This document shows, in pieces, positions 1 through 64,000 of a stretch of 64,000 bases of DNA; the first letter of the stretch is position 1; every line of letters begins with the position of its first letter. This DNA comes from Pseudoxanthomonas beigongshangi (GTDB taxonomy: Bacteria; Pseudomonadota; Gammaproteobacteria; Xanthomonadales; Xanthomonadaceae): the NCBI RefSeq assembly GCF_016820515.1, contig NZ_JADHDV010000012.1, positions 1 to 64,000 of the forward strand. Reading direction: 5' to 3'. The translations under genes were made by a program, and so were the position numbers. The notes beneath the pieces were generated by a model. It had not been told where the DNA came from. It saw nothing but the letters and a program-made list of their open reading frames with translations, and did no database searches.

Positions 1-944
1 CCGGCGGCGGCGGCATGGCCGGCGACGGCGCCTTCGAGCAGCGCGCTGTCGCGGCCGCCGACGCCGCAGGCTTCGCCCGCCGCGTACACCTCGGCCAGGC
101 TGGTCCGTTGATTGGCGTCCACCCACACGCGCGGATGCCGCGGTGCCGGTTCCAATGCGCAGCCCAGCGACTGCGCCAGTTCGATATTGGGCACCAGCCC
201 ATAGCCGACCGCCACGCCGTCGCAGGCAACGCGCAGGCGTTCGCGGCCGCGCCGGATGTCGACGGCTTCCACGCATCCGTCGCCGTGCGCGGCCAGCACT
301 TCACTGTCGTGCCAGTACGGCACGCGTGCCAGCCGCAGGCGCAGCGCGATCGCCTGCCCGGCCTTGCCCGGCCAGCGCGGCAATCCGGCCGCGAAACGCC
401 ACAGGCGCCCAGGCGGGGTCCATTCGCAGAGGGCGACCACGTGCGCACCGTACTGTCGCAGGGTGTCGGCGGCGGCCAGCAGCAGTGGACCACGACCGGC
501 GACCACGATCCGGCGACCGTCGTACGGAACGCCCTGCTTGGCCAACGCCTGCGCGCCGCCCGCGCCGGTCACGCCCGGCAGCGTCCAGCCGGGAAACGGC
601 AGCAGCAGCTCGCGGGCGCCGGTGGCGAGAATCAAGGCGCGGAAACGCAGGCGCAGTGCGCCAGACGGGTCTTCGGCCAGCAGCTCCCCGGTGGTTCCGG
701 CGGTGGCGATGACCTGGGTCTGCGCGTGCCACTGCACGCCGGCGGCCAGCGCCTGCCGCAGATATCCCGCGGCGGGCGTGGCGGACTGGCCGACCGCGTT
801 TCGCCACACCTGGCCGCCCGGCGTGGCCTGCGCATCGACCCAGCCCACCCGAGCGCCATGGCCACGTGCCGCGAGCGCCGCGGCCAGGCCCGCCGGCCCG
901 GCGCCCACGATCAGCACATCGTAGTCGCGCACGCGCTCAGCCAT
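1..944 (-). CDS. FAD/NAD-dependent oxidoreductase, D-hydroxyproline dehydrogenase alpha-type subunit (3' end outside window)
   Basis: About 314 N-terminal residues are present and the C-terminus lies beyond the left edge. The start is the ATG at 944, giving MAERVRDYDVLIVGAGPAG, with a GxGPAGLAAA FAD-binding fold near residues 13-22. A second nucleotide-binding motif, VVAGRGPLLLAAADTL, lies near the middle. This two-fold architecture is that of HcnB/opine-oxidase alpha subunits and of the alpha subunit of heteromeric D-hydroxyproline dehydrogenases. The start overlaps the stop of the upstream 2Fe-2S gene by 8 nt (ATGGCTGA), so the two are translationally coupled. Next to a hydroxyproline epimerase, the likely role is passing electrons from cis-4-hydroxy-D-proline oxidation. 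The family is clear; the substrate is inferred from context. Confidence 0.85.
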   Translation of the reverse strand, partial: MAERVRDYDVLIVGAGPAGLAAALAARGHGARVGWVDAQATPGGQVWRNAVGQSATPAAGYLRQALAAGVQWHAQTQVIATAGTTGELLAEDPSGALRLRFRALILATGARELLLPFPGWTLPGVTGAGGAQALAKQGVPYDGRRIVVAGRGPLLLAAADTLRQYGAHVVALCEWTPPGRLWRFAAGLPRWPGKAGQAIALRLRLARVPYWHDSEVLAAHGDGCVEAVDIRRGRERLRVACDGVAVGYGLVPNIELAQSLGCALEPAPRHPRVWVDANQRTSLAEVYAAGEACGVGGRDSALLEGAVAGHAAAA

Positions 945-1185
945 CGGTTTCCACCCGCATGCCGTCGCGTACCGGCGTCATGCACGCGCGTCGCTGGCCG
1001 AGGCCGTCGACCTGCACCCGGCATTCGAAGCACACGCCCATGCCGCACAGCGGCGCGCGTGGCAATCCACCGACCGAACGGCGTGTCGAGAGCACACCGG
1101 CCCGCGCGATCGCGGCCGCCACGCTGCTGCCCGCCGGCACGTCCACAGGCTGGCCGTTCACCCTCACCCGCACCGCGCCGCTCAC
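937..1185 (-). CDS. small (2Fe-2S)-binding subunit of hydroxyproline dehydrogenase
   Basis: 82 residues. The start is the GTG at 1185, which overlaps the TGA of the preceding gene (GTGA). The cysteines are C47, C52, C55 and C68 (C-x4-C-x2-C-x12-C), the pattern of small BFD/ferredoxin-like subunits found between the two flavin subunits of opine oxidases, hydrogen cyanide synthase and D-hydroxyproline dehydrogenase. It would carry electrons between the two FAD subunits encoded on either side. It overlaps both neighbours (4 nt upstream, 8 nt downstream), so stoichiometric synthesis is likely. A longer reading frame in this phase extends upstream to 1833, but it is antisense-like filler over the neighbouring gene and has no family features. 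Confidence 0.85.
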   Translation of the reverse strand: MSGAVRVRVNGQPVDVPAGSSVAAAIARAGVLSTRRSVGGLPRAPLCGMGVCFECRVQVDGLGQRRACMTPVRDGMRVETDG

Positions 1186-2282
1186 GACATCCCCCGCGCG
1201 GGCGAATACGGTGCCGGGTCGATCGCCGGCTCGCGTCCCAGGAACAGATCCATCAGCAGGCGGGCGGTGCCCAGCGCGGTGGTGATGCCAAGCCCTTCGT
1301 GTCCGGCCGCCACCCATATGTCGCGCGCGTCGGGCATCGCTCCGATATACGGACGCCCGTCCGCCGTGGCCGGGCGAAACCCGGTCCACACGCGGATGGC
1401 CTGCACGGATCGCAGGATCGGCAGGTAGTCCAGCGTGCGTGCCAGCATGCGTTGCAACATGGGGATAGACACCGACGCATCGGTCACGCCTTCCTCGCGG
1501 GAAGAACCGATCAGCAGTTGCCCGGTGGGACGCGGCTGCACGTTGAAGGCGACGCTGCTGGCTGCGTTGCCGTGCGCGGAATCGGCATAGCCCAATTCCA
1601 GCAATTGGTGGTGGACGATGCCGGGATGGCGGTCGGTAATCAGCAGTTGCCCCTTGCGCGGACGCAGCGGCAGCCCGGGCAACAACGTCGGCGCCGCGCA
1701 TCCGGTGGCGACGAGCACCGGCCCGTGCAGGCGGGTACCGTCGTCCAGCTTCACGCCGCCTTCGAATCGCGCCTCTGCACGACGACCAAGGAACAAGTGC
1801 AGGCGATGGGTCCGCGCGCGATCGACCAGGCAACGCGCTGCGCGTGGTGGATACACCACCGCCTCCCGCTCGACCCGCAGGCCGCCGGCCACGCCCTGCG
1901 CCAGATGCGGTTCCAGTGCCCGCAGGCGTGCGGCATCCAGCGCCTCCGCCTGGATGCCGACGGCCGCCAGGCGCGCGATCTTGGGCGCTACCCGCTCAAG
2001 TTCCCGTTCGTCGCGCGCGACCCAGATCGTGCCGCAGCGACTGAATTCGGCCGCGCACGGATCCGGGAATTCCTCCCACAAAGACAGCGAGTACGCCGCC
2101 AGCGCGAGTTCCGCCGGATCCTCGTCCATCGCCACCAGATGCCCCATCGCCGCCGCCGTCGCACCACCGCCGATCGGACCCGGCTCGACCAGCGCCACCT
2201 TCAGTCCCTCCGCGCAGGCGGCGTCGGCACAGGCCGCGCCAACCATGCCGGCACCGACGACGATGAGATCGAACGTGTTCAC
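1182..2282 (-). CDS. FAD-dependent oxidoreductase (DAO family), D-hydroxyproline dehydrogenase beta-type subunit
   Basis: 366 residues from a GTG at 2282 that overlaps the epimerase stop as GTGA. The N-terminus reads FDLIVVGAGMVGAACADAAC, a GxGxxG dinucleotide fold at residues 10-15, followed by an acidic strand-2 end (VALVEPG). The C-terminal half has RKGQLLITDR and GHEGLGITTALGTARLL, typical of D-amino-acid oxidase/sarcosine oxidase beta proteins. In the heteromeric D-hydroxyproline dehydrogenases this subunit holds the substrate site and oxidises cis-4-hydroxy-D-proline to the 4-hydroxy-pyrroline carboxylate. The operon order is epimerase, this gene, 2Fe-2S subunit, alpha subunit, all with overlapping ends. 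Specificity is inferred from the neighbours. Confidence 0.87.
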   Translation of the reverse strand: MNTFDLIVVGAGMVGAACADAACAEGLKVALVEPGPIGGGATAAAMGHLVAMDEDPAELALAAYSLSLWEEFPDPCAAEFSRCGTIWVARDERELERVAPKIARLAAVGIQAEALDAARLRALEPHLAQGVAGGLRVEREAVVYPPRAARCLVDRARTHRLHLFLGRRAEARFEGGVKLDDGTRLHGPVLVATGCAAPTLLPGLPLRPRKGQLLITDRHPGIVHHQLLELGYADSAHGNAASSVAFNVQPRPTGQLLIGSSREEGVTDASVSIPMLQRMLARTLDYLPILRSVQAIRVWTGFRPATADGRPYIGAMPDARDIWVAAGHEGLGITTALGTARLLMDLFLGREPAIDPAPYSPARGMS

Positions 2283-3244
2283 CGCGCGCCGTCACCCGTC
2301 GCGCCGATGCCCCAGGCAAAGGGATCGGAGGGATCGATGCACAGCTGCGCCCTGGCGGTGAGGTAGGCCTGGCCGGTAATCCGCGGCAGGATGCCGCGGG
2401 TGCCGCGCCGGTAATGGCCTTCGAAGCGGGTGCCGAGGATGCCCTGTTGGATCCAGGTCTCGCCTTCGGCGAGTTTTCCGTCAGCGGCCAGGCAGGCCAT
2501 CTTCGCGCTGGTTCCGGTGCCGCAGGGCGAGCGGTCATAGGCCAGTCCGGGACACAGCACGAAATTGGCGATTACCCCGCTGCCGTCGCCGGCCGGCGCG
2601 TTGAGTTCGATGTGATCGATCTCCGCACCATCGGCACCGGTGATCCCCGACTTCCGCAGGGCGTTGCCGATGGCTTCGCTGTAGGCGGTCAGCTCGCGCT
2701 GGTGGCGCAGCACCAGCGGCAAGGGCGTCTGCGCGGTGATGAAGAACCAGTTGCCGCCCCACGCGATGTCGCCGCGCACACGGCCATGTCCAGGCACGTC
2801 GACCGCGACGTCGGCCGCCAGCCGGTAGCTCTCCACGTTGTCGACCGAAACACGGCCGTCGGTGTGCAGTTCCACGCCGACCGTACCCACCGGCGTCTGC
2901 AGACGATGCGCGCCCGGCGCCAGCCGCCCCAGCGCATGCAGGGTCCGCACGACGCCGATGGTGCCGTGCCCGCACATGCCCAGATAGCCGACGTTGTTGA
3001 AGAAGATGACGCCCGCCGCGACATCCGGCTCGGTTGGCGGCAGCAACAGCGCTCCCACCACCGTGTCCGAGCCACGCGGCTCGCACACGATGGCGCTGCG
3101 CCAATGATCGAAATCCTGGCGGAAGCGGCGCAGTTGCGCCGCCGGATCGCCGCCGCCGAGATCGGGAAAACCGGCCACAACCACCCGGGTGGGTTCGCCG
3201 GCGGTGTGCGAATCGATGACGTCGAGTGTCTGCATGGCGGACAT
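2279..3244 (-). CDS. lhpA: 4-hydroxyproline 2-epimerase (proline racemase family)
   Basis: 321 residues from the ATG at 3244 (MSAMQTLDVIDSHTAGEPTR); an in-frame extension to 3349 lacks family sequence. Both catalytic cysteines are present: C91 in MCGHGTIG and C241 in DRSPCGTGTSAKMA. A Thr in the second position would instead mark a trans-3-hydroxyproline dehydratase, so this is an epimerase or racemase. It converts trans-4-hydroxy-L-proline to cis-4-hydroxy-D-proline, the substrate of the dehydrogenase encoded just downstream. It is the first gene of the operon, and its stop overlaps the next start by 4 nt. The deaminase and semialdehyde dehydrogenase that finish the pathway are not in the window and may lie past position 1. 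Confidence 0.93.
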   Translation of the reverse strand: MSAMQTLDVIDSHTAGEPTRVVVAGFPDLGGGDPAAQLRRFRQDFDHWRSAIVCEPRGSDTVVGALLLPPTEPDVAAGVIFFNNVGYLGMCGHGTIGVVRTLHALGRLAPGAHRLQTPVGTVGVELHTDGRVSVDNVESYRLAADVAVDVPGHGRVRGDIAWGGNWFFITAQTPLPLVLRHQRELTAYSEAIGNALRKSGITGADGAEIDHIELNAPAGDGSGVIANFVLCPGLAYDRSPCGTGTSAKMACLAADGKLAEGETWIQQGILGTRFEGHYRRGTRGILPRITGQAYLTARAQLCIDPSDPFAWGIGATGDGAR

Positions 3245-3566
3245 GCTTTCATCCGCGGGTTGGCAGCGGATAGCCGGCAATGTCCGGTGCCGATGCGGAA
3301 TTCGGCATGATTTTGACGCGACCGGAACGGTGCGCCGCAGCATTTCCATCCCTGCCGGATGGCATTGACATATCGGCGCGAATCACTGTTATGGTGCTTC
3401 ACGGAGAGGGGTACACGGTGCCCGCGGAAACGCGGTTCCACTAACGCCACGATGCCGCGCCGGCGTCGTGGCGGATGCCGAATGCCGCAGGATTGCGAAC
3501 GCGGCGCGCGCCCTGGCGGTGCGTGGACGCGCATGCACTCTCCGCGTTTCGCCGCCATCGGAGTCC
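3245..3566. promoter_or_regulatory. divergent intergenic region between hydroxyproline operon and PAS-AraC regulator
   Basis: A 322-bp spacer with no credible gene. It must hold the promoters for the epimerase operon (leftward) and the regulator (rightward). The only good promoter match I can see is rightward, at 3365-3393. The rest is GC-rich with no clear inverted repeat, and I cannot name the AraC operator by eye. Confidence 0.6.
3365..3393 (+). promoter_or_regulatory. sigma70-like promoter for the PAS-AraC regulator gene
   Basis: TTGACA at 3365-3370, a 17-bp spacer, then GTTATG at 3388-3393. The -35 is a perfect consensus and the -10 is weak. It would give a leader of about 165 nt before the regulator start. 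Confidence 0.45.
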
Positions 3567-4310
3567 ATGCCCATGCCGTTCGACATCGACATCCCGTCAC
3601 AGGAATTGCAGGCGCTCTACGACGCTCTGCCGGACGTGGTGTTCTTCATCAAGGATGCGCAGGGCCGCTATACCCATTGCAATCTCACCCTGATGCGCCG
3701 ACTGGGCCGCAAGCAGCGCGCCGACGTGCTCGGCAGGACCACCGTGGAAGTGTTCCCGCAACGCTTCGGCGACAGCTACCAGCAGCAGGATCTGCGCGTG
3801 CTGCGCGGCGAGATCATCGAGAACCAGCTGGAAGTCCACCTGTTCCCCAATCGCATGCCGGGCTGGGCGCTCACCTTCAAGCGGCCGGTGTTGCAGGCCG
3901 GCGCGGTGGTCGGGCTGATCGGCATCTCGCGCGATCTCGGCCAGCCGGACAATCGCCATTCGACCTTCCCGCGCCTGATGAAGGTGGTGGACCACATGCA
4001 GGAGCACCACGGCGAGAACGTCCGCATCACCGCCCTGGCGGATCTCGCCGGCCTGTCGGTCGCCCAGCTGGAAAGGCACTTCCGCCGCGTCTTCCAGCTC
4101 ACCCCGCAGCAGATGCTGACCAAGCTGCGCATCGAGACCGCGATGCGCTTGTTGCAGGACGATGCCAGCATCGCCAGCATCGGCCAGGCCTGCGGTTTCG
4201 CCGACCAGAGCGCGTTCACCCGCCAGTTCAAGGCCACCGTGGGCATGACCCCGCGCGACTATCGCGCGCTTGGCCGGCATCCGCGCGCGGCGCCGATCGC
4301 CGGCACCTGA
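3567..4310 (+). CDS. AraC-family regulator with N-terminal PAS domain, probable hydroxyproline regulator
   Basis: 247 residues. Residues about 13-125 form a PAS domain (LQALYDALPDVVFFIKDAQG, then VLGRTTVEVFP). Residues about 143-240 are the AraC double helix-turn-helix (ITALADLAGLSVAQLERHFR and GFADQSAFTRQFKATVGMTP). The ATG at 3573 has better spacing from GGAG (3560-3563) than the ATG at 3567, so two residues may be extra. It is transcribed away from the epimerase-dehydrogenase operon, the usual place for a local activator; the LhpR regulator of Pseudomonas hydroxyproline loci is also AraC-type. The ligand is unknown. The target is inferred from position. Confidence 0.85.
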   Translation: MPMPFDIDIPSQELQALYDALPDVVFFIKDAQGRYTHCNLTLMRRLGRKQRADVLGRTTVEVFPQRFGDSYQQQDLRVLRGEIIENQLEVHLFPNRMPGWALTFKRPVLQAGAVVGLIGISRDLGQPDNRHSTFPRLMKVVDHMQEHHGENVRITALADLAGLSVAQLERHFRRVFQLTPQQMLTKLRIETAMRLLQDDASIASIGQACGFADQSAFTRQFKATVGMTPRDYRALGRHPRAAPIAGT

Positions 4311-4331
4311 CCGCCGCCCTGCGGGGGCGCG

Positions 4332-5900
4332 CTACTGATCGTCCTCCGCACCCAGATCCAGCTGCGTGGCGGGCAGGCCGGTGGCGGCACCCCAGCAATA
4401 GGCCAGCAGGGCGAACACCGCCACCGCCGTGGCGTCCCAGGGATGGACGAGCATGCCGCGGCCACCGAACGAGCCCAGGTACGACACGCCGATCATCATC
4501 AGGTAGAACCCGATCAGCCACAGCGAGGAGCGGATCTGCGCGCGCAGCGGCAGCTGTCCCGCCGGCATCAGCCGCGCGCAGGCCAGGTAAATCAGATAAA
4601 GCAGCACCTGCAGGCCCAGCAGCCAGGACACGGTGGACCAACCGGACCAGTAGACGATCAGCGAGGCCACCACGAAAGCGAGAGGTCCAAGCACGTCCAG
4701 CGCCTTCACCCGGAATGGCCGGTCCAGTCCGGGTGCGCTGCGACGCAGCGCGGCGGCGGTGACCGGTGCGACGGCGTAGCTCATCATCAGCGCGGCCGAC
4801 ACCACGTTGATCATCGCTTCCCACGACGGAAACGGCAGTGTCCAGAACACCGAGAGCGCGAAGGTCAGCCACAAGGCCGGGCGCGGGATGCCGGATGACA
4901 CCCCGACCCGGGTGAACAACCGGAAGAACGTACCGGTCCGCGCCCAGCCATAGATCACCCGCGGAGTCGCGTTCATGTAGATGTTGCCGGTACCGCTGGG
5001 TGAAACGATGGCATCGGACACGACCAGCACCGCCAGCCAGCGGGCGCCCAGCGCCAGCGCGATGTCGCGGTACGGCAGCGAGTACTCGCCACCGACCGGT
5101 CCCCAACCCTGCGTCAACGCCGATGCCGGCACGCTGCCCAGGAACACCACCTGCAGCAGCACGTAGATCAGCGTGGACAACACCACCGACAGCAGCAGCG
5201 CGATCGGAATGGTCCGCTGCGGATTCCGCACCTCGCTGGCCACGGAGATGATCGGTGTCAGCCCCAGGTAGGCAAAGATGATGCCGCCGCCGGATACCGC
5301 CGCCCCCACGCCGGCCATGCCGAACGGCGCGAAGCCGTGTTCGGACAGGTTGGCTGGCTGGAAATGCAGCGCGAGCACGCCGATCACCAGCATCGGCACA
5401 ACGAACTTGAACGCGCTGACGATGTTGTTCGCCAATGCGAAGGTCCGGATGCTGAAATAATTCAGCAGGAAGAACAGGCACAGCAGCAGGAACTGCACGG
5501 TCCAGCCGGCCAGGCTGGCATCGCCGGAACCAGGCTTGTTCATCCAGGGAAACCAGGCCGCCGCGTACTGCCGCGCCGCCACCACTTCGATGGCGATCAG
5601 GCTGGAGAACGCGATCAGCGTGATCAGTCCCATCAGGTAACCCAGCAGCGGACCGTGCGAAAAGGTGGGATAGCGGATGATTCCGCCCGCGCGTGGCAAC
5701 GCGGCGCCGAGCTCGCAGTAGATCAGGCCGAGCAGGAGCACCGCCACGCCACCGATCAGCCAGGAGAGAATTCCCGCGGGGCCGGCAATCGACGCCACGT
5801 GGCTGGCCGCGAACAGCCAGCCGGATCCAAAGATGGCGCCGAGCCCGATCAGGGTCAGGTCCGCCACGGAAAGACTTCGTTTGAACTTGCCCTGCTGCAT
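4332..5900 (-). CDS. APC-superfamily amino-acid permease
   Basis: 522 residues with about 12 hydrophobic segments and the APC start signature SVADLTLIGLGAIFGSGWLF near residues 10-29. The start is the ATG at 5900, preceded by the purine-rich GGGGGG at 5904-5909; the open frame runs upstream to 6020 but that part is not membrane-like. It ends 21 nt from the AraC regulator stop (convergent) and sits beside the hydroxyproline genes, so uptake of hydroxyproline, proline or a related amino acid across the inner membrane is the best guess. Substrate assignment is inference only. Confidence 0.85.
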   Translation of the reverse strand: MQQGKFKRSLSVADLTLIGLGAIFGSGWLFAASHVASIAGPAGILSWLIGGVAVLLLGLIYCELGAALPRAGGIIRYPTFSHGPLLGYLMGLITLIAFSSLIAIEVVAARQYAAAWFPWMNKPGSGDASLAGWTVQFLLLCLFFLLNYFSIRTFALANNIVSAFKFVVPMLVIGVLALHFQPANLSEHGFAPFGMAGVGAAVSGGGIIFAYLGLTPIISVASEVRNPQRTIPIALLLSVVLSTLIYVLLQVVFLGSVPASALTQGWGPVGGEYSLPYRDIALALGARWLAVLVVSDAIVSPSGTGNIYMNATPRVIYGWARTGTFFRLFTRVGVSSGIPRPALWLTFALSVFWTLPFPSWEAMINVVSAALMMSYAVAPVTAAALRRSAPGLDRPFRVKALDVLGPLAFVVASLIVYWSGWSTVSWLLGLQVLLYLIYLACARLMPAGQLPLRAQIRSSLWLIGFYLMMIGVSYLGSFGGRGMLVHPWDATAVAVFALLAYCWGAATGLPATQLDLGAEDDQ

Positions 5901-6378
5901 GCCATCCCCCCCGGGTAGCTCGTTGCCTTGCCGTGCTCCGCCCGCGGCCCCCACCGGGAACCGCGGGCGATTCGTCCCGCCGTGCCGTGTCCGGTGCATC
6001 CGGTCGTGCGTGGCGGTCAATGGAGTCTAGAAAGCGCGTTTTGCCCGGGTCTTGGCGGATTCCGTCGGTCCTGGCGGCGAAGTGAGCACAAACCCGTTTC
6101 CATTTTTCCCGTTTTGTCGGGATCGGGGATTGGCATCAAGCATGTCATCTGCAAACCCAGTGACGGGCGTTGCGCGCCTGTTGCTCCGGCAGAGCTCACC
6201 GCGGCTCTCCGACATCCGCATGACGCACTTTCGTTATGCGGTTTTCCGCATCCCTCCGCGCCATCAACGCCTAGAACGCGGCCGGCTCTCGCACCTAATG
6301 TGAAAAACGACACGTAAGCCCTGGGAGGGGCGAACGACGTTTGCCGGCATCCGGCCAAAACACCATCGGGGAGAGGGA
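5901..6378. promoter_or_regulatory. divergent intergenic region between permease and TonB receptor
   Basis: 478 bp without a credible gene. A small perfect hairpin lies at 6236-6251 (ATGCGG, TTTT loop, CCGCAT). A strong ribosome binding site, GGGGAGAGGG (6368-6377), stands directly before the receptor ATG. I cannot assign promoters or operators with confidence. Confidence 0.5.
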
Positions 6379-9228
6379 ATGAAGACGCATTCAGAACGGC
6401 TGCGGCCGACAATCCTGTGCCATGCGCTCGTGCTGGCGCTGGCGGCAGGCACACCGGGGGCGCTGTTCGCGCAGCAGGCAGACGGCGCAACACCGCAGGC
6501 CACTGCATCGACCGACCAGGACGAAGACACCGCCGAACAATCGGCCAATGGCCAGACCAGGACGCTCGATCAGGTCACCGTCACGGGATCGCGCATCAAG
6601 CGCGCCGAAGTCGAAGGCCCGGCGCCGGTGACGGTAATCACCGCCGACGATATCGAGAAGCAGGGCTTCAAGACCGTCTTCGACGCGCTGAACACGCTGA
6701 CCCAGGCCAACGGTACCGTGGTCAACGAATCCACCTTGGCCAGCCAGTCGATCTTCGCGCCCAACGCCAACATCATCAATCTCCGCGGCCTGGGCCCGGG
6801 CCGGTCGCTGATCCTGATCAACGGCCGCCGCGTCGCCGAGTACCCGCTGCCCTATGGCGGCCAGAGCAACTTCGTCAATCTGGGCGCGATTCCCAGCAGC
6901 GCGGTCGAGCGCATCGAGGTGCTGTCCGGCGGCGCTTCGGCGATCTATGGCTCCGACGCGGTGGCCGGGGTGATGAACATCGTCACCAAGAAGAACTACG
7001 AAGGGCTGGAAGCCAAGCTCTACGGGAGCACGACCACACGCGGCGGCGGCGACACCGGCAACCTGCAGATCGTGGGTGGAAAGTCCGGTGACCGCTGGAG
7101 CCTGACCTACGCGATGGAATACATGAACCGCGAGGCCATCTTCACCCGCCAGCGCGACTTCATGGATTCGATGCGGGACAGCCCGATCGCCAGCGGTCGC
7201 ACGCCATGGGCCAACCTGTACCTGTACGACTTCGACGCGCCCGGCTACGTCAGCGAGATCGCCGACGCCTGCGACCGCTTCTTCGGCCATAGCGTGGTCT
7301 ACACGACCGCATCCGGCAGCCGCTGCGCGCAGTACGACCGCCTGGCCGATTCCACCATCCGCAGTTCCGACGACAACCTGTCGCTGTACGGCTCCGGCGT
7401 GTTCGATATCAGCGAGAACGCGCAGATCTTCATGGATGCGATGTGGTGGCGATCCAAGGCGCGCTATTCCACCGGCACCCAGTGGTGGTCTCCCTACAAC
7501 GAGGAAACCGGCTACTACTATTACGACGTCGGCCGCGGCGCGCTGATGGACGCGCTGCGCGTGTTCCAGCCGGAGGAAACCGGTCGCGATGGCCTGATGA
7601 CCGACAACGACGAGGAATCCTGGAGCATCACCACCGGCATCCGCGGCAGCCTGTTCGACAACCGCTTCGACTACGAACTTTCCTACAGCCATGCCGAGTA
7701 CGAGACCGACACCCGCACCCCGCGCCTGATCGCCAGCAAGGTCGCCGACTACTTCCTTGGTCCGCGCCTGGGCAACGATCCGGTCTACGACTACTACCCG
7801 GCTTACCGGCTGGACTACGACCGCTTCACCACCCCGCTGACGCCGTCGCAGTTCGCGGCGATGTCGGCGACCATCCGGCCACGCGGCTACTCCGAGGCCA
7901 GCCAGTTCCAGGCCACCCTGAGCGGCGATCTGTTCGAACTTCCGGCCGGGCCGGTCGGCATGGCCTCGGTGCTGGAATGGGGTTCGCAGGAATATGAGCT
8001 GGTGGCCGATCCGCGCACCCTGCCCAACGCCGACCCCGCCGAGGAAGCCTACAACTGGAACGACACCGGCGGCCGCGGCGCCCGGGACCGCTATGCGCTG
8101 GGCCTGGAGTTCAGCGTGCCGATCTTCAGCACCCTGAAGGCGCAGTTGGCGGCGCGCTACGACAAGTATGACGACATCACCGAGGTGGACGGCGCGGTCA
8201 CCTGGAACGCCGGCCTGGAATGGCGTCCGGTCGACAGCCTGCTGCTGCGCGGCAGCTACGCCACCAGCTTCCGCGCACCGGACATGCACTACGTGTTCGC
8301 CGAACCATCCGGCTACTACATCCAGATCTTCGACGAATACCGCTGCCGCGCCGAGAACAACAACGACGTGCTGGCGGCGGCGTGCCGCGACAACAGCAAC
8401 ACCGACTACTACTACTACACCGAGGGTGGCCGGCGCGGCAACCGCCTGCTGGAGGAAGAGACCTCCAAGTCGTGGACCGCCGGTTTCGTCTGGGACATCC
8501 TCGACGGTCTGTCGGTGCAGGCCGACTACTACAGCATCCAGCTCGACCAGGGCGTCAACGATCTGTCCAACGGCTACGTGCTCAAGCGTGAAGCCGATTG
8601 CCGGCTGGGCGTGGATCGCAGCGGCAATCCGGTCGACACCAACTCGCTGCTCTGCCAGACCGCACTGGATTTCGTCCAGCGCCGGCCGTCGCCGACCGAC
8701 CCCGAAGGCACCGCGGTGACCCTGCTGACGGTCGGGCCGATCAACACCGCCACCGAGAAGACCACCGGCATCGACGCCACGGTCCGCTATCGCTGGGACA
8801 CCGATCGCCTCGGTCGCTTCAACGTCCTGCTCGGCTGGTCGCACACGCTCAGCTACGAGTTCACCCAGTACGCCGAGGATGGCGTGCTCTACGACCGCGA
8901 CAACCGCTCCTACAACTGGAACGCCCGCAGCCGGGCCAACCTGTCGGTGAACTGGAATCGCGGCGACTGGGGCGCGAACGTCTACGGCTCGCGGATGGGC
9001 TCGATCCCCAGCTACGACCTGGACCGCCGCATCGCGCCCTACCTGCTGTGGAATGCGAACCTGTCGAAGAAGATCACCGACAGGATGTCGGTGACCCTGT
9101 TCGTCAACAACGTGTTCGACAAGATCCATCCGCGCGACGACAGCTACGCCGACTACCCGTACTTCTACTGGACCTACAGCCCGATCGGGCGGGAGATCGG
9201 CGCGCAGCTGGCTTACCGGTTCCAGTGA
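6379..9228 (+). CDS. TonB-dependent outer-membrane receptor
   Basis: 949 residues. A signal peptide covers about 1-32 (ending GALFAQ). A TonB-box-like LDQVTVTGSR lies at 63-72, then the plug (PVTVITADDIEKQGF; GGASAIYGSDAVAGVMNIVT), and the barrel ends in an aromatic residue (QLAYRFQ). The size and plug sequence fit the large Xanthomonad/Caulobacter receptors used for peptides or carbohydrates, not the smaller siderophore type. An intrinsic terminator lies 13 nt after the stop and a secreted S9 peptidase follows. The guess is uptake of peptides released by that peptidase; the ligand is not shown by the sequence. Confidence 0.92.
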   Translation: MKTHSERLRPTILCHALVLALAAGTPGALFAQQADGATPQATASTDQDEDTAEQSANGQTRTLDQVTVTGSRIKRAEVEGPAPVTVITADDIEKQGFKTVFDALNTLTQANGTVVNESTLASQSIFAPNANIINLRGLGPGRSLILINGRRVAEYPLPYGGQSNFVNLGAIPSSAVERIEVLSGGASAIYGSDAVAGVMNIVTKKNYEGLEAKLYGSTTTRGGGDTGNLQIVGGKSGDRWSLTYAMEYMNREAIFTRQRDFMDSMRDSPIASGRTPWANLYLYDFDAPGYVSEIADACDRFFGHSVVYTTASGSRCAQYDRLADSTIRSSDDNLSLYGSGVFDISENAQIFMDAMWWRSKARYSTGTQWWSPYNEETGYYYYDVGRGALMDALRVFQPEETGRDGLMTDNDEESWSITTGIRGSLFDNRFDYELSYSHAEYETDTRTPRLIASKVADYFLGPRLGNDPVYDYYPAYRLDYDRFTTPLTPSQFAAMSATIRPRGYSEASQFQATLSGDLFELPAGPVGMASVLEWGSQEYELVADPRTLPNADPAEEAYNWNDTGGRGARDRYALGLEFSVPIFSTLKAQLAARYDKYDDITEVDGAVTWNAGLEWRPVDSLLLRGSYATSFRAPDMHYVFAEPSGYYIQIFDEYRCRAENNNDVLAAACRDNSNTDYYYYTEGGRRGNRLLEEETSKSWTAGFVWDILDGLSVQADYYSIQLDQGVNDLSNGYVLKREADCRLGVDRSGNPVDTNSLLCQTALDFVQRRPSPTDPEGTAVTLLTVGPINTATEKTTGIDATVRYRWDTDRLGRFNVLLGWSHTLSYEFTQYAEDGVLYDRDNRSYNWNARSRANLSVNWNRGDWGANVYGSRMGSIPSYDLDRRIAPYLLWNANLSKKITDRMSVTLFVNNVFDKIHPRDDSYADYPYFYWTYSPIGREIGAQLAYRFQ

Positions 9229-9241
9229 TCGGTGTTTCCCC

Positions 9242-9273
9242 GGGGCCGGCGATGGCCGGCCCCTTCTTTTTTT
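9242..9273 (+). terminator. rho-independent terminator after the TonB receptor
   Basis: A perfect 9-bp stem GGGGCCGGC (9242-9250) / GCCGGCCCC (9255-9263) with a GATG loop is followed by TTCTTTTTTT (9264-9273). It is the best intrinsic terminator in the window. It separates the receptor from the S9 peptidase, whose start is only 18 nt further on. Confidence 0.9.
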
Positions 9274-9290
9274 GCTCCAGAGAAGATCGA

Positions 9291-11633
9291 ATGAAAGATG
9301 CCCTTCGCCCACCTGCCGCCACCCGCCGGTCACGCGCGGCCCTGACCGTACTGGCCCTGCTCTCGCCGTTCGTCGCTTCAGCGAGTGATACCGCCCCCGG
9401 CGATGCGGACTATCAGCGCTCGCTGCACCTGGGACAGGAATGGATGTACCTGACCCGCGACCTGCCCTTCGCGGCCAAGGCCACCCACGATGGCCGCTTC
9501 TACTACCGCAAGACGGTGCCCGGCGGTTTCAGCTACGTGATCGTCGACCCAAAGGACCAGCGCAAGCGCCCGGCCTTCGACCAGGCACGCCTGGCGGCGG
9601 CGCTGGGCAAGGCCACCGGCGAACGCTACGAGCCGCTGCGGTTGCCGTTCCGCGATTTCGAATTCGCCGACGAAGGCCGCGCCATCAAGATGAAAATCGG
9701 CCTGGCCGAGCCGCGGCCATGGCGTTGCGAACTGAAGAACTACACCTGCGCGCGCGACGGTGGCACGCCCAGCCGCCCGCGCGGCTGGGGCGTCGTGCGC
9801 GACATGACCCAGCCCGCCGACAACGCGCCGCGCCGCTCGCCGGACGGCAAATGGGAAGTCTTCGCGCAGGGCCACGACCTGGTCATCCGCGCGGCCGGTT
9901 CACTGGCGCAGCCCGAACCGCTCACCCGCGACGGCCGCGCCGACGCCTTCTACGATCCCGAATCAATCGCGTGGTCGCCCGATTCCCGGCGCCTGGCGGT
10001 CTACCGGGTCAAGCCCGGCACCGATCGCCGCGTCACCCGGGTCGAATCCACTCCCCGCAACCAGATCCAGCCAATCGTCCACACCCAGCTGTATCCCAAG
10101 CCGGGCGACGAGGTCGACATCGAACGACCGGTACTGATCGATGTCGATTCACGCACGGTACGGGTCGTCGACGACGCGCTGTTCCCCAACCCGCTGCAAC
10201 TGTGGGAGATCCAGTGGCGCAAGGACAGCGAGAGCTTCGCGTTCGAATACATCCAGCGTGGTTTCAAGCACGTCCGCGTGATCAGCGTCGATGCCGCCAG
10301 CGGCCAGGCGCGGGTGGCGGTCAGCGAGGACAGCCCGACCTTCGTCAATGCCTGGAACCTCTATCGCCATGACGTCGGCAAGGACGGCAACGAGGTGCTG
10401 TGGATCTCCGAACGCGACGGCTGGCGCCACCTGTACCTGTTCGACGATGCCAGCGGCCAGGTCAAGCGACAGATCACGCGCGGCGAGTGGGTAGTGCGCG
10501 ACGTGGTCAAGGTCGATGACGACAAGCGCCGGATCTGGTTCACCGCCGGCGGCATGGACGCGGGCAAGGACCCGTATCTTCAGCATTACTTCCGGGTCGA
10601 CTTCGACGGCGGCAATCTTACCCGCCTGACCCAAGCCGACGCCTGGCACGATGTCGCCTTCTCCAGCGACATGGCCTATTACCTCGATACTTACTCGCGG
10701 GTGGATCTGCCGCCGGTCTCGGAACTGCGCCGCGCCGACGGCAGCCTGGTGTCGGTGCTCGAACGCGCCGATGTCGGCGCGCTGCGCGCGGCGGGTTGGA
10801 AGCCGCCCCAGATCTTCGCCGCCAAGGGCCGCGACGGCGCCACCGGCATCTGGGGCATCGCGGTGCGTCCACGCGATCACGACCCGTCGAAGCACTATCC
10901 GGTCATCGAGTCGATCTACGCCGGGCCACACGGCGCCTTCGTGCCCAAGCGCTTCTGGCCGTTCGACATGGATTCGGGCAGCGACAGCCTGGTACGGATG
11001 CAGGCATTGGCGGATCTGGGCTTCATCGTCGTCCGCATCGACGGCATGGGCACCACCGGCCGCTCCAAGGCCTTCCATGACGTGGCTTGGCAGAACCTGC
11101 AGGACGCCGGTTTCCCGGATCGCATCGCCTGGCACCGCGCGATGGCCGCGACGGATCCGTCCTACGACATCGGCCGGGTCGGCATCCACGGGATGTCGGC
11201 GGGCGGGCAGAACACCCTGCACGCGCTGTTGTTCCATCCGGAGTTCTACAAGGCTGGCGTGGCCAGCAACGGCTGCTACGACAACCGCATGGACAAGCTG
11301 TGGTGGAACGAGCAATGGCTGGGCTGGCCGGTCAACGGCAGCTACTCGGCCGCGTCGGGCGTAGAACACGCCAGCAAGCTGCGCGGCGACCTGCTGCTGA
11401 TCGTGGGCGAACAGGACGCCAATGTGGATCCTGCCTCGACCCTGCAGGTGGCCGATGCGCTGATCCGCGCCGACAAGGATTTCGAACTGCTGATGATGCC
11501 CGGTGCCGGCCATTCGGTGGGACGCTGGTCCGAACCCTTTGACTACGTCCAGCGCCGCCACTACGACTTCTTCATCCGCCACCTCCAGGATCGGCCAACA
11601 CCGCGCTGGAACTCGGCGTCATCGGCGCCCTGA
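9291..11633 (+). CDS. secreted S9-family (dipeptidyl peptidase IV / prolyl oligopeptidase type) serine peptidase
   Basis: 780 residues from the ATG at 9291 (MKDALRPPAATRRSRAALTV), with a signal peptide ending near VASAS at about 35. An N-terminal beta-propeller (DPP IV-like) is followed by the alpha/beta hydrolase domain. The catalytic triad is visible: S636 in HGMSAGG, D709 in GEQDAN and H741 in GAGHSVG. S9 enzymes cut next to proline in short peptides. With hydroxyproline genes and a TonB receptor nearby, use of collagen-like or other proline-rich peptides is plausible. The open frame reaches back to 8598 inside the receptor gene, but that part is not coding. A terminator precedes it, so it needs read-through or its own promoter. 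Confidence 0.93.
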   Translation: MKDALRPPAATRRSRAALTVLALLSPFVASASDTAPGDADYQRSLHLGQEWMYLTRDLPFAAKATHDGRFYYRKTVPGGFSYVIVDPKDQRKRPAFDQARLAAALGKATGERYEPLRLPFRDFEFADEGRAIKMKIGLAEPRPWRCELKNYTCARDGGTPSRPRGWGVVRDMTQPADNAPRRSPDGKWEVFAQGHDLVIRAAGSLAQPEPLTRDGRADAFYDPESIAWSPDSRRLAVYRVKPGTDRRVTRVESTPRNQIQPIVHTQLYPKPGDEVDIERPVLIDVDSRTVRVVDDALFPNPLQLWEIQWRKDSESFAFEYIQRGFKHVRVISVDAASGQARVAVSEDSPTFVNAWNLYRHDVGKDGNEVLWISERDGWRHLYLFDDASGQVKRQITRGEWVVRDVVKVDDDKRRIWFTAGGMDAGKDPYLQHYFRVDFDGGNLTRLTQADAWHDVAFSSDMAYYLDTYSRVDLPPVSELRRADGSLVSVLERADVGALRAAGWKPPQIFAAKGRDGATGIWGIAVRPRDHDPSKHYPVIESIYAGPHGAFVPKRFWPFDMDSGSDSLVRMQALADLGFIVVRIDGMGTTGRSKAFHDVAWQNLQDAGFPDRIAWHRAMAATDPSYDIGRVGIHGMSAGGQNTLHALLFHPEFYKAGVASNGCYDNRMDKLWWNEQWLGWPVNGSYSAASGVEHASKLRGDLLLIVGEQDANVDPASTLQVADALIRADKDFELLMMPGAGHSVGRWSEPFDYVQRRHYDFFIRHLQDRPTPRWNSASSAP

Positions 11634-11956
11634 GCCACGCGCCTGTTTCGCGCGCCGGATGAACGGGCCAACGCGCCCGTTCGCCACGACCGGAAAAAGC
11701 GAAGCCCGGCAATGAATGCCGGGCTCTGCAAGCAGCGGCGGAGGGGGAGAGAGGGAGCCTCGTCGCTACGGAGGGAATTTTCCGCTGCCCCGGTTACGGG
11801 AACGTTTCACCCAATCGCAAATCCTGTTGCGGTCGCCACGCGGCCGCGGCGCCATGGTTGAAATGAACACGTAGCGTCACGGCTCTATAACTGTGCCCGG
11901 AACACGGGAGGATCCACGCCCCCGCCCACGCACCCGAGCCCCTTGCGGAACCCGCC
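11634..11956. other. intergenic region with one hairpin
   Basis: 323 bp between the peptidase and the MFS gene. It holds the hairpin at 11703-11725 and a purine-rich stretch around 11740-11757. I see no gene in it. Confidence 0.6.
11703..11725 (+). terminator. hairpin after the S9 peptidase, possible terminator
   Basis: A 9-bp stem AGCCCGGCA / TGCCGGGCT with a 5-nt loop, about 70 nt after the peptidase stop. No T-run follows, so it may be a transcript-end stabiliser and not an intrinsic terminator. Confidence 0.45.
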
Positions 11957-13372
11957 ATGCACAAGCCGTTCCGTGATTACCTGGGTGCTCACGGTGGAAA
12001 GAGCCTGGTCTGGCACGCCTACGATCTGCTGTTCGCCTATTTCCTGACCCAGCATCTCCAGTTGCCGCCGCAGACGATGGGGCTGCTGACGATGGCGCTG
12101 ATGCTGTTCGGCGCGCTGGCCGATCCGGTGGCGGGCTGGTTGATCGGACGCGGCCCGGACGTGCCTCACCGGCTGGTCCGCCTGCAGGCGTGGGGAGCGC
12201 TGATCTCGACGCTCGCGTTCATGGCGCTGTTCTCGGCGCCACTGCCGTTGTCGCCGGTCGTCCATGCCCTTGGCACCGGGCTGGTGTTCCAGCTCTGTTA
12301 CAAGCTCTACGACGTTCCCCAGAATGCGCTGACATCGGTGCTCGCGCGCGACCACCGGGAAGTCCTGCAACTTTCGGCCGGGCGCTATTTCCTCAGTGGC
12401 GCCGCGCGCATCCTGGTGGCCCTCGCCGCCTATCTGCTGGTCGGCGAACATGCGGTGTCGCCTTCCGGCCGGCACATCGCGCTGTTCATCGCAGTGCTGT
12501 GCGCGCCGGCACTGCTCTCCGCCTGGCGACTGGCCCGCGTCGTCCGGAAACCGGTGGACGATTCCGCCAACAGGAATGTCCATGGCGTCGCCGTCCGGAT
12601 CCGCAGCGGCACTTTTCCGCGCCTGCCGGAGGGCATGGCGATGCTGTTGATCGCCACCTTCGTCAACGCCGGCCTGCTCTCGGTGATGGGCAGGATGATG
12701 CCCTACCTAGCGTCGCGTTCCGGCGTGCTGATCGTCTTTTCCATCGGCACGCTGGCGCTGCTGCCGCTGTTCCGGCAGCTGGCCTCGCGCCGCGGCGAAC
12801 ATGCGGCGTTCCTGCTGGGCGCCTGCCTGTCCGCGATCGCCTGCCTCGGCCTGTCACGATCGTTCGCGCTGCCGGGTGTTGCCGGGGATATCGGACTGAA
12901 TGCTTTCGCATTTCTTTATGGCGGCGGCTCATTCGGCTGCACCATGCTGCTTTGGGGAACGGCCGCCAATCTGATCCATCGCCATCACGATCGGACCGCG
13001 ACGCGCGCCGACACCTGGTCCTACGGCATCTACACCTTCGCTTCCAAGCTCGGCATCGCCCTGTCGATGCTGATGCTGGGCCAGGTGCTGGATCCGGCGG
13101 TGGCGCGGTCGCCGGCGGCCGATCACGGGCTTGCCCTGGCGCGGGCGGCGGCATTGGCCGCGCTCGGCGCACTCGTCTGCACCATGGTCATCTATCGGAC
13201 GATGAAGTCGCTGCGCGGATCGCACGCCGGGCGCCCGCGCCCGTCTCCCGTGCTTGAAGCCGTCCCTCAGGGATCCAACGGATCCAGCGGATCCACCTTC
13301 GCCGAATCCGGCGAGGGACGGAACGGCACGTCGAATGGCGAGGTGCGCTTGCCGAGCGTGCCCGGCAGGTAG
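11957..13372 (+). CDS. MFS transporter of the GPH/MFS_2-like sugar symporter type
   Basis: 471 residues with about 12 membrane segments. The ALADPVAGWLIGR motif after helix 2 fits sugar:cation symporters of the MFS_2/GPH type. The last 35 residues or so (from 13268) are hydrophilic and low-complexity (GSNGSSGST...), arising because the reading frame continues for 106 bp into the 3' end of the oppositely oriented YdcF-like gene. Its nearest functional partners may be the TonB receptor and ROK regulator of the same block, suggesting sugar uptake. The substrate is unknown. Confidence 0.8.
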   Translation: MHKPFRDYLGAHGGKSLVWHAYDLLFAYFLTQHLQLPPQTMGLLTMALMLFGALADPVAGWLIGRGPDVPHRLVRLQAWGALISTLAFMALFSAPLPLSPVVHALGTGLVFQLCYKLYDVPQNALTSVLARDHREVLQLSAGRYFLSGAARILVALAAYLLVGEHAVSPSGRHIALFIAVLCAPALLSAWRLARVVRKPVDDSANRNVHGVAVRIRSGTFPRLPEGMAMLLIATFVNAGLLSVMGRMMPYLASRSGVLIVFSIGTLALLPLFRQLASRRGEHAAFLLGACLSAIACLGLSRSFALPGVAGDIGLNAFAFLYGGGSFGCTMLLWGTAANLIHRHHDRTATRADTWSYGIYTFASKLGIALSMLMLGQVLDPAVARSPAADHGLALARAAALAALGALVCTMVIYRTMKSLRGSHAGRPRPSPVLEAVPQGSNGSSGSTFAESGEGRNGTSNGEVRLPSVPGR

Positions 13373-14379
13373 CCCAACTCGGTCCGGTTGCGTTCGACGA
13401 ATTCCGCGCCCACCACGTAATCGATGTGCTTCGGGTCGCTGAGCACCAGTGCATCGCGATCCGCTGGCGCCTTCATCGCCATCAACAGGCGCGAGGCATT
13501 GCGCAGGTTGGTGGTGGTGTGCCGGGCATAGGGTTCGATCACCAGCGCGTTCTCCGGAACGCCGTACCGCTCCACCAGCGCGCGGCGCATCTCGACTGCT
13601 TCGACATGGCGGGTTCCGCGCGGGTGGACGGCGGCACCGCTGAGGATGATGAAAGGCGCCAGTCCGTCGAAATAGCGTTGCGCGGCGACCTTCACGTGCA
13701 GCTTGCCGCGCGCGCTCAGCGGCGTCAGCGGATCTTCCGGCCCGGCCCCGAGCACGATGATCGCGGTGTAGCGGTAGCGCGACCAGTCCAGCGTTTTCGC
13801 CTGGGCGAAGGCGGCCGCGTTCAGGCCACCCTCGATGGGCTCGAACGCGATCGCGTCGAGCCGGTCGTTGACGTCGATCAGCGCCAGCGCCAGGCCGATG
13901 CTGGCGTCCAGCGAGGCGACCGCCTCGCCGCGGCCGACCTCGCTGATCGCCACGGCGGTGGCGACGTCGGCGGCAAGCCGCTGGCTGCCCGCCTCGCCCA
14001 TCGGTCCGTCGATTCGCGGATAGCGCGAAGCCGCGCCCTTGCCGTAGACATCAAGGATGGAATTGAGTCCGGCCAGCTCGCGGCGGATCGCCTCCGGCGG
14101 GCGGTCCGGCGCCGCCAGCGTCGCCATCGCGTCGATCTCCTGGCGGTTCCAGCGCGCGGCGTCGACCTTGCAGGCGGCATCGTCACCGCACTGCGTGAGC
14201 CGGCGCTCGCGCGCGGCCAGCAGGGTGCGAACCTCCGTGCCCGCCTGGTCGCGGCGGATCGCGGCGAGCGCCGGGAACAGGCGCTGGCCCAGCGCGGCGG
14301 TCACGCCGTCTTCCACGGTCGCGGCGAATCCGGGTTGGGCCACCGCCAGCATCAGGCACAGCAGAGCCGCGACGCGCAT
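13267..14379 (-). CDS. YdcF/DUF218-family protein, secreted or periplasmic
   Basis: 370 residues from the ATG at 14379, which overlaps the upstream receptor stop as TGATG. A signal peptide covers about 1-20 (ending PGFA). The C-terminal half (about residues 195-345) is the DUF218 fold: YTAIIVLGAGPED, FIILSGAAVHPRGT, VPENALVIEPYARHTTTNLR. The N-terminal half (CGDDAACKVDAARW) is helical and not recognised. DUF218 proteins are ill-defined and often linked to envelope or vancomycin-resistance phenotypes. The C-terminus ends DPLDPLDP, encoded by a 9-nt triplicate, and the gene overlaps the convergent MFS gene by 106 bp. Confidence 0.8.
   Translation of the reverse strand: MRVAALLCLMLAVAQPGFAATVEDGVTAALGQRLFPALAAIRRDQAGTEVRTLLAARERRLTQCGDDAACKVDAARWNRQEIDAMATLAAPDRPPEAIRRELAGLNSILDVYGKGAASRYPRIDGPMGEAGSQRLAADVATAVAISEVGRGEAVASLDASIGLALALIDVNDRLDAIAFEPIEGGLNAAAFAQAKTLDWSRYRYTAIIVLGAGPEDPLTPLSARGKLHVKVAAQRYFDGLAPFIILSGAAVHPRGTRHVEAVEMRRALVERYGVPENALVIEPYARHTTTNLRNASRLLMAMKAPADRDALVLSDPKHIDYVVGAEFVERNRTELGYLPGTLGKRTSPFDVPFRPSPDSAKVDPLDPLDP
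13271..13297. repeat. 9-bp tandem repeat, three copies, within the convergent gene overlap
   Basis: GGATCCAAC, GGATCCAGC and GGATCCACC follow each other directly. The array encodes DPLDPLDP on the minus strand (YdcF-like C-terminus) and GSNGSSGST on the plus strand (MFS C-terminus). Copy-number change would stay in frame for both genes. Confidence 0.85.
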
Positions 14380-16940
14380 CACCAGCTCCGGCTCAGGACC
14401 AGGCGGAAGTTGCGCCCGAACAGCGGCCGCCCGTAGATGGCCTCGCTCGAACCCTGCCCGGACAACGCGTCGGTGCGCGTGTTGCCTTCGGTCAGGCCCT
14501 CTTCGTTGGTCAGGTTGTCGCCCACCAGTTGCACGCCCCACGGGCCACGCTTCCAGGACACGCCAAAACCGAGGGTTTGATAGGACGGCAGCATCGTGCG
14601 GTTGAAGAGATCCACGTAGGCCTTGCCGACCACATCGTAGCGGAGATAAGCCTCGATCTGTCCATCACCGGCGTCGAAGTTCACGGTCGGGCGGATATGT
14701 CCGTAGAACTTGGGCTCGCGGACGATCTGGTTGCCGTTCACCGCGCTGGGGTCGGCGCCGGAATTGTTCTGCAGATCCTTGTACTGCGGATCGCTGAAGG
14801 TCACCGCGCCCGCCACCGCGAACCAGTCCGTAGCCCGGAACAGGCCGTCGATCTCGACGCCCTTCGATACCGCCGTGCCGATGAAGGGCACCGACTGGTC
14901 GTTGCGGCCTGTGGTCGGGTTGTATGCCACGAACGAGGCGTTGAGCGGATCGAACTTGGTGTAGAACGCGGTCAGGTACAGGTACGAGGCTCCGAACGAT
15001 GCCTTCAGGCCCAGCTCGTACTGATCGGTCGCGGTCTTGACGATGGTCGGATTGATGCTGCGCGCGACGCTGGACTGCGGCGGAATCTCCACATGGGAGG
15101 CGCGTGCGTACGCACCCAGTCCCGGGCGGAAGTCGTAGTTCAGGCCCACGGTCCAGTTGGTGACCGACGGGCTGAGGTTGTGGGTCTGGGTGGCGCCGTT
15201 GAAGCGGCGGGTGGTGTCGTCGGCCAGGGTGGTCGCATCACCCAGGTTCGCGGCGGCGGTGTCTTCGGCGTAGCCGTCGTAGCTGTACTTCTCGTGGCGG
15301 ATGCCGCCATCCAGTTTCAGTTTTTCGGTGATTTCCCAGGTGTCGTTGGCGTAGACCGCCAGCATCCGCGCATCCACTTCGCCGGCATTGAGCGTGGTGG
15401 TGTAGCGCAGCACGCCGTTGTCGGTGACGTAACCCAGCGGCGCGCCGGCGGCCGAATAGGCGACCAGATCGAGCGTCCTCGGCTTGCCGGACACCTCCAG
15501 CAGCATGTCCTGGTAGGCGGTGAACGCGGTGGTGCCGTAGAAGGCGGTGTAGATGCCGAAATTGACCTCGTGCGCGCCCAGGCCGGTTTCGAACCTGCGC
15601 GCGGCGCTCAGATCCGCCTGCGCCGAATAGAATTCCGACTCGATCGCGCGGTACTGCGCGGAGATCACCAGGCCGGAGGCGCCATAGGGGTCATAGGCCG
15701 CCGTGCCGCGGCTGCCGGCCAGGGCATAGCCCATCCGGGCGACGTCCGGACCGAACGCGGCCCGCGCCCGCTCCAGGTAGCTGTTGGCGAAGGTGTTGCC
15801 ATCGGCCGGATTGGTCGTCGAATACAGCGCGTCGAAACTCAGCTTGCCCTTTGTGTAGCCGGACTTGAACGAGATGGTCCAGTCACCGGCGGTGTTCTCG
15901 TACTGGAAGCCGACGTTGCCGAAGCGCATGTGGCGGCCGTCGGCCAGATCCCGGCGCAGGCCGTGCATCACGCCGGCCGCGTCCAGGTACTTGAGCGAGA
16001 CGTTGCGCAGCGACGGCGAGTTCATCGTTCCCTCGAAGTAATCCAGGTACGGATTCAGCGACACCGAGGGATTGCGCGGATCGGCGACCGGGATCGGCAG
16101 GTAGAACACGTTGTGGTCGTCGACGTAGGTCGCGCTGAACTTCATCCAGCTGTCTTCCATGTAGTGCTTGATGTTGGCGCGCAGCTGGCCGCCCTGGTCG
16201 TTCGGGAAATCGTTGTCGCGATAGCCGTCGTGATGGCGGAGGAATCCGCCCACCGCGTAATAGGTGTCCTCCGACAGCGCGCCGGATTGGTACGCCTCGC
16301 CGCGGTACAGCCCGGTGTCGCCCAGGGTCAGCTGCGCCTTGCCACGGGTTTCGTCGCCGCCCTCGACCAGCACGTTGTTGACGATGGCCGCGCCGCCGCT
16401 GGCATAGATCGGCGCCGGACCGCCGCGCACGATTTCCACGCGCTGGTTCATGACGTCGAAACGGTGCATGCCCTCGCCGGAGTTGAAGAAGTGCCCGTCG
16501 ATCTCGTGGAACAACGGCAGGCCGTCCTGCTGGAACACGATGTAGCCGCGATCGGTCGGTATGCCGCGCAGGCGGGTGATGTTCTGCACCTCGCCGCCGG
16601 TGGATTCGACATGGATGCCCGGCACGCTGCCCAGCAGATCCGCGAAGCTCTTCGGCGCTAGCCGCTGCACTTCCTCGGCGGTCAGCGAATTGACCGCGTA
16701 GGAGGCGTCGAACCGCCGCTGGGTGCGCGCGGCGCCGGTGACCACGATGGCGTCCAGGGTGTTGGCGTCGGTGTTGCCCGGGCGGGCATCGGCGGGGCGT
16801 GCCGGGGTGTCCTGCGCCGCGGACGCCGGGGCGGTATCGGCGGCGGCCGGCGGGTTCTGGGCGAACCCCGGCAGCGCGGTCAGGATGCCGGCCGCGAGGA
16901 CGGACAGCCTGAAGGCAGAACGACGGGTAAGGCTCGACAT
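14379..16940 (-). CDS. TonB-dependent outer-membrane receptor
   Basis: 853 residues. The signal peptide ends near PGFAQ (residue 28), a TonB-box-like LDAIVVTGAA follows, then the plug with TAEEVQRLAPKSFADLLGSV and RGGPAPIYASGGAAIVNNV. The barrel ends in LVLSRSW. A YdcF-like gene is coupled downstream by a 1-nt overlap. A ROK-type sugar regulator is divergent 159 bp away, which suggests that an oligosaccharide is carried. The ligand cannot be read from the sequence. Confidence 0.9.
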   Translation of the reverse strand: MSSLTRRSAFRLSVLAAGILTALPGFAQNPPAAADTAPASAAQDTPARPADARPGNTDANTLDAIVVTGAARTQRRFDASYAVNSLTAEEVQRLAPKSFADLLGSVPGIHVESTGGEVQNITRLRGIPTDRGYIVFQQDGLPLFHEIDGHFFNSGEGMHRFDVMNQRVEIVRGGPAPIYASGGAAIVNNVLVEGGDETRGKAQLTLGDTGLYRGEAYQSGALSEDTYYAVGGFLRHHDGYRDNDFPNDQGGQLRANIKHYMEDSWMKFSATYVDDHNVFYLPIPVADPRNPSVSLNPYLDYFEGTMNSPSLRNVSLKYLDAAGVMHGLRRDLADGRHMRFGNVGFQYENTAGDWTISFKSGYTKGKLSFDALYSTTNPADGNTFANSYLERARAAFGPDVARMGYALAGSRGTAAYDPYGASGLVISAQYRAIESEFYSAQADLSAARRFETGLGAHEVNFGIYTAFYGTTAFTAYQDMLLEVSGKPRTLDLVAYSAAGAPLGYVTDNGVLRYTTTLNAGEVDARMLAVYANDTWEITEKLKLDGGIRHEKYSYDGYAEDTAAANLGDATTLADDTTRRFNGATQTHNLSPSVTNWTVGLNYDFRPGLGAYARASHVEIPPQSSVARSINPTIVKTATDQYELGLKASFGASYLYLTAFYTKFDPLNASFVAYNPTTGRNDQSVPFIGTAVSKGVEIDGLFRATDWFAVAGAVTFSDPQYKDLQNNSGADPSAVNGNQIVREPKFYGHIRPTVNFDAGDGQIEAYLRYDVVGKAYVDLFNRTMLPSYQTLGFGVSWKRGPWGVQLVGDNLTNEEGLTEGNTRTDALSGQGSSEAIYGRPLFGRNFRLVLSRSW

Positions 16941-17099
16941 GGTGGCTCCGGTGGGGGTGGCGGGGCAAAATATATTCCGCCAAGAAACATACTTGCTGAT
17001 TGTTTCAGCCGGATTTCATGCTTAATCGCGAATTATTCTGTGTCTTTGACGAAATTCGCCCGTAATATCTTTGTCACTGGAATATAAAGGAATGGATCC
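16941..17099. promoter_or_regulatory. divergent promoter region of receptor and ROK regulator with inverted repeat halves
   Basis: A 159-bp AT-rich spacer, in clear contrast with its surroundings. TATATTCC at 16971-16978 and GGAATATA at 17079-17086 are exact inverted copies 100 bp apart, one near each gene start. They could be two operator halves for the ROK protein. AAAGGA (17086-17091) is the likely ribosome binding site of the regulator. Confidence 0.4.
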
Positions 17100-18236
17100 A
17101 TGTCCATAGCCCTGGGACTGGCGCCCAGCGAGCAGCGCGTGCTCGACCTGCTCCGTTATCGCGGACCGATGTCCCGCGCGGAACTGTCGCGCGAATCGGA
17201 TCTGGCGCCGCCCACCCTGTCGCGACTGATCCAGCAACTGCTCGACCGCGGACTGGTGATCGAGTCCGAGAAGGTGCGCGACGGCCAGCGCGGCAAACCC
17301 GCGCAGCTGGTGCGGCTGAATCCGCGCGGCGCCTTCGCCGCCGGCATCGCCGTGCAGAGCGAATACCTGGAAGGCTGCATCGTCGACATGGAGGGCGGCG
17401 TCTGCGCGAGCGCGAGGCTGCCGCTGCCGACCCTGGCGCCGGATCAGGTGGGCGCGGCGGCCTCGCGCATGCTCGGGCAACTGATCGCCGAGGCCGGCAT
17501 CGACACGTCCCGGTTGATCGGCGCCGGCGTTTCCATGCCCGGCGTGGCGCTGGGCGCGTACGGCTCCGGCACCCGCCCCGAAGGCAACAACGATCTGCCC
17601 GACGAATTCGAGGACTGGAAGCCGCTCGATCTGCAGGCGTTCTTCGCCGGAGTGCTGGAACTGCCCTGCTGGCTGGAGAACAGCTCCAAGGCCGTGGCGC
17701 TGGCGGAAATGTATTACGGCGAGGGACAACGGCTGGGCAGTTTCGCGGTCATGCACATCGCCTACGGCTTCGGCGGCGGGTTGATCCTCGACCGCCGTCC
17801 GTTTCGTGGCGCACGCGGCCACGCCGGCGAATTCGGCGGGCTGTTCCCCTACTCCAGCATCCGCCCCTCGGGCCGCGATCTGCTCGCCTACCTGGGCGAA
17901 CGCATAGCGCGGCCGCCGCGGCATGTCCGCGACGTGGTGATCGAGGACATTCCCGAACATCTGCTCCACGGGTGGGCCGAGCGGGTCTATCCCTGCATGC
18001 ACGACCTGTGCAGGTTCCTCACCGTCGCGCTGGACCTGGACGGCATCGTCCTGCACGGCCTGATTCCGGAAAAGCTGCTGCACCTGCTGGCCGATCTCCT
18101 GCGCCAGCGCGTGCCGCAGACCCTGCCGCCCGAACTCGTCATGCCCCGCGTCGTGGTCTCGCCCCTGTCCGCTTCCAGCCTGAGCGTCGGCGCCGCCAGC
18201 CTGCCGCTGCACTACACCACCGCCGCCACCCCGTAG
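17100..18236 (+). CDS. ROK-family transcriptional regulator
   Basis: 378 residues. An N-terminal winged helix (about 10-65: MSRAELSRESDLAPPTLSRL) is followed by a ROK fold (FAAGIAVQSEYLEGCIVD; GAGVSMPG; RGHAGEFGG). The CxCGxxGCxE zinc motif that normally follows the GHAGE segment is missing: here GHAGEFGGLFPYSSIRPSGR. It is therefore a NagC/XylR-like repressor and not a sugar kinase, and it lacks the structural zinc site. It is divergent from the TonB receptor at 14379-16940, its likely target. Its TAG stop is part of the GTAG head of a REP-like palindrome. Confidence 0.88.
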   Translation: MSIALGLAPSEQRVLDLLRYRGPMSRAELSRESDLAPPTLSRLIQQLLDRGLVIESEKVRDGQRGKPAQLVRLNPRGAFAAGIAVQSEYLEGCIVDMEGGVCASARLPLPTLAPDQVGAAASRMLGQLIAEAGIDTSRLIGAGVSMPGVALGAYGSGTRPEGNNDLPDEFEDWKPLDLQAFFAGVLELPCWLENSSKAVALAEMYYGEGQRLGSFAVMHIAYGFGGGLILDRRPFRGARGHAGEFGGLFPYSSIRPSGRDLLAYLGERIARPPRHVRDVVIEDIPEHLLHGWAERVYPCMHDLCRFLTVALDLDGIVLHGLIPEKLLHLLADLLRQRVPQTLPPELVMPRVVVSPLSASSLSVGAASLPLHYTTAATP

Positions 18237-18375
18237 AGCGGAGCTCGCTCCGCTGCTCCTCCGGCACCGCCCGAATCCACGAAGCCGAGCAAGCTCGGCT
18301 CTACGTAGAGCGGAGCTTGCTCCGCTGCTTTCCACCGCCGCTCGAATCCGCGGAGCCGAGCAAGCTCGGCTCCAC
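18233..18375. repeat. two pairs of GTAG-headed REP-like palindromes
   Basis: Four related stem-loops: GTAGAGCGGAGCTCGCTCCG (from 18233), AGCCGAGCAAGCTCGGCT with CTAC tail (18283-18304), GTAGAGCGGAGCTTGCTCCG (from 18305), and AGCCGAGCAAGCTCGGCT with CCAC tail (to 18375). They alternate in orientation, like BIMEs. GTAG-headed palindromes are known in Stenotrophomonas (SMAG elements) and related genomes. They lie between convergent genes and could end or stabilise both transcripts. Confidence 0.85.
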
Positions 18376-18407
18376 CGCATTCGACGCGCCGCCATCGCGG
18401 CTGACGC

Positions 18408-19430
18408 TCAATCCAGCTTCACCACCAGCTTGCCGAAGTTGCGTCCCTTGAGCAGGCCGAAGAAGGCTTCGGGCGCGTTCTCCAGGCCTTCCACGACGTC
18501 CTCGCGATACTGGATGCGGCCGTCCGCCAGCCATTGGCCCATCTCTTCCAGGAAGCGGGGAAACAGATCGATGAAATCGCGCTGGATGAAGCCGCGCACG
18601 CTCAGGCGCTGGCGCAGGATCTGGCTGAAGAATCCGGGCAGGCGATCCGGTCCCGGCAATACCTGGCCGCGCGCGTTGTAGGTGGCAATCGTGCCGCAGA
18701 CCGGGATCCGGGCGAAGTCGTTGAGCAGGGGAACGACCGCGTCGAACACCTTGCCACCCACGTTCTCGAAGTACACGTCGATGCCATCCGGTACCGCGGC
18801 GCGCAGCTGCTCGGAAAAATCATCCGCGCGGTGATCCAGCGCGACGTCGAAGCCGATCGTTTCCAGGTACCGCCGCTTGGCCTCGCCGCCGGCGATGCCG
18901 ACGGTGCGCGCACCGCGCATCTTCGCGATCTGGCCGACCGTGGCGCCGACCGGGCCGCTGGCGGCGGCGACCACCAGCGTTTCCCCCGGCTGCGGCTTGC
19001 CGATCTCGTGCAGGCCCGCGTAAGCAGTGAAGCCCGGCATTCCGTACACGCCCAGCGCCGTGCTGATCGGCAGCGTCATGCCGTCGAGCCTGCGCGTGAT
19101 CGCATCGCCATCGACGACCACGAACGTTTGCCAGCCGCCCGTGGCCACGACCTGATCGCCCACCGCGAATCCGGGATGGCGGGATTCCAGCACCTCGCCC
19201 ACCGTGCGCCCTTCCATGACGTCGTCGATGGCCACCGGCGGCGAATAGGAACGCCCGGCATCCATGCGTCCGCGCATGTACGGATCCAGCGACAGGTAGC
19301 GGTTGCGCAGCAGCACCTGGCCCGGACCGGGCGCGGGCACCGGCAATCGTTCGAGCCGGAAGTGGGACGCGTCGGGCTCGCCACTCGGACGCGCCGCCAG
19401 GACGATACGGGTGTTGATGGGATTGCTCAT
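18408..19430 (-). CDS. NADP-dependent medium-chain oxidoreductase (zinc-independent, CurA/leukotriene B4 dehydrogenase-like)
   Basis: 340 residues. LSLDPYMRGRM near residues 47-57 is the signature of the prostaglandin-reductase/CurA branch. The cofactor fold is AAASGPVGATVGQIAKMRGA, and YFENVGGKVFDAV is also typical. These enzymes reduce activated double bonds of enones with NADPH, without zinc. The gene stands alone between the REP-like repeats and a CHAD gene, so it is probably a housekeeping detoxification enzyme. Confidence 0.92.
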   Translation of the reverse strand: MSNPINTRIVLAARPSGEPDASHFRLERLPVPAPGPGQVLLRNRYLSLDPYMRGRMDAGRSYSPPVAIDDVMEGRTVGEVLESRHPGFAVGDQVVATGGWQTFVVVDGDAITRRLDGMTLPISTALGVYGMPGFTAYAGLHEIGKPQPGETLVVAAASGPVGATVGQIAKMRGARTVGIAGGEAKRRYLETIGFDVALDHRADDFSEQLRAAVPDGIDVYFENVGGKVFDAVVPLLNDFARIPVCGTIATYNARGQVLPGPDRLPGFFSQILRQRLSVRGFIQRDFIDLFPRFLEEMGQWLADGRIQYREDVVEGLENAPEAFFGLLKGRNFGKLVVKLD

Positions 19431-19702
19431 TCGCGGGAACCGGGTTCAGGGGGGCCGACAGCATCGCACCGGCACCACTCTCCCTGCCCGGGAACCCGCT
19501 CGAAATCTGTGTTCCATCGGGAGCGGTGAACCAACGGGGCGGCCGTCCTCGCCTGCACCGGGGACATGCGACGTCAATCTGCCTTCCATCAGGCAGGTCG
19601 GGTCCCCGCGGGAAACGCCGTCCTTTGGCCGACGGGTGCCGTGCTTGGCAGACGGGCGTGCCGGGACTAAGGTGGCGGTCCGCCACGCCGCCGGCGCCGC
19701 CG

Positions 19703-20497
19703 ATGAAGTCCTCCGCCCGGGGAACCCTGCAGGCTCGGATCAACCGCCGCGTCCGCCTTGAACTGCGGGCGGTGCGGCGCGCGCTCGCCGATCGGCGTCA
19801 TCCGCACCGCGCGGTGCACGAGGCGCGCAAGGCCATCCGGCGCCTGCGCGCGTTGCTGGCGCTGGCCGTGCGGCGGCTGGAGGCGATCGAAGTCGTGGGC
19901 CGGGAGTTGCGGCGCCTCGGCGACAGCCTGTCCCGGCTGCGCGATGCGCAGGTCGCGCTGGAAACGGCCGAGGCCATCGCATCGCAGGAACCGGCCTCCG
20001 CGCAGAACGTCGTGCACTGGCTGGCCGAACGCCGCGATCACATACTGGAACGCGCGCTCCGCCGCGATCCCGACTTCGCGCGCCGGCAGATGCTGCTTGA
20101 TGCCTGCACGCGCGCGCTGGAGACGGTAGCGTGGTCGGAACTGGAAGACGACGACCTGCACGAGGCGCTCCGTCATTCGCGCAAGCGCCTGAAAAAAGCC
20201 GAACGCAAGGCGGAATGCAATCCGTCTCCGGAGCATCTGCACCGGCTGCGCCGCCGCGCGCGGCGCCTGCGCATGCAACTGGAACTGCTGCGCACGCTGG
20301 TCCCGGATTTCCATCCGGAGACGCTTCACGGCGAGACTCCGGGCAAGGCCATCCGCATCCTGCACAAGCAGAGCAATCGGCTGGGTCAACGCCAGGACAA
20401 GGAACACCTGGCCGATGTGCTGGAACGCATGCCGATGACCTTCGAGCGCGAGGTCATGCGCCGGCGCATCGAACGCGAGCTGAAGGAACCGCGCTGA
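19703..20497 (+). CDS. CHAD-domain protein
   Basis: 264 residues, rich in Arg and His, all helical. It matches the CHAD pattern: HRAVHEARKAIRRLRALLAL near residues 34-53 and SRLRDAQVAL near 77-90, then a second histidine-rich helical repeat (LHEALRHSRKRLKKAERK; HRLRRRARRLRMQLELL). CHAD domains bind inorganic polyphosphate. There is no CYTH (triphosphatase) domain fused or adjacent. The start at 19703 is the first ATG before the conserved part; the open frame reaches back to 19526. Confidence 0.82.
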   Translation: MKSSARGTLQARINRRVRLELRAVRRALADRRHPHRAVHEARKAIRRLRALLALAVRRLEAIEVVGRELRRLGDSLSRLRDAQVALETAEAIASQEPASAQNVVHWLAERRDHILERALRRDPDFARRQMLLDACTRALETVAWSELEDDDLHEALRHSRKRLKKAERKAECNPSPEHLHRLRRRARRLRMQLELLRTLVPDFHPETLHGETPGKAIRILHKQSNRLGQRQDKEHLADVLERMPMTFEREVMRRRIERELKEPR

Positions 20498-20548
20498 CCG
20501 GGGCTGTCGCAACGGATACATGATGCCGTCGCGACGTCCCGCCGCACG

Positions 20549-23536
20549 CTATCGCCGGGAAACCACCCGCCGGTCCGCGTCCAGCCGTTCCATCACCACC
20601 TCCAGCGGTGCCGGCCTGGCCACGTAGAAGCCCTGCACGTAATCGCAGGCATTGTCGCGCAGCCAGTCGTACTCTCCCTTTTCCTCGACGCCCTCGGCGA
20701 TGGTGCGCAAGCCAAGGCCTCGCCCCAGCGCGATGAGCGCGCGGCAGATGGAAGCATTCTTCTCGTCGCGATGCACGCCGATCACGAAACTGCGGTCGAT
20801 CTTCAGGTAATCCAGCGGCAGATCGCGCAGGTACGCCATGCTGGAGAAGCCCGTGCCGAAATCGTCGATGGAAATGCAGACGCCCTGGCGCTGCAGTTCC
20901 TCCAGCGAAGCGCGCACGGCCTCCCGGCTCTTGAGCATCGCCGTTTCCGTGAGCTCCACATGCAGGGCGCCGCGCGGCAATCCATGCCTGTCCTGCACCT
21001 GGCGAAGACTCGATGGCAGGGTGCCCTGCAGGAACTGCACGGCGGACACATTGACGGCGATGGCGATGTCGTCCCAGCCTGCCGCGCCCAGCCGCGCCCT
21101 CGCCCGGGCCGCATGCTCCAGCACCCATTCGCCGATCGGCACGATCAAGCCGGATTCCTCGGCCAGCGGCACGAAATAGGCCGGCGGTACGTAGCTGCCG
21201 TCGTGCTGGCGCCAGCGCAGCAAGGCCTCCATCGCCACGATGTCGCCGGTGGTCAGGCAGGTGACGGGCTGGAAGAACAGCTCGAACTCGTTGCCCGCGA
21301 TCGCACGGCGGAGCCGGGACAGGATGGCCAGGCGCTCGGCGGCCTGCTCGTTCATTTCCAGCCGGAACACGGTCGCGGGCTCGTTCTCGTTGCGGGAATG
21401 CAGCGCCGCCAACGCGGCGTGATCGACCACCTGCTCCGCCGCGCCGGGCACCACGCCCGGCGAATCGGCCACGCCAATCCAGGCTTCGACCCGATGGCTG
21501 CCGCCTTCGAATTCGACCGGATCCGCCAACACCCTGACCACCTCCGTGACGAGCCGCTCGATCTCGCGCGCGTCCCGTGCGACGAGCACGAACGCATCAG
21601 AGGGCAGGTAGGCGGCCGGCCCGTAGCGGCCGGCCACCGCGGACAGCCGGCGCGAGATCTCCGACAGGATGGCTTCGCCCATCCGCCGGCCGAGCGTGGG
21701 GGAGACCACCTCCAGGTCCCGCAGTTGGAGGTAGACCGCGCCATAGGGCGTATGCCAGTTCTGCGAGCGCGCATTCACCTGATCGATCAGCGCGCGCAGT
21801 TTCAGCAGGCCCGTGCTTTCATCGTGCGTCGCCCGCCACGCCAGATCCTCCTCGTAGGCGACGCGTTCGCTGACGTCCTCGGCCAACACCAGCCGGGCCG
21901 GGCGTCCGTCGAACTGGATGCTGCTGCTGTGCACGCGCACGTACATGGGGCGTCCGTCGCGGCTGTAGTGGATCCAGACATTTTCCGATTCGCGCGGCTC
22001 GGCGGTATCGCGCACCGACTTCAGCACCTCGGCCTGTTCCTCGGGCGAACGGATCTGGAGGATGGTCATGCCGAGGAACTCCTCGCGCGAATAGCCGTAC
22101 TTGCGGATGGCCGCCTCGTTCACCGCCAGGAATCGCAGCGATTCCAGATCGAATACCCAGAACGGCAGCGGATTCAGATCGAACAGCTCGCGGAACTGGA
22201 TTTCCGCGCGCTCGATCTGCGCCTGGCTTTCGCGCCGTTCGGTGATGTCGACGATGGTGCCGGTCATCAGCGGCTTGCCGGCTTCGTCTGCCACCCGCGC
22301 ACCGCGCGCGCTGATCCAGCGGATCCTCCGGTCTGGAAGGACAACCCGGTATTCGGAATGGAACGACTGCCCGCTGGACAGCGAGTCGGAAAACTCGCGG
22401 CTGACGCGCTGGCGATCCTCGTCGTGCATGCGTTCGAAAAAGTCCTCCAGCGGAATGAGGTCAGGCTTCTGGTCGAATCCGAACAATGCGGCCGCCTGCG
22501 CGGAGGCGCGGACCTTTTCCTGATCCAGCTCCAGCGCCCAGACCCCGGCACGCGAGGCTTCCTGCGCCTTGGCCAGCCAGTCGGCATGCCGCACCAGTTC
22601 TCCCTGCGTGGCAAGGCGCGCGGTTTCCGAGGACAGCAATCGCCTGACCAGATAGGCCGCACCCAGCCAGTAGAAGACCAGCAGCAGCGACGCGCTGATC
22701 ACATAATTCCACCATGGCGCCAGCACTTCCCGTTCGGCGATGCCGACCGCGACCACGAACGGATAGCCGCTGGTGGAGGTGAAGCTGGCGTAGCGCCTGA
22801 CCTGGTCGAGGGGGCTGACCCGCCTGACCTGCGTGGTTTCTCCCGCCGCAAGTAGCGGGATGTCCATCCGCTTGCCGATATCCCCCGCCTCACCCTGGCG
22901 CGCCAGCAGGTACCCATCGCGATCCAGGATGGCCGCGCTGCCGAGCTGGCCGATGTCCAACCCTTCCAGCAGGCGTTGCAGTTCGCCGGTCCGCAAACGC
23001 GCCACCAGCCAGTTGCCATCGGGGGTCCGCAACGCCAGCGGGACCACCGGGTGGCTGTGGCCCTGCACCTGCAGCCTGCCGGTCCTGAGATCCCCTTCGC
23101 CCGGGGGCGGCTGGAAGTTCGACTGCGAGGAATACTCGCTGACCCCGCGCCGTATCGGCTTTCCCTCGCGATCATAGAGATCGATGTCCTGCAGTTCGGC
23201 ATTCCTGGAAATCACGGCGCGGATGGCCGAGGAGATGTCCCAGGTACTCTGCGATGGATAGTCGCGGACGTAGCCGTCGGCATCGCCCGCCATGCCGCGC
23301 AGGGCGCGTTCCAGGTGGCGTAGCTCGTAATGGAGCAGGCGATCGATGCCCACCGCGACCGCCAGGCTGTGGCGCTCGGCGGCATCGACCCGCGTGCCGC
23401 GGTCATGCACGATCGCCGCCAGCAGCGCGACGGTGAGCGCCAGCCCCAGCAGGATGCCGAACCGCCGGAATGCCGGCAGGGAACGGGCCAACGTGGCAAA
23501 CCTTGCGGGATTCATGTCCATTGAATCGTCAGTCAT
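20549..23536 (-). CDS. membrane sensor with PAS domains, degenerate GGDEF and EAL c-di-GMP phosphodiesterase
   Basis: 995 residues. Order: transmembrane helix about 24-44, periplasmic sensor region about 45-272, second helix about 275-300, two PAS domains (about 315-430 and 445-560), a GGDEF domain whose signature is replaced by PSDAF, and an EAL domain from about 740. The EAL domain keeps the usual catalytic residues: EALLRW (770-775), NVS, VELTETAM, IDDFGTG, LKIDRSF and AEGVEE. It should therefore break down c-di-GMP, with the GGDEF part only regulatory. A MASE1-GGDEF cyclase lies 206 bp upstream on the same strand. Confidence 0.92.
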   Translation of the reverse strand: MTDDSMDMNPARFATLARSLPAFRRFGILLGLALTVALLAAIVHDRGTRVDAAERHSLAVAVGIDRLLHYELRHLERALRGMAGDADGYVRDYPSQSTWDISSAIRAVISRNAELQDIDLYDREGKPIRRGVSEYSSQSNFQPPPGEGDLRTGRLQVQGHSHPVVPLALRTPDGNWLVARLRTGELQRLLEGLDIGQLGSAAILDRDGYLLARQGEAGDIGKRMDIPLLAAGETTQVRRVSPLDQVRRYASFTSTSGYPFVVAVGIAEREVLAPWWNYVISASLLLVFYWLGAAYLVRRLLSSETARLATQGELVRHADWLAKAQEASRAGVWALELDQEKVRASAQAAALFGFDQKPDLIPLEDFFERMHDEDRQRVSREFSDSLSSGQSFHSEYRVVLPDRRIRWISARGARVADEAGKPLMTGTIVDITERRESQAQIERAEIQFRELFDLNPLPFWVFDLESLRFLAVNEAAIRKYGYSREEFLGMTILQIRSPEEQAEVLKSVRDTAEPRESENVWIHYSRDGRPMYVRVHSSSIQFDGRPARLVLAEDVSERVAYEEDLAWRATHDESTGLLKLRALIDQVNARSQNWHTPYGAVYLQLRDLEVVSPTLGRRMGEAILSEISRRLSAVAGRYGPAAYLPSDAFVLVARDAREIERLVTEVVRVLADPVEFEGGSHRVEAWIGVADSPGVVPGAAEQVVDHAALAALHSRNENEPATVFRLEMNEQAAERLAILSRLRRAIAGNEFELFFQPVTCLTTGDIVAMEALLRWRQHDGSYVPPAYFVPLAEESGLIVPIGEWVLEHAARARARLGAAGWDDIAIAVNVSAVQFLQGTLPSSLRQVQDRHGLPRGALHVELTETAMLKSREAVRASLEELQRQGVCISIDDFGTGFSSMAYLRDLPLDYLKIDRSFVIGVHRDEKNASICRALIALGRGLGLRTIAEGVEEKGEYDWLRDNACDYVQGFYVARPAPLEVVMERLDADRRVVSRR

Positions 23537-23742
23537 GGCGGGGAAGATCGCTCAGGACGGCCCTCGTTCCACGGGTGGGATGATTTTTTTACGTTACCGA
23601 GTGCGCGAAGGTGTTTTTGTGATGAATGTCGTCACTTGCCGTTGACCCGGAAACGCGAGCCGGCTGCGGATTCCGGCAAGGGATCCTTGCAGCTGCAAGC
23701 CATCCGCCAACGATGCGAATGGCGGGACATTTCCAGGCGAAC

Positions 23743-25554
23743 TCAGGCACTGGGCGCTTCCGCGCCCAGCACGCTCACCCGGTATTGATCACGGCCCCCC
23801 TCCTTCGCCTCGTACAGCGCATCGTCCGCCGCCACCAGCAGATCCTCCTGCGCCTCCACTTCGCGGGCGAAGGCGGCGCCGATGCTGGTGGAGATCTGCA
23901 AGGTCAGATCCTCCAGCTGCAGCGGTTCGCGGACGCTGGCGATGATCTTCTCGGCGACCACCTTGACCATCACCGGGTGGGTGATGTGTTCAAGCAGGAT
24001 GACGAACTCGTCACCGCCCAGCCGCACCACCAGATCGGTCGCGCGCACGCACGACACCAGCCGGCGCGCGAATTCGCGGATGACCCTGTCGCCGACCGCG
24101 TGTCCATGCGTGTCGTTGATGCATTTGAAGTGGTCGATGTCCAGGTACATCAGCGCCAGCGCCTCGCCGCTGCGCTCGATGCGCAGCAACGCCAGCGACA
24201 GCCGTTCCTCCAGTTGCCGGCGGTTGGGCACGCCGGTCAGCGCATCCACCCGGCTCAACCGCTCCAGTTCGCGGCGACTGGCTTCCAGCGCTTCTTCCGC
24301 CGCCACCCGCCGGCTGATGTCGCGCCCGGTCAGGATCAAGTCGTTCTCCGCCGGATTGTTTTCCTTGGGGATGGGACGCATGACCACCTCCATCCACAGG
24401 TAGTGCCCGTCGCGGTGGCGGACCCGGTACTTGAGCGTCTGCGGCTGGCCGGAAGCAAGCACCTCGTCCATTGCCACACGTTGCCGGCCCTGGTCGTCGG
24501 GATGCACCAGGCTCCAGCGCAGGCCCAGCATTTCCGCCGGCTTCCAGCCCAGGATGTCCTCGGACGCGGGGGACACGTACACGCGCTCGCCATCCGGCCG
24601 CAGCCGCACCACCAGATCGCCGGAGTAGTCGGCCAGCAGGCGGTAGCGGTGCTCGTTCTCGCGCACCCTGGAAGTCAGCTTGTCGCGCTCGGCCATGCCC
24701 AGCACCACCGGGATGGTGATCAGGCAGCCGCCGGCCAGGTACAGCTGAAGCAGCGCGATGCGGCCGGCATCGCCCAGATCCTCCGGTCCCCACAACGGAC
24801 CGTTGCCCTGGGCGGTCAGGGTGCCGCCGATGACGCCCAGCAGGATCACGCCCGCCGCCACGCCCGGGAACCGATGCCGGAACGCGGCCAGCAACAGCGG
24901 CGGATAGGTCAGGAACAGCACCGGGTACGAGGTGCTGAACACCAGCGCACCCACCGCGGCAATCAGCGCCATGCTGATGACGAAGCTGCGCCGCTTGCCG
25001 CGCGGCGCGACGGCCCGCCAGCCTTCCACGTGCAGGACCAGGGTGGTGGTGGCGAAGATCACCATGCCCACCACGTGCGCGGCGTACCAGCCCAGGAACG
25101 CCCGCACGAAACTGGACGGCAGCGAAGCTTCCGCCATCCACGCCGCCAGCACGCCGGACAACGCGCAGCCGGCCAGTGTGCTGGCCGTGGCAACGCCCCC
25201 CAGGGTCAGCCAGCGCTGCGGGTCGCCCACGTTCGGCACCACCCGGCGCACCGACCACGCGACCACCAGCACTTCGATCAGATGGCAGGTCGCCAGGAAG
25301 GCCGCGGCTCCCAGCGGCACCCCGGCCAGCCACTGGCCCAGCAGGTCCGCCGCGATGCCGACACCCAGACAGAGCGGCCAGGCGCGCGTCTCGCGCGCCA
25401 GCAGCCAGCCGGTGAGGATTCCGCTGGATATCCAGACGGCTGCGAGTTCGTCCGCGCCTTTCCCCCATTTCAGGGAAAGCCACGCCGTCCCTCCGACCAG
25501 CACGGCCAGCGCGATGCCGTCCGACCACCGATTGACCTGCTTCCCAGCGCCCAC
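23743..25554 (-). CDS. MASE1-PAS-GGDEF diguanylate cyclase
   Basis: 603 residues from a GTG at 25554 with GAGGGG just upstream (25560-25565). An in-frame ATG at 25674 would add 40 residues without membrane or family character. About eight hydrophobic helices at the N-terminus form a MASE1-like sensor (LAAVWISSGILTGWLLARE). A PAS/PAC unit follows (YRLLADYSGDLVVRLRPDGE), then GGDEF at about 513-517. RATD five residues before GGDEF is the RxxD inhibitory site, so product feedback is expected. The active motif is intact. It makes c-di-GMP and its downstream neighbour should degrade it. Confidence 0.9.
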   Translation of the reverse strand: MGAGKQVNRWSDGIALAVLVGGTAWLSLKWGKGADELAAVWISSGILTGWLLARETRAWPLCLGVGIAADLLGQWLAGVPLGAAAFLATCHLIEVLVVAWSVRRVVPNVGDPQRWLTLGGVATASTLAGCALSGVLAAWMAEASLPSSFVRAFLGWYAAHVVGMVIFATTTLVLHVEGWRAVAPRGKRRSFVISMALIAAVGALVFSTSYPVLFLTYPPLLLAAFRHRFPGVAAGVILLGVIGGTLTAQGNGPLWGPEDLGDAGRIALLQLYLAGGCLITIPVVLGMAERDKLTSRVRENEHRYRLLADYSGDLVVRLRPDGERVYVSPASEDILGWKPAEMLGLRWSLVHPDDQGRQRVAMDEVLASGQPQTLKYRVRHRDGHYLWMEVVMRPIPKENNPAENDLILTGRDISRRVAAEEALEASRRELERLSRVDALTGVPNRRQLEERLSLALLRIERSGEALALMYLDIDHFKCINDTHGHAVGDRVIREFARRLVSCVRATDLVVRLGGDEFVILLEHITHPVMVKVVAEKIIASVREPLQLEDLTLQISTSIGAAFAREVEAQEDLLVAADDALYEAKEGGRDQYRVSVLGAEAPSA

Positions 25555-25795
25555 CGCGCCCCCTCGCCATACCCGGCCAGACGCCAGCCTGGCCTGCCTC
25601 CCGTCATCGACGTGTCGATGACCCCGCGCCAGTGTAGCCACCCCGGGGCCGGGGGATAACGGGGCGGCATGCATCGTCGGGGGGATTCGACGCTTCCTGG
25701 ACGCCGGCCGTCAGCCGGCGCCGCGCACCGCCATCGCGCAATCCCATCGTCCGCCGGGTCCGGCCTGCCCGCGGGAGACCCCGCGGACGCGATGC

Positions 25796-26416
25796 TCAGA
25801 CGACGCCGTGCCGCTTCAGCAGCGCCTGTTCGTCGCCCGATACCCAGCCGAAGACCCTGGCCTCGCCGTCCCGAACCTGGACCAGGTAATGCACCTCGAA
25901 ATCGATCGCCGTTTCGGCGAGATCGTCGCGCGCATAGGTCGCGGTCCATGCCACGCTGGCCATGCAGTGAAGCCCGTCGATGGGCGCGACGCGGATATCC
26001 CGTATCCGCATCCGCCGGGTACCGATGTCGCGATAGTACGCATACCCCTGGGCCATGACGTTCCTGAGCTGCTGATCGTTCTTGCCCGACATCACCCCGG
26101 CCGGCGAAGCGGCGATGAAGTCCGAGGCATACAGGGATGCGACCTCGTCCATGTCCGCCTCGCCCGCCAAGGCTTGCCGGAACAGCCGCTCGTAGCGTTC
26201 AAACAGCGTTCTTACTTCCGTTTCGATGACAGGCGCTCCGATGAGGGTGCCGGCCCCATTCTGCCTCCCCGGAGCGGTGGCAAGCCGGTGAAGGCGCCGC
26301 CTGCGGCGGGATCGTCCCTCCTGACGCCTGCTGTCGCGTCCGCTGGCATGCACGGGTGGAATCCGGCACCCAACCGGGGACCTGCGCCCACTCGCCGGCA
26401 AAGGCGTGCTTTTCAC
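25796..26416 (-). CDS. NTF2-like (SnoaL-type) small protein
   Basis: 206 residues from the first ATG, but the first 60 or so are Arg-rich and unlike a protein. The conserved part starts at IETEVRTLFERYERLFRQAL and no ATG, GTG or TTG lies immediately before it; a GTG at 26353 is an intermediate choice. The core (ASLYASDFIAASPAGVMSG, then DFEVHYLVQVRDGEARVFGW) is the cone-shaped NTF2 fold used for self-contained hydrolase or isomerase domains. The function is unknown. The start is uncertain and a 5' sequencing or evolutionary defect is possible. Confidence 0.6.
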   Translation of the reverse strand: MKSTPLPASGRRSPVGCRIPPVHASGRDSRRQEGRSRRRRRLHRLATAPGRQNGAGTLIGAPVIETEVRTLFERYERLFRQALAGEADMDEVASLYASDFIAASPAGVMSGKNDQQLRNVMAQGYAYYRDIGTRRMRIRDIRVAPIDGLHCMASVAWTATYARDDLAETAIDFEVHYLVQVRDGEARVFGWVSGDEQALLKRHGVV

Positions 26417-26478
26417 GACCCGACCACGCTGGCGGCCGCAGGCTCGGCTGGCAACGCCGTGCCTCCGGAGATTCCGCC

Positions 26479-27825
26479 ATGATGCGTCGTGGTTCGTTTG
26501 CAGGGCTCCTGCTTGCCGCGTTGTCCGGGATGGCGGCGATCACCGGATCCGGCCAGGCGCACGCGGCCACGATCACGGTGGGCAACTGCGACGACGCCGG
26601 TCCCGGAAGCCTCCGCGCGGCGGTGGGTTCCGCCGCCAGCGGCGACATCATCGACCTGCGCGGGCTGGCCTGCGATCGCATCGTGCTCGGCGGCAGCCTG
26701 TACTTCGGGCAGGAGGACCTGACCTTCAAGGGTCCCGGGCGCGCGCGACTGGCCATCGACGGCAACTGGTACGGCAACCGGGCCATCGAGCACTGGGGGC
26801 GCGGGACGCTGCGCATCGAGGATCTTTCCATCGAGAATTCGCGCGACGAGCTAGGCGGCTCGCACGACATGGGCGGCTGCATCAAGTCGCTGGGGAACAT
26901 CGAGATCGTGCGCTCCCGCGTGCACCACTGCCTGCTGGTCGTCCGCGATGACATCTACTGGACCGAGGAGGGCCGTGGCGGCGCGATCTATGCCTTCGGC
27001 AACGTGCTCATCGAGCGCAGCATCGTGTCCGATGCCCACGTGACGACCTTCGGCTATGGCGGTGCGGTCAACGCGGGCGGCACCGTGACGGTCCTGGACA
27101 GCCAGATCCGCGACAGTTCGGCGTACTACGGCGGTGGCATCGCCGCGAACGACCTGACGTTGCGACGTTCGGTCGTGAGCGGAAACCGGGCGCGGGTCGG
27201 CGGCGGACTGCACATCGATGGCGCCGCGCTGATCGAGGACTCCACGATTTCCGGCAATGCCGCCTCCGAGCCGCAGCATCCTGCCCGCGACGAGGCCCTG
27301 GCCGGGGGAGGGATCAACGCCTACTCCGGTCCCGTCATCGTCAACAGCACCTTCAGCGGCAATGTCGCCGAATACTGGGCGGCGATGCTCCTGCAGGGCG
27401 GCGGGGCAAGGATCCTCAACAGCACCATCGCCTTCAACGAGAACACCCTGGATTGCAGGGGCGCGCTTCGGTCGGTCCTGGAACTCGACCTGGAAAGCAC
27501 CGTGGTCGCACGCAACACCTGCCTCGGCGCGCCATCCATCGACGTCTCCGTCTACATCGACGGCGTCGTGGGCGGCCACAACCTGATCCAGTCATCGCAG
27601 GCCTCGTTGCCGGCCGACACCCTCCAGGCCGATCCGCTGCTCTCGCCGTTGGCGGACCACGGCGGTCCGTCGCCCACCCACCTGCTCCTGCGCGGCAGCC
27701 CGGCCATCGATCGTGGCAGCAACCTGCTCGATCTCCGCCACGACCAGCGTGGGCGTCCGTTTGCGCGCGTGCGCGGCAACGCGCCGGACATCGGCGCGAC
27801 CGAGAGCAGGTTCCGGGCGGAGTGA
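26479..27825 (+). CDS. secreted right-handed beta-helix protein with choice-of-anchor Q domain
   Basis: 448 residues. A signal peptide covers about 1-30 (ending AHAA). Repeated rungs follow (INAYSGPVIVNSTFSGN, ARILNSTIAFNEN, GGGIAANDLTLRRSVVSGN), the parallel beta-helix pattern of pectate-lyase-like proteins. The C-terminus (HGGPSPTHLLLRGSPAIDRG, then DQRGRPFARV and PDIGATES) is the choice-of-anchor Q domain. Such proteins are exported, and some are polysaccharide lyases or adhesins. I see no catalytic motif I can name. MMRR shows two possible ATGs, at 26479 and 26482. Confidence 0.8.
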   Translation: MMRRGSFAGLLLAALSGMAAITGSGQAHAATITVGNCDDAGPGSLRAAVGSAASGDIIDLRGLACDRIVLGGSLYFGQEDLTFKGPGRARLAIDGNWYGNRAIEHWGRGTLRIEDLSIENSRDELGGSHDMGGCIKSLGNIEIVRSRVHHCLLVVRDDIYWTEEGRGGAIYAFGNVLIERSIVSDAHVTTFGYGGAVNAGGTVTVLDSQIRDSSAYYGGGIAANDLTLRRSVVSGNRARVGGGLHIDGAALIEDSTISGNAASEPQHPARDEALAGGGINAYSGPVIVNSTFSGNVAEYWAAMLLQGGGARILNSTIAFNENTLDCRGALRSVLELDLESTVVARNTCLGAPSIDVSVYIDGVVGGHNLIQSSQASLPADTLQADPLLSPLADHGGPSPTHLLLRGSPAIDRGSNLLDLRHDQRGRPFARVRGNAPDIGATESRFRAE

Positions 27826-27921
27826 CCCATGCCGCCGGCCGCCGTCCGGCCCGCGTGGCCATGCTTCGCGGGCATCGCCGTCGGTGCGGGTGGACACGGG
27901 CAACAGGCAAGCGGAGTCCGC

Positions 27922-28779
27922 ATGCGAACCACTACCGTCCAGATCGACGCAATGAAGCTTGCGGCCACGCTTGCCGGCGATGATCGACTGCCGCCACTGC
28001 TGTTGCTGCATGGATGGCCGCATTGCCGCCATCTCTACGATCCGGTGATCGACGCATTGGGCGGACACGCGTTCGCGATGGCCATCGACTTGCCGGAAGT
28101 AGGCGAATCGCGGGGCCCACCGCCGTCTTCCGACAAGGCCACCCTGGCCGACGTGGCGATCGCGGCGGCCGAACGATTGGGGGGATCGCGCCCCGTCGTG
28201 GCCGGCATCGACGTCGGTGGAATGATTGCGTACGCGGCGGCCCGTTACCACGGCGATCGCATTGCCGGGGCGATGGTGATGAATACCGCGGTGCCGGGAC
28301 TGGATCCGTGGGACGAGGTGGTCGCGAATCCGGCCATCTGGCATTTCGCTTTCCATCGGGTGCCGTCTCTTCCCGAAGCGCTGGTGGCGGGCAGGCAGCG
28401 TGCCTACTTCGACTACTTCATCGATGCCTTGTCACGCGACAGGCAGGCGGTTGGAAACGACATGCGCCAGCGCTTCGCCGAAGCCTACCAGCGCCCGGAA
28501 GCCCTGCGTGCCGGGTTCGAGTGGTACCGGGCCATGCCCGAGGACGCGGAGCGGAACCGGGAATGCGTGCCCTTCGATACGGCCCTGGCCTACGTCCGTG
28601 GCGATGCGGACCCCGCCGACCTGCAGGAATACCTGGCTGGACTGCGCGCCGGCGGTGCGGTCAATCCCGCCGGAAGCCTGATCCCGCGATCCGGGGAACT
28701 TCTGCCGCTGGAGAACCCCTCGGCGTTCGTCGCCACGGTGCTGGCGTTCATGCGACGGGCAAACGCGTCGGGCCACTGA
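27922..28779 (+). CDS. alpha/beta hydrolase with Asp nucleophile and no catalytic His at the usual site
   Basis: 285 residues. The oxyanion loop is HGWPHC (about 30-35). The nucleophile elbow is VVAGIDVGGMIAY, so the nucleophile is Asp as in epoxide hydrolases and haloalkane dehalogenases, where GHDIGG is usual. The C-terminal segment that normally reads GHxxPxExP is SGELLPLENP, that is, the catalytic His is replaced by Glu. Either another His serves or the enzyme is inactive or altered. The start at ATG 27922 is the first before the conserved part; the open frame reaches 27829. It lies 96 bp after the beta-helix gene on the same strand. Confidence 0.8.
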   Translation: MRTTTVQIDAMKLAATLAGDDRLPPLLLLHGWPHCRHLYDPVIDALGGHAFAMAIDLPEVGESRGPPPSSDKATLADVAIAAAERLGGSRPVVAGIDVGGMIAYAAARYHGDRIAGAMVMNTAVPGLDPWDEVVANPAIWHFAFHRVPSLPEALVAGRQRAYFDYFIDALSRDRQAVGNDMRQRFAEAYQRPEALRAGFEWYRAMPEDAERNRECVPFDTALAYVRGDADPADLQEYLAGLRAGGAVNPAGSLIPRSGELLPLENPSAFVATVLAFMRRANASGH

Positions 28780-28831
28780 CCGCGCGGCTTGCCGGGCGCA
28801 CCGCCAGACGTTCGCAGACACCACGGGACCT

Positions 28832-29842
28832 TCATCTACGCTCGGCTGCGGGCGCGGCACTCTCGCCGACCGGCGGATCCAGCCATGGGGTTCCATCCTC
28901 GCGCCAATGCACCGGCTGGATGCGCGGGGATCGCTTCGCCGTGCATTTCATGTCGGGTCCGGGATTGGCGTGATACACGATCCAGGCACTGCCGTCGGGC
29001 ATGTCGAAGAAGCCGTTGTGGCCGGGTGCGTGGACATCGCCAGCGGGATTCTTCGCCAGGATGGGTTGCGGCGCCTTGATCCACGACGAGGCTTGCAGCG
29101 GATCGCTTCCAGGGCGCGCGTGCAGCAGGCCGATCGCATAATCGTCCGACCAGCAGGCGCTGCCCGAGTATGAGAGGAACAGATCGCCCCGGGGCCCGGC
29201 GAGGAATTCCGGCCCCTCCAGGATCTGCCGGCCGCCCTGCCGCTCCCAGTCCTGGTCCGGGCGCGCGATGATGGTTTCCTCGCCGACCAGCGTCCACGGA
29301 TCGGACATCGCCACGATTGCGAGCACGCTGTCCGGGCCGACGTATGGCGAATAGACGAAGTAGCGCTTGTCGCCGATGGCGAACGTGGTGCCGTCGATGC
29401 CGGGATGCCGGGTGGCGAGCCGACCACGATCGCGCCATTCGCCGGTGGTCGGATCGGCGTTTCCGTTTTCCAGCACGAAGACGCCGCGATGATCGTCGTC
29501 ATCGTGGCCGCTGGCCGCGGCGGTGTAGTACACGTACCACTTGCCGTCGATGCGATGCAGCTCCGGCGCCCAGATCGACTGGGCGTTCGGACCGCGCGCC
29601 GGCGGCCGCCAGATGGTCGTCTCCTCCGCCTCGGCCAGGCGCGCGAGGTCGCGGGTCTTGCGTATCGCCAGCCGGTTGCCGTGCGTGCCCATGTAGTAGT
29701 AGATCCCGCCGTCGCGGACGATCCAGGGATCCGGCCCGGAAGGCAGCAGCGGATTCCGGAACTCCGGTGGTTCGGCGGCGTTCGCCGTGCTCGTGTACAG
29801 CAGGATTGCGCCCAGCAACAGGCGTGCCGGCCAATGGAACAT
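28832..29842 (-). CDS. secreted glycoside hydrolase family 43 protein
   Basis: 336 residues from the ATG at 29842 with GAGGAGG just upstream. A signal peptide covers 1-22 (TSTANA). A five-bladed propeller of the GH43 type has candidate acids D38 (GPDPW), D150 (IDGTTF) and E212 (LEGPEF). Family members act on arabinosides, xylosides or beta-1,3-galactans. It is divergent from dgoK, with the shared regulator site at 29948-29960 between them, which places it in the galactose regulon. Release of arabinose or galactose from a plant galactan is a reasonable guess; the substrate is not shown. Confidence 0.88.
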   Translation of the reverse strand: MFHWPARLLLGAILLYTSTANAAEPPEFRNPLLPSGPDPWIVRDGGIYYYMGTHGNRLAIRKTRDLARLAEAEETTIWRPPARGPNAQSIWAPELHRIDGKWYVYYTAAASGHDDDDHRGVFVLENGNADPTTGEWRDRGRLATRHPGIDGTTFAIGDKRYFVYSPYVGPDSVLAIVAMSDPWTLVGEETIIARPDQDWERQGGRQILEGPEFLAGPRGDLFLSYSGSACWSDDYAIGLLHARPGSDPLQASSWIKAPQPILAKNPAGDVHAPGHNGFFDMPDGSAWIVYHANPGPDMKCTAKRSPRIQPVHWREDGTPWLDPPVGESAAPAAERR

Positions 29843-29946
29843 GAGTCCTCCTCGGTTTCCGGTCAGCCCGGCGCCGCGTGATGCGGACGACGGCGGGAAG
29901 ACGGGCCGCGTGCGACCCGGTTTGCATGGAGCCGCCAACGTAATCA

Positions 29947-29960
29947 TATAATCCGACAAT
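29947..29960. promoter_or_regulatory. predicted operator A and -10 box, between GH43 and dgoK
   Basis: ATAATCCGACAAT at 29948-29960 is the reverse complement of ATTGTCGGATTAT. It overlaps a perfect TATAAT (29947-29952) reading toward dgoK. The same 13-bp core recurs at 31015-31027 and 37801-37813. It is probably the binding site of the FadR-type regulator at 37858. Confidence 0.7.
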
Positions 29961-30023
29961 ATACAAGCCGCCTCCGCGCCGATCGCGGCCAGCGGATCGC
30001 ACCGCCCTCATTCGAGCCTCGCC

Positions 30024-30944
30024 ATGAACCACGCGCACGCGGACAGCATCGTCGGAATCAACTGGGGCAGCTCCAATTTCCGCGCCTATCTCATCGCCAC
30101 CGACGGCCAGGTGATCGACACGCTCGAATCCGCCTCCGGCATCACCACGCTCTCGCGCGAGGGCATGGTCGATGTCGCCAATCGCGTGCGCGCACGCTGG
30201 CCACAGGCCGGCGCCGTCTACGCGGCCGGCATGATCGGCTCCAACATCGGCTGGATCGACGCGGGCTATGTCGACTGCCCGGCCGGCCTGCGGACGGTGG
30301 GCGCGGGCCTGGTGCCCGTGCGCATCGGGGAGCTGTCGCTGTACATCGTTCCCGGCCTGGCCTGCGTGCGCGAGGCCGATGGCACGCCGGACATCATGCG
30401 CGGCGAGGAAACCGAACTGTTCGGCCTGCTGGCCGGCGATCGACTCGGTGATTCGCCCGTGATCGCCCTGCCCGGCACGCACACCAAATGGGTGCGCCTG
30501 CGCGACGGGCGCGTGCATGACTTCATGACCGCGATGTCGGGCGAAATCCACGACCGCCTGTCCGCGGCGGGCCTGCTTGCCTCGATCGTGGAGGGCCCGG
30601 GCCACGATGGCCCCGCGTTCCGGGACGGCGTAGGCGCGGCCGCGGCCCATGCCCTCGGCCTGGGCGCGCTGCTGTTCGGCGTTCGCGCACGGGTGATTCG
30701 CGGCCTGCTGCCGCGCGCGGACGCCAGCGCCTACCTGCGCGGCCTGTTGATCGGGGCCGAGATCGCCGACGCGCTGGCGCTGTTTCCGGAACTGCGCGCC
30801 ACCACCGTGCCGCTGGTCGGATCGGCACCGGTGTGCATGTTGTACCAGGCTGCGCTGGCGGTGCAGGGGATCGCCTCGCGGCCGGTCGCCTCGGCGGATG
30901 CCGTCGTACGCGGATTCACCGGCATCCACGCGTTGCGCGGCTAG
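30024..30944 (+). CDS. dgoK: 2-dehydro-3-deoxygalactonokinase
   Basis: 306 residues. The N-terminus IVGINWGSSNFRAYLI is the phosphate-binding loop of the DgoK family. ALPGTHTKWVRLRDG and FMTAMSGEIHDRL are diagnostic. It phosphorylates 2-keto-3-deoxy-galactonate to the 6-phosphate, the substrate of DgoA, which is encoded at 38588. It is separated from the other dgo genes by about 7 kb but carries the same operator-like site at its promoter. It is divergent from the GH43 gene. Confidence 0.93.
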   Translation: MNHAHADSIVGINWGSSNFRAYLIATDGQVIDTLESASGITTLSREGMVDVANRVRARWPQAGAVYAAGMIGSNIGWIDAGYVDCPAGLRTVGAGLVPVRIGELSLYIVPGLACVREADGTPDIMRGEETELFGLLAGDRLGDSPVIALPGTHTKWVRLRDGRVHDFMTAMSGEIHDRLSAAGLLASIVEGPGHDGPAFRDGVGAAAAHALGLGALLFGVRARVIRGLLPRADASAYLRGLLIGAEIADALALFPELRATTVPLVGSAPVCMLYQAALAVQGIASRPVASADAVVRGFTGIHALRG

Positions 30945-31014
30945 GTTGGCCGAGGTTGCTCACGCGGGCCGCGTGACCGAGGCCGCCTGCCATGTGTTGC
31001 GCCGCAACGTGCAT

Positions 31015-31027
31015 ATTGTCTGATTAT
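31015..31027. promoter_or_regulatory. predicted operator B, upstream of aldose 1-epimerase
   Basis: ATTGTCTGATTAT, an imperfect palindrome around the central base. It differs at one position from site A and at two from site C. It lies 44 bp before the epimerase start in an AT-rich pocket, overlapping GATTAT, a possible -10. Confidence 0.65.
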
Positions 31028-31070
31028 ATGTTTTTGTAGCCTTCCACGCCGTTGGGAGAGGTCAAGAGCG

Positions 31071-32216
31071 ATGTTGCTTGGCAAGGGGATGGCAGTTGGT
31101 TGCATGGGTGCGCTGGCGCTCGCGGTCGCCGCATCGGCGGGCGCGCAGCAGCGCACGGTCATCGGCACGCTGCCGGACGGCACGAAGGTCGAATCCATCC
31201 TGCTGCGCGACGGCAGCGGCATGCAGGCGCGCGTACTGACGCTGGGCGCGGCGCTGCATTCGCTGGAAGTGCCGGATCGCGACGGCAAGTACGCCGACGT
31301 GGTGTTGGGCGACGCGACGCTGCAGGCCACGCTGGCCAAGCCGCAATATTTCGGCACCGTCGTCGGGCGCTTCGCCAACCGCATCGCCCGCGGCAGGTTC
31401 ACGCTGGATGGACGCGAATACAGCGTGCCCACCAACGATGGCCCCAACAGCCTGCACGGCGGCACCCGCGGCTTCGACAAGGTGGTCTGGGACGTGGTCG
31501 AGGCCAAGCCTGATCGCACCACCCTGCGCCACGTCAGCGCCGACGGCGACCAGGGCTATCCCGGCACGCTGACGGTCATCGCCACCTACGCGCTCGAAGG
31601 CGATGGCCGGCTGGCGATCGAATACCGTGCCAGCACCGATGCGCCGACCATCGTCAACCTGAGCAACCACGCCTACTGGAACCTGTCCGGCGAAGGTTCG
31701 GGCACGGCGATGGATCACGAATTGATGATCGCCGCCGACGCCTATACGCCGGTCGACGCCACCCTGATTCCAACGGGCGAGTTCCGGCCGGTGGCCGGCA
31801 CCGCGTTCGACTTCCGCACGCCCAAGCCAATCGGCCGGGATCTTCGCACCGGCAGCGAGCCGCAGTTGCTGCATGGTCGCGGCTACGACCACAACTGGGT
31901 GATCAGCCGCGAACCGGCGAAGGAAGCCCGCGAGGTGGCGCGCGTGCATGACCCGCGTTCCGGCCGGGTGATGTCGCTGGTGTCCGCGCAGCCCGGCCTG
32001 CAATTCTATTCCGGCAACTTCCTGGACGGCACCACGGTGGGCAAGAGCGGCCGCGTATACCGCCAGGGCGATGCCATCGCGCTCGAACCCCAGCTGTTTC
32101 CCGACACGCCGAACCAGCCTGCTTTCGGTTCGGCGCGCCTTGCGCCCGGCCAGCAGTACGTGAACCGCATGGTCTACCGGTTCTCCACGGACAAGGACGC
32201 CAGCAGCACCCGTTGA
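31071..32216 (+). CDS. galM: exported aldose 1-epimerase (galactose mutarotase)
   Basis: 381 residues. A signal peptide covers about 1-25 (VAASAGA), so it acts in the periplasm. Motifs of the family are RFANRIARGRF, NDGPNSLHGGTRGFDK, NLSNHAYWNLSG (catalytic His) and ALEPQLFPDTPNQ (catalytic Glu). It interconverts the alpha and beta anomers of galactose before transport or oxidation. It leads a run with GH5, a TonB receptor and a propeller protein, with operator B before it. Confidence 0.92.
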   Translation: MLLGKGMAVGCMGALALAVAASAGAQQRTVIGTLPDGTKVESILLRDGSGMQARVLTLGAALHSLEVPDRDGKYADVVLGDATLQATLAKPQYFGTVVGRFANRIARGRFTLDGREYSVPTNDGPNSLHGGTRGFDKVVWDVVEAKPDRTTLRHVSADGDQGYPGTLTVIATYALEGDGRLAIEYRASTDAPTIVNLSNHAYWNLSGEGSGTAMDHELMIAADAYTPVDATLIPTGEFRPVAGTAFDFRTPKPIGRDLRTGSEPQLLHGRGYDHNWVISREPAKEAREVARVHDPRSGRVMSLVSAQPGLQFYSGNFLDGTTVGKSGRVYRQGDAIALEPQLFPDTPNQPAFGSARLAPGQQYVNRMVYRFSTDKDASSTR

Positions 32217-32319
32217 TCCCGGCGCCAACCGGCGCCGCATGCCACCCACCGCGACGGCCCCGGCCGTCGTGGATGCCGGAGGCATGCCCGAATCCTCTCA
32301 GGTAATGGAGATGCATCCG

Positions 32320-33471
32320 ATGCAAAAGTGGCTCACCCCCCTGCTTGCAATCCTGCTCGCCGCGACCGCGCCGATGGCGACGGCCGCCGACGGCGAACGC
32401 TGGTCGCAGGCCGAAGCGAAGAGCTGGTACGAACAGCAGCCCTGGCTGGTCGGCGCCAACTACACCACCTCCAACGCGATCAACCAGCTGGAGATGTTCC
32501 AGGCCGAGAGCTTTGATCCGGTGGCGATCGATCGCGAGCTCGGCTGGGCGCGCGAAAAGTTCGGCATGAACACCATGCGCGTCTACCTGCATGACCTGCT
32601 GTGGAAGCAGGACCAGAAAGGTTTCCTGAAGCGCCTCGACCAGTTCCTCGTCATCGCCGCGAAGCACGGCATCCGGCCGATGCTGGTGCTGTTCGACAGC
32701 TGCTGGGATCCGGATCCGGTGCTCGGCGCGCAGCGCCGTCCGATTCCCGGCGTGCACAACTCCGGCTGGCTCCAGAGCCCGGGCCGGCACGAACTGGTCG
32801 ATCCGGCCAACGACGCGCACTTCCGCGCCTACGTGCAGGGCGTGGTCGGTGCCTTCGCCAACGACAAGCGGGTGCTGGCCTGGGACCTGTGGAACGAACC
32901 GGACAACCCGGGCGGCGGCAACTACATGGACAAGCAACTGGATCGCGAGCAGGCACGCATCGAGGAACTGCTGCCGAAGGTCTTCGAATGGGCGCGCGCG
33001 AAGAAGCCGATCCAGCCCCTCACCAGCGGCGTGTGGATCGGTGACGACTGGTCGCCTGGCGCCAGGAGCCTGAACGCCATCCAGCGCACCCAGCTGGAGC
33101 AGTCCGACGTCATCACCTTCCACAACTACGAACAGCCCGAAGCCTTCGAGGCGCGCGTCGCCCAGTTGCGCGGTTACGACCGCCCACTGATCTGCACCGA
33201 GTGGCTGGCGCGCGGCAACGGCTCCAACGTGGACACCATCCTGCCGATCGCGCGGCGCGAGAACATCGGCATGATCAACTGGGGCTTCGTCGACGGTGCC
33301 ATCCAGACCCGCTTCCCGTGGGACAGCTGGCAGCGTCCGTACACCATGCAGGAGCCGACCCTGTGGTTCCACGATCTACTCAAGGCCGACGGCACGCCCT
33401 ACCGCACGCGTGAAGCCGAGCTGTTCCGCAAGCTTGCCAACACGCCCGGGAACGCCGTTCCCAGTCACTGA
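32320..33471 (+). CDS. secreted GH5-like (clan A) glycoside hydrolase
   Basis: 383 residues from the ATG at 32320 with GGAG nine bases upstream. The signal peptide is residues 1-22 (ATAPMATA). A TIM-barrel has the acid/base E193 in WDLWNEPDN and the nucleophile E294 in LICTEWLA, as in clan A families such as GH5. It resembles proteins often named 1,4-beta-xylanase or cellulase-like, but the activity cannot be read. Its location in the galactose locus suggests a galactoside or galactan-linked substrate. Confidence 0.85.
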   Translation: MQKWLTPLLAILLAATAPMATAADGERWSQAEAKSWYEQQPWLVGANYTTSNAINQLEMFQAESFDPVAIDRELGWAREKFGMNTMRVYLHDLLWKQDQKGFLKRLDQFLVIAAKHGIRPMLVLFDSCWDPDPVLGAQRRPIPGVHNSGWLQSPGRHELVDPANDAHFRAYVQGVVGAFANDKRVLAWDLWNEPDNPGGGNYMDKQLDREQARIEELLPKVFEWARAKKPIQPLTSGVWIGDDWSPGARSLNAIQRTQLEQSDVITFHNYEQPEAFEARVAQLRGYDRPLICTEWLARGNGSNVDTILPIARRENIGMINWGFVDGAIQTRFPWDSWQRPYTMQEPTLWFHDLLKADGTPYRTREAELFRKLANTPGNAVPSH

Positions 33472-33485
33472 ACCGAGACGCCCCA

Positions 33486-33505
33486 CCGGCCGCTCCCGCG
33501 GCCGG
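33486..33505 (+). terminator. strong GC hairpin between GH5 and TonB receptor
   Basis: Perfect 8-bp stem CCGGCCGC / GCGGCCGG with a TCCC loop and no T-run. More likely a partial terminator or mRNA-stability element inside the operon than a full stop. Confidence 0.5.
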
Positions 33506-33540
33506 CGGGTCGCTCATGCCCCTCTTCCGGAGAAGATGTC

Positions 33541-36291
33541 ATGAACACTCGTTTTCCCCGCTCCCTGCTGTCGCTTTCGATCCTGTCCGCCCTCATGTTG
33601 CCGACGCTGGCCATGGCCCAGGATGGCAACGCCGGTACGACCGCACAGCAGGCGCCGGCCGACCAGAATCCTTCCTCCCAGGACGCCACCAACCTGGATA
33701 CGGTCGTGGTCACCGCGTTGCGCCAGAGCCTGCAGACCGCGCAGGCGATCAAGCAGGACGCGGACATGGTGGTCGATTCGATCGTCGCCGAGGACATCGG
33801 CAAGCTGCCCGACAACAGCGTGGCCGACGCGCTCCAGCGCGTGACCGGCGTGCAGATCGCGCAGGGCGGACAGGGCGAGACGACCTCGGTGGTGATCCGC
33901 GGCCTGCCCAACGTCATCAGTACCCTCAACGGTCGCGAGATCTTCAGCGGTTCCGGGCGCGGTTACGCTTTCCAGAACCTGCCGGCCACCGCGGTGAAGA
34001 CCCTGCGCGTCTACAAGAGCAGCGAGGCCAGCCTGCCGCTGGGCGGCATCGCCGGCCTGGTCGACATCGAGCTGCGCCGTCCGTTCGACTTCGACGGCGC
34101 CGAAGTGGCCGGCACCCTCACCGGTACCCACAGCGAGTACGGCGGCAAGGTCGACCCCAACGCCAGCCTGCTGCTCAGCAACCGCTGGGACACCGACGCC
34201 GGCGAATTCGGCGCGCTGGTCAACTTCGGCTATCTGGGCAAGCACTACGCCTACGACGCGGTGTGGGGCGACTTCCCGAAGATCGTGAACAGCGGCGGCA
34301 CCACACCTCCGATACGAACCGCGGAGGGCAATCTCATTGCCGCGCCAAACGGCTGGGGCACGGCGTACAACCAGGGCGATCGCAAGCGCGGCGCATTCAA
34401 CTACGCCCTGCAGTGGAAGCCCAACGATCGCACCGAGGTCTACCTGGAAGGACTGTACGACTGGGTGCGCGACGATTTCGACCAGGCGTTCTACTTCTCG
34501 TTCCCGAACGGTGCGATTGCTCCATCGCAGCTCAACGTCGGCAACCACTGCTATCCCAACCAGATGGACGGACCGCTGGCCGGCCAGACCGTCTGCGACG
34601 CGACCAGCGGCACCTGGACCGGCAACAGCTACGCCGCGACCAGCACCCAGGCGCACGAGCAGCGCGGCCAGGACATCCAGAACGCGCTGGGGGTGAAGTG
34701 GGACGGCGACCAATTGCACCTGTCCACCGAGTTCACCCGCACGTCCGGTTATTACCGCGACGAGAACTTCATCATCGACACCTTCCTGAGCGGCCCGATC
34801 ACCACGGTCTGGGAAGGCACGTCCGGTAGCCACCAGAACTGGTACCTGGCCGGCGATCCGGCGCTGGATCCGTCGCGCTTCCACCTCAACGGCCTGTTCC
34901 AGACCTGGGCGCACTCGCGTGGCGAGGAGAACAGTTGGCGTGGCGATGGCCGCTTCGAATTCCTCGACGGCCCGATCGCCTCGATCCAGTTCGGCCTGCG
35001 CTATGCGGATCGCACCGCCAGTGCCAAGGGCAGCGTGGAAATCTCCACGCCGCCGCCGGGCGGCGCGGGTGATACCGCCAACCCGAACCCGGACAATCAG
35101 GTCGTCGGCCTTTTCCCGGCCTCCAGCTTCTTCTGCAGCAAGCGCGACAACGCCGCGCTGCACCAGAAATTCCTGGTGCCCTGCTACGACTACCTGATCG
35201 ACAACGCCGACGCGCTGCGCGCGTTCTATGGCCTGCCCGCCGGACTGGCGCCGGAGAATCCCGGCCGCTTCTTCGACATCGGCGAGCGCAAGGCCGCCGG
35301 CTACCTGCAGGCCAAGTACGACTTCGAGTTGTTCGGCCTGCCGGTCGACGGCCTGGTCGGCGTGCGGGTGGAGAAGGTGAAGCGCGATCTCAGCGCCTTC
35401 TCCTTCGATGCAAGCACCAGCGTCTACAGCCCGATCACGCGCCAGACCGACGACACCAACACGCTGCCCAACGCCAGCATGAACCTGCACTTCAGCGATG
35501 AATGGCAGCTCCGCCTGATCGCGGCCAAGACCATCAGCTACCCGGACTTCGGCGCGCTCAATCCGTCCATCTCGCTCAATCCGGGCACCATCAACCGGCC
35601 TGGCATCGCCTCCAGCGGCAATCCGGACCTGATGCCCATCGAGTCGATGAACTACGACGCCTCGCTGGAGTGGTACTTCTCGCCGGTGGGCTATGCCAGC
35701 GCGGGCGTGTTCTATCGCGACATCGACGGCTACATCCAGACCTACGTCACCAACGTGACCATCGGCGGCGCACCGTACGAGCTGTCCTTGCCGCAGAGCG
35801 CAGGTACCGGACACCTGCAGGGCGTCGAGCTGGCCTACCAGCAGACCTTCGACTTCCTGCCCGGTGCCTGGAGCGGCCTGGGCGCGCAGTTGAACTACAC
35901 CTACATCGATGGTTCCACCCGGTCGCCGGACCTCATCGGCGGGCCGGTGATCTCGCGGCCGCTGCAGAACGTGTCGAAGAACAACTACAACGCGGTGCTG
36001 TTCTACGAGAACCAGGGGCTTTCGGCGCGACTGGCCTACGGCTATCGCAGCCGCTACATCGACTTCTTCACCCAGTCCACGGTGTCGGGCAACGAAGACC
36101 AGGTCGAGCCGGCCAGCTCGCTGGACTTTTCGGTCAGCTACGACGTGACCCCGCAGACCACGCTGGTGTTCTCGGCCACCAACCTGCTGGGCAACAACCT
36201 GCACCAGTTCTGGGGCGACGGCGATACCCGTCCGCGCGACATCCGCTTCCAGGACAAGACCCTCGCCCTGGGCCTGCGGTTCAAGCTGTGA
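33541..36291 (+). CDS. TonB-dependent receptor of the large carbohydrate type
   Basis: 916 residues. The signal peptide ends near LAMAQ (26). TonB-box region LDTVVVTALRQSLQ, then DSIVAEDIGKLPDNSVADAL and RVTGVQIAQGG: this plug is typical of the TonB-Xanthomonas-Caulobacter receptor family used for oligosaccharides. The C-terminus is DKTLALGLRFKL. It lies between GH5 and a propeller protein whose GTG overlaps its TGA. It probably imports an oligosaccharide made by the outer glycosidases. Confidence 0.93.
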   Translation: MNTRFPRSLLSLSILSALMLPTLAMAQDGNAGTTAQQAPADQNPSSQDATNLDTVVVTALRQSLQTAQAIKQDADMVVDSIVAEDIGKLPDNSVADALQRVTGVQIAQGGQGETTSVVIRGLPNVISTLNGREIFSGSGRGYAFQNLPATAVKTLRVYKSSEASLPLGGIAGLVDIELRRPFDFDGAEVAGTLTGTHSEYGGKVDPNASLLLSNRWDTDAGEFGALVNFGYLGKHYAYDAVWGDFPKIVNSGGTTPPIRTAEGNLIAAPNGWGTAYNQGDRKRGAFNYALQWKPNDRTEVYLEGLYDWVRDDFDQAFYFSFPNGAIAPSQLNVGNHCYPNQMDGPLAGQTVCDATSGTWTGNSYAATSTQAHEQRGQDIQNALGVKWDGDQLHLSTEFTRTSGYYRDENFIIDTFLSGPITTVWEGTSGSHQNWYLAGDPALDPSRFHLNGLFQTWAHSRGEENSWRGDGRFEFLDGPIASIQFGLRYADRTASAKGSVEISTPPPGGAGDTANPNPDNQVVGLFPASSFFCSKRDNAALHQKFLVPCYDYLIDNADALRAFYGLPAGLAPENPGRFFDIGERKAAGYLQAKYDFELFGLPVDGLVGVRVEKVKRDLSAFSFDASTSVYSPITRQTDDTNTLPNASMNLHFSDEWQLRLIAAKTISYPDFGALNPSISLNPGTINRPGIASSGNPDLMPIESMNYDASLEWYFSPVGYASAGVFYRDIDGYIQTYVTNVTIGGAPYELSLPQSAGTGHLQGVELAYQQTFDFLPGAWSGLGAQLNYTYIDGSTRSPDLIGGPVISRPLQNVSKNNYNAVLFYENQGLSARLAYGYRSRYIDFFTQSTVSGNEDQVEPASSLDFSVSYDVTPQTTLVFSATNLLGNNLHQFWGDGDTRPRDIRFQDKTLALGLRFKL

Positions 36292-38591
36292 AGAAGCACG
36301 CGACGCCCCGCGTGAAGTGGCTGGCACCGGCGCTGCTGTGCGCCGGTGCGGCCACCGCCGCGCCGGCCACGGACGATGCCGCCCGCGGCGCGCGCCTGGC
36401 CGCGGGCGTCGGTTATGTGTCGGCGATCCAGTTGGCGCACCAGCCGCGTGCGGATGACAACGGGCGCATGTTGCTGGTGTTCGAGCCGTCCGCTCCGGGC
36501 GGCATTCCGCTGTACGAAAGCCGGGACGCGGGTGGGCATTGGCGGCAGGTCGGCGAGATCACCGATCAGCCGCACGGCGATGCGCGCCGCTGGCAACTGC
36601 GCTGGCAACCGCACCTGAGCGAACTGGCCCGTTCCAGCGGCGACCTTCCGGCAGGCACCCTGCTGCTCGCCGCCAATTCGACCGGCCGCAACGAACATGA
36701 TCAGGTAATCGCGCAGGACCTGCAGCTCTACGCCAGCCGTGACGGCGGCCGGCATTGGGAGTATCGCGGCAGCATCGTGCAGGGCGGCGGCCAGCCCTCC
36801 GATCGGCTCAACCAAGGGGTCTGGGAACCCTACATCGTGGTGCTGGACGACGGCCGCATGGTCGCCTTCTACTCCAGCGAGCAACACAAGCCGGCCGGTT
36901 TCAACCAGTTGCTGGCGCACAGGGTCTCGCTCGACGGTGGCCGCAGTTGGGGAGAGGAGACCGTGGACGTCGCACTCCCGGGTGGTGTCGAACGCCCCGG
37001 AATGGCCATCGTCGAACGCGTCCCCGGTCGCGGCTACGCGATGGTGTTCGAGAACATCGACGGTGAACGCAACGGCCAGGTCCATCTGAAATTCAGCGCC
37101 GATGGACTGGACTGGGGCGCACCGGAGGATCCGGGCATCGCCCTGCGCACCGCCGCAGGCGCCTGGCCGGCGGCGTGCCCGAGCATCCGCTGGCTGCCCG
37201 GCGAAACCGCGGATGGCGTGTTGCTGGTGGCCGCGCAACGGGCCGGCGGCGGTGGCGATGCGGGTGGCCGCACGCTCTATCGCAATGACCATGGCGGACG
37301 CGGACCCTGGTGGGAAGTCGACGCCCCGGTGCGCAAGGCCAGCGGCAACATCCACGCCGGCTGGACCCAGGCCATGCTGGTCCGCGCCGACGGCCAGTTG
37401 CTGCACATCACCTCCTCCTCCATCGCCTCGGCGCCCGCGCGGGCCGAGTCCAACGAGATCCTGCATGCCACCGCGCCGCTGGCGCTGGGGCGGTACGAAG
37501 CCGAGAACGCGGTCCGCCGCCGCGCCGCGCAGATCGACGACGCCGGCGCGTCGGCCGGCCGCAAGGTGCGCCTGGCCAGCGGCGCCGGCGCCGATCTCGT
37601 GTTCGAGGTCCGGGCCGGACGCGCCGGCGATCGCCACATCCGCCTGCGCTACGCCGACATCGGCTTCGCCGCCGCGCCGCGCGTGCGGGTGAATGGCCGG
37701 GAGCTGCCCTCCCCCGCTTCCGCCGCCAGCACGCCCCGCGACGGTGGCGCCATGATTTCCCACGGTTCCCATGCCATGCCCCCAGTCGTGCTATACCCCT
37801 ATTGTCGGATAATCAGAGTGGCCGCCGGACGCGGCGCACCGAACCCAAGGGGCTCCAGTGAAGCAAATCGCGGTACGCAATCTCTACGACCAGGTCATCC
37901 AGGCGATCGGCCGGATGATCGTCAGCGGCGAGATCAAGCCCGGCGAACTCCTGCCGCGCGAGGAAGTGCTGGCCCAGCGCATGGCGGTGAGCCGGACCGC
38001 GCTGCGGGAAGGATTGAAGGTACTCGGTTCCAAGGGCCTGATCGAAACCAGGCAGAAGACCGGCACCCGGGTGCGCGAACCGCGCCACTGGAACCAGCTC
38101 GACGGCGACATCCTGGCCTGGCGATGCGCCTCGATGCCGACCGAGGACTTCGTCGAGAAGCTGGTGGAGATGCGCGAAATCATCGAACCGGCCGCGGCGG
38201 CGGCGGCGGCACGGCGGCGCTCGCCGGAGCAGTTGGCGAAGATCAAGGCGGCCTACGAGGCGATGGCCGCGGCCACCGACCAGGACGCCTGGGCCAAGGC
38301 GGACCTGGACTTCCACGAGAGCGTGCTGGACGCGACCAACAACGAACTGATGGCTTCGCTGTTCTCGGTCATCGACGCGGCGCTGGGCGCGTACTTCCTG
38401 CTGTCGGCTCAGACCGCGGCGGACTTCAAGTACTCGTTGCCGCGCCACTTCGACGTCTACGACGCGATCCGGCTCAAGCGGCCGGAATCCGCGCGCGAGG
38501 CGATGCTCGGCATGATCGAGGACTCGCGCGCCAACATCAAGAAAGGACGAGGGCGCACGCGCAAGTCCACCCGCTGAAGGAGTTCCCATGA
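36288..38591 (+). CDS. Asp-box (BNR) beta-propeller glycosidase-like protein with eroded C-terminus and no stop of its own
   Basis: Starts with a GTG that overlaps the receptor TGA (GTGA). A signal peptide (AGAATAAPA) is followed by Asp-boxes SRDAGGHW, SRDGGRHW and SLDGGRSW and a sialidase-like fold. From about residue 400 comes a CBM35-like start (LGRYEAENAVRR; FEVRAGRAGDRHIRLRYADI; VRVNGREL) that stops abruptly near 37715. After that the frame has no stop codon: it passes operator C and the whole regulator gene in another phase and ends at 38591. The believable protein ends near 37750; the rest is Arg/Gly-rich and probably not functional. Paralogous to the protein at 43644. The usual sialidase FRIP arginine motif is not seen. 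Confidence 0.7.
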   Translation: MKKHATPRVKWLAPALLCAGAATAAPATDDAARGARLAAGVGYVSAIQLAHQPRADDNGRMLLVFEPSAPGGIPLYESRDAGGHWRQVGEITDQPHGDARRWQLRWQPHLSELARSSGDLPAGTLLLAANSTGRNEHDQVIAQDLQLYASRDGGRHWEYRGSIVQGGGQPSDRLNQGVWEPYIVVLDDGRMVAFYSSEQHKPAGFNQLLAHRVSLDGGRSWGEETVDVALPGGVERPGMAIVERVPGRGYAMVFENIDGERNGQVHLKFSADGLDWGAPEDPGIALRTAAGAWPAACPSIRWLPGETADGVLLVAAQRAGGGGDAGGRTLYRNDHGGRGPWWEVDAPVRKASGNIHAGWTQAMLVRADGQLLHITSSSIASAPARAESNEILHATAPLALGRYEAENAVRRRAAQIDDAGASAGRKVRLASGAGADLVFEVRAGRAGDRHIRLRYADIGFAAAPRVRVNGRELPSPASAASTPRDGGAMISHGSHAMPPVVLYPYCRIIRVAAGRGAPNPRGSSEANRGTQSLRPGHPGDRPDDRQRRDQARRTPAARGSAGPAHGGEPDRAAGRIEGTRFQGPDRNQAEDRHPGARTAPLEPARRRHPGLAMRLDADRGLRREAGGDARNHRTGRGGGGGTAALAGAVGEDQGGLRGDGRGHRPGRLGQGGPGLPRERAGRDQQRTDGFAVLGHRRGAGRVLPAVGSDRGGLQVLVAAPLRRLRRDPAQAAGIRARGDARHDRGLARQHQERTRAHAQVHPLKEFP
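37801..37813. promoter_or_regulatory. predicted operator C, upstream of the FadR-type regulator
   Basis: ATTGTCGGATAAT, an 11-of-13 palindrome around the central base. It lies 44 bp before the regulator start and overlaps GATAAT, a possible -10. It would give autoregulation of the regulator and the dgoA-dgoD operon behind it. Confidence 0.65.
37858..38577 (+). CDS. dgoR: FadR-subfamily GntR regulator, DgoR-like
   Basis: 239 residues from a GTG at 37858. A winged helix covers about 8-75 (QVIQAIGRMIVSGEIKPGEL; AVSRTALREGLKVLGSKGLI). The FCD ligand domain is at about 95-225, with the metal/ligand side chains of DFHESVLDATN and RHFDVYDAIR. It stands directly before dgoA and dgoD, the usual place of DgoR, which is relieved by galactonate. 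It is wholly covered by the run-on frame of the propeller gene. Three copies of a 13-bp site before the three units of this locus fit its operators. Confidence 0.88.
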   Translation: MKQIAVRNLYDQVIQAIGRMIVSGEIKPGELLPREEVLAQRMAVSRTALREGLKVLGSKGLIETRQKTGTRVREPRHWNQLDGDILAWRCASMPTEDFVEKLVEMREIIEPAAAAAAARRRSPEQLAKIKAAYEAMAAATDQDAWAKADLDFHESVLDATNNELMASLFSVIDAALGAYFLLSAQTAADFKYSLPRHFDVYDAIRLKRPESAREAMLGMIEDSRANIKKGRGRTRKSTR

Positions 38592-39223
38592 GCACCGCCT
38601 GGATGCAACCCCTCCCTCTGGTTGCCATCCTGCGCGGGCTCACCCCGCAGGAAGCGCCGGCCATCGGCCTGGCGCTGGCCGAGGCCGGCTTCCGGATCCT
38701 GGAAGTCCCGCTCAACTCGCCGCAACCGCTGGAAAGCATCGCGCTGCTGGCGCGCGCGCTCGGTGACCATTGCCTGGTCGGTGCCGGCACGGTGCTCACG
38801 CCTCGCCAGGTCGAGGACGTGAAGGACGCCGGCGGCCGGCTGATCGTGATGCCGCACGCCGATGTCGACGTCATCGCCGCGGCGCACGCGCTCGGGCTGC
38901 GCTGCACGCCCGGCGTCGCCACCCCCACCGAGGCTTTCGCCGCGCTGCGCGCCGGCGCCGACGCGCTGAAGCTGTTTCCCGCCGAGCAACTGCCACCGCC
39001 GGTGCTGAAAGCCTGGCTCAGCGTGCTGCCGCGCGGCACGGGCGTGTTGCCGGTGGGCGGCATCACGCCCGAACGCATGGCCGCCTATCGCGACGCCGGT
39101 GCAACGGGCTTCGGCATCGGCTCGGCGCTGTACGCGCCCGGCACCCCGCCCACCGAAGTGGCGCGGAGGGCGCGCGCCTTCATCGATGCATGGAACAAGA
39201 CCAACCGGGACCCCACCCCATGA
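38588..39223 (+). CDS. dgoA: 2-dehydro-3-deoxy-6-phosphogalactonate aldolase
   Basis: 211 residues with AAGGAG just before the ATG. KDPG/KDPGal aldolase family: E39 in ILEVPLNSP and the Schiff-base lysine K128 in [17 protein letters not shown] binds the phosphate. It splits 2-keto-3-deoxy-6-phosphogalactonate to pyruvate and glyceraldehyde 3-phosphate, the last step of the De Ley-Doudoroff route. Its stop overlaps the dgoD start (ATGA). Confidence 0.93.
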
Positions 39224-40368
39224 AGATCACCGCCATCACGCCTTATCTCGTGCCGCCACGCTGGCTGTTCGTCCGCATCGATACCGATGCGGGCATCAGC
39301 GGCTGGGGCGAACCCATCGTGGAGGGCCGCGCGCATACCGTGGCCGCCGCGGTGGAGGAGCTGTCCGACTACCTCATCGGCCAGGATCCGCGCCTGATCG
39401 AGGATCACTGGAACGTGCTGTATCGCGGCGGTTTCTACCGCGGCGGGCCGGTGCTGATGAGCGCGCTGGCCGGGATCGACCAGGCGTTGTGGGATATCCA
39501 CGGCAAGGCGCTGGGCGTGCCGGTGCATGCGCTGCTCGGCGGCAAGGTGCGCGATCGGATCCGGGTGTACTCGTGGATTGGCGGCGACCGCCCGGCGGAC
39601 ACCGCGCGCGCGGCGAAGGAAGCGGTGGCGCGCGGATTCACCGCGGTCAAGATGAACGCGACCGAGGAGGTGCAGTTCGTCGACTCCCACGAGAAGGTGA
39701 CCCACGTACTGGAAAACGTGCAGGCCGTGCGCGATGCGGTCGGCCGCGAAATCGGCCTGGCGGTCGATTTCCATGGTCGCGTGCACAAGCCGATGGCCAA
39801 GGTGCTGATGCGTGAACTCGCGCCGTTCGGGCTGATGTTCATCGAGGAGCCGGTGCTGTCCGAACACCTGGAAGCCATTCCCGAACTGGCCGCGCTCTCG
39901 CCGGCGCCGATCGCGCTGGGCGAGCGCCTGTACTCGCGCTTCGACTTCAAGCGCGTGCTGCAGACCGGCGGCGTCGACATCATCCAGCCGGATCCCTCGC
40001 ACGCCGGCGGCATCACCGAGACCCGCAAGATCGCCGCGATGGCCGAGGCCTACGACGTCGCCCTGGCCCTGCATTGCCCGCTCGGGCCGATCGCGCTGGC
40101 CGCCAACCTGCAGCTGGACGCGATCTGCTACAACGCCTTCATCCAGGAGCAGAGCCTGGGGATCCACTACAACGCCGCCAATGATCTGCTCGACTACCTG
40201 GCCGACCGCGCGCCGTTCGCCTACAACGACGGCTACGTGGCGATTCCCGGCGGCCCGGGCCTGGGCATCGAAATCAACCAGGCCTACGTGGACGAGCGGG
40301 CTTCGGAAGGACATCGCTGGCGCAATCCGGTCTGGCGCCATGCCGACGGCAGCGTGGCGGAGTGGTGA
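39220..40368 (+). CDS. dgoD: D-galactonate dehydratase
   Basis: 382 residues, enolase superfamily. The start [20 protein letters not shown] matches DgoD. Active-site residues are visible in order: the D and H of VDFHGRVH, E in FIEEPV, E in ALGERLY and H in LHCPLGPI. It removes water from D-galactonate to give 2-keto-3-deoxygalactonate. Translationally coupled to dgoA by a 4-nt overlap and followed by the SDR gene. Confidence 0.94.
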
Positions 40369-40373
40369 TCCCG

Positions 40374-41159
40374 ATGACTGAAACGACACCTCCCGCGGGC
40401 GCGATGGCGCGCTATCCCAGCCTCGCCGGCCGCAGCGTGCTGATCACCGGCGGCGCCACCGGCATCGGCGCCAGCTTCGTCGAACACTTCGCCCGCCAGG
40501 GAGCGCGCGTCGCCTTCCTGGACATCGACGATGCCGGCGCCAAGGATCTGCTGGACGGCCTCGGCGCGGTCGAGCACGTCCCCGTCTACCTGCGTTGCGA
40601 CGTGACCGACCTGGACGCGCTGCATGCGGCCATCGCCGATGCGCGCCGGCACGTCGGGCCGATCGCGGTGCTGGTCAACAACGCCGCCAATGATGGGCGG
40701 CACGGCTTTGGCGATACCACGCCGGCCGACTTCGAGCGCAATGTGGCGGTGAACCTGCGCCACCAGTACTTCGCCACCCAGGCGGTGGTGGCCGACATGC
40801 GCGCGCTCGGCGGCGGCTCGGTGATCTGCCTGGGCTCCACCGGCTGGATGATCAAGAACGCCGGCTATCCGATGTATGCGATGGCCAAGTCCGCCGTGCA
40901 TGGGCTGGTCAACGGTCTGGCGCGCGAACTGGGCGCGGATCGCATCCGCATCAACGCGCTGGTGCCGGGCTGGGTGATCACCGAAAAGCAGCGGCGGTTG
41001 TGGCTGGATGCGGAAGGCGAGGCGCAGATCCGGCGCGCGCAGTGCCTGCCCGGCCATCTGCAAGCCGAAGACCTGGCGCGCGCGGCGCTGTTCCTGGCCG
41101 CCGACGACAGCCGCATGTGCACCGGCCAGGACTTCATCGTCGACGGCGGCTGGGTGTGA
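40374..41159 (+). CDS. short-chain dehydrogenase, probable galactose 1-dehydrogenase
   Basis: 261 residues. Rossmann motif TGGATGIGASF, the NNAAN strand, and the catalytic S155, Y168 and K172 (YAMAK). GWVI and the classical SDR ending DGGWV are present. In this operon, between galactonate dehydratase and a lactonase, it most likely oxidises galactose to galactono-lactone with NAD(P), the first step. A fucose or other sugar dehydrogenase is possible. A GTG at 40362 is an alternative start and overlaps the dgoD stop. Confidence 0.85.
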   Translation: MTETTPPAGAMARYPSLAGRSVLITGGATGIGASFVEHFARQGARVAFLDIDDAGAKDLLDGLGAVEHVPVYLRCDVTDLDALHAAIADARRHVGPIAVLVNNAANDGRHGFGDTTPADFERNVAVNLRHQYFATQAVVADMRALGGGSVICLGSTGWMIKNAGYPMYAMAKSAVHGLVNGLARELGADRIRINALVPGWVITEKQRRLWLDAEGEAQIRRAQCLPGHLQAEDLARAALFLAADDSRMCTGQDFIVDGGWV

Positions 41160-41161
41160 AC

Positions 41162-42058
41162 ATGGACGTGAGCATCGTGGTGCCCGCCGGCAACCGGCTC
41201 GGCGAAGGCGTGTTGTGGTGCGACCGCGAACAAGCGCTGTACTGGACCGACATCCATGCCGCGCGGCTGTGGCGGTACGCGCCCACGAGCGGCAAGGTCG
41301 ACCAGTGGCCGCTGCCGGAGCGCCTGGCCTCGTTCGCGCTGTGCGAGGCGGAGGGGTGGCTGCTGCTGGCGCTGGCCTCGCGGCTGGCATTCTTCCACCC
41401 GCAGCGCTACGAGTTGCGCGAGCTGCACCGCATCGGCATCGTGCCCGAGACCCGCGCCAACGATGGCGCCTGCGATCGCCAGGGACGCTTCGTGTTCGGC
41501 ACCCTGCACGAACCGGCGCGAGGACCCCGATACGCGGTGGGCGGATTCCATCGCCTGCATGCCGACCTGTCGCTGGAAGCCCTGCCGCTGCCACGCGTGG
41601 CGATCGCCAACAGCGTCGCCTTCAGCCCCGACGGCGCGACCATGTACTTCTGCGATTCGCTGCGGAAGGTCATCCAGCGTTGCGACTATGGCGACGCATT
41701 GGGTCCGGCTTCCCCCTTCGCCGACCTGACCACGCAGGACGGCGAGCCGGACGGCAGCGTGGTGGATGCCGACGGAGGGCTGTGGAACGCGCAATGGGGC
41801 GCGGTGCGGGTGGTGCGCTACCTGCCCGACGGCCGCGAGGATCGCCGCGTGTCGATTCCCGCCACGCAGCCGACCCGCCCGGTCTTCGGCGGCGCCGATC
41901 TGCGCACGCTGTACGTCACCAGCGCGCATGACGGCCTGGACGCGGATGCGCGCGAGCGTGATCGCCATGCCGGTGACGTGTTCGCCTTCACTCCCGGCAT
42001 CGCCGGGCTGCCCGAGCCCCGGTTCGCCGGCAACCCCGACGCCAAGCCGCGCCGCTGA
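41162..42058 (+). CDS. SMP-30/gluconolactonase-family sugar lactonase
   Basis: 298 residues, a six-bladed propeller. Metal-binding signature residues are E in RLGEGVLW, N in ETRANDGACD, N in VAIANSVAFSPDG and D in GEPDGSVVDADGG. It hydrolyses aldono-lactones; here galactono-lactone made by the neighbouring dehydrogenase is the expected substrate. The start ATG lies 2 nt after the SDR stop. Confidence 0.9.
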   Translation: MDVSIVVPAGNRLGEGVLWCDREQALYWTDIHAARLWRYAPTSGKVDQWPLPERLASFALCEAEGWLLLALASRLAFFHPQRYELRELHRIGIVPETRANDGACDRQGRFVFGTLHEPARGPRYAVGGFHRLHADLSLEALPLPRVAIANSVAFSPDGATMYFCDSLRKVIQRCDYGDALGPASPFADLTTQDGEPDGSVVDADGGLWNAQWGAVRVVRYLPDGREDRRVSIPATQPTRPVFGGADLRTLYVTSAHDGLDADARERDRHAGDVFAFTPGIAGLPEPRFAGNPDAKPRR

Positions 42059-42084
42059 CGCGCGCCCCCTCCCGCGGAGATCCC

Positions 42085-43644
42085 ATGACGCTTTCCACAC
42101 TCGACGTTGGCATCGTGCTGGCCTACCTGGCCGCCATCTTCATCCTGGCGCAGTGGGTCTCGCGCGAGAAAGCGGGACACGAGAAGTCCGCGCAGGATTA
42201 CTTCCTCGCCAGCCGCGCCCTGCCCTGGTGGGCGATCGGCGCCTCGCTGATCGCGGCCAACATCTCGGCCGAACAGATCATCGGCATGTCCGGTTCCGGC
42301 TACGCGATCGGCCTGGCCATCGCCTCCTATGAGTGGATGGCGGCGCTGACCCTGCTGATCGTCGGCAAATGGTTCCTGCCGATCTTCCTGCGCAACGGCA
42401 TCACCACCATGCCGCAGTTCCTGGAGGAGCGTTACGGCAATCGCATCCGCACCCTGATGGCGGTGTTCTGGCTGGGCCTGTACGTGTTCGTCAACCTGAC
42501 CTCGATCCTGTGGCTGGGATCCATCGCGGTCTCGCAGGTGGCCGGCCTCGATCAGAACCTGGCGCTGATCCTGCTCGGCACCTTCGCCCTGGCGTACCAG
42601 TTGTACGGCGGCCTGAAGGCGGTGGCGCTGACCGACATCGTGCAGGTGTCGCTGCTGGTGCTGGGCGGATTGCTGGTCACCGGCATCACCCTGGGCCAGA
42701 TCGGCGATGGCAGCGTGATCGACGGGTTCACCACGCTGTGGCGGCAGCAGCCGGAGAAGTTCGAGATGATCCTCGACCCGGCCAATCCCTTCTACAAGGA
42801 TCTGCCCGGCCTGTCGGTGCTGCTGGGTGGCATGTGGATCGCCAATTTGAGCTACTGGGGTTTCAACCAGTACATCATCCAGCGCGCGCTCGCCGCCAAG
42901 GATATCCGCGAAGCGCAGAAGGGCGTGGTGTTCGCCGCGTTCCTCAAGCTGCTGATGCCGGTGATCGTGGTGCTGCCGGGCATCGCCGCGGTGGTGCTGG
43001 CGCCGCAACTGGAACGCCCGGACGCGGCCTATCCGACGATGATGCGGCTGCTGCCCAGCGGGGTGCTGGGACTGGTGTTCGCCGCGCTGGTGGCGGCGAT
43101 CGTCGCGTCGCTGGCCTCCAAGATCAATTCGGTGGCGACCATCTTCACCCTCGATTTCTACGCCAAGCGCGATCGCGAGGCCTCGCAGGCCAAGCTGGTG
43201 CGGGTGGGCCGCATCGCCGCGGCCGTGGCGATCCTGGTGGCGGTGCTGACCGCGCGTCCGCTGCTGGGCGGATTCGACCAGGGCTTCCAGTACATCCAGG
43301 AATTCACCGGCTTCTTCACTCCCGGCATCGTGGTGATCTTCCTGCTGGGACTGTTCTGGAAGCGCGCCAACGAGGCCGGCGCGCTCGCCGCCGCGATCGG
43401 TTCGTTCCTGCTGTCGCTGGCGCTCAAGCTGGCGTGGCCGGCGCTGCCGTTCATGGATCGCATCGGCCTGGTGTTCCTGCTGGCGCTGGTCCTGGCCGTG
43501 GGCGTCGCGCTGGCGACACGCGCCAGTGGCGATCGCGATCGGATCCGCACCGCCGACGTCAGTTACGCCACCGCGCCTTCGTTCAACGTTGCCTCGCTCG
43601 CGGTCGTTGCCATCCTGGTCGCGCTGTACGCGGTTTTCTGGTGA
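42085..43644 (+). CDS. sodium/solute symporter (SGLT-type sugar transporter)
   Basis: 519 residues with about 14 membrane helices. GASLIAANISAEQIIGMSGS near residues 50-72 is the SSS sodium-site region found in SGLT/vSGLT sugar carriers. It brings galactose or a related sugar through the inner membrane for the oxidative pathway encoded beside it. Its TGA overlaps the next ATG (TGATG). Confidence 0.92.
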   Translation: MTLSTLDVGIVLAYLAAIFILAQWVSREKAGHEKSAQDYFLASRALPWWAIGASLIAANISAEQIIGMSGSGYAIGLAIASYEWMAALTLLIVGKWFLPIFLRNGITTMPQFLEERYGNRIRTLMAVFWLGLYVFVNLTSILWLGSIAVSQVAGLDQNLALILLGTFALAYQLYGGLKAVALTDIVQVSLLVLGGLLVTGITLGQIGDGSVIDGFTTLWRQQPEKFEMILDPANPFYKDLPGLSVLLGGMWIANLSYWGFNQYIIQRALAAKDIREAQKGVVFAAFLKLLMPVIVVLPGIAAVVLAPQLERPDAAYPTMMRLLPSGVLGLVFAALVAAIVASLASKINSVATIFTLDFYAKRDREASQAKLVRVGRIAAAVAILVAVLTARPLLGGFDQGFQYIQEFTGFFTPGIVVIFLLGLFWKRANEAGALAAAIGSFLLSLALKLAWPALPFMDRIGLVFLLALVLAVGVALATRASGDRDRIRTADVSYATAPSFNVASLAVVAILVALYAVFW

Positions 43645-44684
43645 TGGGCATGCGCGCGCTTCGCATGTCGGCGCAAGGCGCGCTCCTGGCGGGCCTGATG
43701 CTGGCCGCGGCCCCGATCTGGGCAGTCGAGGTGCGCTGGACCGATACCGCCACCGTCGCCGCACGGGACGCCGGCTGGGGTCGCATGACCCGGCTGACCG
43801 ACGGCCGCTGGCTGGCGGTGACCACGCGCTTCCACAAGGACCGGCCGACCACGCTCGCGCTGTCCGTCAGCGACGACCACGCGCGCAGTTGGCAGCCCTG
43901 GTCGGAACTGGCCGAACCCGGACGCAAGATCGACAACGGCGAAGTCCTCGCCCTGCCCGATGGGCGCGTGCTGCTGGCGATGCGCTCGCTGGTGGACGGC
44001 GCCTCCTACCGGTTGCATCTCTACGCCAGCGATGACGGCGCCCGCAGCTGGCGGTTCCTGAGTGTCATCGACCAGAACGAAACGCCCGGCGGCCGCAACG
44101 ATCGCGGCGTATGGGAACCGGTGCTCACCCTCCTCGACGACGGCACGCTGTCGGTCCTGTATGCGGACGAGACCCTGGCCGACGGCCAGCCGGCCTACAA
44201 CCAGGTGGTTTCGCAGCGCCTGTCGCGCGATGGAGGACGCAGTTGGGAATCCAGGGCGGTGATCGCCGCCCAGCCCGGCGGCGGCGCGCTGCGACCCGGC
44301 ATGCCGGTGATGGCGCGGCGTCCGCAGGGCGGCTACGTGCTGGTGTTCGAAATCTGTGGCGAAGACAAGCACTGCCCGGTTTCTTCCAAAATCTCGCCCG
44401 ATGGCCGTTCCTGGCCCGCCGGACTGGGCACGCCGCTGGCGGATCAGCGCTGCGGGCCGCAGATCACCACCACCACCCGCGGCACGATGTTCGTCACCTC
44501 CTGCCAGAACGAGATCAGCGTGAGCGAAGACGGTGGCGGAAACTGGCAACGCTTGCCCGAACCCGCCTGGCCAATCGGTTTCCGCCATTCATGGCCGGCC
44601 GTCTACGAGATCGCGCCCGACGAAATCGGCGTCATCAACGTCACCGAGGGCGGCCGCGTGCAGATCCGGTTCGGCACCTACTGA
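43644..44684 (+). CDS. secreted Asp-box (BNR) beta-propeller protein
   Basis: 346 residues from the ATG at 43644, coupled to the symporter stop. A signal peptide covers about 1-27 (AAAPIWAVE). Asp-boxes: SDDHARSW, SDDGARSW, SRDGGRSW, SPDGRSW and SEDGGGNW. It shares RGVWEP, LDDG, SRDGGRSW, RPGM and VFE segments, in the same order, with the protein at 36288, so the two are paralogs. It lacks the CBM-like tail and the FRIP motif of classical sialidases. It may be a glycosidase with an unknown bond specificity. Confidence 0.85.
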   Translation: MGMRALRMSAQGALLAGLMLAAAPIWAVEVRWTDTATVAARDAGWGRMTRLTDGRWLAVTTRFHKDRPTTLALSVSDDHARSWQPWSELAEPGRKIDNGEVLALPDGRVLLAMRSLVDGASYRLHLYASDDGARSWRFLSVIDQNETPGGRNDRGVWEPVLTLLDDGTLSVLYADETLADGQPAYNQVVSQRLSRDGGRSWESRAVIAAQPGGGALRPGMPVMARRPQGGYVLVFEICGEDKHCPVSSKISPDGRSWPAGLGTPLADQRCGPQITTTTRGTMFVTSCQNEISVSEDGGGNWQRLPEPAWPIGFRHSWPAVYEIAPDEIGVINVTEGGRVQIRFGTY

Positions 44685-44685
44685 G

Positions 44686-44703
44686 GCCGCGACATCACGC
44701 GGC
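44686..44703. terminator. hairpin between convergent genes
   Basis: GCCGCG, loop ACATCA, CGCGGC, between the stop of the propeller gene (44684) and that of the receptor (44715). A possible bidirectional terminator without a T-run. Confidence 0.4.
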
Positions 44704-44714
44704 GAGGCGCGGGC

Positions 44715-46865
44715 TTACCAGTCGATCCGCAACGCGAGCGATCCGTTCCTGGCTTCACCCAGGGTATCCAGGTTCCAGTACCGCCGGTTGAACAGATTGT
44801 TGACGTTCGCGGTCACGGTGGCCATGCGTCCGCCGATCTGGGTCCGATACTGCAGTCCCACGCTGGTGAGGGTACGCCCGGGAATCAGCACGCGGTTCGC
44901 GTCCTCGTAGTACTGGTCGCCGGAGTGGCGCACGTTGCCGTGCAGGCTAAGGCCGCTTACCGACGGCGGCCGATACTCGAAGTTGGCCACGATCTGGCGG
45001 CGCGAGGATCCGGCGGGGCGATTGCCCTGCAAAGCGGCGTTTTCCGGCGACAGGTCTTCCAGACTCGCGTCGAGCCACAGGAAACCCAGTCCAAGGTCGA
45101 GATCGTGGGTGAGGCCGAAGCTGCCGATGGCCTCCAGGCCGCGATACAGCGTCAGGCCATCTTGTACCCGGTACCGTTCCGCGCCGCGCCACTGGTCCAC
45201 CTGGGCCGCACGCTCGACGCGGAACGCCGCGGCGGTGAAGCCGAAGCGGCCGGCCTGGTACTTCGCGCCGATTTCGTACTGTTTGCTGGTGGTCGGATCC
45301 AGCGCTTCGCCCGCATTGACGTAAGGCGGTTCCGCGTCCATCGCCACGCGGCCGGCGGCCTCCAGCGATTCCACGTAGCTGGCATAGAGGGACAGGTTGT
45401 CCACCGGCTTGTAGACCAGGGCGAGCGTCGGTGTCAGCGATGAGGTGGTATAGCGCGAATCGGATTGGGGATCGCCGTCCAGGTCCTTCTGCTCGTAATC
45501 CACGTGGCGCACGCCCAGGACGGCTTGCCAGTGATCGCCGAAATGCATCGTGTCGCTGACGAACAGCGACTTCTGCCGTTCGTCGTAATCCACCGGGCCA
45601 AAGCCGAAGTCGGGGACGTGCGTCGACAGGAAGTCCAGCCGCCGGTACAGGTTGCCGTTGAAATCGTTGCTCCAGTACCAGTCCGTTCCCCAGCGCTCCC
45701 ACTTGCGCTGGTAGCTGGCACCGAATACCAGTTCGTGCCGGAGCGCGCCGGTCGTCGCTTCCCCCGTCACCAGCAGCTGGCCCACGCTGTTGCGCAGATC
45801 GCCGGCGAAGTTGTAGACGTTTCCGGCATAGTCGCCCGCCTCGTTCAGCAGGTCGGCGAACATCTTGTTGGAGTAGTGCTCGCGCCGGCTGCTGCCGACC
45901 GTCAGATCGATGCGCCAGGCATCGCCCAGGCGCCATTCCAGCCCGGTGGTCGCATGCAGTGTCCGGGACTTGTAGTAGCCGTTGCGGACGATGACGTTCT
46001 CGTAGTCGTAGGTCGGCTTCGGCAGGCGCGTGCCCTCGTAACGATCCCAATAGAAGTACAGCGGTTCGTGCTTGAGGTTGCTGTCCTCGCTCACCACTTC
46101 GGCGTGCCAGCGCAGGGCGTCGCCGATGGGCCGGTCCAGCGCCAGCGAAAGCAGCGTGCGGTCGATGCCCGCGCCGTTGTACGCATCGCCCTGTTCGGTC
46201 GCCGCATTGACGCGCAGGCCCAGCGAATCCGGCCCGTCCACCCGTTCACTGGCGTCCACACGCAACGCGTACGCACCGTCGTTGCGATAGCCCAGCGTGG
46301 TGGCCAGCAGCGGCGTGTCGGTGGGGCGCTTGAGCCGGTAGCTGATGATGCCGCCGGGCGAACCGAAGCCGTACATGAAGCCGCCCAGGCCCTTGAGCGC
46401 CTGCACCGACTCCACGGCTTCCAGCGGGAACTCGCCGCCCCACTCCATCAGCATCGGCACGCCGTCCACGTAGTGGTTCAGCACACCGATGCCGCGAATC
46501 TGCGTGCCCCACCAGTTGGTGGTGGCCGAAGGCTCGGCGGCGAACACCGACGGATCGTTGATGAACACCTGGCCCAGCGTGGTGGCGCCACGCTTGTTGA
46601 TGTCCTCCTCGTCCACCACCGTCACCGAGAACGGCGTATCCAGCAGGCGCTTGTTGCCCAGCACGCCCACGCCGGCATCCTGGTCCAGGTTCAGGTCGAC
46701 GCGCTGGCCCTCGACATGGATCGTGTCCAATTGCTTGGCTCCATTGCCGGCGGGCGGATCCTGCGCGGTCGCTTCCTGCGCGCGTGCGCCGGAGGTCGTC
46801 AGCATCAGGCCGAGGCAGAGGACGGAATGGCGTGGCAGCGCGGTACGGATGGCGTGCGGGAACAA
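44715..46865 (-). CDS. TonB-dependent siderophore-type receptor
   Basis: 716 residues. The start is a TTG at 46865 with AGGGG seven bases upstream; the signal peptide (LCLGLMLTTSGARAQ) begins there, so the TTG fits. The plug has DTPFSVTVVDEEDINKRGA and FGSPGGIISYRLKRPT, the siderophore receptor pattern. The barrel ends SLALRIDW. Last gene of the iron operon. No siderophore synthesis gene is near, so it may take foreign siderophores. Confidence 0.9.
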   Translation of the reverse strand: MFPHAIRTALPRHSVLCLGLMLTTSGARAQEATAQDPPAGNGAKQLDTIHVEGQRVDLNLDQDAGVGVLGNKRLLDTPFSVTVVDEEDINKRGATTLGQVFINDPSVFAAEPSATTNWWGTQIRGIGVLNHYVDGVPMLMEWGGEFPLEAVESVQALKGLGGFMYGFGSPGGIISYRLKRPTDTPLLATTLGYRNDGAYALRVDASERVDGPDSLGLRVNAATEQGDAYNGAGIDRTLLSLALDRPIGDALRWHAEVVSEDSNLKHEPLYFYWDRYEGTRLPKPTYDYENVIVRNGYYKSRTLHATTGLEWRLGDAWRIDLTVGSSRREHYSNKMFADLLNEAGDYAGNVYNFAGDLRNSVGQLLVTGEATTGALRHELVFGASYQRKWERWGTDWYWSNDFNGNLYRRLDFLSTHVPDFGFGPVDYDERQKSLFVSDTMHFGDHWQAVLGVRHVDYEQKDLDGDPQSDSRYTTSSLTPTLALVYKPVDNLSLYASYVESLEAAGRVAMDAEPPYVNAGEALDPTTSKQYEIGAKYQAGRFGFTAAAFRVERAAQVDQWRGAERYRVQDGLTLYRGLEAIGSFGLTHDLDLGLGFLWLDASLEDLSPENAALQGNRPAGSSRRQIVANFEYRPPSVSGLSLHGNVRHSGDQYYEDANRVLIPGRTLTSVGLQYRTQIGGRMATVTANVNNLFNRRYWNLDTLGEARNGSLALRIDW

Positions 46866-46938
46866 GGCGATACCCCTGCTGGAATCCGGAACGGGAGTCG
46901 AGACGTGGATACAGCGGGAAGAGTCGAATGCGGCGGCG

Positions 46939-47271
46939 TCAGCGGCGAGATCCTGTCCACGGCGCCAGCACGCGCAACGCGCGCGGACGCCATGCCAGTG
47001 ACATCGCGATCACCAGTGCCGAGAACGCCAGCGTCATCACCCAGACCAGGACTGCCATGGAGGCGTGATCCACGCGCAGGCACAACGCCAGGGCCACGCC
47101 GATGCCCGTGGCGCCCAGCCAGCGCAGCAGCCGCGAGGCGGTGGCGGGCAATGCCCTGCCCCATACCTGCTGGGCGTGCGCCTGCATCGACAGCGCCAGC
47201 CAGCCCATGCCGGCCATGCCGGCCAGTACGGCGGCCGCAAGCAGCCAGTTCGACACGGCGGCGTCAGACAT
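46939..47271 (-). CDS. small DUF3325-like membrane protein
   Basis: 110 residues with three hydrophobic segments. It starts at an ATG that overlaps the stop of the PepSY gene by 8 nt. Small proteins of this type (DUF3325) often follow PepSY-type ferric-siderophore reductases. The function is not known. Confidence 0.75.
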   Translation of the reverse strand: MSDAAVSNWLLAAAVLAGMAGMGWLALSMQAHAQQVWGRALPATASRLLRWLGATGIGVALALCLRVDHASMAVLVWVMTLAFSALVIAMSLAWRPRALRVLAPWTGSRR

Positions 47272-48931
47272 GCGCCGCCTCCCCGCCTGTCATGCGCGCA
47301 TCCGCCGCGACCGCGCGACGCCTCAACCAGCGTGCGGCCAGCGCGGCCAGCCCGGCGGTGGCCAACAGCGCCAGATCGATGCCGGCCACCGGCCAGTAGC
47401 CGGCCATCAGCGTGCGCAGCAGATGATCGCCGGTGGTGATCCAGTTCAATCCGACCGCCGCCAGTGCGAAGACGGCGATGGTCCAGCATTGTTCGCGCCA
47501 TGCCGGGTTCGGCAGCCCCTTCGATACCGGCGCGCTGCGCAGGACGGCATGCACCAGCGCCAGGCACCACATGCCCCAGAACGCGTATTTCTCCCAGTCG
47601 CCGCGCCCGGGCATCGTCTCCGGCAACCACCGGTTGGCGATCAGGATGCCCAGGGTCGCCAGCACCATGCCGGTCACCGTGGTGACGGCCAGCGCATCGA
47701 CCACCCGCGCGCCCTGGCTGCCCTGCTGCGCGTGCTGGCGCTTGCGCTTTTCCACGAAAAAGATGAAACCGGTGGCGATGCACACCGCGCCGGCCAATCC
47801 GCCCAGCACATACAACCAGCGTAGCAGCCAATGGCGGAAGTGCTGCAGGTGCAGGCCGGTGAGGAATTCGCTGACGCGGCCAACCGCGGTGGCGGGCGGA
47901 TCCTCGCGGATCAGCTCGCCGGTGGCCGCCTTGAAGTGGACGCCGTCGCCGACCAGCGCGATGCGATCGGTACCGGCGCGATAGACGCTGACGTAGCCGT
48001 TGGCATCGCCCACGTGCTGCAACACCAGGAAGCCCACATCACCGGCCTTGTCCTTTGCCGCCCACCGCCGCTTCGCCTCGGCCACCATCGCATCGACCGG
48101 GGCCAGCCCGGCCGGCACGCCGGAGCGCTCATGCGGCAGGCCGGTTTCCCGCGCCTCCACCTGCGCGTGCAGGTCGTGCAGTTCGTGCAGTTGGGTATGC
48201 CCGACCGGGAAATAATAGGTGGCGGCGAAAATCACCAGGCCGGTGAAGGCGAAGAAGAAGTGGAACGGCAACGCCACCACGCCGGTCAGGTTGTGCAGGT
48301 CCAGGGTGCTGCGCAGGCGCGCCTTGCCCGGGCGGAAGGTGAAGAATTCGCGGAACAGCTTCCGGTGCATGACCACGCCGCTGACCAGCGCGGCGAGCAT
48401 CACCAGCGCCGAGAAACCGACGATCCAGAAACCCAGGTTCTTCCAGTCCCAGGTCAGGCTGTAGTGCATCGGATAGAAGAACTCGCTGCCGATCTTCAAC
48501 TGGTCGTCGCGCAGCGCAGTTCCATTGCGCGGATCGATGGTGCCGTAGGCCCAGATGGCTTCTTCCGGATCCTTGGCGTTGGGCACCTCGTAACCCGCGT
48601 ACAGGGCCAGCACCGGATCGCGGTGGGTGGTGTAGGCGCTCCAGCTGACCACCGTGTCGAACCGCCGCGGCATGTCGCCGTTCACGCGCGGGCGCATCTG
48701 CTCGATCGCCTCGGACGTGGGCTGCATGCGTTCGAAGGCCGGACGCAGGACCTGTTCGAACGAAGGCATCGGCTGGGGCTCGAAACGGGTGGCCGGCAGC
48801 GCCCAGCGGTCGAATTCGCGATCGAACACCGACAGCGCGCCGAAGAAGAACGCGGCCATCAGCACGAAGCCCAGCACCAGGCCGAACCAGGTATGCAGCC
48901 AAGCCATGGCCTGTCGGAAACTGTTGTGCAT
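47264..48931 (-). CDS. PepSY-associated membrane protein, possible ferric-siderophore reductase
   Basis: 555 residues. Starts at the ATG at 48931 (MHNSFRQAMAWLHTWFGLVL). Four or more transmembrane helices, with PepSY-type periplasmic segments between them. HTW, HYS, HRK and HNL histidines in helices could bind haem. This arrangement fits FpvG/PiuB-like inner-membrane proteins that reduce iron released from siderophores. Flanked by two small membrane proteins and two siderophore-type receptors. The open frame goes on to 50194, inside the receptor gene, but that part is not coding. Confidence 0.85.
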   Translation of the reverse strand: MHNSFRQAMAWLHTWFGLVLGFVLMAAFFFGALSVFDREFDRWALPATRFEPQPMPSFEQVLRPAFERMQPTSEAIEQMRPRVNGDMPRRFDTVVSWSAYTTHRDPVLALYAGYEVPNAKDPEEAIWAYGTIDPRNGTALRDDQLKIGSEFFYPMHYSLTWDWKNLGFWIVGFSALVMLAALVSGVVMHRKLFREFFTFRPGKARLRSTLDLHNLTGVVALPFHFFFAFTGLVIFAATYYFPVGHTQLHELHDLHAQVEARETGLPHERSGVPAGLAPVDAMVAEAKRRWAAKDKAGDVGFLVLQHVGDANGYVSVYRAGTDRIALVGDGVHFKAATGELIREDPPATAVGRVSEFLTGLHLQHFRHWLLRWLYVLGGLAGAVCIATGFIFFVEKRKRQHAQQGSQGARVVDALAVTTVTGMVLATLGILIANRWLPETMPGRGDWEKYAFWGMWCLALVHAVLRSAPVSKGLPNPAWREQCWTIAVFALAAVGLNWITTGDHLLRTLMAGYWPVAGIDLALLATAGLAALAARWLRRRAVAADARMTGGEAAHV

Positions 48932-48945
48932 GGCGTCTCTCCGTC

Positions 48946-49263
48946 TCAGGCCAGCATCGATTGCAACAGCGAAGCCGCGCCGGTCATCAGCGCGCCCGCC
49001 GCCAGCAACACCGCCCATGCCCGGCCCAGCCGGCGCGTGGCGATGGTCCACAGGAACACCGCCAGGTAGGCCAGCAGGCCCAGCAGCGCGCCCATGAACT
49101 CGGCATCGTGGAAATCCAGCCCGGCGGCGAACAGCAGCGCGGTCACCAGCGCGACCGCGCCCCAGGCGAAGGCATAGCCGCCCAGCACCGCCGCGCACGC
49201 GCGCGAGGCCACGCGAAGGCGGGAGGTGGCGGTGGCCGATGGCAATGTGGTCGTGCGTGACAT
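48946..49263 (-). CDS. DUF3649-type membrane protein of iron uptake operon
   Basis: 105 residues with three hydrophobic segments (YAFAWGAVALVTALLFAAGL; MGALLGLLAYLAVFLW; WAVLLAAGALMTGAASLL). Matches the pattern of DUF3649 proteins that precede PepSY proteins in iron-uptake operons. It lies between the receptor stop (33 nt) and the PepSY start (14 nt). Confidence 0.78.
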   Translation of the reverse strand: MSRTTTLPSATATSRLRVASRACAAVLGGYAFAWGAVALVTALLFAAGLDFHDAEFMGALLGLLAYLAVFLWTIATRRLGRAWAVLLAAGALMTGAASLLQSMLA

Positions 49264-49296
49264 GGCGTACAGAACCTCTTCGGCGGTGGACGGCGA

Positions 49297-51480
49297 TCAG
49301 AACCGCCAGTTCAGGCTCAGCGTGTAGTTCGCGGGCGCGCCGTAGTAACCGCTGTAGCGCAGCGTGTTGATGTATTTCTCGTCGGTCAGGTTGTTGGCGT
49401 TCAGGCGCAAGGTGGCATTGGGCAGGAAGTCCCAGGCCAGGTAACCGTTGATCACCGCGTAGCTGCCCTGCCTCACGGTGAAGCCGTTGCTCTCCACGTT
49501 GGAGATCTCGCTCTGCCAGCGGCCACCGATGCCGTAGGAGACCGCTGTGTGGCCCGGCAGGCGCGCGCTCAGCATCAGGTTGGCGGTGCGGCGCGGTACC
49601 CAGCGATAGGTGTCGTCGCCATCCTGGCCGGTCAACTTCAGCGCGGTGGCACCGAACACCAGATCCATGTGCTCGCCGATCCGGCCGGTGGCCTCGAACT
49701 CGATGCCGCGGGATTCCACGTCCACGCCGGTGTAGTAGAACTGGCCGTTGTCGTTGTAGCCGGCACCGGTGGCCAGGTTGTCCTGCTTGGCCTGGAACAC
49801 CGCCAGCGTGGTCAGCAATCGCTTGTCCAGCCAGTCGGCCTTCACGCCGATCTCGTAGTTGGTGCCCTTGGTCGGGTCGAGATAGCGCTCGTTCTCGTCG
49901 GACTGGCTCTGCGGCTGATAGATGTCCGAATAGCTGACATAGCCCAGCACATGCGCGTTGAAATCGAAGGTGAGGCCGGCGTAGGGGCTGGTGTGGCCTT
50001 CGGTCTGGTCGAACACCACGCCGTAGTTCACGCCATCGCGGTGGTATTGCGCGTAGTTCGCGCCCACGACGGCCTTGAGGCGATCGGTCAGCGCCAGCCG
50101 GGTGGCGCCGAAGGCGCGCTTCAGTCGCTGGTTCAGGGTGCTGTAGAGCGAAGCGCTGCCCCACTCCGGTTCGGGGATGATGTTGCCGGCCCACGGGAAT
50201 CCGGGCATCTCGATGTAGCCGAACAGATCGCTGTCATAGACCGCGTTGGCGTACTCGTAGCTGCGGGTCTCGCTCTTGGACCAGCTGACGCCGAACATCA
50301 CTTCCTGATCGCGCCCGCCCATCTGGAAATGGCCGTTGGCGGTCAGCGTGCCCAGGTGCGCGGTCATCTCGTCCTCGCCGCGCCACGGATAGCCGTACAG
50401 GCCCAGGTGGGTGCCCGGTTCCAGCCCGGTGCCGGCGTAGTCGGTGGCGTAGAACAGCTTGTCGTCGTTCTCCACCTTGCGATAGTTGTAGGTCGCCTTC
50501 AGTTGCCAGTCCGCGCCCAGCTGGTGGGTGTATTCGGCGAACGCGTTCTGCTGGGTGGTGTCCCAGTAGGTCCAGTCCTGAGTGGTGGAGGCGCTGCGAT
50601 CCCACTCGGCCTGCGTGCCGTCGCTGTACATGAAGGCCAACGCGCCCCACATGTTGCCGTCGGTCTGGCCCTTCTGCCAGGAATAGCCGAGGGTGAGCGT
50701 GCCGTTCTCACCGATCTGGCCATCGACGACGCCGTACAGGAAATCACGCTGGTCCTGCTTGGCGCGCAGCCAGGAGTCTCCCTTTTCATGCGCGGCGACA
50801 AAGCGCCCGGCCCAGCGGCCATCGGCGGTGAACGGCGTCGAGTAATCGGCTTCGGCGCGCACCGTGGCCCAGGAACCGTAGCTCAGTCCGAACGCGCCCT
50901 GGCGCTCGTTGGTGGGGCGCTTGCGCACGTAGTTGATGGTGCCGGCGGCATTGCCCACGCCGGTCAGCAGGCCATTGGCGCCGCGGATGACTTCCAGCTT
51001 CTCGTAGCCGAACGTGTCCATGGCACCGGTGACGATGCCCCAGTCGTTGGGCAGGCCGACGCCATCGATCTGCGTGTTGGCGATGTCGAAGCCGCGCGAG
51101 GTGAAGGTGGTCCGGTTGGTTTCCCACTCGTCCACCTGGATGCCGGTGGCCAGGCGCAGCGCTTCATTGAGGCTGTCGGCGCCGAACTCGCGCATCTGGG
51201 TGGCGGCCACGACGCTGATGGACTGCGGCGTGTCCTTGATGTCCAGGTCCAGGTTGGTGGCGCCGTTGCTCACGCGGTTGGCGCGCTGCGCGACCACCAG
51301 CACGGTGTCCAGATCGGTGGCGGCGTCGCTGGCGACCGTCGGGACGGCGGCGGTTTCCTGGGCCGAAGCCAGGGAGGTCGCCGACAGCGCGGCCAGGGCC
51401 AGGCAAATCGCCGCGCCGAGGCGGTGGGTGGCGGGCGGGGCACGGAAACGGAAGAACGGGGACGGAGGGGTGGGACGCAT
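49297..51480 (-). CDS. TonB-dependent siderophore receptor
   Basis: 727 residues from the ATG at 51480 (MRPTPPSPFFRFRAP); an in-frame extension upstream to 51606 lacks protein character. The signal peptide ends at SLASAQ. The plug has LDIKDTPQSISVVAATQMRE and EVIRGANGLLTGVGNAAGTI, the FhuE/FpvA-like pattern, and the barrel ends LSLNWRF. First gene of the iron operon, with a Fur-like inverted repeat 130 bp upstream. Confidence 0.93.
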   Translation of the reverse strand: MRPTPPSPFFRFRAPPATHRLGAAICLALAALSATSLASAQETAAVPTVASDAATDLDTVLVVAQRANRVSNGATNLDLDIKDTPQSISVVAATQMREFGADSLNEALRLATGIQVDEWETNRTTFTSRGFDIANTQIDGVGLPNDWGIVTGAMDTFGYEKLEVIRGANGLLTGVGNAAGTINYVRKRPTNERQGAFGLSYGSWATVRAEADYSTPFTADGRWAGRFVAAHEKGDSWLRAKQDQRDFLYGVVDGQIGENGTLTLGYSWQKGQTDGNMWGALAFMYSDGTQAEWDRSASTTQDWTYWDTTQQNAFAEYTHQLGADWQLKATYNYRKVENDDKLFYATDYAGTGLEPGTHLGLYGYPWRGEDEMTAHLGTLTANGHFQMGGRDQEVMFGVSWSKSETRSYEYANAVYDSDLFGYIEMPGFPWAGNIIPEPEWGSASLYSTLNQRLKRAFGATRLALTDRLKAVVGANYAQYHRDGVNYGVVFDQTEGHTSPYAGLTFDFNAHVLGYVSYSDIYQPQSQSDENERYLDPTKGTNYEIGVKADWLDKRLLTTLAVFQAKQDNLATGAGYNDNGQFYYTGVDVESRGIEFEATGRIGEHMDLVFGATALKLTGQDGDDTYRWVPRRTANLMLSARLPGHTAVSYGIGGRWQSEISNVESNGFTVRQGSYAVINGYLAWDFLPNATLRLNANNLTDEKYINTLRYSGYYGAPANYTLSLNWRF

Positions 51481-51801
51481 GGGGGGTGATCTGCTGGTCG
51501 GAATGGCGAGGGGGTCGGCAGGACGTCCGGCCGCCGCCCACCCGCACGCGGCGCGCTGGACACAGCACGGGCCGGCAGCGAGTTCCGGCGGCTCCTGCGG
51601 CCTCACATTAAATGCGAATGACTATCGTTTTGCAATTCATTCGCATTTGTTTTGCCCGGTTTGCCCGGAGAATGCCCTGTTCAGGGGCCAAGCGGCGGTC
51701 GCCGGCACCGGATGGGCATGGGCCCCTGCCCCGCCTAGACCGGCTGCCACCGGTATGGCCGGGGCGTCGCCGGTGGTCATCACCCCTTCCCCGCCCCCGC
51801 A
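51481..51801. other. intergenic region between iron and efflux operons
   Basis: 321 bp between the iron receptor start and the stop of the efflux pump. It contains the Fur-like repeat (51610-51648) in an AT-rich patch. The part from 51650 to 51801 is GC-rich and has no gene I can see. Confidence 0.6.
51610..51648. promoter_or_regulatory. Fur-like inverted repeat upstream of iron operon
   Basis: AAATGCGAATGA (51610-51621) and TCATTCGCATTT (51637-51648) are a perfect 12-bp inverted pair around a 15-bp spacer. The arms hold GAATGA/TCATTC hexamers, as found in Xanthomonad Fur boxes (AATGA...TCATT). The position before an iron operon supports Fur control. Confidence 0.75.
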
Positions 51802-53391
51802 CTACGAACGGTTGCGGCGACTCGCGAATTTCGCCAGCGCGATCTTGGTCCCGAGCAATACCGGGACCGCCGCCACGAACAGCAATGCCACGGCCATGAA
51901 CGCGGTGTCGAACGCGATGACCGTGGCCTGGCCTGCCATCGCCTTGCCCAGCAGACCAAACGACGCGCGGGTGGCGGACGCCAGATCCATGCCGTGACCG
52001 GCGAGCATCGCAGTGGTTGCGGCCAGCCGTTCACCCAGGGGCGCGCCACCGGCGGTGAGGTGGCCACCAAGCACCGTCGCGTTGATGTGGGTTTCGTGCT
52101 CGATCAGGGTCTGCAGGCCGGCCACGCCGATCAGGCCGCCCAACTGGCGACCGGTATTGAACAGGGCCATGCCGCTGGCCAGGTTCCGCGAAGGCAGATG
52201 GCTGAAGGCAATCAGCGTGATCGACAGGAACAGCAAGCCCAGGCCGAATCCACGCAGCAGGATGGCCGCCATCATGTCGTCGGCGCCGCTTGCGCGATTC
52301 GATCCCGACAGCATCCACATGGCCGTCATGATCATCAGGATGCCGAACGGCACCGTGGCCACGGGCGGCAGCCGGCGCGCCTGCATCAGGTAAGCGGCGA
52401 TCAGGAGCGCCACGATGAACATGCCGCCGCCGGGCAGGAGCAGTCGCCCGGCGTCGGTCAGGGTGAAACCCAGCACGGACACCGCGAACGCCGGGATCAG
52501 GTAACCGCTGCCGAACAACGCGGCACCGGCCACGAAGCTGACGACGAAGGCAAAGCAGAATTCCTCGTCCGCGAATACCGAGAAGTCGACCAGGCCCCGG
52601 CCGCGCATCCGCAACTGCCAGCCGATGAACCCCAGCAGGCTCGTCGCGCCTATCGCGGTCATCCACGCAATGCGTGGTTCCTGGAACCAGTCCCACCGGT
52701 TGCCCTGGATCAGGGCATAGCCCAGGCAGAAAAACGCGACACCCGCCAGGGCGAAGCCGATTCCGTCGAAAGGCGCGGGCGCGTCGTTCACCGGCATGTC
52801 CGGCATCTCCGCCAGCAGCAGGATGCCCGCCGCCGCCAGCGCGATCGGCACCACTCCGAAGAAAATCCAGGTCCACGCCTGGGTATCGAGCAACCAGCCC
52901 TGCAGGGCGGGCGCCAGCGTCGCGGGTGCCACCACCGATCCCATCGCGAACAGCGCCTGCAAAAGCGGCTGGCGCGAACGCGGGAAGGCCAGGAACAGCA
53001 GCGCCTGCCCGGCGATCAGCAGCACGCCGCCGGAAACCCCCTGCAGGCAGCGCAGCGCGATCAGCAGATCCAGCCGCGCGGTAGCCGCGGCGAACAGGCA
53101 AGCCACTCCCATCATCAGCGCGGCGCCGGCAATCACATCGCGTGCCCGCAGCCACGCGATCAGCCAGGGCGCCAGCAGGAAGCCGACCAGCTTCATCGAC
53201 ACGTAGCCCACGTCCAGCCAGGCGAATTCGTCCGGCGTGGCATGGGTGTCGCCCATGATGTCCATCCGCCCTAGCGACAGCACGGTACCGGCAACGGCTT
53301 CCGTCAGCGTGGCCAGCACGATGCCGGCGACGAGCAACGATCCCGTGGCAGAGCGGGCATGGGCCGGCGCGGCGGCCACGTCCAGGTTCAC
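51802..53391 (-). CDS. DHA2-family (EmrB-type) drug efflux transporter
   Basis: 529 residues, 14 hydrophobic helices; the GTG start at 53391 overlaps the HlyD stop. The start MNLDVAAAPAHARSATGSLL is followed by DIMGDTHATPDEFAWLDVGY and LRCLQGVSGGVLLIAGQALL. This is the motor of a three-part efflux pump, with the adjoining HlyD protein as periplasmic adapter. No outer-membrane channel gene is in this operon. Substrate unknown. Confidence 0.9.
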   Translation of the reverse strand: MNLDVAAAPAHARSATGSLLVAGIVLATLTEAVAGTVLSLGRMDIMGDTHATPDEFAWLDVGYVSMKLVGFLLAPWLIAWLRARDVIAGAALMMGVACLFAAATARLDLLIALRCLQGVSGGVLLIAGQALLFLAFPRSRQPLLQALFAMGSVVAPATLAPALQGWLLDTQAWTWIFFGVVPIALAAAGILLLAEMPDMPVNDAPAPFDGIGFALAGVAFFCLGYALIQGNRWDWFQEPRIAWMTAIGATSLLGFIGWQLRMRGRGLVDFSVFADEEFCFAFVVSFVAGAALFGSGYLIPAFAVSVLGFTLTDAGRLLLPGGGMFIVALLIAAYLMQARRLPPVATVPFGILMIMTAMWMLSGSNRASGADDMMAAILLRGFGLGLLFLSITLIAFSHLPSRNLASGMALFNTGRQLGGLIGVAGLQTLIEHETHINATVLGGHLTAGGAPLGERLAATTAMLAGHGMDLASATRASFGLLGKAMAGQATVIAFDTAFMAVALLFVAAVPVLLGTKIALAKFASRRNRS

Positions 53392-54485
53392 GACCCGGTC
53401 CGTCGATCGATCCACACGCGCGCGCTCAGGCCGGGCACCAGACGCGCCGGCAACGGTTGCCCGGTGAAGCGGATTTTCACCGGCACCCGCTGCACGACCC
53501 TGACGAAGTTGCCGGTGGCGTTGTCCACGGGCAACAGGCTGAAGGACGAGCCGCTGCCGGGCGCGAAGCTGTCGACCACGCCCCGGAACGCGGCGTCGGG
53601 GTAACCGTCGATCTCGATGCGCACGCGCTGGCCGGGGCGGACGTCCGCCAGTTGCGTTTCCTTGAAATTCGCCACCAGCCACAGGTCATCGACCGGCACG
53701 ATGTCCAGCAGCGGCGCGCCCGCCGTGACGAAGCGGCCGACCCGCACCTGGCGATTGCCGACGACACCATCCAGCGGCGCCCGCACCACGGTGCCGTCCA
53801 GATCGATGCGCGCCAGGTCGCGCAGCGCGATGGCCTGGGCGACCGCCGCGAGCGCGGCTTCGCGCTGGGTGGCGAGCACGGCGATCCTGCGTGTCTGCGC
53901 TTCCACCGTCGCCGAAGCCGCCGATACGCCGGCCTCCGCGCGCGAGCGCGCCGCGTCGCTTTCATCCACCTGGTCCTGGCTGACGAAACGACCGCGGATC
54001 AGCTCGCGTCGTCGATCGGACACCTTCGCCGCCAGCCGCATCTCGGCCAGCTGCGAATGCCGTTGCGCACTGGCCTGGCGGATGAGCGCCTGTTGCAACG
54101 CGGTCTCCGCATCGACGTTGACCAGCCGCGCCCGCGCCGCCTGCACGTTGGCCTCGGCCTGGGCCAGCCGCGCCCGGTAGTCGCTGTCGTCGATGCGGAA
54201 CAGCACATCGCCCGCGCGCACCGCCTGGTTGTCCCCGACCTTCACTTCCCGGACGTAGCCGGCGACCTTGGGCGCCAGCGAGGTGACGTCCCCGCGCACG
54301 TAGGCGTTGTCGGTGGACACGCTGGCGCCGGCACGCGCCCAGGCCCAGCCGGCCCCGACGGCGATGATCGCCCCAAGGCACAGCAGCACGCCGATTTTCC
54401 GGGCGCGGCCGCGCGGAAGTGCCGGTGCTCCGGGGTTGGGCGCCGCCCCTTCCCCTGCGCGGGTATTTTCTTCAGACGAAGGCAT
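53388..54485 (-). CDS. HlyD/EmrA-family membrane fusion protein
   Basis: 365 residues from the ATG at 54485 with GAAGGA upstream. One transmembrane segment (about 32-50), a beta-lipoyl half (VSTDNAYVRGDVTSLAPKVA), a helical hairpin, then GTVVRAPLDGVVGNRQVRVG. It is the adapter that joins the EmrB-type pump to an outer-membrane channel. Its stop overlaps the pump start (GTGA). Confidence 0.92.
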   Translation of the reverse strand: MPSSEENTRAGEGAAPNPGAPALPRGRARKIGVLLCLGAIIAVGAGWAWARAGASVSTDNAYVRGDVTSLAPKVAGYVREVKVGDNQAVRAGDVLFRIDDSDYRARLAQAEANVQAARARLVNVDAETALQQALIRQASAQRHSQLAEMRLAAKVSDRRRELIRGRFVSQDQVDESDAARSRAEAGVSAASATVEAQTRRIAVLATQREAALAAVAQAIALRDLARIDLDGTVVRAPLDGVVGNRQVRVGRFVTAGAPLLDIVPVDDLWLVANFKETQLADVRPGQRVRIEIDGYPDAAFRGVVDSFAPGSGSSFSLLPVDNATGNFVRVVQRVPVKIRFTGQPLPARLVPGLSARVWIDRRTGS

Positions 54486-54523
54486 GTCGGTTCCTTCTCG
54501 CGATGGTCCTGACGGCGCTGCGG

Positions 54524-55279
54524 TCACGCAGCCGCGTTCGAACGGACCAGCCAGTCCTCGAAACGGATCGCGCCCAGGCGCGCATCGGGACCGGGCGTCA
54601 GCGACTGGTCGTCCAGTTCGCCGCCGAAGTAGCGCGCATGCACGTCCGCCACGACCTTGCGCGTGTCTCCCGTCACCGCGAACAGGCGCTTGGCCATTTC
54701 GTCGAGCGGGACGGCCTCCGGGCCGGCGATCTCGATCGTGCCGTCGATTGGCGTTGCCTGCGCGACATCGGCCAGCGCGGCCACCACGTCGTCCGATGCA
54801 ATGGTCTGGATGAGCGCTGGCGACAGGCGGACTTCATCGCCGACGACGGCCGCCTGGGCGATGCCGGCGACGAATTCGTGGAACTGGGTGGCGCGCACGA
54901 TGGTGTACGGAAGTCCCGACGCCTTGATCAGGTTCTCCTGCGCCACCTTCGCGCGGAAGTAGCCGTTGTCGGGATTGCGTTCACTTCCGACGATGGACAG
55001 CGCCACGTGGTGGCGTACGCCGGCGGCGGCTTCGGCGGCCAACAGGTTGCGGCCGGAGGTCTCGAAGAATTCCAGCACCGCCTGGTCGTCCCAGGCCGGT
55101 GCGTTCGCCACGTCGACCACCACCTGAGCACCGTCCATGGCCTCGGCCAGGCCTTCGCGGGTAATGGTGTTCACCCCGGTGCCCGGGGCGGCGGCCAATA
55201 CTTCATGACCGTGATTGCGCAGGGTGGCGACGAGTTTCGAGCCAATCAGGCCGGTGCCCCCGATGACGACGATCTTCAT
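54524..55279 (-). CDS. NAD(P)-binding NmrA-like protein
   Basis: 251 residues. The ATG at 55279 has better spacing from GGAG than the one at 55285. MKIVVIGGTGLIGSKLVATL is the GGTGxxG nucleotide motif of NmrA/quinone-reductase-like atypical SDRs. It lacks the YxxxK catalytic pair of classical SDRs. LPYTIVRATQFHEFVAGIAQ is typical. First gene of the efflux operon, 38 nt before the HlyD start; perhaps a sensor or a detoxifying reductase. Confidence 0.85.
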   Translation of the reverse strand: MKIVVIGGTGLIGSKLVATLRNHGHEVLAAAPGTGVNTITREGLAEAMDGAQVVVDVANAPAWDDQAVLEFFETSGRNLLAAEAAAGVRHHVALSIVGSERNPDNGYFRAKVAQENLIKASGLPYTIVRATQFHEFVAGIAQAAVVGDEVRLSPALIQTIASDDVVAALADVAQATPIDGTIEIAGPEAVPLDEMAKRLFAVTGDTRKVVADVHARYFGGELDDQSLTPGPDARLGAIRFEDWLVRSNAAA

Positions 55280-55512
55280 TTGCATGTTCTCCGCTGGGTC
55301 AACGGCAGGACTTGCCGCCGATGGAGAAAGCTTGCGCGCCGGTCCCGGCGAAGTCCTTGCGGCGACCTTCAAGAAACCTTGGAATTCGCTTGGATTCGCG
55401 CCGGCGCCGGGACTGGCCGCCGGCCTGGTTCGTACGGCCGTGCAATTCAATCGGGTACCATGACGCGATTCCCTCGGGCACGGGGCGCGAGGGTACGGCA
55501 AGGGCGTTGACC

Positions 55513-57087
55513 GTGCGATTCGCGTTCGAAGACTGCTTGCTCGATGACGAGCGCCGGGAACTGACGCTGCGCGGGCAGCCCGTTTCCATCGGCCCGCAGG
55601 TCTTCGATCTGTTGCTGTACCTGGTGCTCCATCGTGACCGCGTGGTCGGCAAGGACGAGCTGCTGCAGGTGGTATGGAGCGGCCGGATCGTCTCCGAGTC
55701 CACGGTCGCCAGCCACATCAACGCCGTGCGCAAGGCGATCGCGGACACCGGCTCCGAACAGCGCCTGTTGCGCACCGTCGCGCGCAAGGGGTTCCGCTTC
55801 ATCGGCGAGATCCGGGACGACGACATCGCGCCGGTACCGGCCCTGCCGGATGCGCATGGCAGCGGCGTCGGCGCGCTGTCCGCACCGATGCTGCCCGACA
55901 GGCCCTCCATCGCCGTGCTGCCGTTCCAGAACCTGAGCGGTGACAGCGGCCAGGACTATTTCGCCGACGGCGTGGTCGAGGACGTCATCACCGCGCTCTC
56001 GCGCGTGCGCTGGCTGTTCGTCATCGCCCGCAACACCAGCTTCGCCTACAAGGACCATCGGGTGGATCCGCGGACGGTCGGCCGCGAGCTGGGCGTGCGC
56101 TACATACTGGAAGGCAGCGTGCGCAGGGCTGGCAACAAGGTCCGCATCACCGGGCAGCTGATCGACGCCTCGACCGGCACGCACCTGTGGGCCGAGCGCT
56201 TCGAGGGCACGCTCGACGATATCTTCGAGCTGCAGGCGGAGGTTGCCGAAAGCGTGGTTGGCGCAATCTCTCCGCAGTTGGAGCGCGCGGAAATCGAACG
56301 CGCCAAGCGCAAGCCGACCCAGAGCCTGGATGCGTACGACTACTACCTGCGCGGGGTCGCGAACCTGCACAGCGGCAGCCGCGAAACCATCGAGGAAGCG
56401 CTGCGCCAGTTCTATCGCGCCATCGAGCTGGATCCGGAATACGGTTCGGCCTACGGCGGGGCGGCCTGGTGCCATGTCTGGCGCAAGGTCAATGGCTGGA
56501 TGATCGACCGGCCCGCGGAGGTCGCCGAGGGCGTGCGCCTGGCGCGGCTGGCGGTGACCTGGGGACGGGACGACGCGGTGGCGCTGACCCGCGGTGGCCA
56601 TGCGCTGGGCCACCTGACCCGCGATCTGGACGGCGGCATCGCACTGCTGGATCGGGCGGTGCTGCTGAATCCGAACTTCGCACCGGCCTGGTTCCTGGGC
56701 GGTTTCCTGCGCATCTTCCACGGCGAATCGGAAAGCGCGATGGCGTTGTTTTCCCGCGCGGTTCGGCTGAGCCCGCTGGATCCGGAAATGTTCCGCATGC
56801 AGGCGGGCATCGCGCTGGCGCACTTCTTCGCCGGCGATTTCGATGCCGCATCGATCTGGGCGGAGAAAGCGCTCAGCAACCTGCCCTCGCTGCTGGTCGC
56901 CGCCGTGGTGGCGGCGGCGAGCCATGCGCTGGCCGGACGCGCGCGGCAGGCCGGCCTCGCCGTCGCGCACGTGCGCGCGCTGGATCCGTCGCTGTCCCAG
57001 TCCAGCCTCGCCGACTGGCTGCCCATCCATCGCCCGCAGGATCTCGCGCGGCTGACCGAAGGGCTGCGCCTGGCGGGCCTGCCCTGA
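55513..57087 (+). CDS. winged-helix regulator with TolB-like and TPR domains
   Basis: 524 residues from a GTG at 55513 (VRFAFEDCLLDDERRELTLR), with AAGGG eight to nine bases upstream; a TTG at 55507 is also possible. Residues 1-97 form an OmpR/CadC-type winged helix (ESTVASHINAVRKAIADTGS; RTVARKGFRFIG). About 125-265 is a TolB/FlgO-like region (PSIAVLPFQNLSGD) and 275-524 are TPR repeats. This set is common in proteobacterial one-component regulators. It is divergent from the NmrA-HlyD-EmrB operon, its likely target. Confidence 0.87.
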   Translation: MRFAFEDCLLDDERRELTLRGQPVSIGPQVFDLLLYLVLHRDRVVGKDELLQVVWSGRIVSESTVASHINAVRKAIADTGSEQRLLRTVARKGFRFIGEIRDDDIAPVPALPDAHGSGVGALSAPMLPDRPSIAVLPFQNLSGDSGQDYFADGVVEDVITALSRVRWLFVIARNTSFAYKDHRVDPRTVGRELGVRYILEGSVRRAGNKVRITGQLIDASTGTHLWAERFEGTLDDIFELQAEVAESVVGAISPQLERAEIERAKRKPTQSLDAYDYYLRGVANLHSGSRETIEEALRQFYRAIELDPEYGSAYGGAAWCHVWRKVNGWMIDRPAEVAEGVRLARLAVTWGRDDAVALTRGGHALGHLTRDLDGGIALLDRAVLLNPNFAPAWFLGGFLRIFHGESESAMALFSRAVRLSPLDPEMFRMQAGIALAHFFAGDFDAASIWAEKALSNLPSLLVAAVVAAASHALAGRARQAGLAVAHVRALDPSLSQSSLADWLPIHRPQDLARLTEGLRLAGLP

Positions 57088-57129
57088 CGGCTGCCCGGCG
57101 GGATCATCCGGCCCTGTTCCGGCGCTTCC

Positions 57130-58134
57130 CTACGAGGCGGGCGCGGCAGTCGACCCGCGCAACATCAGGCTGAATTCCAGCGTCTGCTGATGCGGTACGT
57201 CCACGCCCTCGATGATGGCGAGCAGCAGCTTGACCGCACGCATGCCGATCTCGCGCATCGGCTGGCTGATGGTGGTCAGCGGCGGGTTGAGGTAACGGGA
57301 CGAGGCCAGATCGTCGAAGCCGACGATCGAGAAGTCCTCCGGCACGCGGATGCCCAGATCCCGGCACGCGGCGAGCATGCCCAGCGCCATCTGGTCGCTG
57401 AAACAGAATGCGGCGGTCGGCGCGGCCGCCTGGCCCAACAACCGCTTCGCGGCCGCATAGCCGGATTCCACCGAGAAGTCGCCCGGCACGATCGTCAGCT
57501 GACGCAGGCGGCCACGTACCCTGGCCGCGATCCGGGCTCCTTCCAGCCGCTGCTGGTGCAGCGGATTGTCGGGCGGTCCGCCGATCACGGCGATCCGCTC
57601 ATGGCCCAGGCCGTAGAGATGTTCCATCGCGGTGCGCGCGGCGGCGGCGTTGTCGATGTGGACACTGGGAATGCCCAGCGCCGGATCGAATTCGCTGCCG
57701 TTGACCACCGGCGCGTTGGCGCCGAGTTGCCGGACGATTTCCTGCGCCGTTGGCGGCAGCCGGTGCCCCAGCACGATCAGGCCATCGGCTTCGTTGCGCG
57801 GAAGCATCTGCGCGTAGCGCTCCTCCCGATCCGGCTGGTGCTGGGTATCACCGAGCAGGACGGCGTAGTCGGCCGCCTGCGCGGCTTCCTCCGCACCCTG
57901 CAGGATCTGGGCGAAGAACGGATTGGCGATGTCCGGGACCGTGACCAGGATCTTGCTGCTGCGTTGGGTCTTGAGCGTCCGGGCCACCGTGTTGGGGACA
58001 TAGCCCAGCGCGGCCGCCGCCTGTTCGATGCGCTTGCGCGTGGCCGGCAGGACCTTTTCCGGCCGCGACAGCGCGCGCGACACGGTGCCTGCCGAAACGC
58101 CGACGTGCTTCGCGATGTCGTAGATGGTCGCCAT
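57130..58134 (-). CDS. LacI-family transcriptional regulator
   Basis: 334 residues from the ATG at 58134. The helix-turn-helix is TIYDIAKHVGVSAGTVSRAL (3-22), followed by the hinge YVPNTVARTLKTQRS and a sugar-binding periplasmic-protein-like domain (ILVTVPDIANPFFAQILQGA). It is divergent from the sugar isomerase/epimerase gene at 58227, with a perfect palindrome between them. It should repress the 58227-64000 cluster until an unknown sugar ligand binds. Confidence 0.92.
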   Translation of the reverse strand: MATIYDIAKHVGVSAGTVSRALSRPEKVLPATRKRIEQAAAALGYVPNTVARTLKTQRSSKILVTVPDIANPFFAQILQGAEEAAQAADYAVLLGDTQHQPDREERYAQMLPRNEADGLIVLGHRLPPTAQEIVRQLGANAPVVNGSEFDPALGIPSVHIDNAAAARTAMEHLYGLGHERIAVIGGPPDNPLHQQRLEGARIAARVRGRLRQLTIVPGDFSVESGYAAAKRLLGQAAAPTAAFCFSDQMALGMLAACRDLGIRVPEDFSIVGFDDLASSRYLNPPLTTISQPMREIGMRAVKLLLAIIEGVDVPHQQTLEFSLMLRGSTAAPAS

Positions 58135-58196
58135 GTCAGTCCCGGGTTCCCCGATGCGGTGCACAACACGTGTCCGGGTTGGCCCATGCTAGGATA

Positions 58197-58212
58197 ATGC
58201 AATCGATTGCAT
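58197..58212. promoter_or_regulatory. LacI-type operator, perfect 16-bp palindrome
   Basis: ATGCAATCGATTGCAT is a perfect 16-bp palindrome with the central CG of LacI-family sites. It sits between the lacI-type gene and its divergent partner, 15 bp before the partner's GTG, where a bound repressor would block both promoters. Confidence 0.8.
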
Positions 58213-58226
58213 CGAGGCGGATTGAC

Positions 58227-59279
58227 GTGAAAACACTCAAGGGTCCCGCGCTGTTCCTGGCGCAGTTCATCGGTGACAAGCCTCCTTTCAATCGTTTGGA
58301 CACGCTGGCCGAATGGGCCGCGGGGCTCGGCTATTCTGGCCTACAAGTGCCGACCAGCGCGCCCCATATCTTCGATCTCGCCCAGGCCGCGCAGAGCCAG
58401 GCCTACTGCGACGACGTGGCCGGCATGCTGGCCGGACACGGTATCCAGATCACCGAGCTGTCCACCCACCTGCAGGGACAACTGGTCGCCGTCCATCCCG
58501 CCTACGACAGCCTGTTCGACGGCTTCGCCCCGCCGGAACTGCGCGGCAATCCCGCCGCGCGGCAGGCCTGGGCCGTCGAGCAGGTGAAGCTGGCGGCCAA
58601 GGCCAGCCAGCGCCTGGGGCTGAAGGCGCATGCCACGTTCTCCGGCGCGCTGGCCTGGCCTTACTTCTATCCCTGGCCGCAACGGCCGCCCGGTCTGGTG
58701 GAAGAAGCCTTCGCAGAACTCGGCCGCCGCTGGCGCCCGATCCTGGATGCCTTCGACGCCTGCGGCGTGGACCTTTGCTACGAGATCCATCCGGGCGAGG
58801 ACTTGCACGACGGCGCGACCTTCGAGCGTTTCCTCGAAGCGGTCGATCACCATCCGCGCGCCAAGATCCTCTACGACCCCAGCCACCTGCTGCTGCAGCA
58901 GATGGACTACCTGGGTTTCATCGACCGCTACCACGAGCGCATCGGCATCTTCCACGTCAAGGACGCCGAGTACCGCGCCAGCGCGCGCAGCGGCGTCTAC
59001 GGCGGTTACGAGAACTGGATCGATCGTCCCGGCCGGTTCCGCTCGCTGGGGGACGGCCAGATCGACTTCAAGGCGATCTTCTCCAAGTTCGCCCAGTACG
59101 ACTTCCCGGGCTGGGCCGTACTGGAATGGGAGTGCTGCCTGAAGCATCCGGAAGACGGCGCGCGCGAGGGCGCGCCCTTCATCCGCGACCACATCATCCG
59201 CGTCACCGAGCGCGCCTTCGACGACTTTGCCGACAGCGGCGCCGATCCGGAAGCGTTGCGCGGCATGCTGGGGATTTGA
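58227..59279 (+). CDS. sugar phosphate isomerase/epimerase-like (xylose isomerase TIM barrel) protein
   Basis: 350 residues from the GTG at 58227 with AGGCGG about six bases upstream. A TIM barrel with candidate metal ligands in CYEIHPGEDL, LYDPSHLLLQ, FHVKDAE and LEWECCLK. Cytoplasmic, no signal peptide. In clusters of this type such proteins are linked to 3-keto-sugar or myo-inositol-like handling. The reaction is not established from the sequence. Confidence 0.88.
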   Translation: MKTLKGPALFLAQFIGDKPPFNRLDTLAEWAAGLGYSGLQVPTSAPHIFDLAQAAQSQAYCDDVAGMLAGHGIQITELSTHLQGQLVAVHPAYDSLFDGFAPPELRGNPAARQAWAVEQVKLAAKASQRLGLKAHATFSGALAWPYFYPWPQRPPGLVEEAFAELGRRWRPILDAFDACGVDLCYEIHPGEDLHDGATFERFLEAVDHHPRAKILYDPSHLLLQQMDYLGFIDRYHERIGIFHVKDAEYRASARSGVYGGYENWIDRPGRFRSLGDGQIDFKAIFSKFAQYDFPGWAVLEWECCLKHPEDGAREGAPFIRDHIIRVTERAFDDFADSGADPEALRGMLGI

Positions 59280-59306
59280 ACCAACACCGACCTGGGAGGG
59301 GAAGTC

Positions 59307-60521
59307 ATGACGTTCGCCATGTCGCGCCTGAGCGCGATGATGTTCCTTCAGTTCTTCATCTGGGGTGCGTGGTTCGTCACCCTGGGCACCTATCTGGTAC
59401 AGGGACCGCTGAAGGCCAGCGCCAGCCAGGTGGCCACCGCGTTCCTCAGCCAGTCCATCGGCGCCATCGTCGCGCCGTTCCTGGTCGGCCTGGTCGCCGA
59501 CCGTTACTTCGCCGCGCAGCGCATCCTGGCGGTGTTGCACCTGGCCGGCGCGGTGTTGATGTGGGTCGCGTCCACAGCCACCAGCTTCAACGCCTTCGCG
59601 ACCTGCGTGATGGTGTACATGCTGCTGTTCATGCCGACGCTGGCGCTGGTCAACAGCATCGCCATGCGCCACATGCAGTCGCCGGAAAAGCAGTTCCCGC
59701 TCGTCCGCGTCTCCGGCACCATCGGCTGGATCGTCGCCGGTGTGCTGATCGGCTGGCTGGGCTGGGAACAGGCCCATCGCCTTGAACTCACCTTCCGCAT
59801 GGCCGCGGCGGCCTCGCTGGCGCTCGGCCTGTATGCGCTCACCCTGCCGCACACGCCGCCGCTGGCGCAGCAGCGCAACGCGGGCGTCGGACAGATCCTG
59901 GGACTGGACGCGCTGCGCCTGCTGAAATCGCGTTCGTACCTGGTGTTCTTCCTGGCCTCGATCGCGATCTGCGTCCCGCTGTCGTTCTACTACAACTTCA
60001 CCAATCCCTATCTCAACGATCTGGGCGTGCGCGGCGCGGCCGGCCTGCAGTCGCTGGGCCAGGTATCCGAAGTGCTGCTGATGCTGGCCATGCCGTTCCT
60101 GTTCGTGCGGCTGGGCGTGAAGACCATGCTGGCGGTCGGCATGGCGGCGTGGGTGCTGCGTTACGGCATGTTCGCCTATGGCGACGCGGGCAGCGGGTTC
60201 TCCCTGCTGGTGATCGGCATCGTGCTGCACGGCATCTGCTACGACTTCTTCTTCGTCACCGGCCAGATCTACACCGACGCGCATGCCGGTCCCGACACCC
60301 GCAGCAGCGCGCAGGGTTTCATCACCCTGGCCACGTATGGCGTCGGCATGCTGATCGGCACCTTCCTGTCCGGCGCGGTCGTGGAGCACTACACCACTGC
60401 GGCGGGTCCGGACTGGCGGCAGATCTGGCTGTTCCCGGCGGGCGTCGCGCTGGTGGTGCTGATCGCCTTCCTGTTCCTGTTCCGTGATCGACCGGCCGCC
60501 GCCGCGTCGTCCGCACATTGA
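59307..60521 (+). CDS. MFS transporter of the nucleoside:H+ symporter-like group
   Basis: 404 residues with 12 helices. Start MMFLQFFIWGAWFVTLGTYL is typical of the NHS/NupG-like family, often found in sugar-oxidation clusters. GGGAGGGGAA lies before the ATG. It probably moves a sugar or keto-sugar through the inner membrane. Located between the isomerase and the Gfo/Idh/MocA genes. Confidence 0.87.
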   Translation: MTFAMSRLSAMMFLQFFIWGAWFVTLGTYLVQGPLKASASQVATAFLSQSIGAIVAPFLVGLVADRYFAAQRILAVLHLAGAVLMWVASTATSFNAFATCVMVYMLLFMPTLALVNSIAMRHMQSPEKQFPLVRVSGTIGWIVAGVLIGWLGWEQAHRLELTFRMAAAASLALGLYALTLPHTPPLAQQRNAGVGQILGLDALRLLKSRSYLVFFLASIAICVPLSFYYNFTNPYLNDLGVRGAAGLQSLGQVSEVLLMLAMPFLFVRLGVKTMLAVGMAAWVLRYGMFAYGDAGSGFSLLVIGIVLHGICYDFFFVTGQIYTDAHAGPDTRSSAQGFITLATYGVGMLIGTFLSGAVVEHYTTAAGPDWRQIWLFPAGVALVVLIAFLFLFRDRPAAAASSAH

Positions 60522-60532
60522 GGATTGCGTAG

Positions 60533-61657
60533 ATGAGCAAGCTTGGAGTCGCCATCGTCGGCACCGGCATGATTGGCGCCGTGCATCGCCGCGCCGCGTT
60601 GCTGGCGGGCGCCGATGTCCGCGGCGTGGTCGGTTCGTCACCTGGGCGCGGGAAGGAAGTGGCGCAGGCCTGGGATATCCCGCGCGCCTATCGCGACATC
60701 GAGGAAGCGCTCGCCGACCCGCAGGTGCAGGTCGTGCACGTGTGCACGCCCAACCACCTGCACCGGGCGATGGCGCAGGCCGCGCTGGAAGCCGGCAAGC
60801 ACGTCATCTGCGAGAAGCCGCTGGCCACCACCCTGGAGGACGCCAAGGCGCTGGCGGCGCTGGCCGCCTCCACCGGACGGGTGGCCACGGTACCGTTCGT
60901 CTACCGCTACCACCCGGTCGTGCGCGAAGCCCGCGCGCGCATCGCCCAGGGTGAACTGGGTCCGCTGCGGCTCATCCACGGCAGCTACCTGCAGGACTGG
61001 CTGCTGGATCCGGCCAGCAACAACTGGCGCGTGGATCCGGCGCTGGGCGGCGCTTCGCGCGTGTTCGCCGACATCGGTTCGCACTGGTGCGATCTGGTGG
61101 AATGGGTCAGCGGCGAGCGTTTCGTCGATGTCAGCGCCGCCTTCGAAACCGTGATCGCCGAACGCGCCGCCGCCACCGGCCAGAGTTTCGCCACGCCGGC
61201 GGCGGGCGGTGCGATGCAGGCGGTGTCGAGCGAGGACGTCGCCGCGGCCCTGTTCAAGACCGCCAACGGCACCCTGGCCTCGCTGACCGTCAGCCAGGTC
61301 TCGGCCGGTCGCCGGAACCGCCTGTGGTTCGAAATCGATGGCGCCCAGGCCAGCGTGGCGTTCGATCAGGAAGACAGCGAACGCCTCTGGATCGGCCTGC
61401 CCGACCAGCGCGAGGAAATCTTCACGCGCGGACCGGGTGCCGGAAGCGCCGAACAGCGCCGGCTCTCGGTGCTGCCGGCCGGCCACGCGCAGGGCTACGG
61501 CAACTGCTTCGAGGCCTTCGTCGCGGACACCTATCGCGCCATCTTGGCCGAACGGCCGGAAGGGTTGCCGACGTTCGAAGACGGACTGCGCTCGGCACTG
61601 ATCGTCGATCGCGTCATCGCCTCGGCCCGCTCCCGCGCCTGGACCCCCATCGCCTGA
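60533..61657 (+). CDS. Gfo/Idh/MocA-family oxidoreductase
   Basis: 374 residues. NAD(P) fold at the start: VAIVGTGMIGAVHRRAALLA. EKPLAT near residues 97-102 carries the catalytic lysine, and the C-terminal part has the usual beta sheet (DIGSHWCDLVEW). Cytoplasmic. In 3-keto-glycoside clusters such enzymes reduce keto-sugars back to glucose-like sugars. The exact substrate is unknown. Confidence 0.92.
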   Translation: MSKLGVAIVGTGMIGAVHRRAALLAGADVRGVVGSSPGRGKEVAQAWDIPRAYRDIEEALADPQVQVVHVCTPNHLHRAMAQAALEAGKHVICEKPLATTLEDAKALAALAASTGRVATVPFVYRYHPVVREARARIAQGELGPLRLIHGSYLQDWLLDPASNNWRVDPALGGASRVFADIGSHWCDLVEWVSGERFVDVSAAFETVIAERAAATGQSFATPAAGGAMQAVSSEDVAAALFKTANGTLASLTVSQVSAGRRNRLWFEIDGAQASVAFDQEDSERLWIGLPDQREEIFTRGPGAGSAEQRRLSVLPAGHAQGYGNCFEAFVADTYRAILAERPEGLPTFEDGLRSALIVDRVIASARSRAWTPIA

Positions 61658-61724
61658 ACACACGAAGACAGGCCCCGACCGCTTTTCTTTCCTGTAGTCA
61701 TCGGAATCCCCGGAGGACACCCTG

Positions 61725-62579
61725 ATGCGCACCACCCCACGCAAGATTGCGACCACCGCCCTGCTGCTCCTGGCGACCCTGCCCGGCTTCGCCAGGGACG
61801 CCGCCACGCCGGCCCAGCCCATCGCGGTGCAGATGTACACGCTGCGCAACGTCGCCACGCTGGATGAACAGCTGAAGATCGTCCACGACGCCGGCGTCCA
61901 CGCGGTGGAAACCGTCGGCACGCAGAACGTCACCGCCGCCGAACTCAAGCAGCTGCTGGACAAATATGCGATCAAGGCCGTCTCCACCCACGTGCAGCTG
62001 GCGGATCTGCGCAAGGATTTCGATGGCGTGGTGGCGTTCAACCAGACGCTCGGCAACACCCATCTGGTCGTGCCCTACCTCGGCGAGAAGGAACGCCCCA
62101 CCGACGCCGCCGGCTGGGCCGCACTGGGCAAGGAACTGGGCGAAATTGCCAGCAAGGCCCAGGCCAAGGGCATGACCCTGGCCTACCACAACCACGACTT
62201 CGAGCTGATCGATTTCGGTGGCAAGACCGGTCTGGAACTGCTGTTCGACGCGGCCGGCCCCGCGCTCAAGTCCGAACTGGATCTGGCCTGGGTGGCGCGT
62301 GCCGGCTACGACCCGGCCGCGATGCTCGGCAAGTTCAGCGGACGGGTGTTCGCGGTGCATGCCAAGGACAACGCGCCGAAGGGCCAGGCCACGGACGAGG
62401 GCGGCTTCGCCTCGCTGGGCCAGGGCGTCCTGGACTGGAAGACCATTCTCCCCGCCGCCGAGAAGGCTGGCGTGCAGTGGTACATCATCGAGCACGACCA
62501 GCCGCGCGATCCCGCCGCGGTCGTCAAGGCCGGCGCGGACTACCTGCGCGAACACCTGCCGGCCGGCGCGACGCACTGA
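61725..62579 (+). CDS. exported sugar phosphate isomerase/epimerase-like protein
   Basis: 284 residues with a signal peptide (about 1-23, ending LPGFARDA). TIM barrel with VQMYTLRNVATLDEQLKIVH, metal ligands in YHNHDFELID and ELDLAWVARAGYDP, and HAKDNAPKG. A signal peptide on this fold points to a periplasmic sugar rather than a phosphorylated one. Its stop overlaps the cytochrome gene start by one base. Confidence 0.87.
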   Translation: MRTTPRKIATTALLLLATLPGFARDAATPAQPIAVQMYTLRNVATLDEQLKIVHDAGVHAVETVGTQNVTAAELKQLLDKYAIKAVSTHVQLADLRKDFDGVVAFNQTLGNTHLVVPYLGEKERPTDAAGWAALGKELGEIASKAQAKGMTLAYHNHDFELIDFGGKTGLELLFDAAGPALKSELDLAWVARAGYDPAAMLGKFSGRVFAVHAKDNAPKGQATDEGGFASLGQGVLDWKTILPAAEKAGVQWYIIEHDQPRDPAAVVKAGADYLREHLPAGATH

Positions 62580-62893
62580 TGCGCGGGCAGCGGATGCTGA
62601 AATCCATCGGCATGGCGACCCTGGCCTTTGTCGCCGTGGCGTTGGCGACCGCCGCGGCTTCGGCGGAAGACGCCACCGCGGGCGCCAAGGTCTATGCCAC
62701 CAACTGCGCGGCCTGCCACGGCGCCAACCGCGCGGGCGTGGCGGGCGCGTTTCCGGCGCTCACCGATGTCGGCAAGCGGCTGGATCCGAAACAGATCAAG
62801 GAACGCATCCGGAAGGGCGGCGGCATGATGCCGCCCTTCGGCCATCTGTCGGAAAAGGATATCGAAGACCTCGCGGCCTTCCTGAAGCAGTAG
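62579..62893 (+). CDS. exported c-type cytochrome
   Basis: 104 residues from the ATG at 62579 (TGATG overlap) or the one at 62594. The signal peptide is ATLAFVAVALATAAASAE. Haem site C43-A-A-C46-H47, with M83 or M84 of GGGMMPPFGH as axial ligand. It likely accepts electrons from a periplasmic sugar dehydrogenase such as the GMC/subunit 3 complex whose small subunit is at the right edge. Confidence 0.9.
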   Translation: MRGQRMLKSIGMATLAFVAVALATAAASAEDATAGAKVYATNCAACHGANRAGVAGAFPALTDVGKRLDPKQIKERIRKGGGMMPPFGHLSEKDIEDLAAFLKQ

Positions 62894-62925
62894 GACGCGC
62901 GCGGAGACTCGCTCCGCGCCATCGC

Positions 62926-63669
62926 TTACAGCTCGCGCACCCAGATGTTGCGGAAGCTGACCTTGGAATCGTGATCCTGGATGTAGATCGGCGCGCAGCC
63001 ATGCGGCGCGTAGGACGGCGCGCCGATGTATTCGGTCTTGCCGGACAGCACGGTATCGTTCTGCACCAGCACGCCGTTGTGCAGCACGGTGATGCGCGCG
63101 GGCGAGAGCAGCCCGCCGCCTTCGGAAAAGCGCGGTGCCTTCCAGATGACGTCGTACGCCTGCCATTCGCCCGGCGCGCGCGAGGCGTTCACCAGCGGGA
63201 TGGCCTGCTTGTAGATCGAGGCGGCCTGGCCGTTGGGATAGGTCGCGTTGTTGTAGCTGTCGAGCACCTGCAGTTCGTAGACCTCCTGCAGGAAAATGCC
63301 GCTGTTGCCGCGATGCTGGCCGTCGAAGCCTTTGGTCTCGGTGGGCGTGCGCCATTCCACGTGCAACTGGACGTCGCAGAAGCGCTGCCTGGTGCGGATG
63401 CCCTTGCTGCCCGGCACCACCGTGACCGCGCCATCGGCGACCGTCCAGGGCGCCTTGCCACCCAACTCGCTCTCCCAGGCCGAGAGGTCCTTGCCGTCGA
63501 ACAGCACCACCGCATCGGAAGGCGCGGCCTCGCGCGGCGTGGCCACCGTTGCCGGAATCGGCTTCCAGACCTCGGTCTTGGCGGGATCGCGTTGCGGGTC
63601 GGCCTGCGCCTGTGCGAGCGCGGGGCCCGCGGCCAGGAGGCAGGCCGCCATCAGGATCGGTTTGCTCAT
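62926..63669 (-). CDS. exported DUF1080 / 3-keto-disaccharide hydrolase-domain protein
   Basis: 247 residues from the ATG at 63669, preceded by GGGGAA. The signal peptide covers 1-19 (AAGPALAQ). The domain runs from AVVLFDGKDLSAWESELGG to SFRNIWVREL, with QHRGNSGIFLQEVYELQVLD in the middle. Members cleave or bind 3-keto-glycosides. An in-frame ATG at 63714 overlaps the stop of the upstream gene (TGATG) but would hide the signal peptide. Confidence 0.9.
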   Translation of the reverse strand: MSKPILMAACLLAAGPALAQAQADPQRDPAKTEVWKPIPATVATPREAAPSDAVVLFDGKDLSAWESELGGKAPWTVADGAVTVVPGSKGIRTRQRFCDVQLHVEWRTPTETKGFDGQHRGNSGIFLQEVYELQVLDSYNNATYPNGQAASIYKQAIPLVNASRAPGEWQAYDVIWKAPRFSEGGGLLSPARITVLHNGVLVQNDTVLSGKTEYIGAPSYAPHGCAPIYIQDHDSKVSFRNIWVREL

Positions 63670-63713
63670 CGTGTTCCCCAGCCAGAACGGTTCGGACGAA
63701 GCGCCCATGTCCA

Positions 63714-64000
63714 TCAGTCGGTCGCCCAGGCGGGCGTGCCCGGAACGTAGGGCATGTCGCCGTCATAACGGCCAGGCACGGCGACGTACTGCAGCGCCTC
63801 GTTCGCCCCCACCTGCGAGGTGAAGAAGGTGAAGATCGACAACTGCTTGAGCATGGTGAAGTAGTGCGGCTTCACCGGACCCTTGCTGGCGCCCCCGGCG
63901 GCCGCCTTCGCCGTGCTCAGGTAGTCGCGCGCTTCGGCGTCCAGGGCGCGCAGCAGTTCGGTGCGGGCCTGCGGCGCCAGCGCGACGAAGCGGCCACCGG
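63714..64000 (-). CDS. gluconate 2-dehydrogenase subunit 3-like protein (5' end outside window)
   Basis: The C-terminal 94 residues are present: DYLSTAKAAA, then YFTMLKQLSIFTFFTSQVGA, and the end PGRYDGDMPYVPGTPAWATD. This matches the C-terminus of gluconate 2-dehydrogenase subunit 3 proteins, which pair with a GMC-type flavin subunit to oxidise the 3-OH of glycosides. The stop is TGA at 63714-63716. The large subunit is expected beyond the right edge. Confidence 0.85.
   Translation of the reverse strand, partial: GGRFVALAPQARTELLRALDAEARDYLSTAKAAAGGASKGPVKPHYFTMLKQLSIFTFFTSQVGANEALQYVAVPGRYDGDMPYVPGTPAWATD

Follow-up and report, generated by a model that had tools for sequence, protein, structure and literature searches.

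When a mobile palindrome supplies the stop codon of a host gene, it could either have redefined the end of the encoded protein or have come to rest at an end that already existed. We considered this question for a regulator gene of Pseudoxanthomonas beigongshangi (RefSeq assembly GCF_016820515.1, hereafter G000), taking as the window the first 64,000 nucleotides of contig NZ_JADHDV010000012.1. The gene (positions 17100–18236, plus strand) encodes a ROK-family protein of 378 aa with an N-terminal winged-helix (MarR-like) domain and a match of 50.9 bits to the Pfam ROK model (PF00480). Its open reading frame terminates with ACC CCG TAG, and the stop codon (18234–18236) lies inside the first unit of a repeat array; the G at 18233, with which the GTAG head of this unit begins, also completes the final proline codon (CCG) as its third base. 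The statement in the original prediction that the GTAG of the first palindrome gives the TAG stop was thus seen directly at positions 18233–18236. Because the neighboring gene, encoding a zinc-binding dehydrogenase-like oxidoreductase (18408–19430, minus strand; PF16884 and PF00107), is convergent to the ROK gene and has its stop 32 bp from the array, the array occupies a convergent intergenic gap.

We located the units of the array with a 22-base pattern, GTAGAGCSGAGCWYGCTCSGCT, allowing up to three mismatches. Three units matched without mismatches: unit 1 at 18233–18254 (plus strand, GTAGAGCGGAGCTCGCTCCGCT), which supplies the ROK stop, unit 2 at 18283–18304 (minus strand, on which it reads GTAGAGCCGAGCTTGCTCGGCT) and unit 3 at 18305–18326 (plus strand, GTAGAGCGGAGCTTGCTCCGCT). 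Unit 4, at 18354–18375 (minus strand, GTGGAGCCGAGCTTGCTCGGCT), has one mismatch and begins with GTGG, whereas the other three heads are GTAG; given this head, the array may be partly in decay. An extra match at 18350–18371 (plus strand, three mismatches) is the palindrome of unit 4 on the opposite strand, and the pattern did not occur in 100 shuffles of the window. The four alternating GTAG-class palindromes that had been proposed for 18233–18375 were therefore borne out, in the order + − + −. The array is BIME-like, with a tail-to-tail dimer at 18233–18304 and a second copy at 18305–18375, and because 62 of the 72 aligned columns are identical between these dimers, it looks like a duplicated tail-to-tail pair. 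The RNA of positions 18225–18380 has a predicted folding energy of −73.9 kcal/mol (z = −4.47), a value reached by none of 200 shuffled sequences.

The array is an ordinary GTAG-type REP/BIME, with GTAG directly 5′ of a short palindrome and many dispersed copies. A search of the 4.23 Mb genome for the unit, as had been proposed for this locus, recovered 99 + 101 copies with up to two mismatches, compared with 0 for the reversed pattern. Two arm types, AGCCGAGC/GCTCGGCT and AGCGGAGC/GCTCCGCT, are found among these units. Within the genus, the unit is carried by 33 of 38 genomes, among which G035 contains 350 copies, and is absent from the remaining five. The RAYT transposase that was to be looked for alongside the repeats is also present. 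Two Y1 transposase genes occur in the genome, and the product of one of them (G000:C1:29321-29917, equivalent to L045:3822-4418) matches NF047646 (NCBIfam REP_Tyr_transpos) with 146 bits against a cut-off of 80 and contains an HVH motif, although the gene call has a low margin (0.12) and its start is probably over-long. An exact unit, as part of a REP pair, lies upstream of this gene and another unit lies downstream, the TAG of which serves as the stop codon of the RAYT gene itself. This arrangement is a REPtron, and the unit of the window array therefore flanks its cognate RAYT on both sides. The second Y1 transposase gene adjoins a different palindrome pair, TTGTGGGAGCGACGTGAGTCGCGA (L009:1286-1353), which probably represents a further REP family served by a RAYT of its own; a pattern for this palindrome had no match in the window.

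Whether the repeat altered the ROK protein could be judged from a relative in which the gene is free of it. Among 395 genomes of the family, the sole close ortholog was found in a genome of another genus (G242), with 76% identity over residues 2–378; the next-best homolog reached 32% identity. Elsewhere in the genus, the 37 further genomes yielded only distant ROK homologs (29–35% identity, in three genomes), a scan of named genomes with the ROK protein found no relative, and a plasmid search for a closer ortholog returned 972 records, all below 60% identity. The window protein ends in SLPLHYTTAATP followed by TAG (HYTTAATP-TAG), and the G242 protein ends at the same residue in SLPMHFTTAAAP followed by TGA (HFTTAAAP-TGA), with no repeat at the 3′ end of the gene. 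A short core of the unit, GTAGNGCCGA, which covers the GCCGA arm type only, had 13 matches in the G242 genome, compared with 45 for a reversed control. The suggestion that the protein may owe its present end to a repeat insertion is contradicted by this one ortholog, in which a repeat-free gene stops at the homologous position, the very outcome named beforehand as decisive against it. As far as one relative can indicate, the palindrome left the ROK protein without visible change. The array sits at a synteny break between the two genomes. Upstream of the G242 gene lies a divergent gene whose start resembles that of the TonB receptor gene in the window (by eye), so that a receptor-like gene and the ROK gene are common to both, while the downstream gene differs and is one that we take to be of the LysR type in G242. 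Because synteny breaks downstream of the stop, the comparison does not show the exact empty site.

We consider it highly probable that the array represents a small BIME from an ordinary GTAG REP family, which was spread by RAYT, landed at the ROK stop with the protein end kept and was then duplicated. The unit would most likely have been mobilized by its cognate RAYT, a Y1/HUH transposase, and the array would have come into the convergent gap between the ROK and oxidoreductase genes. There, the GTAG of the outer head would have replaced or coincided with the old ROK stop, leaving the frame and the last proline intact, and the dimer would have been duplicated afterwards.

We further analyzed other gene ends in a sample of 38 regions of the same genome (476,335 bases, the window included), which contained 136 units in 50 clusters. 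The sample was centered on unit copies with 0 mismatches (about 100 of the 200) rather than on the whole genome, and its genes were called by a home-made Markov model that placed some starts wrongly. With these gene calls, the 50 clusters are mainly extragenic and near gene 3′ ends; unit orientation alternates in other clusters as well, though not in all. For 47 called gene 3′ ends, the nearest unit within 60 nt presented its head, compared with 12 for which it presented its tail. Sixteen of the 47 ended exactly at the TAG of the head, while every other single distance accounted for at most five, and none of the 47 fell between −30 and −5 of a REP head. Among these 16 genes are spoT, proA, purD and the RAYT gene. 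In a 17th called gene, L046:14108-15175, the frame passes through one unit and terminates in the TAG of the following one, which has three mismatches; the C-terminus of its product is thus REP-encoded, a possible true case of a changed protein end.

A recognizable unit occurs in genome G015 at about 16 of the 24 G000 clusters for which both flanks were matched (by eye), so that G015 offers few empty sites, and decayed-looking units are frequent in genome G022. For these reasons, we used genome G005, which has no copy of the unit, as a repeat-free outgroup, and examined 12 stretches and six loci of it. Orthologs were found there for five of the 16 genes, and four of the five proteins, namely SpoT, ProA, a prepilin-peptidase-like protein and an SDR protein, have the identical end residue in G005; the fifth, PurD, ends in G005 within two residues of its end in G015, if a duplication in G000 is set aside. 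We also read by eye the ends of these five genes at 27–30 loci each, G000 included (27–38 genomes matched per gene, with loci taken from the best 30). The end residue was the same at 29 of 30 loci for SpoT (the remaining one having one extra residue), at all 27 for the SDR protein and at all 30 for the prepilin-peptidase-like protein. For ProA, the nearest relatives share the same end and more distant ones vary, and PurD ends within a few residues at most loci, the internal duplication of G000 again set aside.

Several individual ends deserve mention. The PurD protein of G000 (L076:4655-6007, minus strand; 450 aa) contains a 20-residue in-frame tandem duplication, DGEFHRNDIGWRAIAREKPT, immediately before its REP-supplied stop, and the G015 protein (430 aa), which also has a REP stop, is free of the duplication. 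In G024, a separate GTAG palindrome-like stretch, GTAGACCGGAGTTTGTCCGGCT, gives the purD stop at a slightly different residue (L169). In seven relatives (L090, L092, L094, L095, L097, L098 and L100), another GTAG palindrome, GTAGGGCGGGC continuing to GCCCGCC, lies one base after the TGA of spoT (by eye), so that this gene end has received two REP-like families. For the GFO/IDH-family protein encoded by the REP-at-stop gene at L069, the best matches (95% and 86% identity) were Pseudoxanthomonas records; the relative at 86% stops at the same position, with GCG-TAG, and has a different GTAG palindrome-like stretch after it in place of the unit of the window array, and the ends of farther relatives are varied and mostly TGA (24 relatives listed).

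If protein ends are kept, it can still be asked whether the repeat or the TAG came first. In G005, the stop is TAG in three of the five orthologs (ProA, prepilin-peptidase-like and SDR), compared with two of 54 genes without a REP nearby and one of 12 genes that have a REP close to the stop, yet not at it (Fisher's exact test, P = 0.003, in a post hoc comparison of only five genes). TAG is commoner in G000 (47/318) and G015 (13/112) than in the G005 comparison set (2/54), so that this contrast would weaken against those genomes. The SDR gene ends in TGG-TAG at 25 of the 27 loci, 23 of which have no unit at the stop (by eye; L172–L198). Similarly, in G015, the counterpart of the gene at L065 is of equal length and ends in CCA-TAG without a unit, and the unit-free spoT gene ends in CAA-TAG.

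Such stops could have been left by older REPs that decayed at the same positions in relatives now free of them, an explanation that we regard as rather doubtful for the TAGs as a whole. G022 has decayed-looking units after the same TAG at the SpoT, ProA, PurD and prepilin-peptidase-like genes (by eye). For a quantitative comparison, we counted matches to the unit in the 18 bases after TAG and compared them with background, omitting G000, G015 and G022. This remnant score exceeded background at the TAG loci of ProA (six loci, 7.67 versus 5.82) and of the prepilin-peptidase-like gene (13 loci, 7.46 versus 6.05, with a best value of 12/18). Together with the G022 units, these scores make fossil TAGs a rival that has to be weighed. 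However, the TAG loci of the SDR gene (22 loci, 5.50 versus 5.95) and of SpoT (5.43 versus 5.86) did not rise above background. The score is also not specific, because the TGA loci of SpoT scored highly (7.08 versus 5.81) owing to another palindrome present there.

Alternatively, the TAG or GTAG might have existed before the repeat, with GTAG REPs preferentially settling on existing TAG stops, so that the TAG was a landing site for insertion or a site at which stop and head later merged. The G005 contrast, the two G015 genes and the SDR loci, where the bases following the stop are no more unit-like than background, argue for this possibility, which we nevertheless judge unlikely. The ROK gene, with TGA in G242, does not fit, nor do PurD, whose stop is TGA in G005 and at 25 of 27 loci outside G000, G015 and G022, and SpoT, whose stop is TAA in G005 and TAG at 7 of 27 loci. 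Moreover, the favorable comparison involves five genes, measured against a genome in which TAG is scarcer, and ProA in G005 has CTAG, not GTAG. We abandoned the broader idea that GTAG is the insertion site of every REP, as G005 has no GTAG near the places where a G000 REP shortly follows the stop (first 37 bases after the stop, by eye, unaligned). Taken together, some repeats probably brought their TAG with them, and others may have landed on an existing one. If existing stops were indeed preferred, the long-noted tendency of REPs to supply stops would mostly reflect targeting, with no change to the protein end; among the titles and abstract openings in the literature searched, none was on this idea.

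It is very improbable that the repeat inserted within the ROK coding sequence and created a new C-terminus through its TAG, so that the protein was truncated or otherwise changed. The TAG is literally within the repeat, and the readthrough gene at L046 indicates that REPs can change protein ends in this genome. However, the repeat-free G242 protein has the same end residue, as do the four G005 proteins, and random in-frame insertion predicts a spread of lost residues, of which we found none beyond two (PurD). Still less credible is a role of the array mainly as a transcription terminator between convergent genes rather than as a mobile repeat, for despite the convergent position and the strong hairpins, no intrinsic terminator, with a T run behind a G+C-rich hairpin, was found at 18150–18450, and the unit has 200 dispersed copies and a RAYT.

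The BIME that landed at an existing protein end is of limited importance as a single locus, being a textbook REP/BIME with a kind of stop overlap that is already in print. It is, however, a clean case against equating a repeat that supplies a stop with a repeat that reshaped a protein. The 16 sampled stops in REP heads, together with the preservation of protein ends in those repeat-free relatives that were compared, also offer a way to test how RAYTs select the sites of REPs. The effect of the array on its host is probably modest, although strong RNA hairpins beginning at a stop could tune translation or the stability of the 3′ end.

These features can be compared with known systems. The GTAG-tagged REP superfamily, whose termini are described as often providing TAG stop codons (Di Nocera et al. 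2013, PMC3733652), shares with the present family the GTAG head, the short palindrome, the high copy number, the paired units, the preference for gene 3′ ends and the use of the head TAG as a stop. In that text, ‘X. oryzae’ occurs and the words Xanthomonas, Lysobacter and Pseudoxanthomonas do not. According to PMC8266576, TnpAREP/RAYT proteins use GTAG and the stem to recognize REPs in single-stranded form, which they cleave at CT, and its abstract calls the mechanisms of REP dissemination poorly understood. In Nunvar et al. (2010, PMC2817692), the Stenotrophomonas Smal1 REP is given as TGTAGAGCCGAGCCCATGCTCGGCT; it shares with our unit the head, the arms AGCCGAGC/GCTCGGCT and the association of RAYT genes with flanking REPs. 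Its loop is CCAT, whereas ours is TT or TC, and units with AGCGGAGC/GCTCCGCT arms also occur here; thus, the arms are alike and the loop is different, and the window unit is not of the Smal1 sequence type as given there. Reduced translation is reported in PMC12306157 for E. coli REPs situated within 15 nt of a stop codon, and the hairpin of the ROK array likewise starts at the stop codon, in a different unit and a different host. Finally, the array has the alternating orientation of a BIME, its four units (+ − + −) forming two tail-to-tail dimers, and it differs from other BIMEs in having two dimers only, which adjoin without a spacer between them.
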